From positions 1-41,789 of the forward strand of contig NZ_JAMXMX010000040.1 in NCBI RefSeq assembly GCF_024055725.1: a stretch of DNA of 41,789 nt, in the 5' to 3' direction. Made by a program: the position numbers and the translations under genes. Position 1 is the first letter of the stretch. Each line of letters starts with the position of its first letter. Under the pieces are notes generated by a model that made no database searches, was not told the origin of the DNA, and worked only from the letters and a program-made list of their open reading frames with translations. This DNA comes from Actinoallomurus spadix (lineage in GTDB: Bacteria; Actinomycetota; Actinomycetes; Streptosporangiales; Streptosporangiaceae). Shown here one piece after another: positions 1-41,789 of this stretch.

Positions 1-70
1 CGATCGGGGTCGCGGCGTTCCTGGCCTCGACCCGCAGCAGCTTCCGGCCCTCAGGTGATACGGCTGTCAC
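1..70 (-). CDS. lipA: Lipoyl synthase, N-terminal fragment (cut by window edge)
   Basis: Reading the minus strand from a GTG at 68-70 gives MTAVSPEGRKLLRVEARNAA followed by TPI, which matches the N-terminus typical of actinobacterial lipoyl synthases (a radical SAM enzyme that inserts sulfur into protein-bound octanoyl groups). Only 23 codons are present; the catalytic cysteines lie outside the window, so the call rests on this short match and on the nearby lipB. There is no clear Shine-Dalgarno; instead a TACCCT hexamer sits 6 nt before the GTG, as in leaderless transcripts. In many actinobacteria lipB and lipA are adjacent; here a DUF1877 gene lies between them on the other strand. Confidence 0.8.
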   Translation of the reverse strand, partial: MTAVSPEGRKLLRVEARNAATPI

Positions 71-76
71 CTGTTC

Positions 77-82
77 AGGGTA
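77..82 (-). promoter_or_regulatory. Candidate -10 box for leaderless lipA
   Basis: TACCCT on the minus strand, 6 nt before the lipA GTG. No good -35 is seen (TTGCGC lies about 20 nt further upstream). The position suits a transcript that begins at or next to the start codon. Confidence 0.4.
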
Positions 83-260
83 TGTCCGTATTGGCCCGTG
101 TTGCGCAATGCGGTGCCATAGTGGACGATCTTCCGGGAAACGCGCGGCCGCGACCCGAACGGCGTCGGCTCCGTCCCGCACGTCGGCTCGCCGAGACGCC
201 GGCGGGAGGTTGAGATCGGTGTTTTATCTCGTTCTCACCATAAGTAGCTGTCGATCTCTC

Positions 261-297
261 TAAGGTGACGTGGGTGTCGCGTGCGGATGATGTATGA
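261..297 (+). promoter_or_regulatory. Candidate promoter and seven-codon upstream ORF before the DUF1877 gene
   Basis: TAAGGT at 261-266 resembles a -10 box. Seven bases later a GTG at 274 opens a tiny ORF (MSRADDV, stop at 295-297). The GGAGG of the DUF1877 gene begins two bases after that stop. The arrangement could be a leaderless upstream ORF, but it may be chance. The rest of 71-309 holds nothing else I can support. Confidence 0.25.
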
Positions 298-309
298 CGG
301 AGGTCAGGC

Positions 310-813
310 GTGCGAGTGGCCATGACGTACCTCAGGCTTCCGGAGGCCGAGGGCGGAGGCGATCCGGGGGCCCGCGCCCGCGCGGTGTTCGGCGGTGGTA
401 AGTGGCGGGAGAAGCACCCCGTCCTCCCCGTCGCCGGTGCGTGGCAGGCCTTGCACTACCTGCTGACCGGCGATCCCTGGGACGGCCCGCACCCGGCCGC
501 GGACGTGGTCTGCGGCGGGCGGCTGCTCACCGAGGACGGCGCCGACGAACTCGGCGTCGACGTCATCTACCTGAACGCCGAGCGGGTCAAACTGGCCGCC
601 GACCACCTCGCCGCGACCGAGTTCGCGCGGATCGCCGGACGTTATGACGCGGAGCGGATGGCCGAGCTCGGCGTCCAGGGCGCGGAGGACTGGGTGGGCG
701 AGCCCGCCGAGGCGATCCGCGACGGTGAGCTGCGCGTGGTGTACGAGCGGCTCACCCGCTTCTTCGAGGCAGCATCGGCGGAGGGGCAGATCATCTTCAA
801 GGCGATGGGCTGA
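310..813 (+). CDS. DUF1877 (YfbM-like) family protein
   Basis: The 167-residue product has the DUF1877 pattern: an early WQALHYLLTG block (about residues 44-53), a conserved segment around the glycine-rich CGGRLL, a helical region with VIYLNAERV, and a C-terminal helix pair. The family has no established function; E. coli YfbM is the best-known member. The start is the GTG at 310, because a clean GGAGG lies 6 nt upstream; an ATG three codons inside is possible. The gene runs opposite to its neighbours and separates lipA from lipB, so it looks like an insertion into the lipoate locus. No functional link to lipoate metabolism can be claimed. Confidence 0.8.
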   Translation: MRVAMTYLRLPEAEGGGDPGARARAVFGGGKWREKHPVLPVAGAWQALHYLLTGDPWDGPHPAADVVCGGRLLTEDGADELGVDVIYLNAERVKLAADHLAATEFARIAGRYDAERMAELGVQGAEDWVGEPAEAIRDGELRVVYERLTRFFEAASAEGQIIFKAMG

Positions 814-832
814 CCCTCACCCGCGGCCGCCG

Positions 833-1591
833 TCAGGCGGTGACGGGACGGCCGAGCATCGCGTCGAGCGAACGGTGCGCGGTGCCGGACGCGTCGAGCG
901 CCTCGGCGAGCCGCACCTCGGTCAGAGCAAGGACCTCCGGCACGGTGACCTCGCGGCCCAGCTCCGCGGACAGCGACGTGGTGCCCGCGTCGCGGATGCC
1001 ACACGGCACGATCCTGTCGAACCAGCTCAGGTCGCAGTCGCAGTTGATCTCGAAGCCGTGCATCGTGACGCCACGCGACACCCGGATGCCGATCGCCGCG
1101 ACCTTGCGGTCGGGGACGCCGGGCACCCACACCCCGCTGCGCCCCTCGACCCGCTTGGTGACCAGGCCCAGGTCGGCACAGGTGTCGATCAGCGCCGCCT
1201 CGATCGTGCGGACGTACGCGACGACGTCGACGGGCTCCCGCAGCTTGACGATGGGGTAGCCGACGAGCTGGCCGGGGCCGTGCCAGGTGATCTTCCCGCC
1301 GCGGTCGACGTCGATCACCGGCGCGCCCGCGTCACCGATCGGCCGGTCCAGCGGTTCGGTGCGCTTGCCGGCCGTGTAGACCGGCGGGTGCTCCAAGAGC
1401 AGGCAGACGTCGGGGATCTCGTCGGCGACCCGCCGCTCGTGCAGCCGGCGCTGCAGCTCCCACGCCTCCTCGTACGGGATCGCCCGCTCGCCGAAGCCGG
1501 CGTGGATGAAGACCAGGTCGCCGGCGCCGTTGTTCTCAGAGCGGTCGCCGAGGACGGTCGTGGTGGAATCTTCGCTGACGCTCACGACCAT
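833..1591 (-). CDS. lipB: Octanoyl-[ACP]:protein N-octanoyltransferase
   Basis: LipB moves octanoate from acyl carrier protein to the lipoyl domains of 2-oxoacid dehydrogenase E2 proteins and GcvH, the first step of lipoate biosynthesis. The 252-residue product shows the family signatures: [10 protein letters not shown], the [12 protein letters not shown] motif near residue 100, a conserved lysine in [10 protein letters not shown] and the catalytic cysteine in VPCGI. A longer open frame continues upstream, but the ATG at 1591 is chosen because it overlaps the stop of the upstream peptidase gene as TGATG, indicating translational coupling. Its substrate, the E2 lipoyl domain, is encoded 2 kb away by sucB. 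Confidence 0.95.
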
Positions 1592-2343
1592 CAGCGTACG
1601 TCCTTCGCGAACGACGCCAGCAGCCGAGGCTCGATGCGGGTCTCCTTGACGCCGCCGGAGCCGTCCGCGGCGACCTGGTAGGCGCCCTGGCCCTCGACGT
1701 ACGACACGGCCTGGACGAACTCGGTGCCGACGTAGTGCAGCGCGACCGCCTCGTCGGCGGCGTACCCGTCGGGCAGCGTGCCCTCGGCGACGAGACGCTG
1801 CTGCAGCGGCCGGCGCTGCGGGTCGCTGTCGTAGTGGACGCCGCAGGAGTAGGGCAGCAGGCCCAGCCCGTCGGTGAGGGGGCGCAGTTGCGGGCCGAAG
1901 GAGTCGGTGGTGCCGCCGACGTGCCAGCACAACGCTCCGGCGCTCTGCCCGCACAGGACGACGCCCGTCCGCCACGCCTCCGCGAACGCCTCCCCGAGGC
2001 CGTGCAGGCGCCACATGGCCAGGAGGCCCGCGACACTTCCGCCCGACACGTAGACGAAGTCCTGGGCGAGCAGGTGCGCCGCCGGGTCCTCGTGGTTCGG
2101 CATCGGGAACAGCGCCAGGTGGCTCACCTCGGCGTCCGTCCCGGCGAACGCGGCGTAGAAGCGGGCGATCGCGTCGGCGGCGTCGCCCAGCGCGGTCGCG
2201 AGGAAGCAGACCCGGGGCCGGTCCTGGCCGGTGAGGTCCAGGGCGTACCGGAGGAGAGGGCTCGGCGTCAGCCCGTGACGGTCGGTGGGGACGAAGCCGC
2301 CGCCGCCGATCGCCACGATGTGCGGTTTACCGTCGGTGCTCAT
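1591..2343 (-). CDS. Peptidase E-like serine peptidase (family S51)
   Basis: The 250-residue product resembles dipeptidase E/cyanophycinase-type S51 peptidases. It has an N-terminal IVAIGGGGF strand, a central [13 protein letters not shown] block and the nucleophile-elbow serine in [10 protein letters not shown] at about residue 127; [11 protein letters not shown] follows in the region that carries the catalytic histidine in the family. The start is the ATG at 2343, preceded by GGGAGAG; a longer in-frame extension to 2535 is arginine/proline-rich and unlikely. The stop overlaps the lipB start by one base, so the two are probably co-translated. The substrate is unknown; S51 members cleave Asp-X dipeptides or cyanophycin. 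Confidence 0.88.
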
Positions 2344-2569
2344 CTCGCGCGCTCTCCCCTCGCTGGGCGGCCGGACGTCCCGCACCGCCGACTCGGCCCG
2401 CCGCGCCGGGCGGCCCGGTCTCATCGCCCGTTCGCCCTCCGCGCCGGGCGGCCACCCGTCACGGTACGGCCCTGGAGCCGTGCCGCGCAGGGGAGTGGGG
2501 CGTTCGTTGCGACTTCCTGGGCGAGACGACACCATCCCCCCCGGGGAGCCGGGAGCGCGCCCCCGGCGT

Positions 2570-3457
2570 TCAGGAGAGGATCTCGGCGAGCGCGGACGGC
2601 AGGTCCGGATGCCGGAAGCCGAAACCCGCCGCGGTGAGGCGGGCGGGGACGACGCGCTGGCTCATGAGGACGCCCTCGTCGGCCAGCCCGCCGAGGGCCA
2701 GCCGGAGCGCGAAGGGCGGCACGGCGAACGGGGTCGGGCGGTGCAGCGCGCGGCCGAGGGCGGTGGTGTAGGCGGCGTTGGTCACGGGGGCGGGGGCGGT
2801 GAGGTTCACCGGTCCGTCCAGCGGACCGCCGATGAGGAACCGCAGCGCCGCGACCTCGTCGGTGAGGGAGATCCAGCTGAACCACTGGCGGCCGTTGCCG
2901 AGCCGTCCGCCGAGCCCCGCACGGAACAGCGGGAGCGTCCGGCCCAGCGCGCCGCCCTCCCGCGCCAGGACGATGCCCGTGCGCGGGATCACGACGCGGA
3001 TCCCGGCCTCGGCGGCCGGCGCGGTGGCCGCCTCCCAGTCGCGGCACACCCCGGCCAGGAATCCCTCGCCCGGTGGGTCGTCCTCGTCGGCCGTACGGTC
3101 GCCGGTGTCGCCGTAGTAGCCGACCGCGGAGGAGGACACCAGGAGCGAGGGCCGGTCGTCCATGGCGGCCAGCGCCCGGCAGAGCGTGCGGGTGCCCTCG
3201 ACCCGGCTGTCGCGGATCTCCTGCTTGTAACAGTCGGTCCAGCGGCGATCGCCGACGCCCGCCCCGGCGAGATGGACGACCACATCGACGCCCTCCAGAG
3301 AGGCCGTGTCCACCTCCCCGAACGGGTCCCACCGGACCTCGTCGTCGGCCGCGGGCCGGTGTCGTACGAGCCTGAGAACGGTCAGGCCCTCGTCGCGCAG
3401 CGCGCGGACGAGGGCCTGACCGATGAGTCCGGTCGAACCGGTGATGGCGATCTGCAC
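2570..3457 (-). CDS. TIGR01777 family NAD-dependent epimerase/dehydratase-like protein
   Basis: The 295-residue protein opens with the Rossmann motif TGSTGLIG (residues 6-13), carries the SSSAVGYYG block with the YxxxK-like tyrosine region altered as in this family, and ends with the DUF1731-type C-terminal segment (GVLMSQRVVPARL). These extended-SDR-like proteins (sometimes named SulA-like or YfcH) have no proven substrate. The orthologous gene sits beside the E2 gene in M. tuberculosis (Rv2216), so the neighbourhood is ancestral. The GTG start has a TAAGCT hexamer 6 nt upstream rather than a Shine-Dalgarno. The 226 bases before the next gene (2344-2569) hold only GC-rich sequence with two copies of CGCCGGGCGGCC. 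Confidence 0.9.
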   Translation of the reverse strand: MQIAITGSTGLIGQALVRALRDEGLTVLRLVRHRPAADDEVRWDPFGEVDTASLEGVDVVVHLAGAGVGDRRWTDCYKQEIRDSRVEGTRTLCRALAAMDDRPSLLVSSSAVGYYGDTGDRTADEDDPPGEGFLAGVCRDWEAATAPAAEAGIRVVIPRTGIVLAREGGALGRTLPLFRAGLGGRLGNGRQWFSWISLTDEVAALRFLIGGPLDGPVNLTAPAPVTNAAYTTALGRALHRPTPFAVPPFALRLALGGLADEGVLMSQRVVPARLTAAGFGFRHPDLPSALAEILS

Positions 3458-3463
3458 GACCGC

Positions 3464-3469
3464 AGCTTA
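3464..3469 (-). promoter_or_regulatory. Candidate -10 box for the leaderless TIGR01777 gene
   Basis: TAAGCT on the minus strand, 6 nt before the GTG start at 3457. It lies in the 50-base gap after the sucB stop, so the gene may have its own promoter. Confidence 0.4.
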
Positions 3470-3507
3470 GTTAGCGGACCGAACCAAAGGCGGAGCCGAC
3501 ACAGACC

Positions 3508-4983
3508 TTAAAGGCCGAGTTCGGCCTCGAAGTTGCCCTCCTCCAGACGATTCTTCACCGTGGTGAGGAACCGCGCGGCGTCGGCGCCGTCCACCAGGCG
3601 GTGGTCGTAGGTCAGCGCGAGGTACACGATCGAGCGCACCGCGATGACCTCGCCGAGCTGCGGGTCGTCGATGACCGCCGGGCGCTTGACGACCGCGCCG
3701 GTGCCGAGCATGCCGACCTGCGGCTGGTTGAGGATCGGCGTGTCGAACAGCGCGCCACGGCTGCCGGTGTTGGTGATCGTGAACGTGCCGCCCGTGACCT
3801 CGTCGGGGCTGACCCGGTTGGTGCGGGTCCGTTCCGCCAGGTCCGCGATCCGCTGGGCCAGGCCGGCGAGGTTGAGCTGACCGGCGTTGTGGATCACCGG
3901 CACCATGAGGCCCTTCTCGGCGTCCACCGCGATGCCGAGGTTCTCGACGTCGTGGTAGGTCACCTCGTTGGTCTCGGAGTTGATGACGGCGTTGAGTTTC
4001 GGGTGCACCTTGAGGGCCTCGACGGCCGCCTGGGCGAAGAACGGCAGGAAGCTGAGCTTCACGCCCTCCCGCGCCAGGAAGTCGTCCTTGGCCCGCTCGC
4101 GCAGCCGCGCGATCCTGGTGACGTCTACCTCGACGACCGTGGTCAGCTGCGCCGACACCTGCAGCGACTCCACCATGTGGCGGGCGATCGACTGACGGGT
4201 CCGCGACATCTTCTCCGTGGTTCCGCGCAGACGCGACACCTCGGCCGGGACCGGCACGGCCGGACGGGCGGCCGCCCCGGCCGGAGCCTGCGCCGCGGCC
4301 GGGGCGGCCTGCGCGGGCGCCGGAGCGGCCTGCGGGGCCGGCTCGGGCGCCGGCGGCTGCGGCGGCGCCTGCTTGGCCCGCGCGGCCTCCAGGACGTCCT
4401 GCTTGCGGATGCGCCCGCCGACACCGGTGCCCTTGACGGTCGCCAGGTCCACGTCGTGCTCGGCCGCCAGCTTGCGGACGAGCGGCGTGACGTAGGGGCT
4501 CTCGCCCGACGGCTGCTCGGCGGCCGTCTCCTGCTGCGGCGCGGGCGCCGGCGCGGGGGCCTCCTGACGCGGCTCCGGCTGGGCCTGCGGCGCCGCGGCG
4601 GCCGGCTGCGCGGCCGGAGCCGGGGGCCAGGACGGCGCGGCCGGCTGCTGCGGCTCGGGCTGCGGCGCCGGGGCGGCCTGCGGGGCCGGGGCGGGCTCGG
4701 GCTCGGCCTGCTCCTGCTGCGGGGCGGCGTCGGCGGTCGCCTCGCCCTCCTGGGCGATGACGGCCAGCTCCGCGCCGACCTCCACGGTCTCGTCCTCGGC
4801 GACGGTGATGCTGCTCAGGACACCCGCGGCCGGCGACGGAATCTCGGTGTCGACCTTGTCCGTCGACACCTCGAGAAGCGGCTCGTCGGCCTCGACGCGC
4901 TCACCCTCCTTCTTGAGCCAGCGGGTGACGGTGCCCTCGGTCACGCTCTCGCCGAGCTGGGGCATGGTTACGGAGACCGGCAT
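3508..4983 (-). CDS. sucB: 2-oxoacid dehydrogenase E2 (dihydrolipoamide acyltransferase)
   Basis: The 491-residue product is the acyltransferase core of a 2-oxoacid dehydrogenase complex. It has one lipoyl domain with the lipoylated lysine at residue 43 ([11 protein letters not shown]), a long Ala/Pro/Gln linker (about 80-165), an E3-binding domain ([12 protein letters not shown]...GGRIRKQDV), a second Ala/Pro linker, and a C-terminal catalytic domain ending in the DHRLVDG motif. It is usually annotated sucB; in actinobacteria the equivalent (DlaT) is chiefly the pyruvate dehydrogenase E2, so substrate class is uncertain. Many relatives carry two or more lipoyl domains; only one is seen here. 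The ATG at 4983 is preceded by AGGGAG, and lpdA lies 48 bases upstream on the same strand. Confidence 0.93.
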
Positions 4984-5031
4984 GGTTCTCAGCGACTCCC
5001 TGTGAATACTTCGTGTCTTGGTACGGGCGGG

Positions 5032-6405
5032 TCAGCCGTGGACGTGCAGCGGCTTGCCGGCGAGCGCGAGATGAGCCTCGCCGATCGCCTCGGACTGGGT
5101 CGGGTGCGGGTGGATGAGCTGGGCGACCTCGGACGGCAGGGCCTCCCAGTTGTAGATCAGCTGGCCTTCGGTGATGAGCTCGCCGACGCGGCTGCCGACG
5201 ATGTGCACGCCCAGCACGGGACCGTCCTTGGCCGCGATCACCTTGACCTCGCCCTGCGTACCCAGGATCTTGCTCCGCGGGTTGCCGGCCAGGTCGTAGG
5301 TGAACTCGACGATGTCATGACCGCGTTCCCGGGCCACCGCGGACGTGACGCCCACCGACGCGACCTCGGGCTCGGAGTAGGTGATGCGCGGAACACCGTC
5401 GTAGTCGATCGGCGCGGGGTCCAGGCCGCCGAGCCGCTCGGCGACGAGGATGCCCTCGGCGAAGCCGACGTGCGCGAGCTGGAGCGTCGGGACCAGGTCG
5501 CCGACCGCCGAGATCGTCGGGACGTTCGTGCGGCAGTACTGGTCGACCTTCACGAAGCCGCGCTCGGTCTCGACCCCGACCTCCTCCAGGCCCAGGCCCT
5601 CGGAGACGGGACCGCGGCCCACGGCCACGAGCATGAGGTCGGCGTCGATGGTCTTGCCGCCCTGAAGGGTGACGATGACGCCCGACTCGGTGTGCTTGAC
5701 GCTCTCGAACCGCGCGCCGAGCTCGAACTTGATGCCGCGCTTGCGGAAGGCCCGCTCCAGCCGCTTGGAGCTGGACTCCTCCTCCAGCGGCAGCAGGTGC
5801 GGCAGCGCCTCGACGATCGTCACCTCGGCGCCGAAGGACCGCCACACGCTCGCGAACTCGACGCCGATGACGCCGCCGCCGAGGACGACCACGGACTGCG
5901 GGATCCGGTCGAGCACGAGGGCGTGGTCGCTGGAGATGACACGCTCGCCGTCGATCTCCAGACCGGGCAGCGACCGGGGCACCGAGCCGGTGGCCAGCAC
6001 GATGTGCCGGCCCTCGTACGTCGTGTCGCCGACCTGGACCGTGGTGGGACCGGTCAGCCGGCCCTCGCCCTCGACGATCGTGATGCCCTTGGACTTGATC
6101 AGCCCGGTCAGGCCCTTCACGGTCGTGCCGACGACCCTGTCCTTGTAAGCGTGGACGGCCGGCAGGTCGATGCCCTCGAAGCGGGCCTTGACCCCGAACG
6201 TGGCCGACTCGCGCGTCTGGTCGGCGACCTCGGCGGCGTGCAGCAGCGCCTTGGTCGGGATGCAGCCGCGGTTGAGGCACGTGCCGCCGAGCTTGTCCTT
6301 CTCGATCAGTACGACGCTCAGACCCAGCTCGACCGCCCGCAGGGCGCACGCGTATCCGCCGCTGCCGCCACCTAGGACGACGATGTCGTAGGGGCTATTC
6401 GACAC
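5032..6405 (-). CDS. lpdA: Dihydrolipoyl dehydrogenase (E3)
   Basis: This flavoprotein reoxidises the dihydrolipoyl group of E2 with NAD+. The 457-residue product has the FAD-binding GGGSGG motif (12-17), the redox-active disulfide in GGTCLNRGCIPTK (about 40-52), the NAD-binding GGGVIGVE block (about 175-182), an ATG-type ATGSVPRSLPG segment, and the C-terminal HPHPTQSEAIGEAH with the catalytic His-Glu pair. The GTG start has AAGGAG seven bases upstream. It is followed by sucB, so E3 and E2 are probably produced together. Confidence 0.97.
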   Translation of the reverse strand: MSNSPYDIVVLGGGSGGYACALRAVELGLSVVLIEKDKLGGTCLNRGCIPTKALLHAAEVADQTRESATFGVKARFEGIDLPAVHAYKDRVVGTTVKGLTGLIKSKGITIVEGEGRLTGPTTVQVGDTTYEGRHIVLATGSVPRSLPGLEIDGERVISSDHALVLDRIPQSVVVLGGGVIGVEFASVWRSFGAEVTIVEALPHLLPLEEESSSKRLERAFRKRGIKFELGARFESVKHTESGVIVTLQGGKTIDADLMLVAVGRGPVSEGLGLEEVGVETERGFVKVDQYCRTNVPTISAVGDLVPTLQLAHVGFAEGILVAERLGGLDPAPIDYDGVPRITYSEPEVASVGVTSAVARERGHDIVEFTYDLAGNPRSKILGTQGEVKVIAAKDGPVLGVHIVGSRVGELITEGQLIYNWEALPSEVAQLIHPHPTQSEAIGEAHLALAGKPLHVHG

Positions 6406-6763
6406 AGGACGCTCCTTCGATGCCCGCTCGGGCGCCTCCGGCCCGGAGCGATTTCTTTTCCCGCACGCATCTTTCCACTTCCGGCCGCCGGGCCGGGACA
6501 GCGGCTCCCGTTCGCGCCGTCCGCCCGGCCGGGCCGGTGCCGCTCGGCCGGGTCATCCGCCCGGCCACGGCGGTGCCGCCCGGCCGCCTCGCCCGCCCGG
6601 ACAGCGGGGCGCCGTCCGGCCGGTCCGCCCCCCCAGGGCAGGGAGGCGCCGTCCGGCCGGTCCGCCCACCGGACCGGGACGCCAGGCGGGGACGCGCCGT
6701 CGCCCGCGGCCGGTCCGGGCCCGTCCGGTGCGCGCCGCGCGCCGGGCCCACCGCGCTCACCGG
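6406..6763. other. 358-base gene-free, repeat-prone GC-rich spacer
   Basis: Between pepA and lpdA (both minus strand). All open frames here are arginine/proline/alanine runs typical of non-coding GC-rich DNA. It contains many CGGCCGG-type words, the 23-base direct repeat listed separately, and a small inverted repeat (CTCCGG/CCGGAG near 6436-6450) beside an A/T-richer patch. The lpdA ribosome binding site is at its left end. Confidence 0.6.
6608..6667. repeat. 23-base direct repeat, two copies, 37-base period
   Basis: Identical 23-base copies at 6608-6630 and 6645-6667, beginning GGCGCCGTCC and ending GTCCGCCC, inside the pepA-lpdA spacer. The surrounding sequence contains further degenerate CGGCCGG words. 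Confidence 0.7.
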
Positions 6764-8254
6764 TCACAGGGCGCCGGCGGCGAGGTCCTCGGCGACCTGG
6801 ACGAGCGTACGGACGGCGGCCCCGGTGCCGCCCTTCGGCGTGTAGCCGTACGGCTGTCCCTGGTTGAAGGACGGGCCGGCGATGTCGAGGTGCGCCCAGC
6901 GCACGCCGTCCGGCACGAACTCCTTGAGGAAGATTCCGGCGACCAGCATGCCGCCCCAGCGCTCCCCGCTGATGTTGGCGATGTCGGCGACGGCGGAGTC
7001 CAGGCCCTTGCGCAGCTCCTCGGGCAGCGGCATCGGCCAGGCGGACTCGCCGGCGCGGCCGGCCGCGCCGACGACCATCTCGCGCACGTCGTCGTCGTTG
7101 GCCATGACACCGGCCGTCCGGGTGCCGAGCGCGACGAGCTGGGCGCCGGTGAGGGTGGCGACGTCGACGATCAGGTCGGGCTCGTCCTCGCCGGCCCGGA
7201 CGATCGCGTCGGCCATGACGAGGCGGCCCTCGGCGTCGGTGTTGAGCACCTCGACGGTCTTGCCGCCGTAGATGGTGAGCACGTCGGAGGGACGCTGAGC
7301 GGTGCCGCTCGGCATGTTCTCCGCGATGGCGAGGTACCCGACGACCTTGACCTTCGGGCCCAGGGCGGCGATCGCCTTCAGCGCGCCGAGCACGGCGCCG
7401 GCGCCACCCATGTCGGACTTCATCCAGTCCATGGCCTCGCTGGGCTTGAGCGACAGGCCGCCGGAGTCGAACGTGATGCCCTTGCCGACGAACGCGACGG
7501 TCTTGGTGGCCTCGGGGTGCTCGTAGGCGAGACGGACGAGACGCGGCGGGTTGACCGAACCCTGGCCGACGCCGACGATGCCGCCGTAACCGCCTTCGAC
7601 CAGGGCCTTCTCGTCGAGGACCTCGACCGACAGGCCGGCCTCCTCGCCGACCTGGCGCGCGGTGTCGGCGAGCGCCTCGGGGTTCAGGTCGGAGGGCGGG
7701 GCGTTGACCAGGTCGCGGACCAGGGAGACGGCCTCGGCGATGGTCCGGGCGCGGTCGAGGGCCCCCTGGACCTCGGCGTTCGTGTCCGCCTCGGTCACCA
7801 CGGTGATGTCCGAGACCGGGCGCTTGTCACCGTCGCCGGTCCGGTAGTTGAGGTAGGCGTAGTTCCCGAGCAGCGCGCCGGTGGCGACGGCCGCCACCTC
7901 CTCCGCGGTGGCGGCGGGCAGCAGGACCGTGACCGAGCCGGAACCCGCGAGGGAGCGCAGCGCGGCACCGGCCGCCCGGCGCAGCGCCTCGGCGTCGTAC
8001 GACTCGCCCAGCCCGACGGCCACCACCAGGGGGGCGGCCAGGTTGCCGAACGTCGGGATCTTGGTGACCTCACCCGGCTTGCCGGCTGCGCCCAACCCGC
8101 TCAGCGCGTCGACGAGACGGCCCTGGAAGGCCTCGTCGACTCCTGCGGCACCGGGCGCCAAGGCCGGTCCGGAGTCATCGGTCACGACGCCGACCACGAC
8201 GGCGTCGACGTCAAGGGAGGCGGATTGAGCGTTGGCAAGGCTGAGGTTCGTCAC
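6764..8254 (-). CDS. pepA: Leucyl aminopeptidase (M17)
   Basis: This cytosolic di-metal exopeptidase removes N-terminal residues from peptides. The 496-residue product has the M17 metal and catalytic motifs: GKGITFDSGGLSLKP, the MKSDMGGAGAV block and the signature NTDAEGRLVMADA. The N-terminal regulatory half is intact. The start is set at GTG 8254, where homologues begin; a 70-codon upstream extension looks non-coding. No Shine-Dalgarno is visible, but TACCAT lies 8 nt before the GTG, suggesting a leaderless transcript. The position beside cobalamin genes and the lipoate locus matches pepB of M. tuberculosis (Rv2213). Confidence 0.95.
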   Translation of the reverse strand: MTNLSLANAQSASLDVDAVVVGVVTDDSGPALAPGAAGVDEAFQGRLVDALSGLGAAGKPGEVTKIPTFGNLAAPLVVAVGLGESYDAEALRRAAGAALRSLAGSGSVTVLLPAATAEEVAAVATGALLGNYAYLNYRTGDGDKRPVSDITVVTEADTNAEVQGALDRARTIAEAVSLVRDLVNAPPSDLNPEALADTARQVGEEAGLSVEVLDEKALVEGGYGGIVGVGQGSVNPPRLVRLAYEHPEATKTVAFVGKGITFDSGGLSLKPSEAMDWMKSDMGGAGAVLGALKAIAALGPKVKVVGYLAIAENMPSGTAQRPSDVLTIYGGKTVEVLNTDAEGRLVMADAIVRAGEDEPDLIVDVATLTGAQLVALGTRTAGVMANDDDVREMVVGAAGRAGESAWPMPLPEELRKGLDSAVADIANISGERWGGMLVAGIFLKEFVPDGVRWAHLDIAGPSFNQGQPYGYTPKGGTGAAVRTLVQVAEDLAAGAL

Positions 8255-8562
8255 ACAGCCCGATGGTAGTCCTGCCTCGCACTTCTTTGTTCGAGTCCAC
8301 GGACTTGGGCGATCTTCGGCCGGCACCGGCCGGACCTTCGCCCCCGACCGGTCGATTACCATGCCTCGACTGGCCCCGTCGTCCTGGGACGACCCAGTGC
8401 CGCATCTGGCCGAGGGGAAGCGGGCAGCGGCGGCGCGTCTCCGGGACGGCGGCCGGCGGGACATCGGATGCGCCGGGGCCAGGGCGCGTTCCGCACCGGC
8501 GCGGGAGCTTCACTCTCGGGACGCTCCCGCGCCTCCTCCGACGCCGTCACCCCGGCCCACGC
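8255..8562. other. 308-base intergenic region, pepA promoter end
   Basis: Between the cobS stop and the pepA start. The pepA-proximal end has the -10-like TACCAT at 8263-8268 (minus strand). A weak inverted repeat (GCGCCGG 8470-8476 with CCGGCGC 8496-8502) could end cobS transcription. No open frame here looks coding. Confidence 0.5.
8263..8268 (-). promoter_or_regulatory. Candidate -10 box for leaderless pepA
   Basis: TACCAT on the minus strand, 8 nt before the pepA GTG; no Shine-Dalgarno is present between them. Confidence 0.4.
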
Positions 8563-9345
8563 TCACGCCACCGCCAGCACGACGATCGCCGTGGTCGCGG
8601 ACGCCTCCACGAGCGCGCCGAGGACGTCTCCGGTGACCCCGCCCAGGCGGCGTACCGCGTGCCGGAGCAGCGCGGCCGAGACCAGGAGCCCGGCCGCCAC
8701 GGCCACCGGGGCGAGGACGGCCGGGCGCGCGCCTCCGGCGAGCAGCCCCGCGACCGCCGCGGCGACCATGACGGCCGCCGTCGCCGCGGCGGCGTCCCGG
8801 CGCCGTACCGTGCCGGCGACCAGGGCGCCCAGGCCCTCCGGGCGGGCGGCGGGAACCTCCGCGCGGCAGGCCCACGTCACCGCGAGCCGCCCGGTCACGG
8901 CCGCCACGGTCACGGCGACCGCCCGGTGCGGGGCCTGCGTGAGGGCGGCGACCTGGATCAGCAGGGTGAACACCAGCGTGATGACCCCGAACGGCCCGAT
9001 GTCGGACCGCTTCATGATCGACAGGGCGTCCTCCGCCGGGCGCCCGCTGCCCAGCCCGTCGGCGAGGTCCGCCAGCCCGTCCAGGTGCAGGCCGCGGGTG
9101 AGCAGGGCGGTCGCCCCGGTCGCCAGGGCGGCGCCGAGCAGCGGCCCGGCGCCGAGCAGGCCCGCGACCGTGAGCACCACGGCGGCCGCGACGCCGACGA
9201 GAAGACCGGCGACCGGGGCCAGCGTCATCGCCCGCCGGGCGGTGTCCCGGTCCACCCGGCCGCACCGCACCGGGACGACGGTGAGCAGCGACACCGCCAG
9301 GCGGAGTCCCTCCGCGCCGTGGACTCGCCGGTTCTCTTCCCTCAC
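8563..9345 (-). CDS. cobS: Adenosylcobinamide-GDP ribazoletransferase (cobalamin synthase)
   Basis: CobS is an integral membrane enzyme joining adenosylcobinamide-GDP with alpha-ribazole (phosphate) in the last steps of B12 assembly or salvage. The 260-residue product shows the conserved motif HLDGLADLADGLG (about residues 70-82), which carries metal-binding acidic residues, followed by MKRSDIGPFGV, and about six hydrophobic segments. The start is GTG 9345 because GGAGG precedes it by six bases; a longer in-frame extension is arginine-rich. It is the last gene of the B12-riboswitch operon, 40 bases after cobU. No cobT is seen in this window. Confidence 0.93.
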   Translation of the reverse strand: MREENRRVHGAEGLRLAVSLLTVVPVRCGRVDRDTARRAMTLAPVAGLLVGVAAAVVLTVAGLLGAGPLLGAALATGATALLTRGLHLDGLADLADGLGSGRPAEDALSIMKRSDIGPFGVITLVFTLLIQVAALTQAPHRAVAVTVAAVTGRLAVTWACRAEVPAARPEGLGALVAGTVRRRDAAAATAAVMVAAAVAGLLAGGARPAVLAPVAVAAGLLVSAALLRHAVRRLGGVTGDVLGALVEASATTAIVVLAVA

Positions 9346-9385
9346 GACGTCCTCCGGGCGTCTCCGCCGTCGCGCGTCCCGGCGG

Positions 9386-10336
9386 TCACGGCAGGTCCAG
9401 GACCCGGCCGGCGACGACCAGGGAGGTCTCCTCCGACTCGGCGGCCAGGCGCTGGTTGAGCCGTCCCAGACTGTCACGGAAGGCCCGCCCGCTCGCGGTG
9501 CCGGGCACGATCGACAGGCCGACCTCGTCGCTGACCGCGACGACGTGGGCCCGCGTGGACCGCCAGGCGCCGAGGAGCTCGTCCAGGCGAGGCGTCACCG
9601 CCTGGGGGCGCTCCCAGGCGCCGAGCTCGTCGAACACCGCCGTCAGCCAGGTTCCCATCCCGTCGATGAGGAGTGTGCCCTGCGCCCGGCGCAGCAGGCC
9701 GGCCAGGTCGGCCGTCTCGGCCGTCTCCCACCAGCGGGGGCGGCGCCGCCGGTGCGCGGTGATCCGGTCGCGCCACTCCGGGTCGTCCGCGTGCATGATC
9801 CCGGTCGCGACGTACGTCACGTCGGGGTGTGCGATCACCCGGCGTTCGGCCTCCTCGGACTTGCCCGACCGGGCGCCGCCCAGGATCAGCGACCGCCACG
9901 GCCCGGACGCCGGACGGACCCACCGCTCCAGCCGGCGCTCCAGCTCGGCCGGGGACGCGACGCGGTGGTCGACGTGGACGGCCTCGATCCGGGTCCGGTC
10001 CGTCACCGCACCGGCGCGCCGGAGCCGGCCGAGGTGCGACGGGTCGCCGATGAGGTCCAGGAGCACGGCGTCGTACGGGTCCGGGCCGGCCGGTTCGGGG
10101 CGGGCGCCCGGCCCGGCCGCGAACAGGACCCGGTGCCCGCGCGGTGTGCGGACGTCGTATCCGCCGGGTACCTCGCTCCGGCGGCACTCGTCGAGCGGGA
10201 CCCCGTCGAGGAGGACACGGGTCGGCTCGACACGGCGGCGCGCCGCGCGCATCCGCGTGCAGGAGGAGCAGCGGCAGCCGGGCTCGGGCCAGCCGCGCGG
10301 CCCGGCCGTGCCGAGCAGGTCGATCTCCACGCTCAC
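9386..10336 (-). CDS. cobU: Adenosylcobinamide kinase/guanylyltransferase with extra N-terminal domain
   Basis: The C-terminal half of this 316-residue protein is a complete CobU: Walker A GGARSGKS (about residue 150), the RITAHRRRRPRWWETAE block containing the histidine position that is guanylylated in the Salmonella enzyme, the ATP-site strand LLIDGMGTWLT, and the ending LGRLNQRLAAESEE. CobU phosphorylates and then guanylylates adenosylcobinamide. The first about 140 residues are an added domain opening with GTAGPRGWPEPGCRCSSC, like the N-terminus of PhnP-type metallo-beta-lactamase proteins, but no HxHxDH metal motif follows. The GTG at 10336 overlaps the S-component stop by four bases. 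Related fusions are known in streptomycetes. Confidence 0.9.
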   Translation of the reverse strand: MSVEIDLLGTAGPRGWPEPGCRCSSCTRMRAARRRVEPTRVLLDGVPLDECRRSEVPGGYDVRTPRGHRVLFAAGPGARPEPAGPDPYDAVLLDLIGDPSHLGRLRRAGAVTDRTRIEAVHVDHRVASPAELERRLERWVRPASGPWRSLILGGARSGKSEEAERRVIAHPDVTYVATGIMHADDPEWRDRITAHRRRRPRWWETAETADLAGLLRRAQGTLLIDGMGTWLTAVFDELGAWERPQAVTPRLDELLGAWRSTRAHVVAVSDEVGLSIVPGTASGRAFRDSLGRLNQRLAAESEETSLVVAGRVLDLP

Positions 10337-11352
10337 CGCCCGTCGCCCGTCCCTCCGTCGCCCACCGGTCCGTGGTCCGCTCGCCCGCCGTCCACGGGCC
10401 CGTCGTCCACCTGCTCCTGATCCGCGCGTCCGCCGTCCACGTGTCCGTCGTCCGCCCGCCCGTGCTGCGGGCGCTCGTGGTCCACGTTCCCGTGGTCCGG
10501 CCGCTCGCCGTCCGCCCGCCCGTCGGCGGGCCGGCGGCCGGGCGGAGCCTCGAACGCCGCCCGGCGGGCGGCCCGGCGCAGGGCGAGGAGCACCGGGCGG
10601 CCGGTGACGGCCACCAGGATCGCGGTGAAGACCGCCCGTGGCAGGTCGAACCCGAGGGAGGTGGCGAGGTCGAACGCGACGAACCTCCCGAGATTGTCGG
10701 TGAGCGGAGCGCCCGGGTGGAAGGAGATCGAACTCGACATCCCGCCGGCGAAGGGCCACAGCCCGAGATTCTGCAGCCAGCCGTAGAGGAACGCGGCGAC
10801 CGCGCCGTACGCCGCGAGCATCGCGATCTCCAACCGCCCTCGGGGGCGTCGCGGCAGGCACCCGGCGAAGAACCCCACCCAGGCCGCGCCGAGGATCTGG
10901 TACGGCAGCCACGGCCCCACGCCCGCCGTGATCAGGGCACTGGCGAACATCGTCACCGACCCCAGCAGGTAACCGAACCCGCGGCCCAGCACCCGTCCGC
11001 CGTGGACCAGCACGAAGAACATCGGCTCGAACCCGGCGACGCTCGTGCCGAGCGGCCGGAGCGCCGCGCCGACCGCCCCGAGCACGCCCAGCAGCGCGAT
11101 CGCCTTCGCGTCGATCCCGCCCTCGGCGACCTCGGCGAGCGCCACCGCGAGCAGCAGCGGAAGGAGCAGCACGAAGATCCAGGGCGCGAACGTCGACTGG
11201 GCGATCCGCGCCCCGGGGGCGACCAGTAGCGGCCAGCAGAACGCGACCAGTCCCGCCAGCGACACCAGCAGCAGGGCCGCCCCGGACCGCGCCCGCAGCC
11301 GGACCGGGACCGTGGCGGCCCCGGACCGTCCCCGCGTACGGACCGGGCTCAC
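10333..11352 (-). CDS. ECF transporter S component (B12-regulated) with repetitive His/Asp-rich tail
   Basis: The first about 270 of 339 residues form six or so hydrophobic segments typical of ECF substrate-binding subunits, including a GPWLPYQILGAAWVGFFAG segment. The gene overlaps the fused ATPase (upstream) and cobU (downstream) by four bases each, so it belongs to this transporter. The cobalamin riboswitch and cobU/cobS suggest a corrinoid such as cobinamide; a lower-ligand precursor (as predicted for CblT) is an alternative. The last about 65 residues are unusual: six degenerate ten-residue units rich in Asp, Gly, His and Arg (for example PDHGNVDHER, PQHGRADDGH), predicted cytosolic. Start is GTG 11352. 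Confidence 0.82.
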   Translation of the reverse strand: MSPVRTRGRSGAATVPVRLRARSGAALLLVSLAGLVAFCWPLLVAPGARIAQSTFAPWIFVLLLPLLLAVALAEVAEGGIDAKAIALLGVLGAVGAALRPLGTSVAGFEPMFFVLVHGGRVLGRGFGYLLGSVTMFASALITAGVGPWLPYQILGAAWVGFFAGCLPRRPRGRLEIAMLAAYGAVAAFLYGWLQNLGLWPFAGGMSSSISFHPGAPLTDNLGRFVAFDLATSLGFDLPRAVFTAILVAVTGRPVLLALRRAARRAAFEAPPGRRPADGRADGERPDHGNVDHERPQHGRADDGHVDGGRADQEQVDDGPVDGGRADHGPVGDGGTGDGR

Positions 11353-12950
11353 GACAGCGCCTCCCTGACCTGGTCCACCGTGAGGACCGGCGCCGGAGCG
11401 AGGATCTTGCCGACCTGCGGGGCGAACGCGGGCGAGGACACGACGACCTCGGCTGTCGGGCCGTCCGCGACGATCTCGCCCTCGGCGACGACCACGGTGC
11501 GCGTGGCGACCTCGGCGACCAGCTCGACGTCGTGGGTGGCGAGGACGACCGCGTGCCCACCGGCCGCCAGGTCGCGGACGATCTCCGCCAGGCGTTCCTT
11601 GGCGGTGTAGTCCAGGCCGCGCGTCGGCTCGTCCAGCAGGACCAGGGGCGGCCGTCCGGTCAGGATCACGGCCAGCGCGAGGGCCAGCCGCTGCCCCTCG
11701 GACAGATCGCGCGGGTGCAGCGCGTCATCGACGCCGGGCGCGAGACGCTCGAAGAGGGAGCGGCAGGTGCCGTGCTCCGCCGCCATGTCGCGGTCCGCGG
11801 CCGCGCACTCGGCCGCGACCGTCTCGGCGTACAGCAGGTCGGCGGCGTCCTGCGGGACGAGGCCGGCGGTGCGGACCATGACGCGCGGCGGCGTCTCGTG
11901 CGGCGCCGCGTCGCCGACCCGCACCCGCCCGCCCGCCGGGCGCAGGAGCCCGACCAGGGCGCGCAGCAGGGAGGACTTCCCGGCGCCGTTCCGGCCCATC
12001 AGGGCGATCACCTCGCCGGAGGCGACGGACAGGTCGACGCCGCGCAACGCCGGCACCGGGCCGTACCGGACCTCCAGGCCGTGGACGGACGCGAGCGTCC
12101 GCCGCTCACCGCCCGGCGCGGACGGAACGGGCGGCGGCGCCGTGGCGAGGCGCTCGCGCAGGGGAGCGGCGGCGCGCCGGGCGTCCCGTACGGACAGGGG
12201 GAGCGGCGTCCAGCCGGCCAGCCGTCCCAGCCGGACCACGGGCGGCGCCACCGGGGACTCCACCATGATCGCGCCGGTCGGGCCGTACACGGGCGGCCGG
12301 CCGCCGCCGGGCAGCAGCACCATCGAGTCGGCGAGGTGGACGACCCGCTCCAGGCGGTGCTCGGCGAGGAGGACGGTGAGGCCGAGGTCGTGCACGAGGC
12401 GCTGCAGCGTGGCCAGGACGTCCTCCGCGCCGACCGGGTCCAGCGCGGACGTCGGCTCGTCCAGGACGAGGACCTTCGGATGCGTGGTCAGCACCGAGCC
12501 GATCGCGACCCGCTGCGCCTGCCCGCCGGACAGCGTGCCGAGCGGGCGGTCCCGCAGCCCGGCCAGGCCGAGCAGGTCCAGCGTCTCCTCGACGCGCCGG
12601 CGCATGACGTCCGGCGCGAGCCCCAGGGACTCCATGCCGTACGCCAGCTCCTCCTCGACCACGTCGGAGACGAACCCGGCGCGAGGGTCCTGGCCGACGT
12701 AGCCGACGACGTCGGCGAGTTCGCGGGGCGGGTGGTCGCGGGTGTCCCGGCCGGCGACGGTCACCCGGCCGGTCAGTGTGCCGCCGGTGAAGTGGGGGAC
12801 CAGGCCGTCGACCGCGCGCAGCAGCGTGGACTTGCCGGTGCCGGTGCGCCCGGCGACCAGGCACAGCTCGCCCTCCTCGATCTCCAGGTCGACGTCCGTG
12901 AGCACCGGTGTCCCGCCGTAGCGGAAACCGGCCCGGTCGAAGCGGATCAT
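11349..12950 (-). CDS. ECF transporter ATPase, two fused ABC domains
   Basis: The 533-residue protein joins two ABC ATPase domains, equivalent to EcfA1 plus EcfA2. Domain 1 has Walker A GRTGTGKST (about 34-42), signature LSGGQAQRVA and Walker B LVLDEPTSALD. Domain 2 has Walker A GRNGAGKSS, a less usual signature LSEGQRLALA and Walker B LVLLDEPTRGLD, followed by a switch histidine in ATHDVE. ATP hydrolysis here drives toppling of the S component through the T subunit. The frame stays open upstream, but the ATG at 12950 overlaps the EcfT stop as ATGA, which fixes the start. It overlaps the S gene by four bases downstream. Confidence 0.93.
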   Translation of the reverse strand: MIRFDRAGFRYGGTPVLTDVDLEIEEGELCLVAGRTGTGKSTLLRAVDGLVPHFTGGTLTGRVTVAGRDTRDHPPRELADVVGYVGQDPRAGFVSDVVEEELAYGMESLGLAPDVMRRRVEETLDLLGLAGLRDRPLGTLSGGQAQRVAIGSVLTTHPKVLVLDEPTSALDPVGAEDVLATLQRLVHDLGLTVLLAEHRLERVVHLADSMVLLPGGGRPPVYGPTGAIMVESPVAPPVVRLGRLAGWTPLPLSVRDARRAAAPLRERLATAPPPVPSAPGGERRTLASVHGLEVRYGPVPALRGVDLSVASGEVIALMGRNGAGKSSLLRALVGLLRPAGGRVRVGDAAPHETPPRVMVRTAGLVPQDAADLLYAETVAAECAAADRDMAAEHGTCRSLFERLAPGVDDALHPRDLSEGQRLALALAVILTGRPPLVLLDEPTRGLDYTAKERLAEIVRDLAAGGHAVVLATHDVELVAEVATRTVVVAEGEIVADGPTAEVVVSSPAFAPQVGKILAPAPVLTVDQVREALS

Positions 12951-13999
12951 GCCCGGATCCTCCGCAGGAGCACCGGGGCGAGGGCGACCAGCACGCCGGC
13001 GGCCGGGAGCGCCGGCAGGCCGGGGACGGTTCCCGGCACGGGCCGCAGGCCGTCGGTGCCGATGAGGCCGGCGACGGTCATCGCGGCGGCGGCCAGCACG
13101 CCGGAGCCGCCGGTGACCCACTCCGGCAGCGCCCACGGGTCCGGCCGGTACCGCGTCCGCGGCGAGCGGCGGCCTCCCAGCCACAGGCCGGCCGCGGCGC
13201 ACACCGTCCCCGCGAGCAGCACCGGCGTGCCCAGCGCCGCCGGCGCCTGCCCGTCGAGGAGGCCGTAGAGTCCCGCGCACACCGCGAGGAGCCCGCCGAG
13301 GACCAGGGCGGCGGTGGCCCGCCGCCGTGCGCGGGGCACCGCGGCGGTACGCCCGTACCCTCGCGCGTCCATCGCGGCGGCCAGCTGCACGGACCGGTCC
13401 AGCGCCCCTTCGAGCACCGGCATGGCGAGCCGCCGCAGCGACCGGATGCCCCGGTCGGCGCGGCCGCGCAGGCGCTGCGCGTCGCGGACCCGGCGGACGT
13501 GCGCGACCGCCTGCGGCGCGAACGTCATCGCCACGACGACCGCGACGCCCACCTCGTACAGCGCACCGGGCACCGACTTCAGCAGCCGGCTCGGCGCGGC
13601 CAGCGCGTTGGCCGCGCCGACGCAGACGAGGACGGTCGCGAGCCGCAGCGCGTCGTACCCGGCGACGGTCAGGCCCTCGGCGGTCACCGGCCCGCCGACC
13701 CGCAGCCCCGCCATCCAGGACGGCAGGGTCACCGACGGCAGCGTGACGAGCGTGGTGCCCGGCGCCTGCGCCGCGAACACCGCCCCGAACACCAGCCGCA
13801 CCACGACCACGAACAGGCCGATCCGCAGGAACATCCCGTACGCCCGCGCCCAGGGATCGTCGGTCCGGCGCACCGCGACCACGGTCCCGGTCACCGCCCC
13901 CACCAGGAGCAGGAGCAGCGGGTCGGTCGTCCGGGTGGCCGCCGTCGCGAGCCCCAGCGCCCACAGCCACCAGGCGCCGGGATGCACCCGCCGGGTCAT
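12947..13999 (-). CDS. ECF transporter transmembrane (T) component
   Basis: The 350-residue membrane protein has N-terminal hydrophobic segments, a cytosolic coupling region with two helices (VRRVRDAQRLRGRAD and the AMDARGYGR Ala-Arg-Gly signature that contacts the ATPases), and further C-terminal hydrophobic segments that make it longer than minimal EcfT proteins. The ATG at 13999 has a strong AAGGAGGAG upstream. It is the first of three transporter genes joined by four-base overlaps and lies 64 bases after the SCO2322-like gene, within the riboswitch operon. Confidence 0.92.
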   Translation of the reverse strand: MTRRVHPGAWWLWALGLATAATRTTDPLLLLLVGAVTGTVVAVRRTDDPWARAYGMFLRIGLFVVVVRLVFGAVFAAQAPGTTLVTLPSVTLPSWMAGLRVGGPVTAEGLTVAGYDALRLATVLVCVGAANALAAPSRLLKSVPGALYEVGVAVVVAMTFAPQAVAHVRRVRDAQRLRGRADRGIRSLRRLAMPVLEGALDRSVQLAAAMDARGYGRTAAVPRARRRATAALVLGGLLAVCAGLYGLLDGQAPAALGTPVLLAGTVCAAAGLWLGGRRSPRTRYRPDPWALPEWVTGGSGVLAAAAMTVAGLIGTDGLRPVPGTVPGLPALPAAGVLVALAPVLLRRIRA

Positions 14000-14063
14000 G
14001 GCTCCTCCTTCGTCGGAGGGGGGACCAGAGGTGCTGTGCTCCCGATGCGCTCGCCGCGCCCGC

Positions 14064-14723
14064 TCATCGGCGCGACCGCCGCGCCGCGGCGAGACCGCCG
14101 CCCGCGGCGACGACCACGACCAGGCCGATCCCGGCGTACAGCCCGACGGGTGTCCCGGAGTCCTTCTTCTTCTCCGCGGCCGTCTTCGCGGTCGCGGCCG
14201 CGGTGGGGGACGGGGCGATCGGTATGGCGCAGGTCCCGAAGGAGTCGATGGCGCAGATCAGGCCGCTCTTGTCCGCCTGCGGGGCGCCCGCCGCGGCGAG
14301 GACGTCGGAGCCCGTGGCGTTCTCCGGGACGGTCGCGCAGAACCGCTTCGCGGCGGGCGGCACCTGACCCTTCGGGGCGTCGCCGGCCTCGCCGTAGTCG
14401 ATGACGACGGCGACGCGCTTCTTGCCCGCCGGGGTGCCGCTCCCGGACCCGCATACGGCGGCGAAGTCCGGCTTGTCGCGGGGCGGGGTCCCGGTGTTCC
14501 CGCTCGACTTCGCGAACCGCCACCCCTCGACGGCGCCGTCCTTGGGATGGGCCTGGGCAGGGCCCGTGCTCGCGAAGGCCCACGTGCCGCCCTTGGCCTG
14601 CCAGTATCCCCAGAACGCCGCACCGTCGGCGTGCGCGCCGGACATCGGCGCGAACACCAGCGCGGAGGTGAGGAGACCCGTTACGATCTTCGTGGCGGGG
14701 CGGCCGGCTGCGATCTTCGGCAT
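14064..14723 (-). CDS. SCO2322-like secreted, membrane-anchored protein; candidate corrinoid-binding protein
   Basis: I recognise this as similar to a streptomycete family named after SCO2322, which has no established function. The 219-residue product has a signal peptide (about 1-32, ending GAHADG), an extracellular domain of about 150 residues starting FWGYWQAKGGTWAFASTGP then AVEGWRF, four cysteines (VCGSG, RFCAT, LICAID, GTCAI), a Lys/Ala/Pro-rich stalk, and a C-terminal transmembrane helix followed by RRSRR. The W-G-Y-W start and the hydrophilic ...GAVEGWRF strand recall DUF4430, the fold of the C-terminal domain of animal transcobalamin/intrinsic factor; this is inference from pattern only. 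It is the first gene behind the cobalamin riboswitch. Start ATG 14723 has AGAAAGG upstream. Confidence 0.72.
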   Translation of the reverse strand: MPKIAAGRPATKIVTGLLTSALVFAPMSGAHADGAAFWGYWQAKGGTWAFASTGPAQAHPKDGAVEGWRFAKSSGNTGTPPRDKPDFAAVCGSGSGTPAGKKRVAVVIDYGEAGDAPKGQVPPAAKRFCATVPENATGSDVLAAAGAPQADKSGLICAIDSFGTCAIPIAPSPTAAATAKTAAEKKKDSGTPVGLYAGIGLVVVVAAGGGLAAARRSRR

Positions 14724-14809
14724 GGGCGCCTTTCTGGGGGCGGGTGGTCCCCGGTGAAGCGGGCGCACTCGATGCCGCACGCGCCCGGACTCCATCCGCA
14801 GACCACGAC

Positions 14810-14940
14810 GGAACGACGGAGCCGCTCGCGCCGGCCCGGGCATTCCGGCTCGCCGCCGGGCGGGACGCCCGTACGGCCTACGGTTGCGGGTCAGCGCCGG
14901 ACTTGGACCGGCTTCCCCCGCGACGGCGCGTGTGCTGCTG
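14810..14940 (-). ncRNA. Cobalamin riboswitch
   Basis: The minus strand carries the conserved cobalamin aptamer blocks in order: GGGGGAAGCCGGT, CAAGTCCGG, GCTGACCCGCAACCGTA, and the B12-box-like GAGCCGGAATGCCCGGG at 14836-14852. The P2 helix can be drawn between CGCGCC (14925-14930) and GGCGCG (14827-14832); CGGGG pairs with CCCG in the P3 arm. About 90 bases separate the aptamer from the SCO2322-like start codon, room for an expression platform. In this class adenosylcobalamin binding represses downstream genes, here the whole ECF-cobU-cobS operon. Boundaries are approximate. Confidence 0.88.
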
Positions 14941-14946
14941 CCGATG

Positions 14947-14976
14947 AGTTGACCACGGGGCGGTGAACGGCGTCAA
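14947..14976 (-). promoter_or_regulatory. Candidate promoter of the cobalamin operon
   Basis: TTGACG (14971-14976) and TCAACT (14947-14952) on the minus strand are separated by 18 bases and would start transcription near 14940, just before the riboswitch aptamer. Confidence 0.45.
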
Positions 14977-15121
14977 AACGGCCGGCCCCGGTAACCTGCG
15001 GATCATGAGGCGGGTCCGCGCGCGACGCCGGCCTCGGAGGCCGCCGCGGCCCGTGGCCGAGGCGGCTCGCGGTCGAGGCGGCCCGCCGAGCCGGGCGAGC
15101 CGGACGGGAATGAGGAGAGCG

Positions 15122-15334
15122 ATGCCCTGGAGCTGGCGGTACGAGAAGTCCGACGGGACACCGGTGGAGGCTCCCGGCTTCGGCGAGGAGACCTGGACCA
15201 CCCAGGCCGACGCGGAGTCCTGGGTGGGGGAGAACTGGCGCGGCCTCCTGGAGGCGGGCGTCGACCAGGTGTCCCTCCTGGAGGACGGGCGGGTGGAGTA
15301 CGGCCCGATGAGCCTCCACCCCGAGGCCGGCTGA
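15122..15334 (+). CDS. Small W-rich conserved actinobacterial protein
   Basis: The 70-residue product begins MPWSWRYEKSDG and contains five tryptophans in all (including TWTTQADAESWVGENW), then VDQVSLLEDGRVEYGPMSLH. It resembles short actinobacterial hypothetical proteins of unknown role; no signal peptide or membrane helix is present. The ATG at 15122 has GAGGAGA just upstream. The same frame is open to an ATG at 15005, which itself lies 7 nt after a -10-like TAACCT (14992-14997); that start would add a 39-residue arginine/proline-rich extension and make the transcript leaderless. The short form is preferred because homologues begin MPWSWRYE. Confidence 0.72.
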   Translation: MPWSWRYEKSDGTPVEAPGFGEETWTTQADAESWVGENWRGLLEAGVDQVSLLEDGRVEYGPMSLHPEAG

Positions 15335-15369
15335 GCGCCGCGCCGGCGGCGCGGTACGCGGCCGCCGGG

Positions 15370-15405
15370 GTCCGCCGGGTCCCCGGAAGGGGGTACCCGG
15401 CGGAC
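15370..15405. terminator. Hairpin terminator between convergent genes
   Basis: Perfect 11-base arms, GTCCGCCGGGT (15370-15380) and ACCCGGCGGAC (15395-15405), around a 14-base loop, between the small W-rich gene and the aldo/keto reductase stop. No U-run, as is common in high-GC actinobacteria. Confidence 0.7.
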
Positions 15406-15412
15406 GCCGCGG

Positions 15413-16414
15413 TCACGGACGGCGCGACGGGCTGACGGTCTTGGCCGGGTCGCGTTCGACGACCGGCGCGAGGATCTCGTCGACGCGCTGCAGCAGGTCG
15501 GCCTCGAGCGTGACGCCGGAGGCCTTCACGTTGTCGCGCACCTGCTCGGGGCGGGTGGCGCCGATGATGGCCGAGGAGACGTTGGGGTTCTGCAGGACCC
15601 AGGCGATGGCGAGCTGCGCCATCGACAGGCCCGCCTCCTCGGCGAGCGGCTTGAGCCGCTGCACGCGGGTGAGCACCTCGTCGTCCAGGAGCCTCTTGAT
15701 GAACCCGGCGCCGCTCTTCTCGTCGGTGGCGCGCGACCCCGCGGGCGGCGCGGCACCCGGCGCGTACTTGCCGGTCAGCACGCCCTGGGCGATCGGCGAC
15801 CAGACGATCTGCCCGACGCCCTCCTTCTCGCACAGCGGCACGACCTCGGACTCGATGACCCGCCAGAGCATGTTGTACTGCGGCTGGTTCGAGACGATCC
15901 GGTCGAGGCCCATCTCATCGGCGATCTTCAGCGCCCGGGCGATCTCCTCGGCGCGCCACTCCGACACGCCGATGTAGAGCACCTTGCCCTGGCGTACGAG
16001 GTCGTCGAACGCCTTGAGGGTCTCCTCGAGCGGCGTCTCGTGGTCGAACCGGTGCGCCTGGTACAGGTCGACGTAGTCGGTCTGCAGGCGGCGCAGCGAG
16101 CCGTGGATCGACTCGAAGATGTGCTTGCGGGACAGGCCGCGGTCGTTCGGGCCGGAGCCGGTCGGCCAGTAGACCTTGGTGAAGATCTCCAGGGACTCCC
16201 GGCGCCGGCCCTTAAGCGCGCGGCCCAGCACCTCCTCCGCGCGGGTTCCGGCGTAGACGTCCGCCGTGTCGAAGGTGGTGATGCCCTCCTCGAGGGCGGC
16301 CTGGACGCACGCCTTCGCGGCGTCCTCCTCCACCTGGGAGCCGTGCGTGATCCAGTTGCCGTACGAGATTTCGCTGACCATGAGGCCACTGCGGCCCAAA
16401 TGACGGAACTCCAT
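15413..16414 (-). CDS. Aldo/keto reductase
   Basis: The 333-residue NADPH-dependent (beta/alpha)8 oxidoreductase resembles the Kv-beta/YghZ-like group. The catalytic tetrad can be read in order: Asp and Tyr in FDTADVYAG, Lys in FTKVYWPT and His in YQAHRFDHE. The cofactor-binding end has IIGATRPEQVRDN. The substrate cannot be inferred. The ATG at 16414 lacks a Shine-Dalgarno but has TAGGGT 7 nt upstream, inside the 24-base gap to the DUF3043 gene, consistent with its own leaderless transcript. Confidence 0.92.
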   Translation of the reverse strand: MEFRHLGRSGLMVSEISYGNWITHGSQVEEDAAKACVQAALEEGITTFDTADVYAGTRAEEVLGRALKGRRRESLEIFTKVYWPTGSGPNDRGLSRKHIFESIHGSLRRLQTDYVDLYQAHRFDHETPLEETLKAFDDLVRQGKVLYIGVSEWRAEEIARALKIADEMGLDRIVSNQPQYNMLWRVIESEVVPLCEKEGVGQIVWSPIAQGVLTGKYAPGAAPPAGSRATDEKSGAGFIKRLLDDEVLTRVQRLKPLAEEAGLSMAQLAIAWVLQNPNVSSAIIGATRPEQVRDNVKASGVTLEADLLQRVDEILAPVVERDPAKTVSPSRRP

Positions 16415-16421
16415 GCCCGGA

Positions 16422-16427
16422 ACCCTA
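16422..16427 (-). promoter_or_regulatory. Candidate -10 box for the leaderless aldo/keto reductase
   Basis: TAGGGT on the minus strand, 7 nt before the ATG at 16414, between the DUF3043 stop and the reductase. Confidence 0.4.
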
Positions 16428-16438
16428 AGCGGGAGAGG

Positions 16439-17026
16439 TCAGACCTGGTCCTTCTGCCCTGGCTTGAGGCGCGGCTGCGGCATGCGGAACCGGCGGATCT
16501 GCATCGACCGGGTCGCGGTGTAGAAGCCGAGGCCGCGGAGGTTGTCGTCGGGGCAGCGCTCCTGGGCGAGCTTCTTCACCCGCCTGCCCAGGTAGATCGA
16601 CTCGCCGATGATCAGCACGAGCATGACCGGCCAGCCGAACTGGTAGACGTACGCCTTGATCGTCAGCGGCGCGACCATGGCCAGCAGCAGGATCAGCAGG
16701 GTGAGGTACATGAAGTACTCGCCGAACGTGCGCCGGGAGTCGACGAAGTCGCGGGCGAGCCGGCGGGCCGGCCCCTGGTCGCGCTTGGGCAGGTAGCGGT
16801 CGTCGCCGCGGGCCAGGCCCTCCTTGACCTTCTGGCGGTCCCGCGCCTGGCGCTCGCGGGCCTGCGCGTAGGCCTCCTTGCGTGACTTGGGCGCGGTGAT
16901 CGGCTGGCGGTTGCGCCTCTCCGCCTCGCGGCGCTTGGGCGTGGGACGGCCCTTCCCTCCCGATTTGGCGACCTCGGGGGTGGCGGAGGGCTCCTCTGTG
17001 GCGGTATCGGTACGGCGTCGGAACAC
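16439..17026 (-). CDS. DUF3043 family membrane protein
   Basis: The 195-residue product is an actinobacterial DUF3043 protein of unknown function. It has a charged N-terminal part with the family motif GRPTPKRREAERR, the LPKRDQGPARRLARDFVDSRR segment, two transmembrane helices (about 115-160) and a basic C-terminal tail ending in RFRMPQPRLKPG. The start is set at GTG 17026 (VFRRRTD), where homologues begin; a TAGGCT hexamer 7 nt upstream and no Shine-Dalgarno suggest a leaderless mRNA. It diverges from the pspA operon. Confidence 0.88.
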   Translation of the reverse strand: MFRRRTDTATEEPSATPEVAKSGGKGRPTPKRREAERRNRQPITAPKSRKEAYAQARERQARDRQKVKEGLARGDDRYLPKRDQGPARRLARDFVDSRRTFGEYFMYLTLLILLLAMVAPLTIKAYVYQFGWPVMLVLIIGESIYLGRRVKKLAQERCPDDNLRGLGFYTATRSMQIRRFRMPQPRLKPGQKDQV

Positions 17027-17033
17027 GCAGATC

Positions 17034-17039
17034 AGCCTA
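17034..17039 (-). promoter_or_regulatory. Candidate -10 box for the leaderless DUF3043 gene
   Basis: TAGGCT on the minus strand, 7 nt before the GTG at 17026. Confidence 0.42.
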
Positions 17040-17060
17040 CCGGCGCTCGCGGCGAACATA

Positions 17061-17090
17061 ATGACTGTCTCGGACGTTAACGCGTAGGGT
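17061..17090 (+). promoter_or_regulatory. Candidate pspA promoter
   Basis: ATGACT (17061-17066) and TAGGGT (17085-17090) are 18 bases apart, about 60 bases before the pspA start. No sigma54-type GG/GC box is seen, as expected for an actinobacterium. Confidence 0.4.
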
Positions 17091-17149
17091 GGTCAGCGAA
17101 TACCCCAGCAGCGTTGTTAGGCACCAGCGGAAGGGACCGGCCACGCGCG

Positions 17150-17980
17150 ATGAGCGTGATGAAGAGAATGTCGATGATCTTCAAATCCAAGGCCAACAAG
17201 GCTCTGGACCGGATGGAAGATCCTCGGGAGACCCTTGACTATTCCTACCAGCGCCAGCTTGAGATGCTGCAGAAGGTCCGCCGGGGGGTCGCGGACGTCG
17301 CCACCTCGCGCAAGCGTCTCGAGTTGCAGATCAACCAGCTGGAGCAGCAGCAGAACAAGCTGACCGAGCAGGGCAAGAAGGCGCTGCAGGTCGGGCGGGA
17401 GGACCTCGCCCGTGAGGCGCTGACCCGCCGTGCGGGCCTGGACGGCCAGTTGAACGACCTGCGCGCGCAGTATCAGCAGCTGCAGGGCGAGGAGGAGAAG
17501 CTCACGCTCGCCTCCCAGCGCCTGCAGGCCAAGGTCGACTCCTTCCGTACGCGCAAGGAGACGATCAAGGCCACCTACACGGCGGCCGAGGCGCAGACCA
17601 AGATCAACGAGGCGTTCTCCGGCATTTCCGAGGAGATGGGCGACGTCGGCCTGGCGATCCAGCGCGCCGAGGAGAAGACCGAGAACATGAAGGCGCGCGC
17701 CGGCGCCATCGACGAGCTGCTCGCCTCGGGCGCTCTGGAGGACTACTCCGGCCCGCGCGACGACATCCAGGCCGAGCTCGACCGCATGGGCAGCGGCCCG
17801 GGCGTCGACCTCGAGCTCGAGCAGATGAAGGCCGAGCTGGGCATGGGTTCCGCGCCCAAGCAGCTGGACGCCGCGCCCGGCCAGGAGGCGCAGGGCCGGC
17901 AGGCGGCTCCGCAGCAGCAGGCCGCCCCGCATCAGCAGCCGCAGCCCCAGCGGCCGTACCAGCCGGGGGAGGGTCAGTGA
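17150..17980 (+). CDS. pspA: PspA/IM30 family membrane-stress protein
   Basis: PspA is an ESCRT-III-like peripheral membrane protein that polymerises to protect the cytoplasmic membrane under envelope stress. The 276-residue product starts with an amphipathic helix (MKRMSMIFKSKANKAL), followed by a long helical coiled-coil (about 25-220) and a low-complexity Gln/Pro-rich tail (about 240-276). The ATG at 17150 is preceded at some distance by GGAAGGGA; an ATG three codons later is possible. Its stop overlaps the pspAA start as GTGA. The set pspA-pspAA-htpX-pspAB is a known actinobacterial arrangement. Confidence 0.93.
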   Translation: MSVMKRMSMIFKSKANKALDRMEDPRETLDYSYQRQLEMLQKVRRGVADVATSRKRLELQINQLEQQQNKLTEQGKKALQVGREDLAREALTRRAGLDGQLNDLRAQYQQLQGEEEKLTLASQRLQAKVDSFRTRKETIKATYTAAEAQTKINEAFSGISEEMGDVGLAIQRAEEKTENMKARAGAIDELLASGALEDYSGPRDDIQAELDRMGSGPGVDLELEQMKAELGMGSAPKQLDAAPGQEAQGRQAAPQQQAAPHQQPQPQRPYQPGEGQ

Positions 17981-18255
17981 TCGTCCGGCTGATGGGCGAG
18001 GGCCAGCTCAACGTCGCCGACGGGGACCTGGCCGCCCTGAACGACCTCGACGCCGACCTCGAGAAGGCCATCGAGACCGGTGACGAGGACCAGTTCCGCG
18101 GCGCGCTGCACGCGTTGCTCGAACGGGTGCGCACGGTGGGCGAGCCGTTGCCGCCGGAGGAGCTCGAGCCGTCGGACCTCATCCTGCCGCCCGCGGACGC
18201 GACGATGGAGGAGGTCCGCGCGATGCTGGGTGACGAAGGGCTCATCCCCGACTGA
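17977..18255 (+). CDS. pspAA: PspA-associated protein PspAA
   Basis: The 92-residue acidic protein matches the PspAA domain found immediately after pspA in actinobacteria: MIVRLMGEGQLNVADGDLAALNDLDADLEKAI, then a C-terminal LPPADATMEEVRAMLGDEGLIPD. The GTG start overlaps the pspA stop by four bases, so it is probably translated by coupling. Its role is thought to be as a PspA partner; no catalytic residues are evident. Confidence 0.88.
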   Translation: MIVRLMGEGQLNVADGDLAALNDLDADLEKAIETGDEDQFRGALHALLERVRTVGEPLPPEELEPSDLILPPADATMEEVRAMLGDEGLIPD

Positions 18256-18326
18256 CCCCATTACGGCACAAGCGGGCCGGTCCGCACGTTCTACCTAAAG
18301 AAGCGTCGGACGGGGAGGAAGGGGAC

Positions 18327-19256
18327 ATGATGGAGCGCTCGCGCTTCGCACCCGACCGGGGGCTCACATCGCGCATGCTGCTGACGATGTTCCTGCTGGG
18401 GCTGCTGTACATCGCCTTCGTCGGGTTCTTCTTCGTGTTCGTGCCACGGCTATGGCTGGTCGTCCTGGTCATCGCCGTGGCCTTCCTCCTGGCCCAGTAC
18501 TTCTTCTCCGACCGGCTCGCGCTGTTCGCCATGCACGGGCGCGTCGTGTCGGCGGAGGAGGCGCCGGAGCTGCACGGCGTGATCGACCGGATCTGCGCCA
18601 TGTCCGACATGCCGAAGCCGAAGGTGGCGATCGCCGACACCGACGTGCCGAACGCCTTCGCCACCGGACGCAACCAGCAGAACGCCGTGGTCTGCGTCAC
18701 GACGGGCCTGCTCCACCGGCTCGACACGGTCGAGCTGGAGGCCGTGCTGGCGCACGAGCTGTCCCACGTCGCCCACCGCGACGTCGCGGTGATGACGATC
18801 GCGTCGTTCCTCGGCATCCTGGCCGGCCTGCTCACGCGGTTCGGCCTGGAGTGGGGCCTGTGGGGCGGCTTCAACGACCGGAACCGCAACAACAACGACC
18901 AGAGCACCGCGATGGTGCTGCTGGTCGTCATCGGGGTCAGCGCCGCGGTCTACGCCATCAGCTTCCTGCTGACCCGCGCCCTGTCGCGCTACCGCGAGCT
19001 GTCGGCCGACCGCGCCGCGGCGCTGCTGACCGGGCGGCCGTCCGCGCTGGCGGCCGCGCTCACCAAGGTCACCGGCGAGATGTCCCGCATCCCGACCAGG
19101 GACCTGCGGGCCGCCGAGCCGTTCAACGCCTTCTACTTCGCGCCCGCCCTCAGCAAGGGGCTCAGCATCTCGACGCTCTTCTCCACCCACCCGTCGCTGG
19201 ACCAGCGGCTCGAACAGCTCGCCAAGATCTCCGCTCAGCTCGGCCGGGGAGTCTGA
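18327..19256 (+). CDS. htpX: HtpX family zinc metalloprotease
   Basis: This M48 integral membrane protease degrades damaged membrane proteins. The 309-residue product has two N-terminal transmembrane helices, the zinc motif HELSH in LEAVLAHELSHVAHRD (about residues 140-155), the third ligand region ELSADRAAA, and a second hydrophobic pair. GGGGAGGAAGGGGA precedes the ATG at 18327. It stands in the psp array, 71 bases after pspAA, and may share its transcript. Confidence 0.95.
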   Translation: MMERSRFAPDRGLTSRMLLTMFLLGLLYIAFVGFFFVFVPRLWLVVLVIAVAFLLAQYFFSDRLALFAMHGRVVSAEEAPELHGVIDRICAMSDMPKPKVAIADTDVPNAFATGRNQQNAVVCVTTGLLHRLDTVELEAVLAHELSHVAHRDVAVMTIASFLGILAGLLTRFGLEWGLWGGFNDRNRNNNDQSTAMVLLVVIGVSAAVYAISFLLTRALSRYRELSADRAAALLTGRPSALAAALTKVTGEMSRIPTRDLRAAEPFNAFYFAPALSKGLSISTLFSTHPSLDQRLEQLAKISAQLGRGV

Positions 19257-19292
19257 CATGGGCGACACGCTGTTTTCAGCCCAGGAGTCTTA

Positions 19293-19862
19293 ATGGGAAT
19301 CCTCGACACGCTGCTGGGCCGGTCCAAGCCCAAGAGACCCGACCTCGACCGGCTGTTCGCGCTGCCGACCGCGGCCGTGACCCTGGAGGCCGCGGCCGGA
19401 CTGACGCCCACGGGAGTCGGCGCGGTCTGCTTCCGGGCCGCCGAGGGCGCGGCGTTCGCCCAGATCGAGCAGGACGTGCGCGAGCTCCTGGACGCCGGTG
19501 ACGGGCCGAAGGTCGAGCTGAGCACCGACGCGTACGGCTACACCTGGCTGGTGGCCCGGCACGCCCCGGCCGATCTCGAGGGCCTCGTCACGGACCTCCA
19601 CGCGGTCAACGCCGCCCTGGAGTCCGGCGGGTTCGGCCCGCAACTGCTGTGCTCGCTGGTGGCCTTCACCGGGCCGGACGACAGGCGCTTCGGCCTCGTC
19701 TACCTCTACAAGCGCGGCACCTTCTACCCCTTCGCCCCGATGCCGGGCGAGAGGCGGGACAACGCCCTGGAGCTGCAGGTCCGCGGCGCGGTCGGCGCGG
19801 ACCTGCCCGTCGAGGGCGACCTGAGCCGGTGGTTCCCGGTATGGGGCGCTCCCGGGTTGTGA
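19293..19862 (+). CDS. pspAB: PspA-associated protein PspAB
   Basis: The 189-residue protein matches the actinobacterial PspAB family: MGILDTLLGRSKPKRPDLDRLFALPTA start, LVAFTGPDDRRFGLVYLYKRGTFYPFAP core and a RWFPVWG ending. It has no membrane helix and no recognisable active site. It lies 36 bases after htpX, and its stop overlaps the GTG of the following ABC ATPase by four bases, tying the psp module to the transporter. Confidence 0.88.
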   Translation: MGILDTLLGRSKPKRPDLDRLFALPTAAVTLEAAAGLTPTGVGAVCFRAAEGAAFAQIEQDVRELLDAGDGPKVELSTDAYGYTWLVARHAPADLEGLVTDLHAVNAALESGGFGPQLLCSLVAFTGPDDRRFGLVYLYKRGTFYPFAPMPGERRDNALELQVRGAVGADLPVEGDLSRWFPVWGAPGL

Positions 19863-20530
19863 CCTTCGTCCTCGAGGCCGTCGGCGTACGCCACGGCGAC
19901 GCCGTCATCCTCGACGACATCAGCGTCGCGCTCCGGTCCGGGCGATGCACGGCGATCGCCGGGCCCAGCGGCGCGGGCAAGTCGACGCTGCTGCGCCTGC
20001 TCAACCGGATGCTGGAGCCGACCAGCGGCCGTGTCCTCCTCGACGGCACCCCGCTCCCGGCGCTCGACGTGCCGGCGCTGCGCCGCCGCGTCGGCCTCGT
20101 CGCGCAGCAGCCGACCCTGCTCACCGATACCGTCCTGGACGATCTGCGGGTCGGGCGCCCCGATCTGACGGAGGACGAGGCGCGCTCTCTCCTCGCCGAG
20201 ACCGGTCTGCCCCCCGCCTTCGCCGAACGCCCGACCGCCGGGCTGTCCGGGGGCGAGGCCCAGCGCGTCTGCCTGGCCCGTACGCTGGCGCTCCGCCCCG
20301 AGGTCCTCCTTCTCGACGAACCCACCTCCGCGCTCGACCACGCCAGCGCCGAGGCCATCGAGCAGGTCGTCAAGGACCTGCGGGCGGCCGGCGGAACCGC
20401 CGTCCTGGTGAGCCACGACACGGCGCAGGCCCGGCGGCTCGCCGACGACGTGCTCGTCCTTCATGCCGGGCGGCTGGCGGAGCACGGCCCTCCGGAGCAG
20501 ATCGCCTACCTGCGGCCCGTGTCCTCGTGA
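19859..20530 (+). CDS. FetA/YbbL-type ABC transporter ATPase
   Basis: The 223-residue protein is a single ABC ATPase with Walker A GPSGAGKST, Q-loop VAQQPTLL, signature LSGGEAQRVCLAR, Walker B VLLLDEPTSALD and switch histidine in VSHDTAQ. With the following FetB-like permease it forms the pair known in E. coli as FetAB (YbbLM), linked to iron homeostasis and oxidative-stress resistance. The start is GTG 19859, which overlaps the pspAB stop; ATG 19841 is the alternative. It overlaps the permease start by four bases. Confidence 0.88.
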   Translation: MTFVLEAVGVRHGDAVILDDISVALRSGRCTAIAGPSGAGKSTLLRLLNRMLEPTSGRVLLDGTPLPALDVPALRRRVGLVAQQPTLLTDTVLDDLRVGRPDLTEDEARSLLAETGLPPAFAERPTAGLSGGEAQRVCLARTLALRPEVLLLDEPTSALDHASAEAIEQVVKDLRAAGGTAVLVSHDTAQARRLADDVLVLHAGRLAEHGPPEQIAYLRPVSS

Positions 20531-21300
20531 GCGCGCACTCTCAGGTGCACGTCCCGTCGTGGCCGGGCGTCATCGCCTCACTCGCGCTGGTCGCCGTCGC
20601 GCTCGGGATCGTCGCGCGGGCACGCCTGCGGATCAGCCGCGAACTCGTCATCGCCGCCGTCCGCGCCGGCGTGCAGCTCGTCGCCGTCGGCGCCCTGCTG
20701 CTCGCCATCTTCGAGTACGCCGGGCTCCCCGGGGCGTTCGCCTGGGCGGCGGTCATGGTGGTCATCGCCGGGCAGGTCGCCGGGCGGCGCGGCTCGGGGG
20801 TGCCCCGGTCCCGGGTGGCCGCCACCGCGGGCCTGGCGGCGGGCGGCGGCACGACGCTGCTCGCCCTCGTCCTGCTCGGCGTCATTCCCGCCCAGGCGCG
20901 CGTCGTCGTCCCCGTCGCCGGAATGATCATCGGCGGCTCGATGCAGGCCGCCGGCCTGGCGCTCCGGCGCGTACGGGACGCGGTGACGTCCGGCCGGGCC
21001 GCGATCGAGGCCCGGCTGTCGCTGGGTCTCACCGCCCGTGAGGCGTTCGCGCCGCACACCCGCGACGCGCTGCACACCGCGCTGCTGCCCGTCGTCGACT
21101 CCACGAAGGTCGTCGGGCTGATCACCCTGCCCGGCGCGATGACCGGCCTGATCCTCGGCGGGGTCGATCCGCTGACCGCGATCCGCTATCAGATCGTCGT
21201 GATGTACATGCTGCTCGCGGCGGCGGCCGTCAGCGCGTACGTCACGACCCGCCTCGCCGAGGCCGCCCTCTTCGACGAGGCCCACCGCCTCCGCTGTTAG
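20527..21300 (+). CDS. FetB/YbbM-type ABC transporter permease
   Basis: The 257-residue product has about seven hydrophobic segments and conserved UPF0014/FetB blocks: ELVIAAVRAGVQLVAVGALL, MIIGGSMQAAGLAL, TALLPVVDSTKVVGLITLPGAMTGLILGG and the ending RYQIVVMYMLLAA. In E. coli the family is implicated in iron export. The GTG at 20527 overlaps the ATPase stop as GTGA. It is the last gene of the psp-fet array. Confidence 0.9.
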   Translation: MSAHSQVHVPSWPGVIASLALVAVALGIVARARLRISRELVIAAVRAGVQLVAVGALLLAIFEYAGLPGAFAWAAVMVVIAGQVAGRRGSGVPRSRVAATAGLAAGGGTTLLALVLLGVIPAQARVVVPVAGMIIGGSMQAAGLALRRVRDAVTSGRAAIEARLSLGLTAREAFAPHTRDALHTALLPVVDSTKVVGLITLPGAMTGLILGGVDPLTAIRYQIVVMYMLLAAAAVSAYVTTRLAEAALFDEAHRLRC

Positions 21301-21347
21301 CCCTCCTGCCGCCGCTCGGTCGCCCTCGGATCGGCGGTGAGACGCTG

Positions 21348-21353
21348 TATGGT
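21348..21353 (+). promoter_or_regulatory. Candidate -10 box for the LuxR/STAND regulator
   Basis: TATGGT in the 99-base gap after fetB; the regulator ATG follows 46 bases later with AAGAGG as ribosome binding site. No clear -35 is visible. Confidence 0.35.
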
Positions 21354-21399
21354 GGGGTTCAGCCAGAATTCGCTGGTCAGAGCCGGATAAGAGGCTTCG

Positions 21400-23733
21400 A
21401 TGACGGTTACTACATCGAGCACCTTGAGGCGGAGACCCACCGCCTGGCTCCCCGCGGAGATGACCACCTTCGTGGGGCGCCGGCGCGAGATGGCCGAAGT
21501 CAAACGCCTGCTGTCGCTGTCACGCATCGTGACCCTCACCGGGCCGGGCGGGGTCGGTAAGACCCGGCTCGCCCTGCGGGTGGCCGCCGAGGTGAGACGT
21601 GCCTACCCGGACGGTGTCTGGCTGGTCGAGCTCGCGGAGCTGGACAACCCGAAACTGCTCGCCCAGGAGCTGGTCGCCGCGCTGGGGATTCAGAGCCGTT
21701 CGGCCGAGCGCCCCGACGAGGTGCTGATCGAGCATCTGGCCGGCAAGCGGACGCTGGTGATCCTCGACAACTGCGAGCACCTCCTCCAGGCGTGCGGCAT
21801 GCTGGTGCGGACGCTGCTGCGCTCGGTCCCGGAGCTGCACATCCTGGCCACGAGCCTGCAGCCGCTGGGCATCTTCAGCGAGCAGTCCTACGTCGTGCCC
21901 ACGCTGTCGCTGCCGGCCAACGAATCGGAACAGAGCACCGCCACGTCCGACGCGGTCCGGCTCTTCACCGAGCGGGCCGAGGCGGTGCTGCCCGGATTCA
22001 CCCTCACGGATCGCAACCGGGAGGCCGTCGAGCGCATCTGCAGGCGCCTGGACGGGCTCCCGCTCGCCATCGAACTCGCCGTGGTACGACTGCGGGCCCT
22101 CTCGGTCGAGCAGCTGCTCGACCGGCTCGACGACCGCCTCCGGCTCCTGTCGATGGAGTCGAGCGCCGTCACGTCGCGCCATCAGACACTCCGCGCCCTG
22201 CTCGACTGGAGTTACGCCCTGTGCACCGAGAAGGAGCGACTCCTGTGGGCGCGGATCTCGGTGTTCACCGGCAGCCTGGACCTCGAGGCGGCCGAAGAGG
22301 TCTGCGCAGGCGACGGCATCGACCGCGCCGAGATCGTCAAACTGGTGATCGGCCTCGTGGAGAAGTCGGTGCTCATCCGGGACGAGGGCCCGGGCGGGGT
22401 GCGGTTCCGGCTGCTGGAGACCATCCGGCGGTACGGCCGGGAGCGCCTGGCCGTCTCCGGGGAGAGATCGGCGATCGAGCTCGAGTACCGCGACTACTAC
22501 CGCAGACTCTCCCGCGCGTTGAAGGCGCGCCTGTTCGGCCCGGAGCAGATGGAGACGCTCAACCGGATGCGGGTGGAGTATCCCAACCTGCGCACCGCCC
22601 TGGAGTACTGCTACGCCGAACGCGCCGGACTCTGCATCGACATGGCCAGCGACCTGCTCTACCACTGGGTGACCAGTTACCACCTGGGGGAGGGACGCGA
22701 CTGGCTCGAGCAGGGGCTCGCCGACTCCGGCGTGCGGGTCGAGATCAGGGCCCGGGCGCTGGCGGCGTGCGGCTGGCTCGCCATCATGCAGGGGGATCCG
22801 GAGTCCGCCACCAAGAGGCTCGCCGAGAGCCGGGCCCTCGCCGAGCAGTTCGGGCTGGAACAGGTCCTCGGTTACGTCGCCCAGTACTCCGGGACCGTCG
22901 CCATGCACGCCGGGGACGGCGAAACGGCGGTCGGGTTCTACCGGGACGCGCTGACCCACCATCGCGCCACCCAGGACCCCCTCGGCGAGGTGCTGGCGCT
23001 CATCCGGCTCTCCCTCGCGTACTCCTCCCTGGGGGACTCCGAGCGGGCCGTCGCCACCGCCGAAGAGGGCATGGCCATCTGTGACGCCCATGGAGAACGC
23101 TGGCAGAAGGCGTACGCGATGACGGCGCTCGGCTTCGAGGTCTGGCGCCAGGGCGATCCGCGGCGCGCCGCCTCCCTGGCGCGGGAGAGCCTGCGGACCA
23201 ATCGCCTGCTGGGCGACCCCCTGGGGATGGGCATCAGCCTCGAGGTGCTGGCCTGGATCGCCGCCGGTGAGGAGGACTACGCACGGGCGGCCGAACTGCT
23301 GGGCGTCCTGGGGAACCTCTGGGAGGCGACCGGCGCGCGGATGCCGGGATACGAGTACCTCGCCGTTCACCACGAGGAGTGCGTGGCCCGTACGCGCCGC
23401 GGGCTCGGGGACGAGGCGTTCCGTGCGGCCGTCGAACGCGGCACCCGGCTCTCCGAGGACGACGCCCTCGACCAGGCCCTCCTGGAGCGTCGGCCTTCGC
23501 CTGCCGCCGGCCCGCCGCCCAAGGCGGGCGGGGACAGGTGGGCGCCGCTGACCAGGCGGGAGACGGAGATCGCCCGGCTGGTCGCGCGGGGGATGAGCAA
23601 CAAGGAGATCGCGGCGTCCCTCGTGATCGCCCAGCGCACGGCGGAGGGCCACGTCGAGCACATCCTCGCCAAGCTCGGCTTCACCTCCCGCACCCAGATC
23701 GCCGCCTGGGTCGCCGAGCACACCTCGCCGTGA
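21400..23733 (+). CDS. STAND-type ATPase transcriptional regulator with LuxR HTH
   Basis: The 777-residue regulator has an N-terminal NTPase with Walker A GPGGVGKT (48-55) and Walker B LVILDNCEH (about 119-127), the sensor/winged-helix region (LPLAIELAV, LDWSYALCTEKERLLWARISVF), a helical TPR-like middle (about 380-690), and a C-terminal LuxR helix-turn-helix (LTRRETEIARLVARGMSNKEI, about 710-775). Ligand-controlled ATPase switching of DNA binding is typical of such proteins. Unlike AfsR-type relatives it has no N-terminal DNA-binding domain. Its targets are unknown; it stands alone between fetB and a convergent nadA. Confidence 0.9.
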   Translation: MTVTTSSTLRRRPTAWLPAEMTTFVGRRREMAEVKRLLSLSRIVTLTGPGGVGKTRLALRVAAEVRRAYPDGVWLVELAELDNPKLLAQELVAALGIQSRSAERPDEVLIEHLAGKRTLVILDNCEHLLQACGMLVRTLLRSVPELHILATSLQPLGIFSEQSYVVPTLSLPANESEQSTATSDAVRLFTERAEAVLPGFTLTDRNREAVERICRRLDGLPLAIELAVVRLRALSVEQLLDRLDDRLRLLSMESSAVTSRHQTLRALLDWSYALCTEKERLLWARISVFTGSLDLEAAEEVCAGDGIDRAEIVKLVIGLVEKSVLIRDEGPGGVRFRLLETIRRYGRERLAVSGERSAIELEYRDYYRRLSRALKARLFGPEQMETLNRMRVEYPNLRTALEYCYAERAGLCIDMASDLLYHWVTSYHLGEGRDWLEQGLADSGVRVEIRARALAACGWLAIMQGDPESATKRLAESRALAEQFGLEQVLGYVAQYSGTVAMHAGDGETAVGFYRDALTHHRATQDPLGEVLALIRLSLAYSSLGDSERAVATAEEGMAICDAHGERWQKAYAMTALGFEVWRQGDPRRAASLARESLRTNRLLGDPLGMGISLEVLAWIAAGEEDYARAAELLGVLGNLWEATGARMPGYEYLAVHHEECVARTRRGLGDEAFRAAVERGTRLSEDDALDQALLERRPSPAAGPPPKAGGDRWAPLTRRETEIARLVARGMSNKEIAASLVIAQRTAEGHVEHILAKLGFTSRTQIAAWVAEHTSP

Positions 23734-23798
23734 CCTTTCGGCGCTTCTGATCGTTGAGGCGTGCGCCGTCCCCGGGTCACTGAACCCAGTCGCGCGCA

Positions 23799-23824
23799 CG
23801 GGCGGCCGGCGGAAGGGCCGCCCG
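23799..23824. terminator. Hairpin terminator between luxR-type gene and nadA
   Basis: Arms CGGGCGGCC (23799-23807) and GGCCGCCCG (23816-23824) around an 8-base loop, between two convergent genes. Confidence 0.65.
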
Positions 23825-23846
23825 ACCGCCCGTGAGCGGTCGCCGG

Positions 23847-24998
23847 CTAGGGGAGCGCGAGCATCTGGTCGAGGGCGGCGCGGGCGTAGTGGGCGGTCTC
23901 CTCGTCGACCGTGATCTGGTTGACGACCTCGCCGCGGGCCAGGGACTCCAGCGACCGGACCAGGTGCGGCAGGTCGATGCGGTTCATCGTCGAGCAGAAG
24001 CAGACGGTCTTGTCGAGGAAGACGATCGTCTTGTCGGAGTGGCGGTCGGCGAGGCGCTTCACGAGGTTCAGCTCCGTGCCGACGGCCCACGCCGACCCGG
24101 CGGGCGCCTCGTCGAGCATCCGGATGATGTACTCCGTCGACCCGATGTGGTCGGCCTCCCTGACGACCTCGTGGCGGCACTCCGGGTGCACGAGGACGTT
24201 GACGCCCGGGATCCGCGCCCGTACGTCGTCCACGGACTCCTTGCTGAACCGTCCGTGCACCGAGCAGTGCCCGCGCCACAGGATCATCGTGGCGGCGCGC
24301 AGCTCGTCCGTGGCGAGCCCGCCGTCCGGGCGGTGCGGGTTGTAGACGACGCAGTCGTCCAGCCCCAGGCCCATCTCGAGCACGGCGGTGTTGCGGCCGA
24401 GGTGCTGGTCCGGCAGGAACAGCACCTTCGAGCCCTTGGAGAACGCCCACTCGAGGGCACGGCGCGCGTTGGAGGACGTGCAGACCGTGCCGCCGTGCCG
24501 GCCGACGAACGCCTTGATGTCGGCCGAGGAGTTCATGTAGGTGATCGGCACGACGTCGTCGGCGATCCCGGCGTCCTCCAGGACCTCCCAGCACTCCTCG
24601 ACCTGGTCGTAGGTCGCCATGTCGGCCATCGAGCAGCCGGCGGCCAGGTCCGGCAGGACGACCCGCTGATCGGGGCCGGTCAGGATGTCGGCGGACTCGG
24701 CCATGAAGTGCACGCCGCAGAAGACGACGTACGGCGCCTGCGGCCGGGCCGCGGCCTCCTGTGCGAGCTTGAAGGAGTCGCCCGTGACGTCCGCGAACTG
24801 GATGACCTCGTCGCGCTGGTAGTGGTGGCCCAGCACGAACAGCCGCTCGCCCAGGGCCGCCTTGGCCGCGTGGGCCCGCTCGACCAGGGCCGGGTCGGAG
24901 GCGGGCGGCAGGTCGCCCGGACAGGAGACGCCGCGCTCACTCGCCGGGTCGGCGCCGCGGCCGAGGAGTAGCAGGGGGCTGCCGATGTCGATGGTCAC
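23847..24998 (-). CDS. nadA: Quinolinate synthase A
   Basis: NadA condenses iminoaspartate with dihydroxyacetone phosphate to quinolinate in de novo NAD synthesis and carries a [4Fe-4S] cluster. The 383-residue product shows LGHHYQRDEVIQFAD (about 58-72), the three ligand cysteines in VVFCGVHFMAES, VHPECRHE and CFCSTMNR, and the NSSADIKAFVG block. GGGAG lies upstream of the GTG at 24998. nadB and nadC are not in the window. It diverges from erpA, a cluster-delivery protein, across an inverted repeat that may be a shared operator. Confidence 0.95.
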   Translation of the reverse strand: MTIDIGSPLLLLGRGADPASERGVSCPGDLPPASDPALVERAHAAKAALGERLFVLGHHYQRDEVIQFADVTGDSFKLAQEAAARPQAPYVVFCGVHFMAESADILTGPDQRVVLPDLAAGCSMADMATYDQVEECWEVLEDAGIADDVVPITYMNSSADIKAFVGRHGGTVCTSSNARRALEWAFSKGSKVLFLPDQHLGRNTAVLEMGLGLDDCVVYNPHRPDGGLATDELRAATMILWRGHCSVHGRFSKESVDDVRARIPGVNVLVHPECRHEVVREADHIGSTEYIIRMLDEAPAGSAWAVGTELNLVKRLADRHSDKTIVFLDKTVCFCSTMNRIDLPHLVRSLESLARGEVVNQITVDEETAHYARAALDQMLALP

Positions 24999-25020
24999 TG
25001 GGAGGCTCCCTTGACAGACT

Positions 25021-25039
25021 TATCGTCTCTTTGACGATA
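25021..25039. promoter_or_regulatory. Perfect inverted repeat in the nadA-erpA divergent region; candidate operator
   Basis: TATCGTC (25021-25027), spacer TCTTT, GACGATA (25033-25039): 7-base perfect arms 23 bases before the nadA start. GACGATACGTCATCGTACG next to it repeats the GACGAT/GTCATCG words. The low-GC, palindromic character in this genome suggests a repressor site, perhaps for an NAD regulator (NrtR-like) or an Fe-S regulator. The factor is not identifiable from the sequence. Confidence 0.55.
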
Positions 25040-25122
25040 CGTCATCGTACGGGCGAGCGGTCAAGCCGCGGGGAGCGGGTGTGAAAGAACCCGCTCATTG
25101 GGGAATGCCCCCCGGCAACGGG

Positions 25123-25128
25123 TACGTT
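25123..25128 (+). promoter_or_regulatory. Candidate -10 box for erpA
   Basis: TACGTT, 66 bases before the erpA ATG. Confidence 0.35.
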
Positions 25129-25194
25129 GTGCGAAGAGGCAAGCGACAACATCACGGCCGCCGCGAGGCGACCGGGCCAATCGGGAGTCAGCAC

Positions 25195-25548
25195 ATGACG
25201 GTTCCAGCCGAGACCGGCACGCAGCAGGGCGTCGTCCTTACGGACGCCGCCGCGGAGAAGGCCAAGAGCCTGCTCGAGCAGCAGGGCGAAGAAGGTCTCG
25301 CGCTGCGCGTGCAGGTCCAGCCGGGTGGGTGCTCGGGCCTGATCTACCAGCTCTACTTCGACGACCGCGAGGTCGACGGCGACTTCGTCCAGGACTTCAA
25401 CGGCCTCGCCGTCCGCGTCGACCGGATGAGCGTTCCGTACCTCGCGGGCGCGACGATCGACTTCGTCGACACCATCGAGAAGCAGGGCTTCACGATCGAC
25501 AACCCGAACGCCAGCGGCTCCTGCGCCTGCGGCGACTCGTTCCACTGA
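25195..25548 (+). CDS. erpA: A-type iron-sulfur cluster carrier/insertion protein
   Basis: The 117-residue protein belongs to the HesB/IscA/ErpA family. The three cluster-binding cysteines are in PGGCSGL (about residue 46) and near the C-terminus in GSCACGDSF. Such proteins pass Fe-S clusters to targets; nearby candidates in this window are NadA, the Rieske protein QcrA and LipA. The ATG at 25195 has GGGAG seven bases upstream. The place between nadA and adenosine kinase partly matches M. tuberculosis (Rv2204c near Rv2202c). Confidence 0.93.
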   Translation: MTVPAETGTQQGVVLTDAAAEKAKSLLEQQGEEGLALRVQVQPGGCSGLIYQLYFDDREVDGDFVQDFNGLAVRVDRMSVPYLAGATIDFVDTIEKQGFTIDNPNASGSCACGDSFH

Positions 25549-25569
25549 GCCTCCAGGGCTTCGCGCGAT

Positions 25570-25606
25570 GATGCCCGCGACCGGGTCCACCCCGGGCGCG
25601 GGCATC
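25570..25606 (+). terminator. Hairpin terminator after erpA
   Basis: GATGCCCGCG (25570-25579) pairs with CGCGGGCATC (25597-25606), with an inner CCGGG/CCCGG stem; a long, strong hairpin 21 bases after the erpA stop. Confidence 0.75.
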
Positions 25607-25632
25607 CGGCGTGTCCGGGCCTGGTTAGGCAG

Positions 25633-25638
25633 TACCCT
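25633..25638 (+). promoter_or_regulatory. Candidate -10 box for the PfkB kinase gene
   Basis: TACCCT, 76 bases before the GTG at 25715. Confidence 0.3.
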
Positions 25639-25714
25639 TGCCGGGTTTGAAACGCCATTCGAGACGGCCCCGCGTCAACGACGAGGCCGCCGAACCGACG
25701 AGGAGATCGACGTC

Positions 25715-26680
25715 GTGCGCATCGCTGTAGCCGGCTCCATCGCAACCGACCACCTGATGAGCTTCCCGGGGCGGTTCGCGGACCAGCTCATCCCCGACCA
25801 GCTGCACACCGTGTCGCTGTCCTTCCTCGTCGACGAGCTGGAGATCAGGCGCGGCGGCGTAGCGGCCAACATCTGCTTCGGCATGGGCCTGCTCGGCCAG
25901 CGTCCGATCCTCGTCGGCGCGGTGGGCGACGACTTCGCCGACTACCGGTCCTGGCTGGAGCGGCACGGCGTGGACACGTCGTCGGTGCACGTCTCCGACC
26001 TGCACCACACCGCCCGGTTCCTGTGCACGACGGACCAGGACCACAACCAGATCGCCTCGTTCTACACGGGCGCGATGAGCGAGGCCCGCCAGATCGAGCT
26101 GCAGCCGATCGCCGAGCGGGTCGGCGGCATCGACCTGGTCCTCATCGGCGCCGACGACCCCGACGCGATGATCCGCCACACCGAGGAGTGCCGCGCCCGC
26201 GGCATCGCGTTCGCGGCCGACCCCTCCCAGCAGCTCGCCCGGATGGACGACGTGCGGGAGCTGATCGACGGCGCCGCGTACCTGTTCACCAACGAGTACG
26301 AGGCGTCGCTGTGCGAGCAGAAGACCGGCTGGTCGAGCGAGGAGATCCTGTCCCGCGTCGGCGTCCGCGTCACCACGCTCGGCCCGAAGGGCGTGCGCGT
26401 CGAGCGCGCCGGTGAGCCGAGCCTGCACATCGACGCCGCTCCGGAGGTACGGAAGATCGAGCCGACGGGCGTCGGTGACGCGTTCCGCGCCGGGTTCCTG
26501 ACGGCGCTCGCCTGGGGGCTGTCCCTCGAACGCGCCGCGCAGACCGGCAACCTCCTCGCCGCGCACGCGCTGGAGGTCGCCGGCCCGCAGGAGTACACAC
26601 TGCACGGCGAGCGGTTCGTCGAGCGGTTCGCCGACGCGTACGGCTCGGACGCCGCCGCTGAGATCGCCCGGCACATCTGA
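25715..26680 (+). CDS. adoK: PfkB-family carbohydrate kinase, adenosine kinase-like
   Basis: The 321-residue ribokinase-family enzyme starts VRIAVAGSIATDHLM, carries the substrate/lid segment RRGGVAANICFGMGLLG (about 46-62) and the C-terminal ATP/anion-hole motif PTGVGDAFRAGF with the catalytic aspartate (about residue 253). The gene matches the position of adoK/cbhK (Rv2202c), shown to be an adenosine kinase in M. tuberculosis, so purine salvage is likely; another sugar or nucleoside cannot be excluded. The start is GTG 25715 after GAGGAGATC; the upstream in-frame extension covers the erpA terminator and is rejected. Confidence 0.85.
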   Translation: MRIAVAGSIATDHLMSFPGRFADQLIPDQLHTVSLSFLVDELEIRRGGVAANICFGMGLLGQRPILVGAVGDDFADYRSWLERHGVDTSSVHVSDLHHTARFLCTTDQDHNQIASFYTGAMSEARQIELQPIAERVGGIDLVLIGADDPDAMIRHTEECRARGIAFAADPSQQLARMDDVRELIDGAAYLFTNEYEASLCEQKTGWSSEEILSRVGVRVTTLGPKGVRVERAGEPSLHIDAAPEVRKIEPTGVGDAFRAGFLTALAWGLSLERAAQTGNLLAAHALEVAGPQEYTLHGERFVERFADAYGSDAAAEIARHI

Positions 26681-26693
26681 CCACGTCCTCCGT

Positions 26694-26725
26694 GCCCGCT
26701 CCGCCCCTCAGCGGCCGGAGCGGGC
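26694..26725 (+). terminator. Hairpin terminator after the adoK-like gene
   Basis: Ten-base perfect arms GCCCGCTCCG (26694-26703) and CGGAGCGGGC (26716-26725) around a 12-base loop, 13 bases after the stop. Confidence 0.75.
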
Positions 26726-26755
26726 GCTCACTCGTTCAGGCAGTCCGTAGCAGCG

Positions 26756-26870
26756 ACCGGAGCGTGAGCGGCGCGCGTCGTCTGGACTGAGGAGCGCAGG
26801 GAGCGCAGCAACCGGAGCGTGAGCGGCGCGCGTCGTCTGGACTGAGGAGCGCAGGGAGCGAAGCGACCGG
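26756..26870. repeat. 55-base tandem repeat, two copies plus a truncated third
   Basis: Copies begin ACCGGAGCG at 26756, 26811 and 26866, an exact 55-base period. Copies 1 and 2 are identical over their first 50 bases (through ...GCAGGGAGCG) and differ in the last five; copy 3 stops after ACCGGAGCG. The unit is rich in GAGCG/GGAGC words. The block lies in the gap between the adoK-like gene and tusA and has no coding potential. Confidence 0.85.
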
Positions 26871-26881
26871 AGCGACGAGGG

Positions 26882-26989
26882 AAGACGGCGCGTTGGGCGC
26901 CGCGAACCGCGCTCGCGGAGCGAGCGCCGTCAGACGCGAGGAAAGACGGCGCGTTGGGCGCCGCGAACCGCGCTCGCGGAGCGAGCGCC
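26882..26989. repeat. 47-base direct repeat, two copies, with internal palindromes
   Basis: Identical copies at 26882-26928 and 26943-26989 (61-base period). Each begins AAGACGGCGCG and contains the palindromic stem GCGCTCG-CGGAG-CGAGCGC. The second copy ends two bases before the tusA stop codon, so it may also act as a terminator for the minus-strand desulfurase-tusA unit. Confidence 0.85.
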
Positions 26990-26991
26990 AT

Positions 26992-27291
26992 TCAATACGT
27001 GCGGCGGATGTGGAAGGCCCAGCCGCGGGGGAGGGTCTCCTCGCGGACGAAGTCCTGGGACTTCATCCGGCACCAGGCGGGCACGTCCGTGCGCGCGGCG
27101 ACGTCGTCCGCCTGCACCGCGATGATCTGGCCGACCGGCACCTCGCCGATGCGCTCGGCGAGCATGATGATCGGGATCGGGCACTTGCGGCCCAGCGCGT
27201 CGATGGTCAGGACCGGCATGGGGCCCTGATACGCCGGGGGCGTCGCCTCCCGGGGAATCTCCCGCTCGGCCCGGCGGCGCCTCAGCCCCAT
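26992..27291 (-). CDS. TusA family sulfurtransferase
   Basis: The 99-residue protein has the TusA/SirA signature LGRKCPIPIIML with the sulfur-carrying cysteine at about residue 37, followed by the ferredoxin-like strand pattern VGQIIAVQADDVAARTDVPAWC and RGWAFHIRR. TusA proteins receive persulfide from cysteine desulfurases and pass it on, for example to tRNA thiolation or molybdenum cofactor. The gene starts 9 bases after the desulfurase stop on the same strand, with GGGAG upstream, supporting a two-protein sulfur relay. The acceptor is unknown. Confidence 0.9.
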   Translation of the reverse strand: MGLRRRRAEREIPREATPPAYQGPMPVLTIDALGRKCPIPIIMLAERIGEVPVGQIIAVQADDVAARTDVPAWCRMKSQDFVREETLPRGWAFHIRRTY

Positions 27292-27300
27292 CGCATCTCC

Positions 27301-28440
27301 CTACTCACTGACTTGAACCCCCGCCGTACGGCGGAGCCGGGCCACGGCACCGGGCAGAACCGCGAGGAAACGGTCGACATCGGTCGCGCTGGTTCCGCGA
27401 GGGAGCGATACCCGGACGTTCCCGTGGGTAATCACCCCCATCGCCTCCAGGACGTGGCTGGGACGCAGCGTATCGGCCGTACACGAACTGCCGGAAGAAA
27501 CCGCGAAACCGAGCCGGTCCAGTTCGGTGAGGAGCGCCTCGCCCTCGACGTACAGGCAGGAGAACGTCACCAGGTGCGGCAGGCGGCGCACGGGGTCGCC
27601 GATGACCTCGACGTCCTCGACGAGGTGGGGCACGCGCTCGCGGATCCGGTCGACGAGCGCGGACAGCCGCGGCCCGTCGCGCTCCATCTCCGCGGCGTAC
27701 GCCTCCAGCGCGGCGGCGGCGGCGACGGCTCCCGGGACGTTCTCGAACCCCGGGACCCGGCGGCCCTCGCGCTCGTCCTCCGGGAGCGGCGACCGCCACC
27801 GGGTGTTCTTCCGGATGACGAGCACGCCGACGCCCGGGGGACCGCCCCACTTGTGGGCGCTGGCGGCCAGCAGCGACCAGCCGGCGGGTACCTCGGCGCG
27901 GCCGGCGGACTGCGCCGCGTCGACGAACAGCGGGACGCGCGCCGCGCGGCAGGCCTCGGCGACCTCCGCGACCGGCTGCAGCGTGCCGACCTCGTGGTTC
28001 GCGGACTGCAGGCAGGCCAGTGCCGTGTCGGGGCGCAGCGCCGCCGCGAACTCCTCCGGGTCGACCCGTCCCGTACGGTCGACGCCGACCGTGGTCACCC
28101 TGCCGCCCTCGCGTTCGTGCAGCGCGGCGGTGTGCAGGACGCTGGAGTGCTCGACGGCGCCGACGACCAGGTGCCGGCCGGTCCGACGGCGGGCCGACAG
28201 CGCGCCGAGCATCGCCAGGTGCACGGCCTGGGTGCCGGAGGACGTGAAGAACGTCTCGTCGGGGCGTACGCCGAACGCGACGGCGACCTTGGCCCTGGCC
28301 TGGTCGAGCAGCAGGCGGGCGCGGCGGGCGTCGCCGTAGAGCCGCTGCGGGTCGGCCCAGCCGCCGTCCAGGGCGGCGACCAGGGCGTCCCGGGCCGCCG
28401 GATGCAGGGATTCGGTGGACGCCGCATCGAAGTAGGCCAC
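27301..28440 (-). CDS. Cysteine desulfurase (class V aminotransferase fold)
   Basis: This PLP enzyme takes sulfur from cysteine. The 379-residue product has the N-terminal YFDAAST motif, the cofactor lysine in SAHKWGGPPGVG (about residue 195), FVDAAQSAG, and the catalytic-loop cysteine in VSSGSSCTADT (about residue 320). It is NifS/IscS-like rather than SufS-like, and no scaffold gene is nearby. The GTG at 28440 has TAGTGT seven bases upstream and no Shine-Dalgarno, so the mRNA is probably leaderless. It diverges from ctaC and precedes tusA. Confidence 0.93.
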   Translation of the reverse strand: MAYFDAASTESLHPAARDALVAALDGGWADPQRLYGDARRARLLLDQARAKVAVAFGVRPDETFFTSSGTQAVHLAMLGALSARRRTGRHLVVGAVEHSSVLHTAALHEREGGRVTTVGVDRTGRVDPEEFAAALRPDTALACLQSANHEVGTLQPVAEVAEACRAARVPLFVDAAQSAGRAEVPAGWSLLAASAHKWGGPPGVGVLVIRKNTRWRSPLPEDEREGRRVPGFENVPGAVAAAAALEAYAAEMERDGPRLSALVDRIRERVPHLVEDVEVIGDPVRRLPHLVTFSCLYVEGEALLTELDRLGFAVSSGSSCTADTLRPSHVLEAMGVITHGNVRVSLPRGTSATDVDRFLAVLPGAVARLRRTAGVQVSE

Positions 28441-28447
28441 GGAGAAG

Positions 28448-28453
28448 ACACTA
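28448..28453 (-). promoter_or_regulatory. Candidate -10 box for leaderless cysteine desulfurase
   Basis: TAGTGT on the minus strand, 7 nt before the GTG at 28440. Confidence 0.42.
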
Positions 28454-28489
28454 ACGGGGGTCCCAAGTGGGTGTCCGCGACCCTCACGC

Positions 28490-28495
28490 TAATGT
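28490..28495 (+). promoter_or_regulatory. Candidate -10 box for ctaC
   Basis: TAATGT, 68 bases before the ctaC GTG; no convincing -35 at 16-18 bases. Confidence 0.35.
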
Positions 28496-28563
28496 TTGGT
28501 CGACAAGCGTGAACATCGAACTGATCGCCCGGTGATTCGGGCTTCATCGTGGGAAGGCAATCC

Positions 28564-29397
28564 GTGAGTCCGACCCGCCGTAGGAAGCGGCACATGCCCG
28601 TGCGCCCCGCAGCGCCGAGCCCGCGGCGACGCATGCTGCAGGGCGCCGCGGTGCTCTCCATGCTGGCCCTCGCCACGACGGCGTGCTCCGGCGAAGGCAA
28701 GCGTCTCGGTCTGCCCGATCCGGTCACCGAGCAGGCCAAGCGCGTCGTGACCCTGTGGCAGGGGTCATGGATCGCGGCGTTCGCCGTCGGTGCGCTCGTG
28801 TGGGGGCTGATCATCTGGGCGGTGCTGTTCCACCGCAAGCGTTCCGACCAGCTGCCGCCGCAGGTCCGGTACAACCTGCCGATCGAGATGCTGTACACCG
28901 TCGTGCCGTTCATCATCATCGCGGTGCTGTTCTACTTCACCGCGCGCGACGAGACGTATCTCAACAAGGTCAGCAAGTCGAGCGATCCGGGTCAGGTCAC
29001 CCTCGTCAACGTGACCGCCTTCCAGTGGAGCTGGCAGTTCGACTACCCGCAGTACCACACCAAGCCGATCGTCGGTCAGCCCACGGGCCCCGACGCCACC
29101 AACAAGCCCGTCCTCGTCATCCCGGTCGGGCAGCGGGTACGCTTCCACCTGGTCTCGACGGACGTCATCCACTCCTTCTGGGTTCCCTCGTTCATCTTCA
29201 AGCGGGACATCATCCCCGGTGCCCGTTCCGGGCAGGACTTCGAGGTCACCCCCACCAAGACGGGAACGTTCGAGGGACGCTGCGCTGAGTTCTGTGGCGT
29301 CGACCACAGCCGGATGCTCTTCCAGGTGAAGATCGTCACGCCGCAGGAGTTCCAGCAGTTCATCTCGAGCCATCAGGCGAGCGGGAGCGCTCAGTGA
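28564..29397 (+). CDS. ctaC: Cytochrome c oxidase subunit II
   Basis: Subunit II of the aa3 oxidase accepts electrons at its CuA centre. The 277-residue product has an N-terminal signal with a cysteine in ATTACSGEG that may be lipid-modified, two transmembrane helices (about 50-75 and 90-115), and the extracellular cupredoxin domain with CuA ligands in the [16 protein letters not shown] segment plus the upstream histidine in VIHSFWVP. The aromatic FQWSWQF electron-entry patch is present. The start is GTG 28564 because GGAAGG precedes it. Its stop overlaps ctaD by four bases. Confidence 0.96.
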
Positions 29398-31070
29398 CCA
29401 CGACCATCACTCATTCCACCCCCTCCGCGCCGGCGTTCCGGCCGCGGCCGAGCAAGGGCCGCGTCATCGTGTCGTGGCTGTCGTCCACGGACCACAAGGT
29501 GATCGGGTACATGTACCTGATCACGTCGTTCGTGTTCTTCGGCATCGGCGGCATCATGGCGCTGTTCATGCGCAGCGAGCTGGCCAAGCCGGGCCTGCAG
29601 ATCATGAGCAACGAGCAGTTCAACCAGCTGTTCACCATGCATGGCACGGTCATGCTGCTCATGTTCGCGACGCCGCTGTTCGTCGGCTTCGGCAACGTGA
29701 TCATGCCGCTGCAGATCGGGTCGCCTGACGTGGCGTTCCCGCGCATGAACATGCTGAGCTTCTACTTCTTCGTGTTCGGCAGCCTGATCACCCTCGCCGG
29801 GTTCCTCACCCCGGGCGGCGCCGCCAGCTTCGGCTGGTACGCCTACACGCCGCTCTCGGACATCGTCCGCTCGCCGGAGATCGGCGGGGACATGTGGATC
29901 ATGGGTCTGACGCTGTCCGGTCTCGGCACGATCCTCGGTGGCGTCAACTTCATCACGACGATCTTCTGCATGCGGGCGCCGGGCATGACGATGTTCCGGA
30001 TGCCGATCTTCACGTGGAACATCCTGCTCACCTCGATCCTCGTGCTGATGGCGTTCCCGGTGCTCGCCGCCGCGCTGCTGGCCCTGGAGGCCGACCGTAA
30101 GCTCGGCGCGCACGTGTTCGACCCGGCCACCGGCGGTGCGATGCTCTGGCAGCACCTGTTCTGGTTCTTCGGGCACCCCGAGGTGTACATCGTCGCGCTG
30201 CCGTTCTTCGGCATCATCACCGAGATCCTGCCGGTGTTCAGCCGCAAGCCGGTGTTCGGTTACATCGGCCTGGTCGGCGCCACCATCGCGATCGCGGGCC
30301 TGTCCGTGACGGTGTGGGCGCACCACATGTTCCCCACCGGCCAGGTGCTGTTGCCGTTCTTCTCGTTCATGACGTTCCTGATCGCGGTCCCGACCGGGGT
30401 GAAGTTCTTCAACTGGGTCGGCACGATCTGGCGCGGGCATCTGACGTTCGAGACGCCGATGCTCTGGTCGATCGGCTTCCTCGTGACGTTCCTGTTCGGT
30501 GGCCTGACCGGCATCATCCTGGCCTCGCCGCCGCTGGACTTCCAGCTCAACGACTCCTACTTCGTCGTCGCGCACTTCCACTACGTGCTGTTCGGCACCG
30601 TGGTCTTCGCGATGTTCGCGGGCTTCTACTTCTGGTGGCCCAAGATGACGGGGAAGATGCTCAACGAGACCCTCGGGAAGATCCACTTCTGGCTGCTGTT
30701 CATCGGCTTCCACACGACCTTCCTGGTCCAGCACTGGCTCGGCGCGGAGGGCATGCAGCGTCGTGTCCCGGACTACGCCAAGGAGTTCACCACGCTGAAC
30801 GTCGTCTCGACGATCGGCGCGTTCATCCTGGCCACCTCGATGATCCCGTTCCTCTGGAACGTCTTCATCACCGCCAGGAGCGGCAAGCGCGTGGACGTCG
30901 ACGACCCGTGGGGCTTCGGCAACTCGCTCGAGTGGGCGACGTCCTGCCCGCCGCCGCGGCACAACTTCACCTCGATTCCGCGGATCCGGTCGGAGCGCCC
31001 GGCGTTCGACCTGCACTACCCGCACCGTGACCAGGCCGCCGTGACGGCCGGCGCCGGGAAGGAGGACTGA
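29394..31070 (+). CDS. ctaD: Cytochrome c oxidase subunit I
   Basis: The catalytic subunit of the aa3 terminal oxidase. The 558-residue protein has twelve hydrophobic segments; heme and copper ligands are recognisable in FTMHGTVML, the [10 protein letters not shown] block with the His-Tyr pair, VWAHHMF and AHFHYVLFG. It ends in a hydrophilic tail with SCPPPRHNF. It is coupled to ctaC by a GTGA overlap and followed one base later by ctaF. Confidence 0.98.
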
Positions 31071-31071
31071 C

Positions 31072-31467
31072 ATGAAGATCGAGGGTTACCTGTTCGTCTT
31101 CTGCGCCCTGTTCTTCGCGGTGATGGACCTCATCTACTGGCTGTGGTCGCACGACCCGACCGGTACGACGGCCCTGGCGCTCACCATCGGCCTGGCGGGC
31201 CTCACCGGCTTCTACCTGCTGTTCACCGGCCGGCGGATCGACCCGCGGCCGGAGGACGACAAGGACGCCGACATCGCCGAGGGCGCCGGTGAGCTCGGGT
31301 TCTTCAGCCCGCACAGCTGGTGGCCGCTGTTCACGGCGCTCGCCGCCGCGACGGCCGCCCTGGGCGCCGTGTTCGGCTGGTGGCTGCTGCTCATCGGAAT
31401 GCTCGCGGTCGTCCTCGCGGCGATCGGGTTCGTCTTCGAGTACTACCGGGGTCACTTCTCCCACTGA
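31072..31467 (+). CDS. ctaF: Actinobacterial cytochrome c oxidase subunit IV
   Basis: The 131-residue protein has four transmembrane helices and the actinobacterial CtaF pattern: MKIEGYLFVFCALFFAVMDL start, GLTGFYLLFTGRRIDPRPEDD, then FFSPHSWWPLF and the ending EYYRGHF. It is an accessory subunit of the aa3 oxidase in the bc1-aa3 supercomplex. GGAGG lies just upstream of the ATG. Confidence 0.95.
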   Translation: MKIEGYLFVFCALFFAVMDLIYWLWSHDPTGTTALALTIGLAGLTGFYLLFTGRRIDPRPEDDKDADIAEGAGELGFFSPHSWWPLFTALAAATAALGAVFGWWLLLIGMLAVVLAAIGFVFEYYRGHFSH

Positions 31468-31480
31468 GGCAGACGCACGG

Positions 31481-31514
31481 AAGGCCGGCACCGCACACGC
31501 GGTGCCGGCCTTTT
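31481..31514 (+). terminator. Rho-independent terminator after ctaF
   Basis: Fourteen-base perfect arms (31481-31494 and 31499-31512, AAGGCCGGCACCGC and its complement) around ACAC, with a TTTT run at 31511-31514. The clearest terminator in the window. Confidence 0.9.
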
Positions 31515-31638
31515 CGTCGTCACGGGCATGCCGGCGATCGGTGGCGCGGGACAGGCGAACCGAGGACGTCAAGCGTCCACAAGGCGGCAGAGCGCCCGGC
31601 GGCCGGCGACGGGTGGCCGGGCGTGGGGTCGCGGGCGT

Positions 31639-31670
31639 GAGGTGGCGCGGTCAGGAGGTGGCGCGGTCAG
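31639..31670. repeat. 16-base tandem repeat, two copies
   Basis: GAGGTGGCGCGGTCAG repeated directly in the GC-rich gap (31515-31711) between ctaF and trpD, which shows nothing else recognisable. Confidence 0.6.
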
Positions 31671-31711
31671 GAGGCGTGGGGCGGGGCGTGGTCCGGCGTG
31701 CGGCCGCGTGG

Positions 31712-32761
31712 TCAGGCGGCGCGGCGGCGGGTGGCCGCGACCCAGCGGTCGAGCAGGGCGGCGGCCGCGCCGGAGTCGATGGCCTCCAGCGTCCGGGCGT
31801 ACGCCGCGGAGAGGGTCTCGGTCAGCGCGTCGGCCGGAGGTGCGCCCTCCGCCGCGACGAGCGCCGCGGCGGCGTTGAGGGCCACGATGTCGCGCACCGG
31901 GCCCCGCTCCCCGCCCAGGACCGCGCGGGCCACCGCGGCGTTGTGGGCGGCGTCGGCGCCGCGCAGGTCGTCCGGGGTGGCGCGGGGGATGCCGAGGTCG
32001 GCCGGGTCGAAGACCGTCTCGGTGGCGGTGCCGTCGCGGACCACCCAGATGACCGAGGTCGACGTCGTCGTCAGCTCGTCCAGCCCGTCGTCGCCGCGGA
32101 ACACCAGCGACGAGCAGCCGCGCTCGGCGAACACCCCGGCGACGATCCCCGCCATGCGCGGGTGGAAGACCCCGACCGCCTGCGCGGAGGGCCGGGCCGG
32201 GTTCGTCAGCGGGCCGAGGAAGTTGAACACCGTCGGCACGCGCAGCTCGGCGCGGGTCTTGGCGGCGTACTTCAGCGCCGAGTGGTAGAGCGGCGCGAAG
32301 CAGAAGGTGATGCCGACCTCGTCGGCGACCTCGGCCGTCGCGGCCGGCGGCAGGTCGATGACGACGCCGAGCTCCTCCAGCACGTCGGCGGCCCCGCAGG
32401 ACGACGACGCCGCCCGGTTGCCGTGCTTGACCATGCGCGCGCCCGCGGAGGCGGCGACGATGGCGCCCATGGTGGAGACGTTGACGGTGTGCGCGCGGTC
32501 GCCACCGGTGCCGACGAGGTCGACCGCGGGTCCCGGCAGGCTGATCCGCCGCGCGTGGCCGAGCATGCCCTCCGCGAGCCCCGCGACCTCGGCGACGGTC
32601 TCGCCCTTCGCCCGCAGCGCGACGGCGAACCCGGCGATCTGCACGTCGGTCGCCTGGCCGGACATGATCTCGTTCATCGCCCAGGCCGTCTCGTCCGACG
32701 ACAGCGATTCGCCGTCGATCAGAGCGTTGAGGAGCGCGGGCCACGTCGTACGCGGGTCCAT
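31712..32761 (-). CDS. trpD: Anthranilate phosphoribosyltransferase
   Basis: TrpD adds phosphoribose to anthranilate in tryptophan synthesis. The 349-residue product has the PRPP-binding [16 protein letters not shown] motif (about residues 78-93), the [21 protein letters not shown] block and the domain-joining [13 protein letters not shown]. The ATG at 32761 follows GAAGAGG. No other trp genes are near; trpD beside ctaE is also the arrangement in M. tuberculosis (Rv2192c). It lies 44 bases after the receiver-like gene on the same strand. Confidence 0.96.
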
Positions 32762-32805
32762 GGGTGCCTCTTCGGGGTACGCCGGCGTCCGCGGCGGGCG
32801 GACGG

Positions 32806-33243
32806 CTACTGGACGGACAGGCGGGGCTCGGCGTCGCCGACGCGCCCTTCCAGGCGGCGGCGCATCAGGTCGGCGACGCCCTCGGCCAGCGCGACCGGGT
32901 CGATCGGCTGGGAGGCCACGGCGTCGGCGCGGGACCAGGTCGCGAGCCAGCCGTCGTCGCGGCGGGCGATGATGACCATGATCGGCGGGCAGTGGTAGAT
33001 CTCGTCCTTGGCCTGCCGGGCGATGCCCATGCCGCCGGCCGGGCGGGCCTCGCCGTCGAGGATCACCACGTCGACGTCGCCCTTGTCGAGGTGGGCGAAC
33101 ACGGCGGGCTCCGTCGCGACCTCGACGAACTCGACCTTCGGCAGGCCGGGCGCGGGGCGGCGGCCGATCGCGAGGCGCACCTCGTTGCGGGTGTTCGCGT
33201 CGTCGCTGTATACGAGGACCTTCATGGTCTCTTCGGTGCTCAT
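32806..33243 (-). CDS. Atypical response-regulator receiver-like protein
   Basis: The 145-residue protein folds as a receiver by pattern: [12 protein letters not shown] has the acidic pair, [10 protein letters not shown] carries the would-be phospho-acceptor aspartate (about residue 66), then PPIMVIIA and a final SQPIDP. The switch Thr/Ser and the conserved lysine (usually KP) are not seen; Gln replaces the lysine, so it may not be phosphorylated in the usual way. There is no output domain. Starts at 33255 and 33225 are alternatives. It precedes trpD and diverges from ctaE. Similar stand-alone proteins occur here in other actinobacteria; function unknown. Confidence 0.75.
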
Positions 33244-33405
33244 CGGCTCATCCATGGGTTACGTGGTCGCGTGATACGAGCCCGATGCTACCGGGAGATG
33301 GCGCGGCGGCGGAGAGGGCCGTCCGCCTACGGCCTCACCGACCTGCCGTGAGGAGGCGAATCGCCTCTACAGGGGGGTCGTGCACGGAGCCGGGGACGGT
33401 GCCGC

Positions 33406-33411
33406 AATAAT
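33406..33411 (+). promoter_or_regulatory. Candidate -10 box for leaderless ctaE
   Basis: AATAAT, one base from TATAAT, lies exactly 7 nt before the GTG at 33419. Confidence 0.45.
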
Positions 33412-33418
33412 GCTGCCC

Positions 33419-34069
33419 GTGGCAACAGCAACCGCGACAGAAACGGCACCCCGGTCCCACGCCAACCGGCCCAACCTCGTAAGCGTGGGCACGATCGTGT
33501 GGCTGTCGTCTGAGCTCATGTTCTTCGCGGCGCTGTTCGCGATGTACTTCACCATCCGGTCGGTGACCAAGGGGGACGGCGGCGCGTGGCCCGAAGCCCA
33601 CTTGGACATTCCGTACGCCTCGGCCAACACCTTCATCCTGCTGATGTCCAGTGTGACGTGCCAGATGGGCGTGTTCGCCGCGGAACGGGGGCAGGTCGGG
33701 CGCCTGGGGTCGCTGTTCAACCTCAAGCGCTGGGGTCTGCGCGAGTGGTACGTCCTGTCCTTCCTCATGGGCGCGGTCTTCGTGGCCGGCCAGCTGAATG
33801 AGTACCGCAACCTCATTCACGAGGGCACGACGATCTCCAGCAGCGCGTACGGCTCGGTCTTCTACCTGACCACGGGCTTCCACGGCCTGCACGTGACCGG
33901 TGGACTGATCGCGTTCATCTTCATGCTGGGACGCACGTACGCCGCGAAGCGCTGGACACATGAGCAGGCGACGAGCGCCATCGTCGTGTCCTACTACTGG
34001 CACTTTGTCGATGCGGTCTGGGTGGGGCTGTTCTTCACCATCTACGGGATCGACAAGATCTTCACCTGA
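33419..34069 (+). CDS. ctaE: Cytochrome c oxidase subunit III
   Basis: The 216-residue subunit has five hydrophobic segments and typical blocks: [24 protein letters not shown], the [15 protein letters not shown] motif and the ending [20 protein letters not shown]. Start choice is open: GTG 33419 matches homologue N-termini and has AATAAT 7 nt upstream; ATG 33410 and GTG 33380 (after AGGGGGG) are also in frame. It heads the ctaE-qcrC-qcrA-qcrB group. Confidence 0.95.
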
Positions 34070-34091
34070 CCCAGAACGAGGGATCTCTTCC

Positions 34092-34904
34092 GTGAAATGG
34101 ATCACCGCATGGCGACGGCGCCCGTGGGCGGGCTACGCCGTTGTGCTGGCCGCGCTCGCGATCATCGGCGTCGCCTACGCCGGTGTTTCGCCGCGCACTG
34201 ACCGAGCACAGGCGGCCGCCGCGGCGGCGTCGGACCAGGACGTGGCCAAGGGCAAGCAGCTGTTCAACCAGGCCTGCTCGAGCTGCCACGGAGCCAACGC
34301 CGAGGGTACGAAGAACGCCCCCAGCCTGATCGGCGTCGGCGCGGCCTCGGTCGACTTCCAGGTCAGCACCGGGCGGATGCCCGCGATGAACCTCGGCGCG
34401 CAGATTCCGCGCAAGAAGCCGGTCTTCAACGAGGAGCAGACGCGCCAGATCGCCGCGTACATCGCCTCTCTCGGCGGTGGCCCCGCGATCCCGTCGAAGG
34501 ACCAGGTCGACCCGGCGAGCGGCGACGCGGCCATGGGTGGCAAGCTCTTCCGCGCCAACTGCGCGCAGTGCCACAACTTCGCCGGTTCCGGCGGGGCGCT
34601 GACCGGAGGCAAGTACGCCCCGCCGCTGGACAAGGCGACGCCCGAGCAGATCTACGAGGCCATGCTCACCGGTCCGCAGGCCATGCCGGTCTTCAACGAC
34701 ACCACGCTGACGCCGGCGCAGAAGCGGGCGATCATCGCGTACGTCACCCAGACCCGCAGCGAGCCGAACCCCGGCGGTAACGGCCTCGGGCGCGTCGGCC
34801 CGGTGGCCGAGGGCCTGGCCGGCTGGCTGGTCGGACTTGGACTGATCGTCATCGCGGCGATGTGGATCACCGCCCGGAAGCCCAAGAAGAAGCACAATGT
34901 CTGA
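34092..34904 (+). CDS. qcrC: Diheme cytochrome c subunit of the bc1 complex
   Basis: The 270-residue protein has an N-terminal membrane anchor, two c-type heme sites (CSSCH and CAQCH) each with a later axial methionine candidate (GRMPAMN and QAMPVF), and a C-terminal transmembrane helix with a basic end. The diheme form replaces a mobile cytochrome c and links bc1 directly to the aa3 oxidase in actinobacterial supercomplexes. The GTG at 34092 follows GAGGGAT. It overlaps qcrA by eight bases. Confidence 0.97.
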   Translation: MKWITAWRRRPWAGYAVVLAALAIIGVAYAGVSPRTDRAQAAAAAASDQDVAKGKQLFNQACSSCHGANAEGTKNAPSLIGVGAASVDFQVSTGRMPAMNLGAQIPRKKPVFNEEQTRQIAAYIASLGGGPAIPSKDQVDPASGDAAMGGKLFRANCAQCHNFAGSGGALTGGKYAPPLDKATPEQIYEAMLTGPQAMPVFNDTTLTPAQKRAIIAYVTQTRSEPNPGGNGLGRVGPVAEGLAGWLVGLGLIVIAAMWITARKPKKKHNV

Positions 34905-35964
34905 GACCAACGAGACCCACGAAGCCTCCTCGGAAGAAGAGGAGCGGGCGCCTAAGCGCGTCATCGGTACTCCACCGCAGGTGCAGAGCCATGACCTGCT
35001 GCCGTCCGAGGGCGACGGTGGGGAGGGCTCCGGGTACAAGCTCGACCCGGTGAAGGCGCGCAAGGCCGAGCGTGCGGCGGCGTTCTTCTTCTTCCTGACC
35101 TTCGTCGCGGGCATCGCGTTCATCGTCTTCTACGCCGTGTGGCCCGGCCACGTCGGCAACGACGACATCGTCCGCGCGATGCACTCGAACTACGCCCTGG
35201 GCACCTCGCTCACGGTGATCTTCCTCGGTATGGCCGTCGGCATGACGATCTGGGTCCGTCACCTGATGACGACCAAGGAGATCATCCAGGAGCGGCACGA
35301 GCTGGCGTCCCCGGCCGAGGACCGGCAGGTCTTCAACGAGTACTTCCTGCAGGGCGCCGAGGAGAGCGGCATCACGAAGCGGCCGCTGCTGCGCCGCTCG
35401 CTGCTGCTGGCGTCCGCGCCGCTGGGCCTGCTCCCGATCCTGCTGCTGCGCGACCTGGGCCCGCTGCCGAAGACGAAGCTGCGCCACACGTCGTGGAAGA
35501 AGGGCACCCGGCTCGTCGTCGACGGCACCGGCCAGCCGCTGAAGCCGTCGGACTTCAACTCCCCGGGCGGCATCATCACGGTGATCCCGGAGGGCGCCGA
35601 GGACAACCTCGACGAGCTGGCCAAGGCCACGGTGCTGCTGATCAACGTTCCGGAGGACCAGCTCAAGGTCAAGAAGGGCCGGGAGAACTGGAACGTCGGC
35701 GGCATCATCGCCTACTCGAAGATCTGCACGCACGTCGGCTGCCCGGCGGCGCTGTACGAGCAGACGACGCACCACATCCTGTGCCCGTGCCACCAGTCGA
35801 CCTTCGACGCGCTCGACGGCGCCAAGGTCATCTTCGGCCCGGCCGCCCGGCCGCTGCCGCAGCTGCCGCTCGGCGTCGACTCCGAGGGCTACCTCATCGC
35901 GATGAGCGACTTCCACGAGCCGGTCGGACCCAGCTTCTGGGAGCGTGGGAGGCCCAAAGCATGA
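34897..35964 (+). CDS. qcrA: Rieske iron-sulfur subunit of the bc1 complex
   Basis: The 355-residue protein has an acidic N-terminal extension, three transmembrane helices (about 64-85, 103-125, 170-190) as in actinobacterial QcrA, and a C-terminal Rieske domain with the cluster ligands in CTHVGC and CPCHQST. It moves electrons from quinol to the QcrC hemes. The [2Fe-2S] cluster makes it a possible client of ErpA. Confidence 0.97.
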   Translation: MSETNETHEASSEEEERAPKRVIGTPPQVQSHDLLPSEGDGGEGSGYKLDPVKARKAERAAAFFFFLTFVAGIAFIVFYAVWPGHVGNDDIVRAMHSNYALGTSLTVIFLGMAVGMTIWVRHLMTTKEIIQERHELASPAEDRQVFNEYFLQGAEESGITKRPLLRRSLLLASAPLGLLPILLLRDLGPLPKTKLRHTSWKKGTRLVVDGTGQPLKPSDFNSPGGIITVIPEGAEDNLDELAKATVLLINVPEDQLKVKKGRENWNVGGIIAYSKICTHVGCPAALYEQTTHHILCPCHQSTFDALDGAKVIFGPAARPLPQLPLGVDSEGYLIAMSDFHEPVGPSFWERGRPKA

Positions 35965-36013
35965 CAACTCTCATCGGCGACCGGTTCGATGAGCGAGGAT
36001 CGGTGAGCGACCA

Positions 36014-37690
36014 ATGACGACGCAAGCACCCCCGAAGGCCGTCGACGGCGCGATCGGCTTCCTCGACGAGCGCTTCGGGACCGCGGGTTTCCTCCGCGGC
36101 AAGATGAAGAAGGTCTTCCCCGACCACTGGTCGTTCATGCTGGGGGAGATCGCGCTCTACTCGTTCATCATCCTGCTCGCGACCGGGACCTTCCTGACGC
36201 TGTGGTTCAAGCCCAGCATGTCCGAGGTCGTGTACAACGGGCACTACACCAAGCTCTACGGCGTGCACATGAGCGAGGCGTACAACTCGACGCTTCGCAT
36301 CAGCTTCGACGTGCGCGGCGGCCTGCTCATGCGGCAGATCCACCACTGGGCGGCGGTCCTGTTCGTGGCCTCCCTCACGGTGCACATGCTGCGCGTCTTC
36401 TTCACCGGCGCGTACCGCAAGCCGCGCGAGGTCAACTGGCTGATCGGCCTGGGCCTGTTCACGCTGGCGCTGCTGGAGGGCCTGTTCGGCTACTCGCTGC
36501 CGGACGACCTGCTCTCCGGCACGGGTCTGCGGATCACCCAGGGCGTCATGCAGTCGATCCCGCTGGTCGGGACGTACCTGTTCTACTTCGCCTTCGGCGG
36601 GGACTTCCCGGGTCACGACTTCATCCCGCGCCTGTACACGGTGCACGTCCTGCTGATCCCCGGCATCCTGCTGGCGCTGGTCGGCGCGCACTTCATGATC
36701 CTGTGGCACCAGGGGCACACTCAGTTCCCGGGTAAGAACCGCGCGGAGAAGAACGTCATCGGCAAGCCGTTCTACCCGGTGTTCATGATCAAGGCTGGTG
36801 CCTTCTTCATGTTCACGTTCGCGGTCATCGCGCTGCTCGGGACGTTCGCCCAGATCAACCCGATCTGGCTGTTCGGCCCGTACACGCCCGACGCGATCAC
36901 GGCGGGTTCGCAGCCCGACTACTACATGGGCTTCCTCGAGGGCGCGCTGCGCATCATGCCCAACTGGGAGACCAACCTGTGGGGTCACACGGTCTCGTGG
37001 AACGTCCTCGTTCCCGCGCTCGTGCCGCTGGGGCTCATCATGACCGGCGCTGCCCTGTGGCCGTTCATCGAGCAGTGGGCCACCGGTGACAAGCGGATCC
37101 ACCACATCGCCGACCGTCCGCGGAACGCCCCGTTCCGTACGGCCGTCGGCATGACCGCCGTCACGTTCTACGGCCTGCTGTGGCTGGCCGGCGGTAACGA
37201 CGTCATCGCGGACAAGTTCCACGTGTCCCTGTACGCGACGACGTGGTTCTTCCGGGTCGCGGTCTTCGTCGGTCCCGCGATCGCGTACTTCGTCACGAAG
37301 CGGATCTGCCTCGGCCTGCAGAACAAGGACGCCGACATCCTCCACCACGGTGTGGAGTCCGGCGTCATCATGCGGCTGCCGAGCGGCGAGTTCATCGAGG
37401 TGCACGAGCCGGCGAGGGACGAGGACAAGGCGGTCCTCACCGGCAAGGTTCCGCTGCCGGAGCTGGCGATCGAGGACGAGGACGAGAACGGCATCCCGTC
37501 GCCGTCCGCGCGCGGCCCGCTGGGCAAACTGCGCAAGAACCTCAACCAGGCCTTCACCGCCGACGACGTCCCGGTGAACGGCCACGACGAGGGGCACGAC
37601 GACACCGGCCCGCACGCGGAGGAGGACCTCCAGCCGGGCGGCGTCGAGCCCGGTGGCACCGGCGGCAGCAGGGCGATCAGCCACCACTGA
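36014..37690 (+). CDS. qcrB: Cytochrome b subunit of the bc1 complex
   Basis: The 558-residue protein has the cytochrome b core with heme-ligand histidines in RQIHHWAAVLFVASLTVHMLR-type helices and later VHVLLIPG and GAHFMILWHQGH, the quinol-oxidation segment as PDYYMGFLEG, and a long acidic C-terminal tail (about 440-558) typical of actinobacteria. It oxidises menaquinol and is the target of Q203-type inhibitors in mycobacteria. The ATG at 36014 lies 49 bases after qcrA. Confidence 0.97.
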   Translation: MTTQAPPKAVDGAIGFLDERFGTAGFLRGKMKKVFPDHWSFMLGEIALYSFIILLATGTFLTLWFKPSMSEVVYNGHYTKLYGVHMSEAYNSTLRISFDVRGGLLMRQIHHWAAVLFVASLTVHMLRVFFTGAYRKPREVNWLIGLGLFTLALLEGLFGYSLPDDLLSGTGLRITQGVMQSIPLVGTYLFYFAFGGDFPGHDFIPRLYTVHVLLIPGILLALVGAHFMILWHQGHTQFPGKNRAEKNVIGKPFYPVFMIKAGAFFMFTFAVIALLGTFAQINPIWLFGPYTPDAITAGSQPDYYMGFLEGALRIMPNWETNLWGHTVSWNVLVPALVPLGLIMTGAALWPFIEQWATGDKRIHHIADRPRNAPFRTAVGMTAVTFYGLLWLAGGNDVIADKFHVSLYATTWFFRVAVFVGPAIAYFVTKRICLGLQNKDADILHHGVESGVIMRLPSGEFIEVHEPARDEDKAVLTGKVPLPELAIEDEDENGIPSPSARGPLGKLRKNLNQAFTADDVPVNGHDEGHDDTGPHAEEDLQPGGVEPGGTGGSRAISHH

Positions 37691-37710
37691 CGCCTCCGCC
37701 CGACGCGAGT

Positions 37711-37744
37711 ACGGCCCGCCACCCGATTCCGGGTGGCGGGCCGT
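37711..37744 (+). terminator. Hairpin terminator after qcrB
   Basis: Fifteen-base perfect arms (37711-37725 and 37730-37744) around ATTC, extended by an outer ACGCG/CGCGT pairing with a three-base bulge. Confidence 0.8.
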
Positions 37745-37780
37745 CGCGTGTTCCGGGGCGTGCCCGAGGTGCCGCCAGTG

Positions 37781-37830
37781 CCTGTCTCGAAGTCCCCGTC
37801 CGTGGGACGGCGGGGCTTGGGGACAGGCCC
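37781..37830. repeat. Hairpin of two inverted copies of a short repeated element
   Basis: The right half (37805-37830, GGACGGCGGGG...ACAGGCCC) matches 38240-38265 at 23 of 26 positions. The left half (37781-37801, CCTGTCTCGAAGTCCCCG...) is a partial inverted copy, so the two fold on each other (CCTGTC/GACAGG outside, CCGTCC/GGACGG inside). It begins right after the AsnC-type stop codon and probably terminates that gene. Confidence 0.65.
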
Positions 37831-38118
37831 TCAGTCGGCGTCCGGCAGGCCGAGGGCGAACGCGGCCTCCAGGTCGTGCTGGGAGTACGTGCGGAAGGCG
37901 ATGTGGGTCTCGGTGTGCGTCACGCCGGGGACCTTGTTCAGGCCGCCGGGGATGACGTCCGCGATCTGCTCGTACTGGCGCACGCGCACCAGCGCGACCA
38001 GGTCGAACTCCCCGGTCACGGAGTAGACCTCGCTGACACCGTCCAGGCCGGCGATGATCTCGGCGACCTCCGGGATGCGCGAGACGTCGGCCTTGATGAG
38101 CACGATGGCGGTGATCAC
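37831..38118 (-). CDS. Stand-alone Lrp/AsnC ligand-binding (RAM) domain protein
   Basis: The 95-residue protein is an AsnC-type effector domain without a helix-turn-helix: MITAIVLIKADVSRIPEVAE, LDGVSEVYSVTGEFDLVALVRV and a C-terminal HIAFRTYSQHDLEAAFALG. Such proteins form oligomers and bind amino acids in other systems; the ligand here is unknown. AGGAGG precedes the GTG at 38118. It converges with qcrB. Confidence 0.9.
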   Translation of the reverse strand: MITAIVLIKADVSRIPEVAEIIAGLDGVSEVYSVTGEFDLVALVRVRQYEQIADVIPGGLNKVPGVTHTETHIAFRTYSQHDLEAAFALGLPDAD

Positions 38119-38172
38119 GGGAATGCCTCCTGCGGTGGGTTGCGCGATGACGGGTCGCCCGCCGCAAGACTA

Positions 38173-38206
38173 GTGGAGCGGCTGTGCCGAATCGCGCCCG
38201 CTCCAC
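38173..38206 (-). terminator. Hairpin downstream of the rhomboid gene
   Basis: GTGGAGCGG (38173-38181) pairs with CCGCTCCAC (38198-38206), loop 16 bases. It lies between the AsnC-type start and the rhomboid stop. Confidence 0.55.
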
Positions 38207-38239
38207 GAGCGCGGCAGCGGGCGCCCAACGCGCGCCCTA

Positions 38240-38265
38240 GGACAGCGGGGCTTTGAGACAGGCCC
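38240..38265. repeat. Second copy of the 26-base element at a gene end
   Basis: 23 of 26 bases match 37805-37830. Read on the minus strand it begins within the rhomboid TAG stop, just as the other copy begins right after the AsnC-type TGA. Confidence 0.7.
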
Positions 38266-39014
38266 TAGTTCCAGGAGAGGGCGGCCGACTTGCGGGCGAC
38301 GGTGCCCCGCCGGACGAGCAAGCCGACGATCATCCCGGCGACGAAGCCGTAGATGTGCGCGACGTACGCGGTCTGGCTCTGCTGGTCGCCGAGGCTGAGC
38401 CACTGGAAGACGAAGAACTGCGCGAGCAGCGTCCAGGAGGGCAGCCGGAACGGGAAGATCGACAGGATCAGCGCGATCGTCCGTGACCGCGGGTAGAGGA
38501 TCAGGTGGGAGCCCAGCACCCCCGCGATCGCGCCCGACGCGCCGACCAGCGGGGTGTCCGAGCCGGGATAGGTGACGGCGAAGCCGTACGCCGCGATGAG
38601 GCCGGCCGCGAGGTAGAAGAGCAGGAACCGGAGCCGTCCGAGGCGGTCCTCGGTCGCCGCGCCGAAGATGAAGAGGTACACCATGTTGCCGAGGATGTGG
38701 GCGACCCCGCCGTGCAGGAACATCGACGACAGCGCGGACAGCCACGGCCGTTTGTGGAACGGCTCGGGCCGGCAGGCGCGGTCGACCTCCTCCGGCACCG
38801 GGATCTGCCGGTCGGAGACCAGCTCCTTCGGGATGGCGCCGTACTTCAGCATGAAGGTCACCTGCTCGCACCGGCGCTGCTCGACCCCTTCGTCCTGGTG
38901 GCCGATCGAGGCGATCGGGGAGAGCAGGAACACGACCACGTTGGCGGCGATGAGGAGGTAGGTGACCAGGGGCGCGCGCCGTGTCGGCTGGTTGTCGTAC
39001 AGCGGCAGCGCCAC
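38265..39014 (-). CDS. Rhomboid family intramembrane serine protease
   Basis: The 249-residue protein has about six transmembrane helices and the rhomboid catalytic dyad: Ser in GASGAIAG (about residue 157) and His in VAHIYGFVAGM (about 220), with the conserved HGGVAHILGNM helix before them. A hydrophilic insert (about 40-88) with two cysteines lies between helices 1 and 2. The GTG at 39014 follows AGGAG. Substrates are unknown. It follows the exonuclease gene by eight bases on the same strand. Confidence 0.93.
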   Translation of the reverse strand: MALPLYDNQPTRRAPLVTYLLIAANVVVFLLSPIASIGHQDEGVEQRRCEQVTFMLKYGAIPKELVSDRQIPVPEEVDRACRPEPFHKRPWLSALSSMFLHGGVAHILGNMVYLFIFGAATEDRLGRLRFLLFYLAAGLIAAYGFAVTYPGSDTPLVGASGAIAGVLGSHLILYPRSRTIALILSIFPFRLPSWTLLAQFFVFQWLSLGDQQSQTAYVAHIYGFVAGMIVGLLVRRGTVARKSAALSWN

Positions 39015-39022
39015 ACCTGCTC

Positions 39023-40804
39023 CTATCGCATCGGCCGACCGGCGCGGTCAACCTTACGGGAATCGGGGCGCGCGACGGCGCTCTCGATCCAGGCGCGCAC
39101 GCTCTCGGCGCCGTGCGGCGGGCAGGTCCAGGTGCCGTCCACCTCGACCAGGCGGACACCGGGGGACTCGAGCCAGCGCAGCACGCACTCCATCTCCTCG
39201 GCGGAGGCCCGGGGCGTGGCGCCGATCCCGGGGCGCACGGTCTCGGCGGTGGCCACGAGCGCCTCGACGTACGGGACGGGGTGGGCGTGCGGCGGGACGG
39301 TACCGGCGGCGGCGAGGCGCCCGTGGCGCACGACGTGCAGCTCCCAGCCGCCGTCGAACGCCGGCTTGGCCGCGACGAGCTGGGCGAGCCGGGCCAGGGC
39401 GGACAAGCGCTGGCAGCGCGCCGCGCCGCGCACGAAGGCGGCCAGCCGGTCGCGCTGCACCGCGGCCTCCTCGTAGCGCAGCTCGTCCGCGAGGCGGTCG
39501 ATGCGGGCCCGCGCGGCGGCGACGACCGGGCGGACGTCGCCCTCCAGGATCCGCCGGGCCAGGGCGGCGTGGCGGGAGTAGTCCTCCGGCGCCTGCCGGC
39601 CCTCGCAGGGCGCGCCGCAACGGCCCAGCTCGGCGAGCGCGCAGGTGGCGGCGCGGCGGGTCTCGATGAGCCGCAGGGTGAGCCGCTGCGTGCACTGGCG
39701 CAGGGGGACGGCGTCGTGCACGGCGGCGCGGGCATCCTCGGCCGTGCGGGTGCTGCCGAACGGGCCGAGGTAGGTGGCGCCGTCCTCACGGACCTCCCGG
39801 ACGATCGACAGCCGGGGGAAGGGCTCGGCGGTGAGCTTCAGCCAGACCGCCCGCTCCGGGTGGCGCGAGCGGCGGTTGTAGCGCGGCTTGTGCGCGGCGA
39901 TGAGCCGCAGCTCGCGGACCTCCGCCTCGAGCGGGCTCGCGCACACGATGGTGCGGACCCGCTCGGCGATGCCGATCATCTCCCGGACGTGCCGCCGGGT
40001 CTCCGACGCGGTGAAGTAGGAGGTGACGCGGCTGCGCAACCGCCCGCTCTTGCCGACGTACAGCACCTCGCCGCGCGCGTCCTCGAAGAGGTAGACGCCC
40101 GGCGCGGTGGGCACCCCGTCGGCCAGGTGACGCTTGCGGCGCTGCTCCGGTGTCGGCGCGCGCTGGAAGCCGGTGAGCTCCTCCAGGGTCTCCACGCCGA
40201 ACGACCCCGCGCGCTCCAAGAGGCCGTGCAGGACGTCGACGGTCGCGCGGGCGTCGGCGAGCGCGCGGTGGCACGGCTCGACGCGGGCGCGGAAGAAGCG
40301 GGCGAGGGTGGCGAGCTTGCAGTTGGGGACCTCGTCGCGGGTGAGGACGCGCCGCGCGAGGTCCGCGGTGTCCACGACCGCCGGCGCGGGCCAGGGACGT
40401 TCCTGGGCGGCGCAGGCGGCCTTCAGGAAGCCCACGTCGAACGGCGCGTTGTGCGCGACGAGGACCGCGCCTCTGGCGAACTCCAGGAACGCCGGGAGGA
40501 CCTCGCCGATGCGGGGGGCCGCGACGACCATCTGCTGCGTGATGCCGGTGATCACGGAGATGAACGGGGGGATCGGCATCCCGGGGTCGACGAGGGTGCC
40601 GAACTCGCCCACGATCTCGCCGCCGCGCACCTTGACGGCGCCGATCTCGGTGATGGCGTCCTCTTTGGCCGATCCCCCGGTGGTCTCGAGGTCGACGACG
40701 ACGAAGGTGACGCCGGCCAGCGGAGTGCCGAGGTCATCGAGGGTGCCCTGGACCGCAGGGCCGTGGGAGGCCATGGGCGGAACCGTACGTGGGCGGACCG
40801 ACAT
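39023..40804 (-). CDS. DEDDh exonuclease fused to UvrC-like GIY-YIG nuclease
   Basis: The 593-residue protein joins two nuclease modules. Residues about 33-190 form a DnaQ/PolC-epsilon exonuclease: VVDLETTG (ExoI), AHNAPFDVGFL (ExoII), CHRALADARAT (ExoIII, DEDDh histidine). From about 215 follows a GIY-YIG domain (PGVYLFEDARGEVLYVGKSGRLRSR) with downstream UvrC-type sequence, including the cysteine-containing CALAELGRCGAPCEG and a UVR-like QRDRLAAF segment; the RNase H-like end is incomplete compared with UvrC. The orthologue Rv2191 has the same fusion. A role in DNA repair is inferred. ATG 40774 is an alternative start. Confidence 0.9.
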   Translation of the reverse strand: MSVRPRTVPPMASHGPAVQGTLDDLGTPLAGVTFVVVDLETTGGSAKEDAITEIGAVKVRGGEIVGEFGTLVDPGMPIPPFISVITGITQQMVVAAPRIGEVLPAFLEFARGAVLVAHNAPFDVGFLKAACAAQERPWPAPAVVDTADLARRVLTRDEVPNCKLATLARFFRARVEPCHRALADARATVDVLHGLLERAGSFGVETLEELTGFQRAPTPEQRRKRHLADGVPTAPGVYLFEDARGEVLYVGKSGRLRSRVTSYFTASETRRHVREMIGIAERVRTIVCASPLEAEVRELRLIAAHKPRYNRRSRHPERAVWLKLTAEPFPRLSIVREVREDGATYLGPFGSTRTAEDARAAVHDAVPLRQCTQRLTLRLIETRRAATCALAELGRCGAPCEGRQAPEDYSRHAALARRILEGDVRPVVAAARARIDRLADELRYEEAAVQRDRLAAFVRGAARCQRLSALARLAQLVAAKPAFDGGWELHVVRHGRLAAAGTVPPHAHPVPYVEALVATAETVRPGIGATPRASAEEMECVLRWLESPGVRLVEVDGTWTCPPHGAESVRAWIESAVARPDSRKVDRAGRPMR

Positions 40805-40970
40805 TCGTTCCGGCGGCCCGGCGTGAGGCCGCCTCGCGGTGACCAGTATCGGTCCTGCGGCCGGGCGCGGGGCCAGGGCGGTGACCGGGGCATCGGTTCC
40901 GGGGCGCGGAGGCGCGGATACCTTGCGGTATTCGTCGGGGGGATTGCGGACCGTAGGTGGCCGGTGCGTC

Positions 40971-40976
40971 TACGCT
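40971..40976 (+). promoter_or_regulatory. Candidate -10 box for the NYN-type gene
   Basis: TACGCT, with TTGCGG 21 bases before it. A start near 40983 gives a leader of about 65 bases. The rest of the 244-base gap (40805-41048) shows nothing recognisable. Confidence 0.35.
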
Positions 40977-41048
40977 GGGCAGCGACGGCGACACGGAGCC
41001 CGGCGCACGCGTCCCGGCGCACCGCCCCGCGACCATGAGGAGCAGACC

Positions 41049-41789
41049 ATCGACACCGGCCCGGGCGAACACCTCGATCAGCCGCTCCCCGAAGCGGTCC
41101 GGCAGCGTGTCGTCGAGGCGGCGGCCGGTGTCATCGGCGCGCTGCGGCCCGACGAGATCCCGGCGCCGCTCCGGCGGGTGGCCCGCTTCGAGCCCCGCCG
41201 CCGCGCGCGGCTGGCCGCGACCCTGATCGCCGCCCAGCTCGAGGACGACGGCGGGTTCCGTGAGCGTGTCGCCGACGTCGTACGGGAGAGCGAGCCGGTG
41301 CTGAGCGAGGCGGTCGGCTCCGGGTCGGTGCCGCCCGCCGCCGACCCGGTCACCGTCGCCGCCCTCGCCTACCTGCTGCGCCCGCCGGGCTGGCCCGATC
41401 GGGTCGAGACCGCGCGCCGGGAGCTTGAGCGCTCGGCAGCGGCCGCCGAGGAGGCCAAGGTCGCCCGTGAGGTCGCCGAGCTCCGGGAGCAGGTCGCGGC
41501 GGCGAAGGCCACCCGGTCGGAGGAGGTCGAGAAGCTCCGCGCGGAGCTGCGTGAGCTGCGCGCCGAGAGCGCCGAGCTGCGCAAGCGGCTGCACGAGGCG
41601 CGCGGCAAGGCGAAGCGGGAGCACGCGCGGGCCGAGGAGCTCGACCGGCGCCTCGGGGACGAGCCTGCCCCGCCCTCCCTCGCGCCGGCCTCCGCCCACG
41701 CGGAGCTGCGCCGGCTGCGCAGCCGGCCGGCCCACCCGGCGGCCGCCGCGGAGAGCGCGCGCGGCGCCGACCGCGAGGGGCGCAACGAC
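41049..41789 (+). CDS. NYN-domain-type (YacP-like) protein, N-terminal part with coiled coil, cut by window edge
   Basis: The plus frame from 41049 is open to the window end (247 codons) and resembles the N-terminal half of actinobacterial proteins whose C-terminus is a NYN/PIN-like RNase domain; that domain would lie beyond the edge. Visible are LDQPLPEAVRQRVV, the helical LRPDEIPAPLRRVARFEPRRRARLA region and a long coiled coil (about 125-205, with AELREQVAAAKA and AELRELRAESAELRK). No ATG, GTG, CTG or TTG occurs in frame between the likely transcription start and LDQPLPE. GAGGAG at 41037-41042 is ideally placed for an ATC at 41049, so an AUC start is proposed; ATG 41035 is out of frame. Confidence 0.7.
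   Translation, partial: MDTGPGEHLDQPLPEAVRQRVVEAAAGVIGALRPDEIPAPLRRVARFEPRRRARLAATLIAAQLEDDGGFRERVADVVRESEPVLSEAVGSGSVPPAADPVTVAALAYLLRPPGWPDRVETARRELERSAAAAEEAKVAREVAELREQVAAAKATRSEEVEKLRAELRELRAESAELRKRLHEARGKAKREHARAEELDRRLGDEPAPPSLAPASAHAELRRLRSRPAHPAAAAESARGADREGRND

Follow-up and report, generated by a model that had tools for sequence, protein, structure and literature searches.

A cobalamin-riboswitch operon of Actinoallomurus spadix combining an ECF importer with a putative circularly permuted transcobalamin-type surface protein

Does the secreted protein encoded at the head of a B12-linked operon in Actinoallomurus spadix capture corrinoids at the cell surface, as one half of animal transcobalamin does? 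The window, i.e., the whole stretch of 41,789 nucleotides analysed here, had been predicted to carry a riboswitch followed by a surface protein, an energy-coupling factor (ECF) importer and cobU-cobS, with three four-base junctions, and all of these elements were confirmed on the minus strand. From 5′ to 3′ the operon comprises:

14810..14922, minus strand: cobalamin riboswitch of the actinobacterial form, in the operon's 5′ leader (covariance model R1, 81.2 bits, E 4.7e-16)
14064..14723, minus strand: SCO2322-family secreted, membrane-anchored protein (NF040672, 139.3 bits, cut-off 85)
12947..13999, minus strand: EcfT, CbiQ family (PF02361, 34.3 bits, cut-off 25)
11349..12950, minus strand: EcfA-EcfA′ fused double ATPase (two ABC_tran stretches)
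10333..11352, minus strand: EcfS, membrane S component with a long charged tail (residues 1-251 aligned with homologues)
9386..10336, minus strand: CobU, extended N-terminally by about 149 residues (PF02283, 158.4 bits, Pfam match at residues 150-314)
8563..9351, minus strand: CobS, adenosylcobinamide-GDP ribazoletransferase (PF02654, 163.8 bits; start codon picked manually)

The overlaps lie at 12947-12950, 11349-11352, and 10333-10336. The components that define an ECF transporter (EcfT, two ATPase domains, and an S component) are all present, the S component being recognized through its homologues. A single-sequence Pfam scan assigned EcfS to no family, and a comparison with PDB sequences gave no matches at E≤1, so that EcfS shows no sequence likeness to a solved S component (the test for CbrT). 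The S-component family PF12822 was matched in 18 of the 26 rows of the EcfS homologue alignment, the window's EcfS not being among these. Neither CbiM nor CbiN is among the Pfam matches listed for the operon's proteins.

The R1 model was trained on 18 other loci, with the window and its three closest kin left out; the window's leader has the core and B12-box region in common with riboswitches ahead of homologous clusters. Rfam's model RF00174 gave no hit in one search; in a search confined to 551 bases it reaches 26.9 bits in the window's leader (14838-14918; E 5.9e-5), under its gathering score of 31.5. Because the independent model gives 81.2 bits against these 26.9, the riboswitch is real, though low-scoring with Rfam's model. 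Two further cobalamin riboswitches above the Rfam cut-off are found in the same genome. Folding of the leader was not informative (z -1.45), and an Actino-pnp match at 14743-14807 (14.7 bits versus a gathering score of 47.7) was rejected as chance level.

The arrangement was followed through 80 loci, each belonging to a named relative. The genes for EcfT, the double ATPase, and EcfS follow the SCO2322-family gene in 69 of the 80 (68 of the 70 with more than 4.5 kb downstream). In 66 loci the cluster has a riboswitch in front (64 of the 75 with more than 2.5 kb upstream), 14 of these 66 having belonged to the training set of the covariance model. Whole-genome Rfam searches for 50 of the 80 loci returned cobalamin matches in every case, above the cut-off in at least 46; these genome-wide matches were kept out of the tally of 66. 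Riboswitch, SCO2322-family gene, and ECF genes are thus a conserved unit. The sampled homologues lie mostly inside B12-regulated ECF loci, and therefore not mostly outside B12-regulated loci, the distribution that had been named as evidence against the original prediction.

The names SCO2322_fam (NF040672) and SCO2321_fam (NF053823) are carried in NCBIfam without an assigned function, and no mention of SCO2322 was found in the literature searched. The window's protein begins with a Sec-type signal ending AHA-DG (read by eye), and its mature part is divided as follows:

14508..14618, minus strand: first domain block, W-rich, DG.V.GWRF; the C-terminal half of a DUF4430-like order
14229..14453, minus strand: second domain block, C..G.KRV.V.IDYG ... 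C ... ATG.DVL ... LICAI ... C; the N-terminal half of a DUF4430-like order
14064..14153, minus strand: C-terminal hydrophobic anchor with RRSRR (read by eye from the sequence)

Weak matches of the protein to purine nucleoside phosphorylase (best E 0.0057, residues 81-128) were judged to be chance.

New here is the relationship behind the swapped order of the two blocks: by profile comparison, the SCO2322 family is circularly permuted relative to another actinobacterial family, which occupies the same type of riboswitch-ECF cluster. When the SCO2322 profile is duplicated head to tail, it aligns with this sister family with a score of 104.9 over 107 columns spanning the junction, compared with 76.3 over 45 columns for the undoubled profile, 1.9 for the reversed one, and 15.2 for the best of 100 shuffles. 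Both segments occur in swapped order in 58 of the 80 loci and in native order in none. Four cysteines are invariant in both alignments, and their order matches. One cluster (L202), with a riboswitch in front, combines a sister-family protein, EcfT, the double ATPase, EcfS, and a toroid with a DUF4430 protein recognized at Pfam level.

DUF4430 (PF14478) is the transcobalamin beta domain and belongs to the SLBB superfamily. The element order of the sister family matches it moderately in hhalign profile comparisons, with probabilities of 7 to 63% depending on the set, above shuffles every time. The best comparison (63%, E 7e-5, 95 columns) comes from two sets chosen by hand, one with 9 and one with 11 members; larger sets give 7 to 22%, with a score of 19.0 against 13.0 for the best of 200 shuffles and 3.0 for the reversed profile. 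Searched against the PDB, the DUF4430 profile itself reaches Transcobalamin-1 with an E-value of 0.12. Searched singly against Pfam DUF4430, the window's protein gave no family match either natively (E≤1) or with its halves swapped (E≤10), and the DUF4430 profile found no place in the A. spadix genome.

The confident AlphaFold2 model of the window's protein (pLDDT 91.6, pTM 0.87) places strands 7-43 first, followed by a strand-strand-helix-strands arrangement. The first block corresponds to strands 7-15, 18-21, and 35-43, and the second to strands 72-80 and 97-104, helix 109-116, and strands 119-121 and 127-130. The order beta1-beta2-alpha-beta3-beta4-beta5 is absent from the model as read along the sequence and fits only once permuted; the modelled element order is therefore consistent with a permuted beta-grasp. 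The proposed resemblance of the W-rich start to DUF4430 holds in this form: in a protein that appears to be circularly permuted, this start lines up with the C-terminal half of DUF4430. The sequential aligners used (Foldseek/VIA) gave no match of the model to the PDB. The combined alignment A7, compared with the PDB, returned one antibody match (E 0.55).

The other half of transcobalamin has the alpha/alpha-toroid fold, and a secreted toroid of this class is encoded directly upstream of the gene in 49 of the 80 relatives; two of the neighbours of this kind that were tested (L065 and L068) belong to SCO2321_fam. Weak matches to PF01122 (Cobalamin_bind) occur solely in the toroids of sister-family clusters (L149, E 0.12; L202, E 0.1), and none was obtained at E≤1 among 30 aligned SCO2322-linked toroids. 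In the clade of 30 tree rows that includes the window, no toroid lies near the gene; the operon itself has no toroid gene, and the A. spadix genome holds no toroid above the SCO2321 cut-off. The window's lineage has probably lost it.

We consider it rather likely that the locus is a B12-repressed corrinoid salvage operon in which an anchored, permuted transcobalamin-type capture domain feeds an ECF importer. The SCO2322 protein would be exported and remain anchored at the outer face of the membrane, where its circularly permuted DUF4430/SLBB beta-grasp would help to capture cobalamin or cobinamide and pass it to EcfS; EcfT and the double ATPase would power import, and CobU and CobS would convert imported cobinamide into finished cobalamin. 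The other half of a split transcobalamin would be supplied, in most relatives, by the secreted SCO2321-family toroid. We infer that the ligand is a corrinoid, directly bound by the SCO2322 protein and handed over to EcfS. The surface-capture idea of the original prediction is favoured by the B12-regulated context, the homology, and the adjacent toroid of many relatives (outside the window's clade), while a Pfam-level DUF4430 match and a PDB fold match are lacking. The evidence leaves about evenly balanced a fuller version, in which secreted toroid and anchored beta domain sandwich B12 outside the cell before delivery to the importer, so that an ECF transporter would have an extracytoplasmic capture step of its own, and the permutation arose by duplication of a sister-family gene, still seen as tandem pairs.

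The persistence of the gene where the window's clade and genome lack a toroid would also suit a corrinoid-importing operon whose SCO2322 protein does not bind corrinoids, being instead a subunit for ECF assembly, gating, or cell-wall spacing, or a toroid lid that is now a relic where the toroid was lost. This is rather unlikely, given that the domain is moderately related to a ligand-binding beta-grasp family and that the gene is retained beside those for EcfT, the double ATPase, and EcfS even in genomes of 1.3-1.6 Mb (L155-L159). Uptake of lower-ligand bases or early corrinoids is also placed under B12 riboswitches, and CobU and CobS use adenosylcobinamide and its GDP form. One such early corrinoid is cobyrinate diamide, for whose uptake a review (PMC8123684) lists cbrUVT. 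A cargo of these related compounds rather than cobinamide or cobalamin is improbable in view of CobU and CobS, which belong to the present operon and are also encoded close to the gene in 22 of the 64 relatives with more than 8 kb downstream.

Corrinoid capture followed by ECF import has precedents. The predicted secreted beta-grasp-like domain, its B12-linked context, and the toroid neighbour in relatives recall the beta domain of animal transcobalamin and intrinsic factor; unlike there, the halves of the SCO2322 domain are permuted, the toroid is encoded separately or missing, the protein is membrane-anchored and has no Pfam-level match, and the ligand is putative. An N-terminal alpha/alpha toroid joined to a beta domain, as in transcobalamin, is not present in the operon. 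For low-GC Gram-positive bacteria, Burroughs et al. (2007; PMC1796856) described extracellular SLBB proteins and toroids with CbiO/CbiQ in predicted operons, usually where key B12 synthesis enzymes are lacking, and proposed B12 scavenging; the clade concerned is listed there for low-GC Gram-positives and planctomycetes and, more rarely, for euryarchaea, and the strings "Streptomyces" and "permut" are absent from the text. The present system shares with those a predicted extracellular SLBB-type protein, the toroids in relatives, and the CbiQ/CbiO-type genes, and differs in its actinomycete host, permuted domain, riboswitch in most sampled loci, and CobU-CobS in the operon. For low-GC Gram-positives the general idea dates from 2007; the permutation and the B12 link of the SCO2322 family are added here. 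In the literature searched on DUF4430, the abstract openings contained nothing on bacterial B12 uptake.

Among importers, ECF-CbrT, studied in an E. coli laboratory strain lacking btuF, btuC, and metE, transports cobalamin and cobinamide, and the Lactobacillus CbrT shares its ECF module with other S components (PMC5997447). The EcfS described here, by contrast, has its own module, and the accessible text of that study mentions no surface capture protein for CbrT. BtuFCD likewise imports cobalamin and cobinamide, but it is of the ABC type and relies on BtuF, a periplasmic binding protein; ECF modules are unrelated to this importer according to the same source. The SCO2322 family, known at NCBI by locus tag alone, gains a testable ligand and fold. 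If the proposal is true, actinomycetes would join animals and low-GC Gram-positives in using transcobalamin-type B12 capture, a vitamin-binding domain would provide a further natural case of circular permutation, and an ECF importer would be seen to work with an extracytoplasmic capture protein. The data suggest a putative route by which many soil and freshwater bacteria may capture B12.

The SCO2322 family occurs above its cut-off in 135 of the 394 genomes of the class. CbiC is missing from 88 of these 135, including all 30 from one family with reduced genomes of 1.3-2.2 Mb, which argues against cobalt as the cargo. Import of cobalt by a CbiMNQO-like system, a type that also stands under cobalamin riboswitches, is therefore very improbable, despite the CbiQ-family EcfT and the CbiC of a genome that may make B12, for EcfS has no CbiM family match and its homologues largely match PF12822. 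As CbiC is present in A. spadix, the organism may make B12 itself.

The predicted layout of the operon was borne out. It lies on the minus strand and reads, 5' to 3', cobalamin riboswitch, SCO2322-family gene, EcfT, fused EcfAA, EcfS, CobU and CobS, with three 4-base overlaps (EcfT/EcfAA, EcfAA/EcfS and EcfS/CobU).

14922-14810, minus strand: cobalamin riboswitch, placed by a covariance model from homologous clusters
14723-14064, minus strand: SCO2322-family gene
8563, minus strand: end of CobS and 3' limit of the operon

The riboswitch stays below the Rfam gathering score (26.9 vs 31.5 bits); it reaches 81.2 bits (E 4.7e-16) with a model trained on 18 riboswitches preceding homologous clusters, a set that excluded the window as well as its three nearest relatives. 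The closest relative of the SCO2322 protein is that of Actinoallomurus soli (93% over 136 columns). Two more cobalamin riboswitches elsewhere in the genome (L001, L002) exceed the Rfam cut-off, with 90.5 and 76.4 bits.

Relatives were collected in one scan of species genomes with the pattern DG[AS][VT]xGWRF[ATG], the best 80 of 129 being kept, and the sample is therefore biased towards motif-bearing members. A same-strand upstream riboswitch was found in 66/80 (64/75 of those with >2.5 kb upstream); 14 of the 66 loci belonged to the training set, while 52 and the window lay outside it. EcfT, EcfAA and EcfS all follow SCO2322 in 69/80 relatives and in 68 of the 70 having >4.5 kb downstream, the exceptions being L070 and L089. 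Given these counts, the homologues sampled do not lie mostly outside B12-regulated loci, an outcome that would have told against the original prediction. CobU and CobS are both present downstream in 22 of the 64 relatives with >8 kb there. In five loci from genomes of 1.3-1.6 Mb (L155-L159), riboswitch, SCO2322 and the three ECF genes are all present, the L155 riboswitch having been part of model training. L070 (Streptomyces rimosus) carries an orphan copy, with neither ECF genes nor a detected riboswitch within its 20 kb, near what reads as a polyketide-synthase-like frame. Two contigs with the cluster (L139, L144) come from bins labelled Bifidobacterium breve; these labels may be wrong, since the tree groups both with environmental actinomycetes.

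Besides its own members, the SCO2322 profile matched a second protein set, mostly via its first third, in which both domain halves stand in the opposite order. This sister family comprises 17 sequences from 11 loci (L149-L154, L164, L202, L204-L206). By tblastn, its genes adjoin those for EcfT, EcfAA and EcfS in 10/11 loci (EcfT and EcfAA in L152), and the riboswitch model finds sites in 10/11; none was found in L151, whose genes are close to a contig end. The undoubled SCO2322 profile scores 76.3 over 45 columns against the sister family, and the doubled profile 104.9 over 107 columns spanning the junction (reversed control 1.9; best of 100 column shuffles 15.2). The match extends to 126 columns once the sister-family N-terminus is added. 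Four cysteines are invariant across both alignments (56 and 17 rows) and keep the same order in the match. Conversely, the sister-family model matches single proteins in 78/80 relatives' loci, with both segments in swapped order in 58/80, in native order in 0/80 and as a single segment in 20/80. By these profile comparisons, the SCO2322 domain is a circular permutation relative to the sister family. Adjacent sister-family gene pairs occur in 4/11 loci (L150, L151, L153, L154). A permutation that arose through duplication should pass through such pairs, and from them we infer this history; L152 and L164 each hold two separated copies.

The predicted resemblance to DUF4430, the transcobalamin beta domain, held moderately in profile comparisons, but not in single sequences, where Pfam DUF4430 was found in none, whether native, half-swapped or sister. 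In unpermuted order, the domain reads like DUF4430. A hand-picked half-swapped set (n=9) aligned with a DUF4430 set (n=11) at 63% probability (E 7e-5, 95 columns). With larger sets, hhalign gave 6.6% (score 18.5) for the sister family, 22.3% (23.4) for SCO2322 and 7.6% (19.0) for both combined; the doubled SCO2322 profile itself scored 23.0. All three comparisons exceed their reversed controls (3 to 5) and the shuffle maxima, best of 100 or 200 (10.5 sister, 11.1 doubled SCO2322, 13.0 combined). Against PDB, the DUF4430 profile matched the putative metal binding protein 3u7z at E 0.0073, then Transcobalamin-1 at 0.12 and Transcobalamin-2 at 0.95. Because unrelated chains (E 0.0054 and 0.18) are interspersed with these matches, the step from DUF4430 to transcobalamin is weak by sequence; it is carried by published structural work (PMC1796856). 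Among 296 genomes searched for DUF4430, two of the window's class have it. In L202 its gene is the last of a sister–EcfT–EcfAA–EcfS–toroid cluster with a riboswitch in front, and in L203 the 5' end of a solo gene (~9598-10287, minus strand) coincides with a cobalamin riboswitch (10214-10319, same strand, 81.3 bits).

A secreted alpha/alpha-toroid protein is encoded directly upstream of SCO2322 in 49/80 loci, L121 and L144 being truncated by contig ends. All three toroids tested (L065, L068, L160) belong to SCO2321_fam (395.9 to 581.9 bits, cut-off 300), whereas those from three sister-family clusters reach 68 to 89 bits. The squalene-hopene cyclase toroid family is matched by 30/30 aligned SCO2322-linked toroids at E<=1. 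Since the toroid profile matched squalene-hopene cyclases at E 2e-27 but none of the transcobalamin chains at E<=1, toroid and transcobalamin are linked by fold class rather than by any specific relationship. A tree was drawn with 80 rows, namely the window and 79 named loci (L141 omitted). The toroid label changes on it three times: at a toroid-less clade of 30 rows including the window (support 95/77), at L070, and at L135, whose locus ends at a contig end. Under midpoint rooting, the toroid was probably lost in the window's clade rather than gained elsewhere. The window's own genome has no toroid above the SCO2321_fam cut-off (best 34.2 of 300 bits).

The data show the riboswitch, the gene order and the conservation of the unit; the following mechanism is a proposal. 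Under scarce B12, the riboswitch would permit expression of the operon. Membrane-held SCO2322, together with the toroid where one exists, would capture a corrinoid and pass it to EcfS; ATP-powered import would follow, and CobU and CobS would complete cobinamide. Importers of cobalt likewise have CbiQ-type proteins and come under B12 riboswitches, which makes cobalt an alternative cargo, but one that fits poorly with the large number of genomes lacking CbiC, a single marker of B12 synthesis rather than the whole pathway. Across one set of 394 genomes of the class, 135 carry SCO2322 above its cut-off and 203 carry CbiC (Fisher p 1.7e-6, inflated by kinship); 88/135 SCO2322 genomes lack CbiC and 47/135 have it, and in one family whose genomes measure 1.3-2.2 Mb all 30/30 lack it. 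CbiC is present in the window's own genome, where the operon would therefore serve salvage.

A proposed B12 uptake role with CbiQ/CbiO-type genes and toroids is shared with the system of Burroughs et al. (PMC1796856), who proposed B12 scavenging by SLBB proteins in low-GC Gram-positives, usually without key B12 enzymes. Here, in contrast, the hosts are actinomycetes and the domain is permuted by profile comparison. The SCO2322 and SCO2321 families already carry functionless names at NCBI; within the open-licence literature searched, the system in actinomycetes and its riboswitch tally are new, as are the sister family and the permutation.

Among EcfS homologues, the S-component family PF12822 was matched in 18/26 aligned rows, the window row not among them, and the EcfS profile matched no PDB sequence at E<=1. 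The window EcfS reads as having a long repetitive charged tail (DG.AD.G-like; 10333-10600, minus strand), which the L116 relative of 276 residues lacks. Close to the cluster is a leucyl aminopeptidase gene, PepA (6764-8251, minus strand), as in 20/80 named loci and 5/5 of L155-L159 in the flanks examined. The window CobU bears an N-terminal extension of ~149 residues (9890-10336, minus strand), possibly a cut-down metallo-hydrolase domain, in which cysteines lie close together and PhnP/PqqB match weakly (E 0.09, 0.15); the extension is common to L081 and L096 and split into two pieces in L148.
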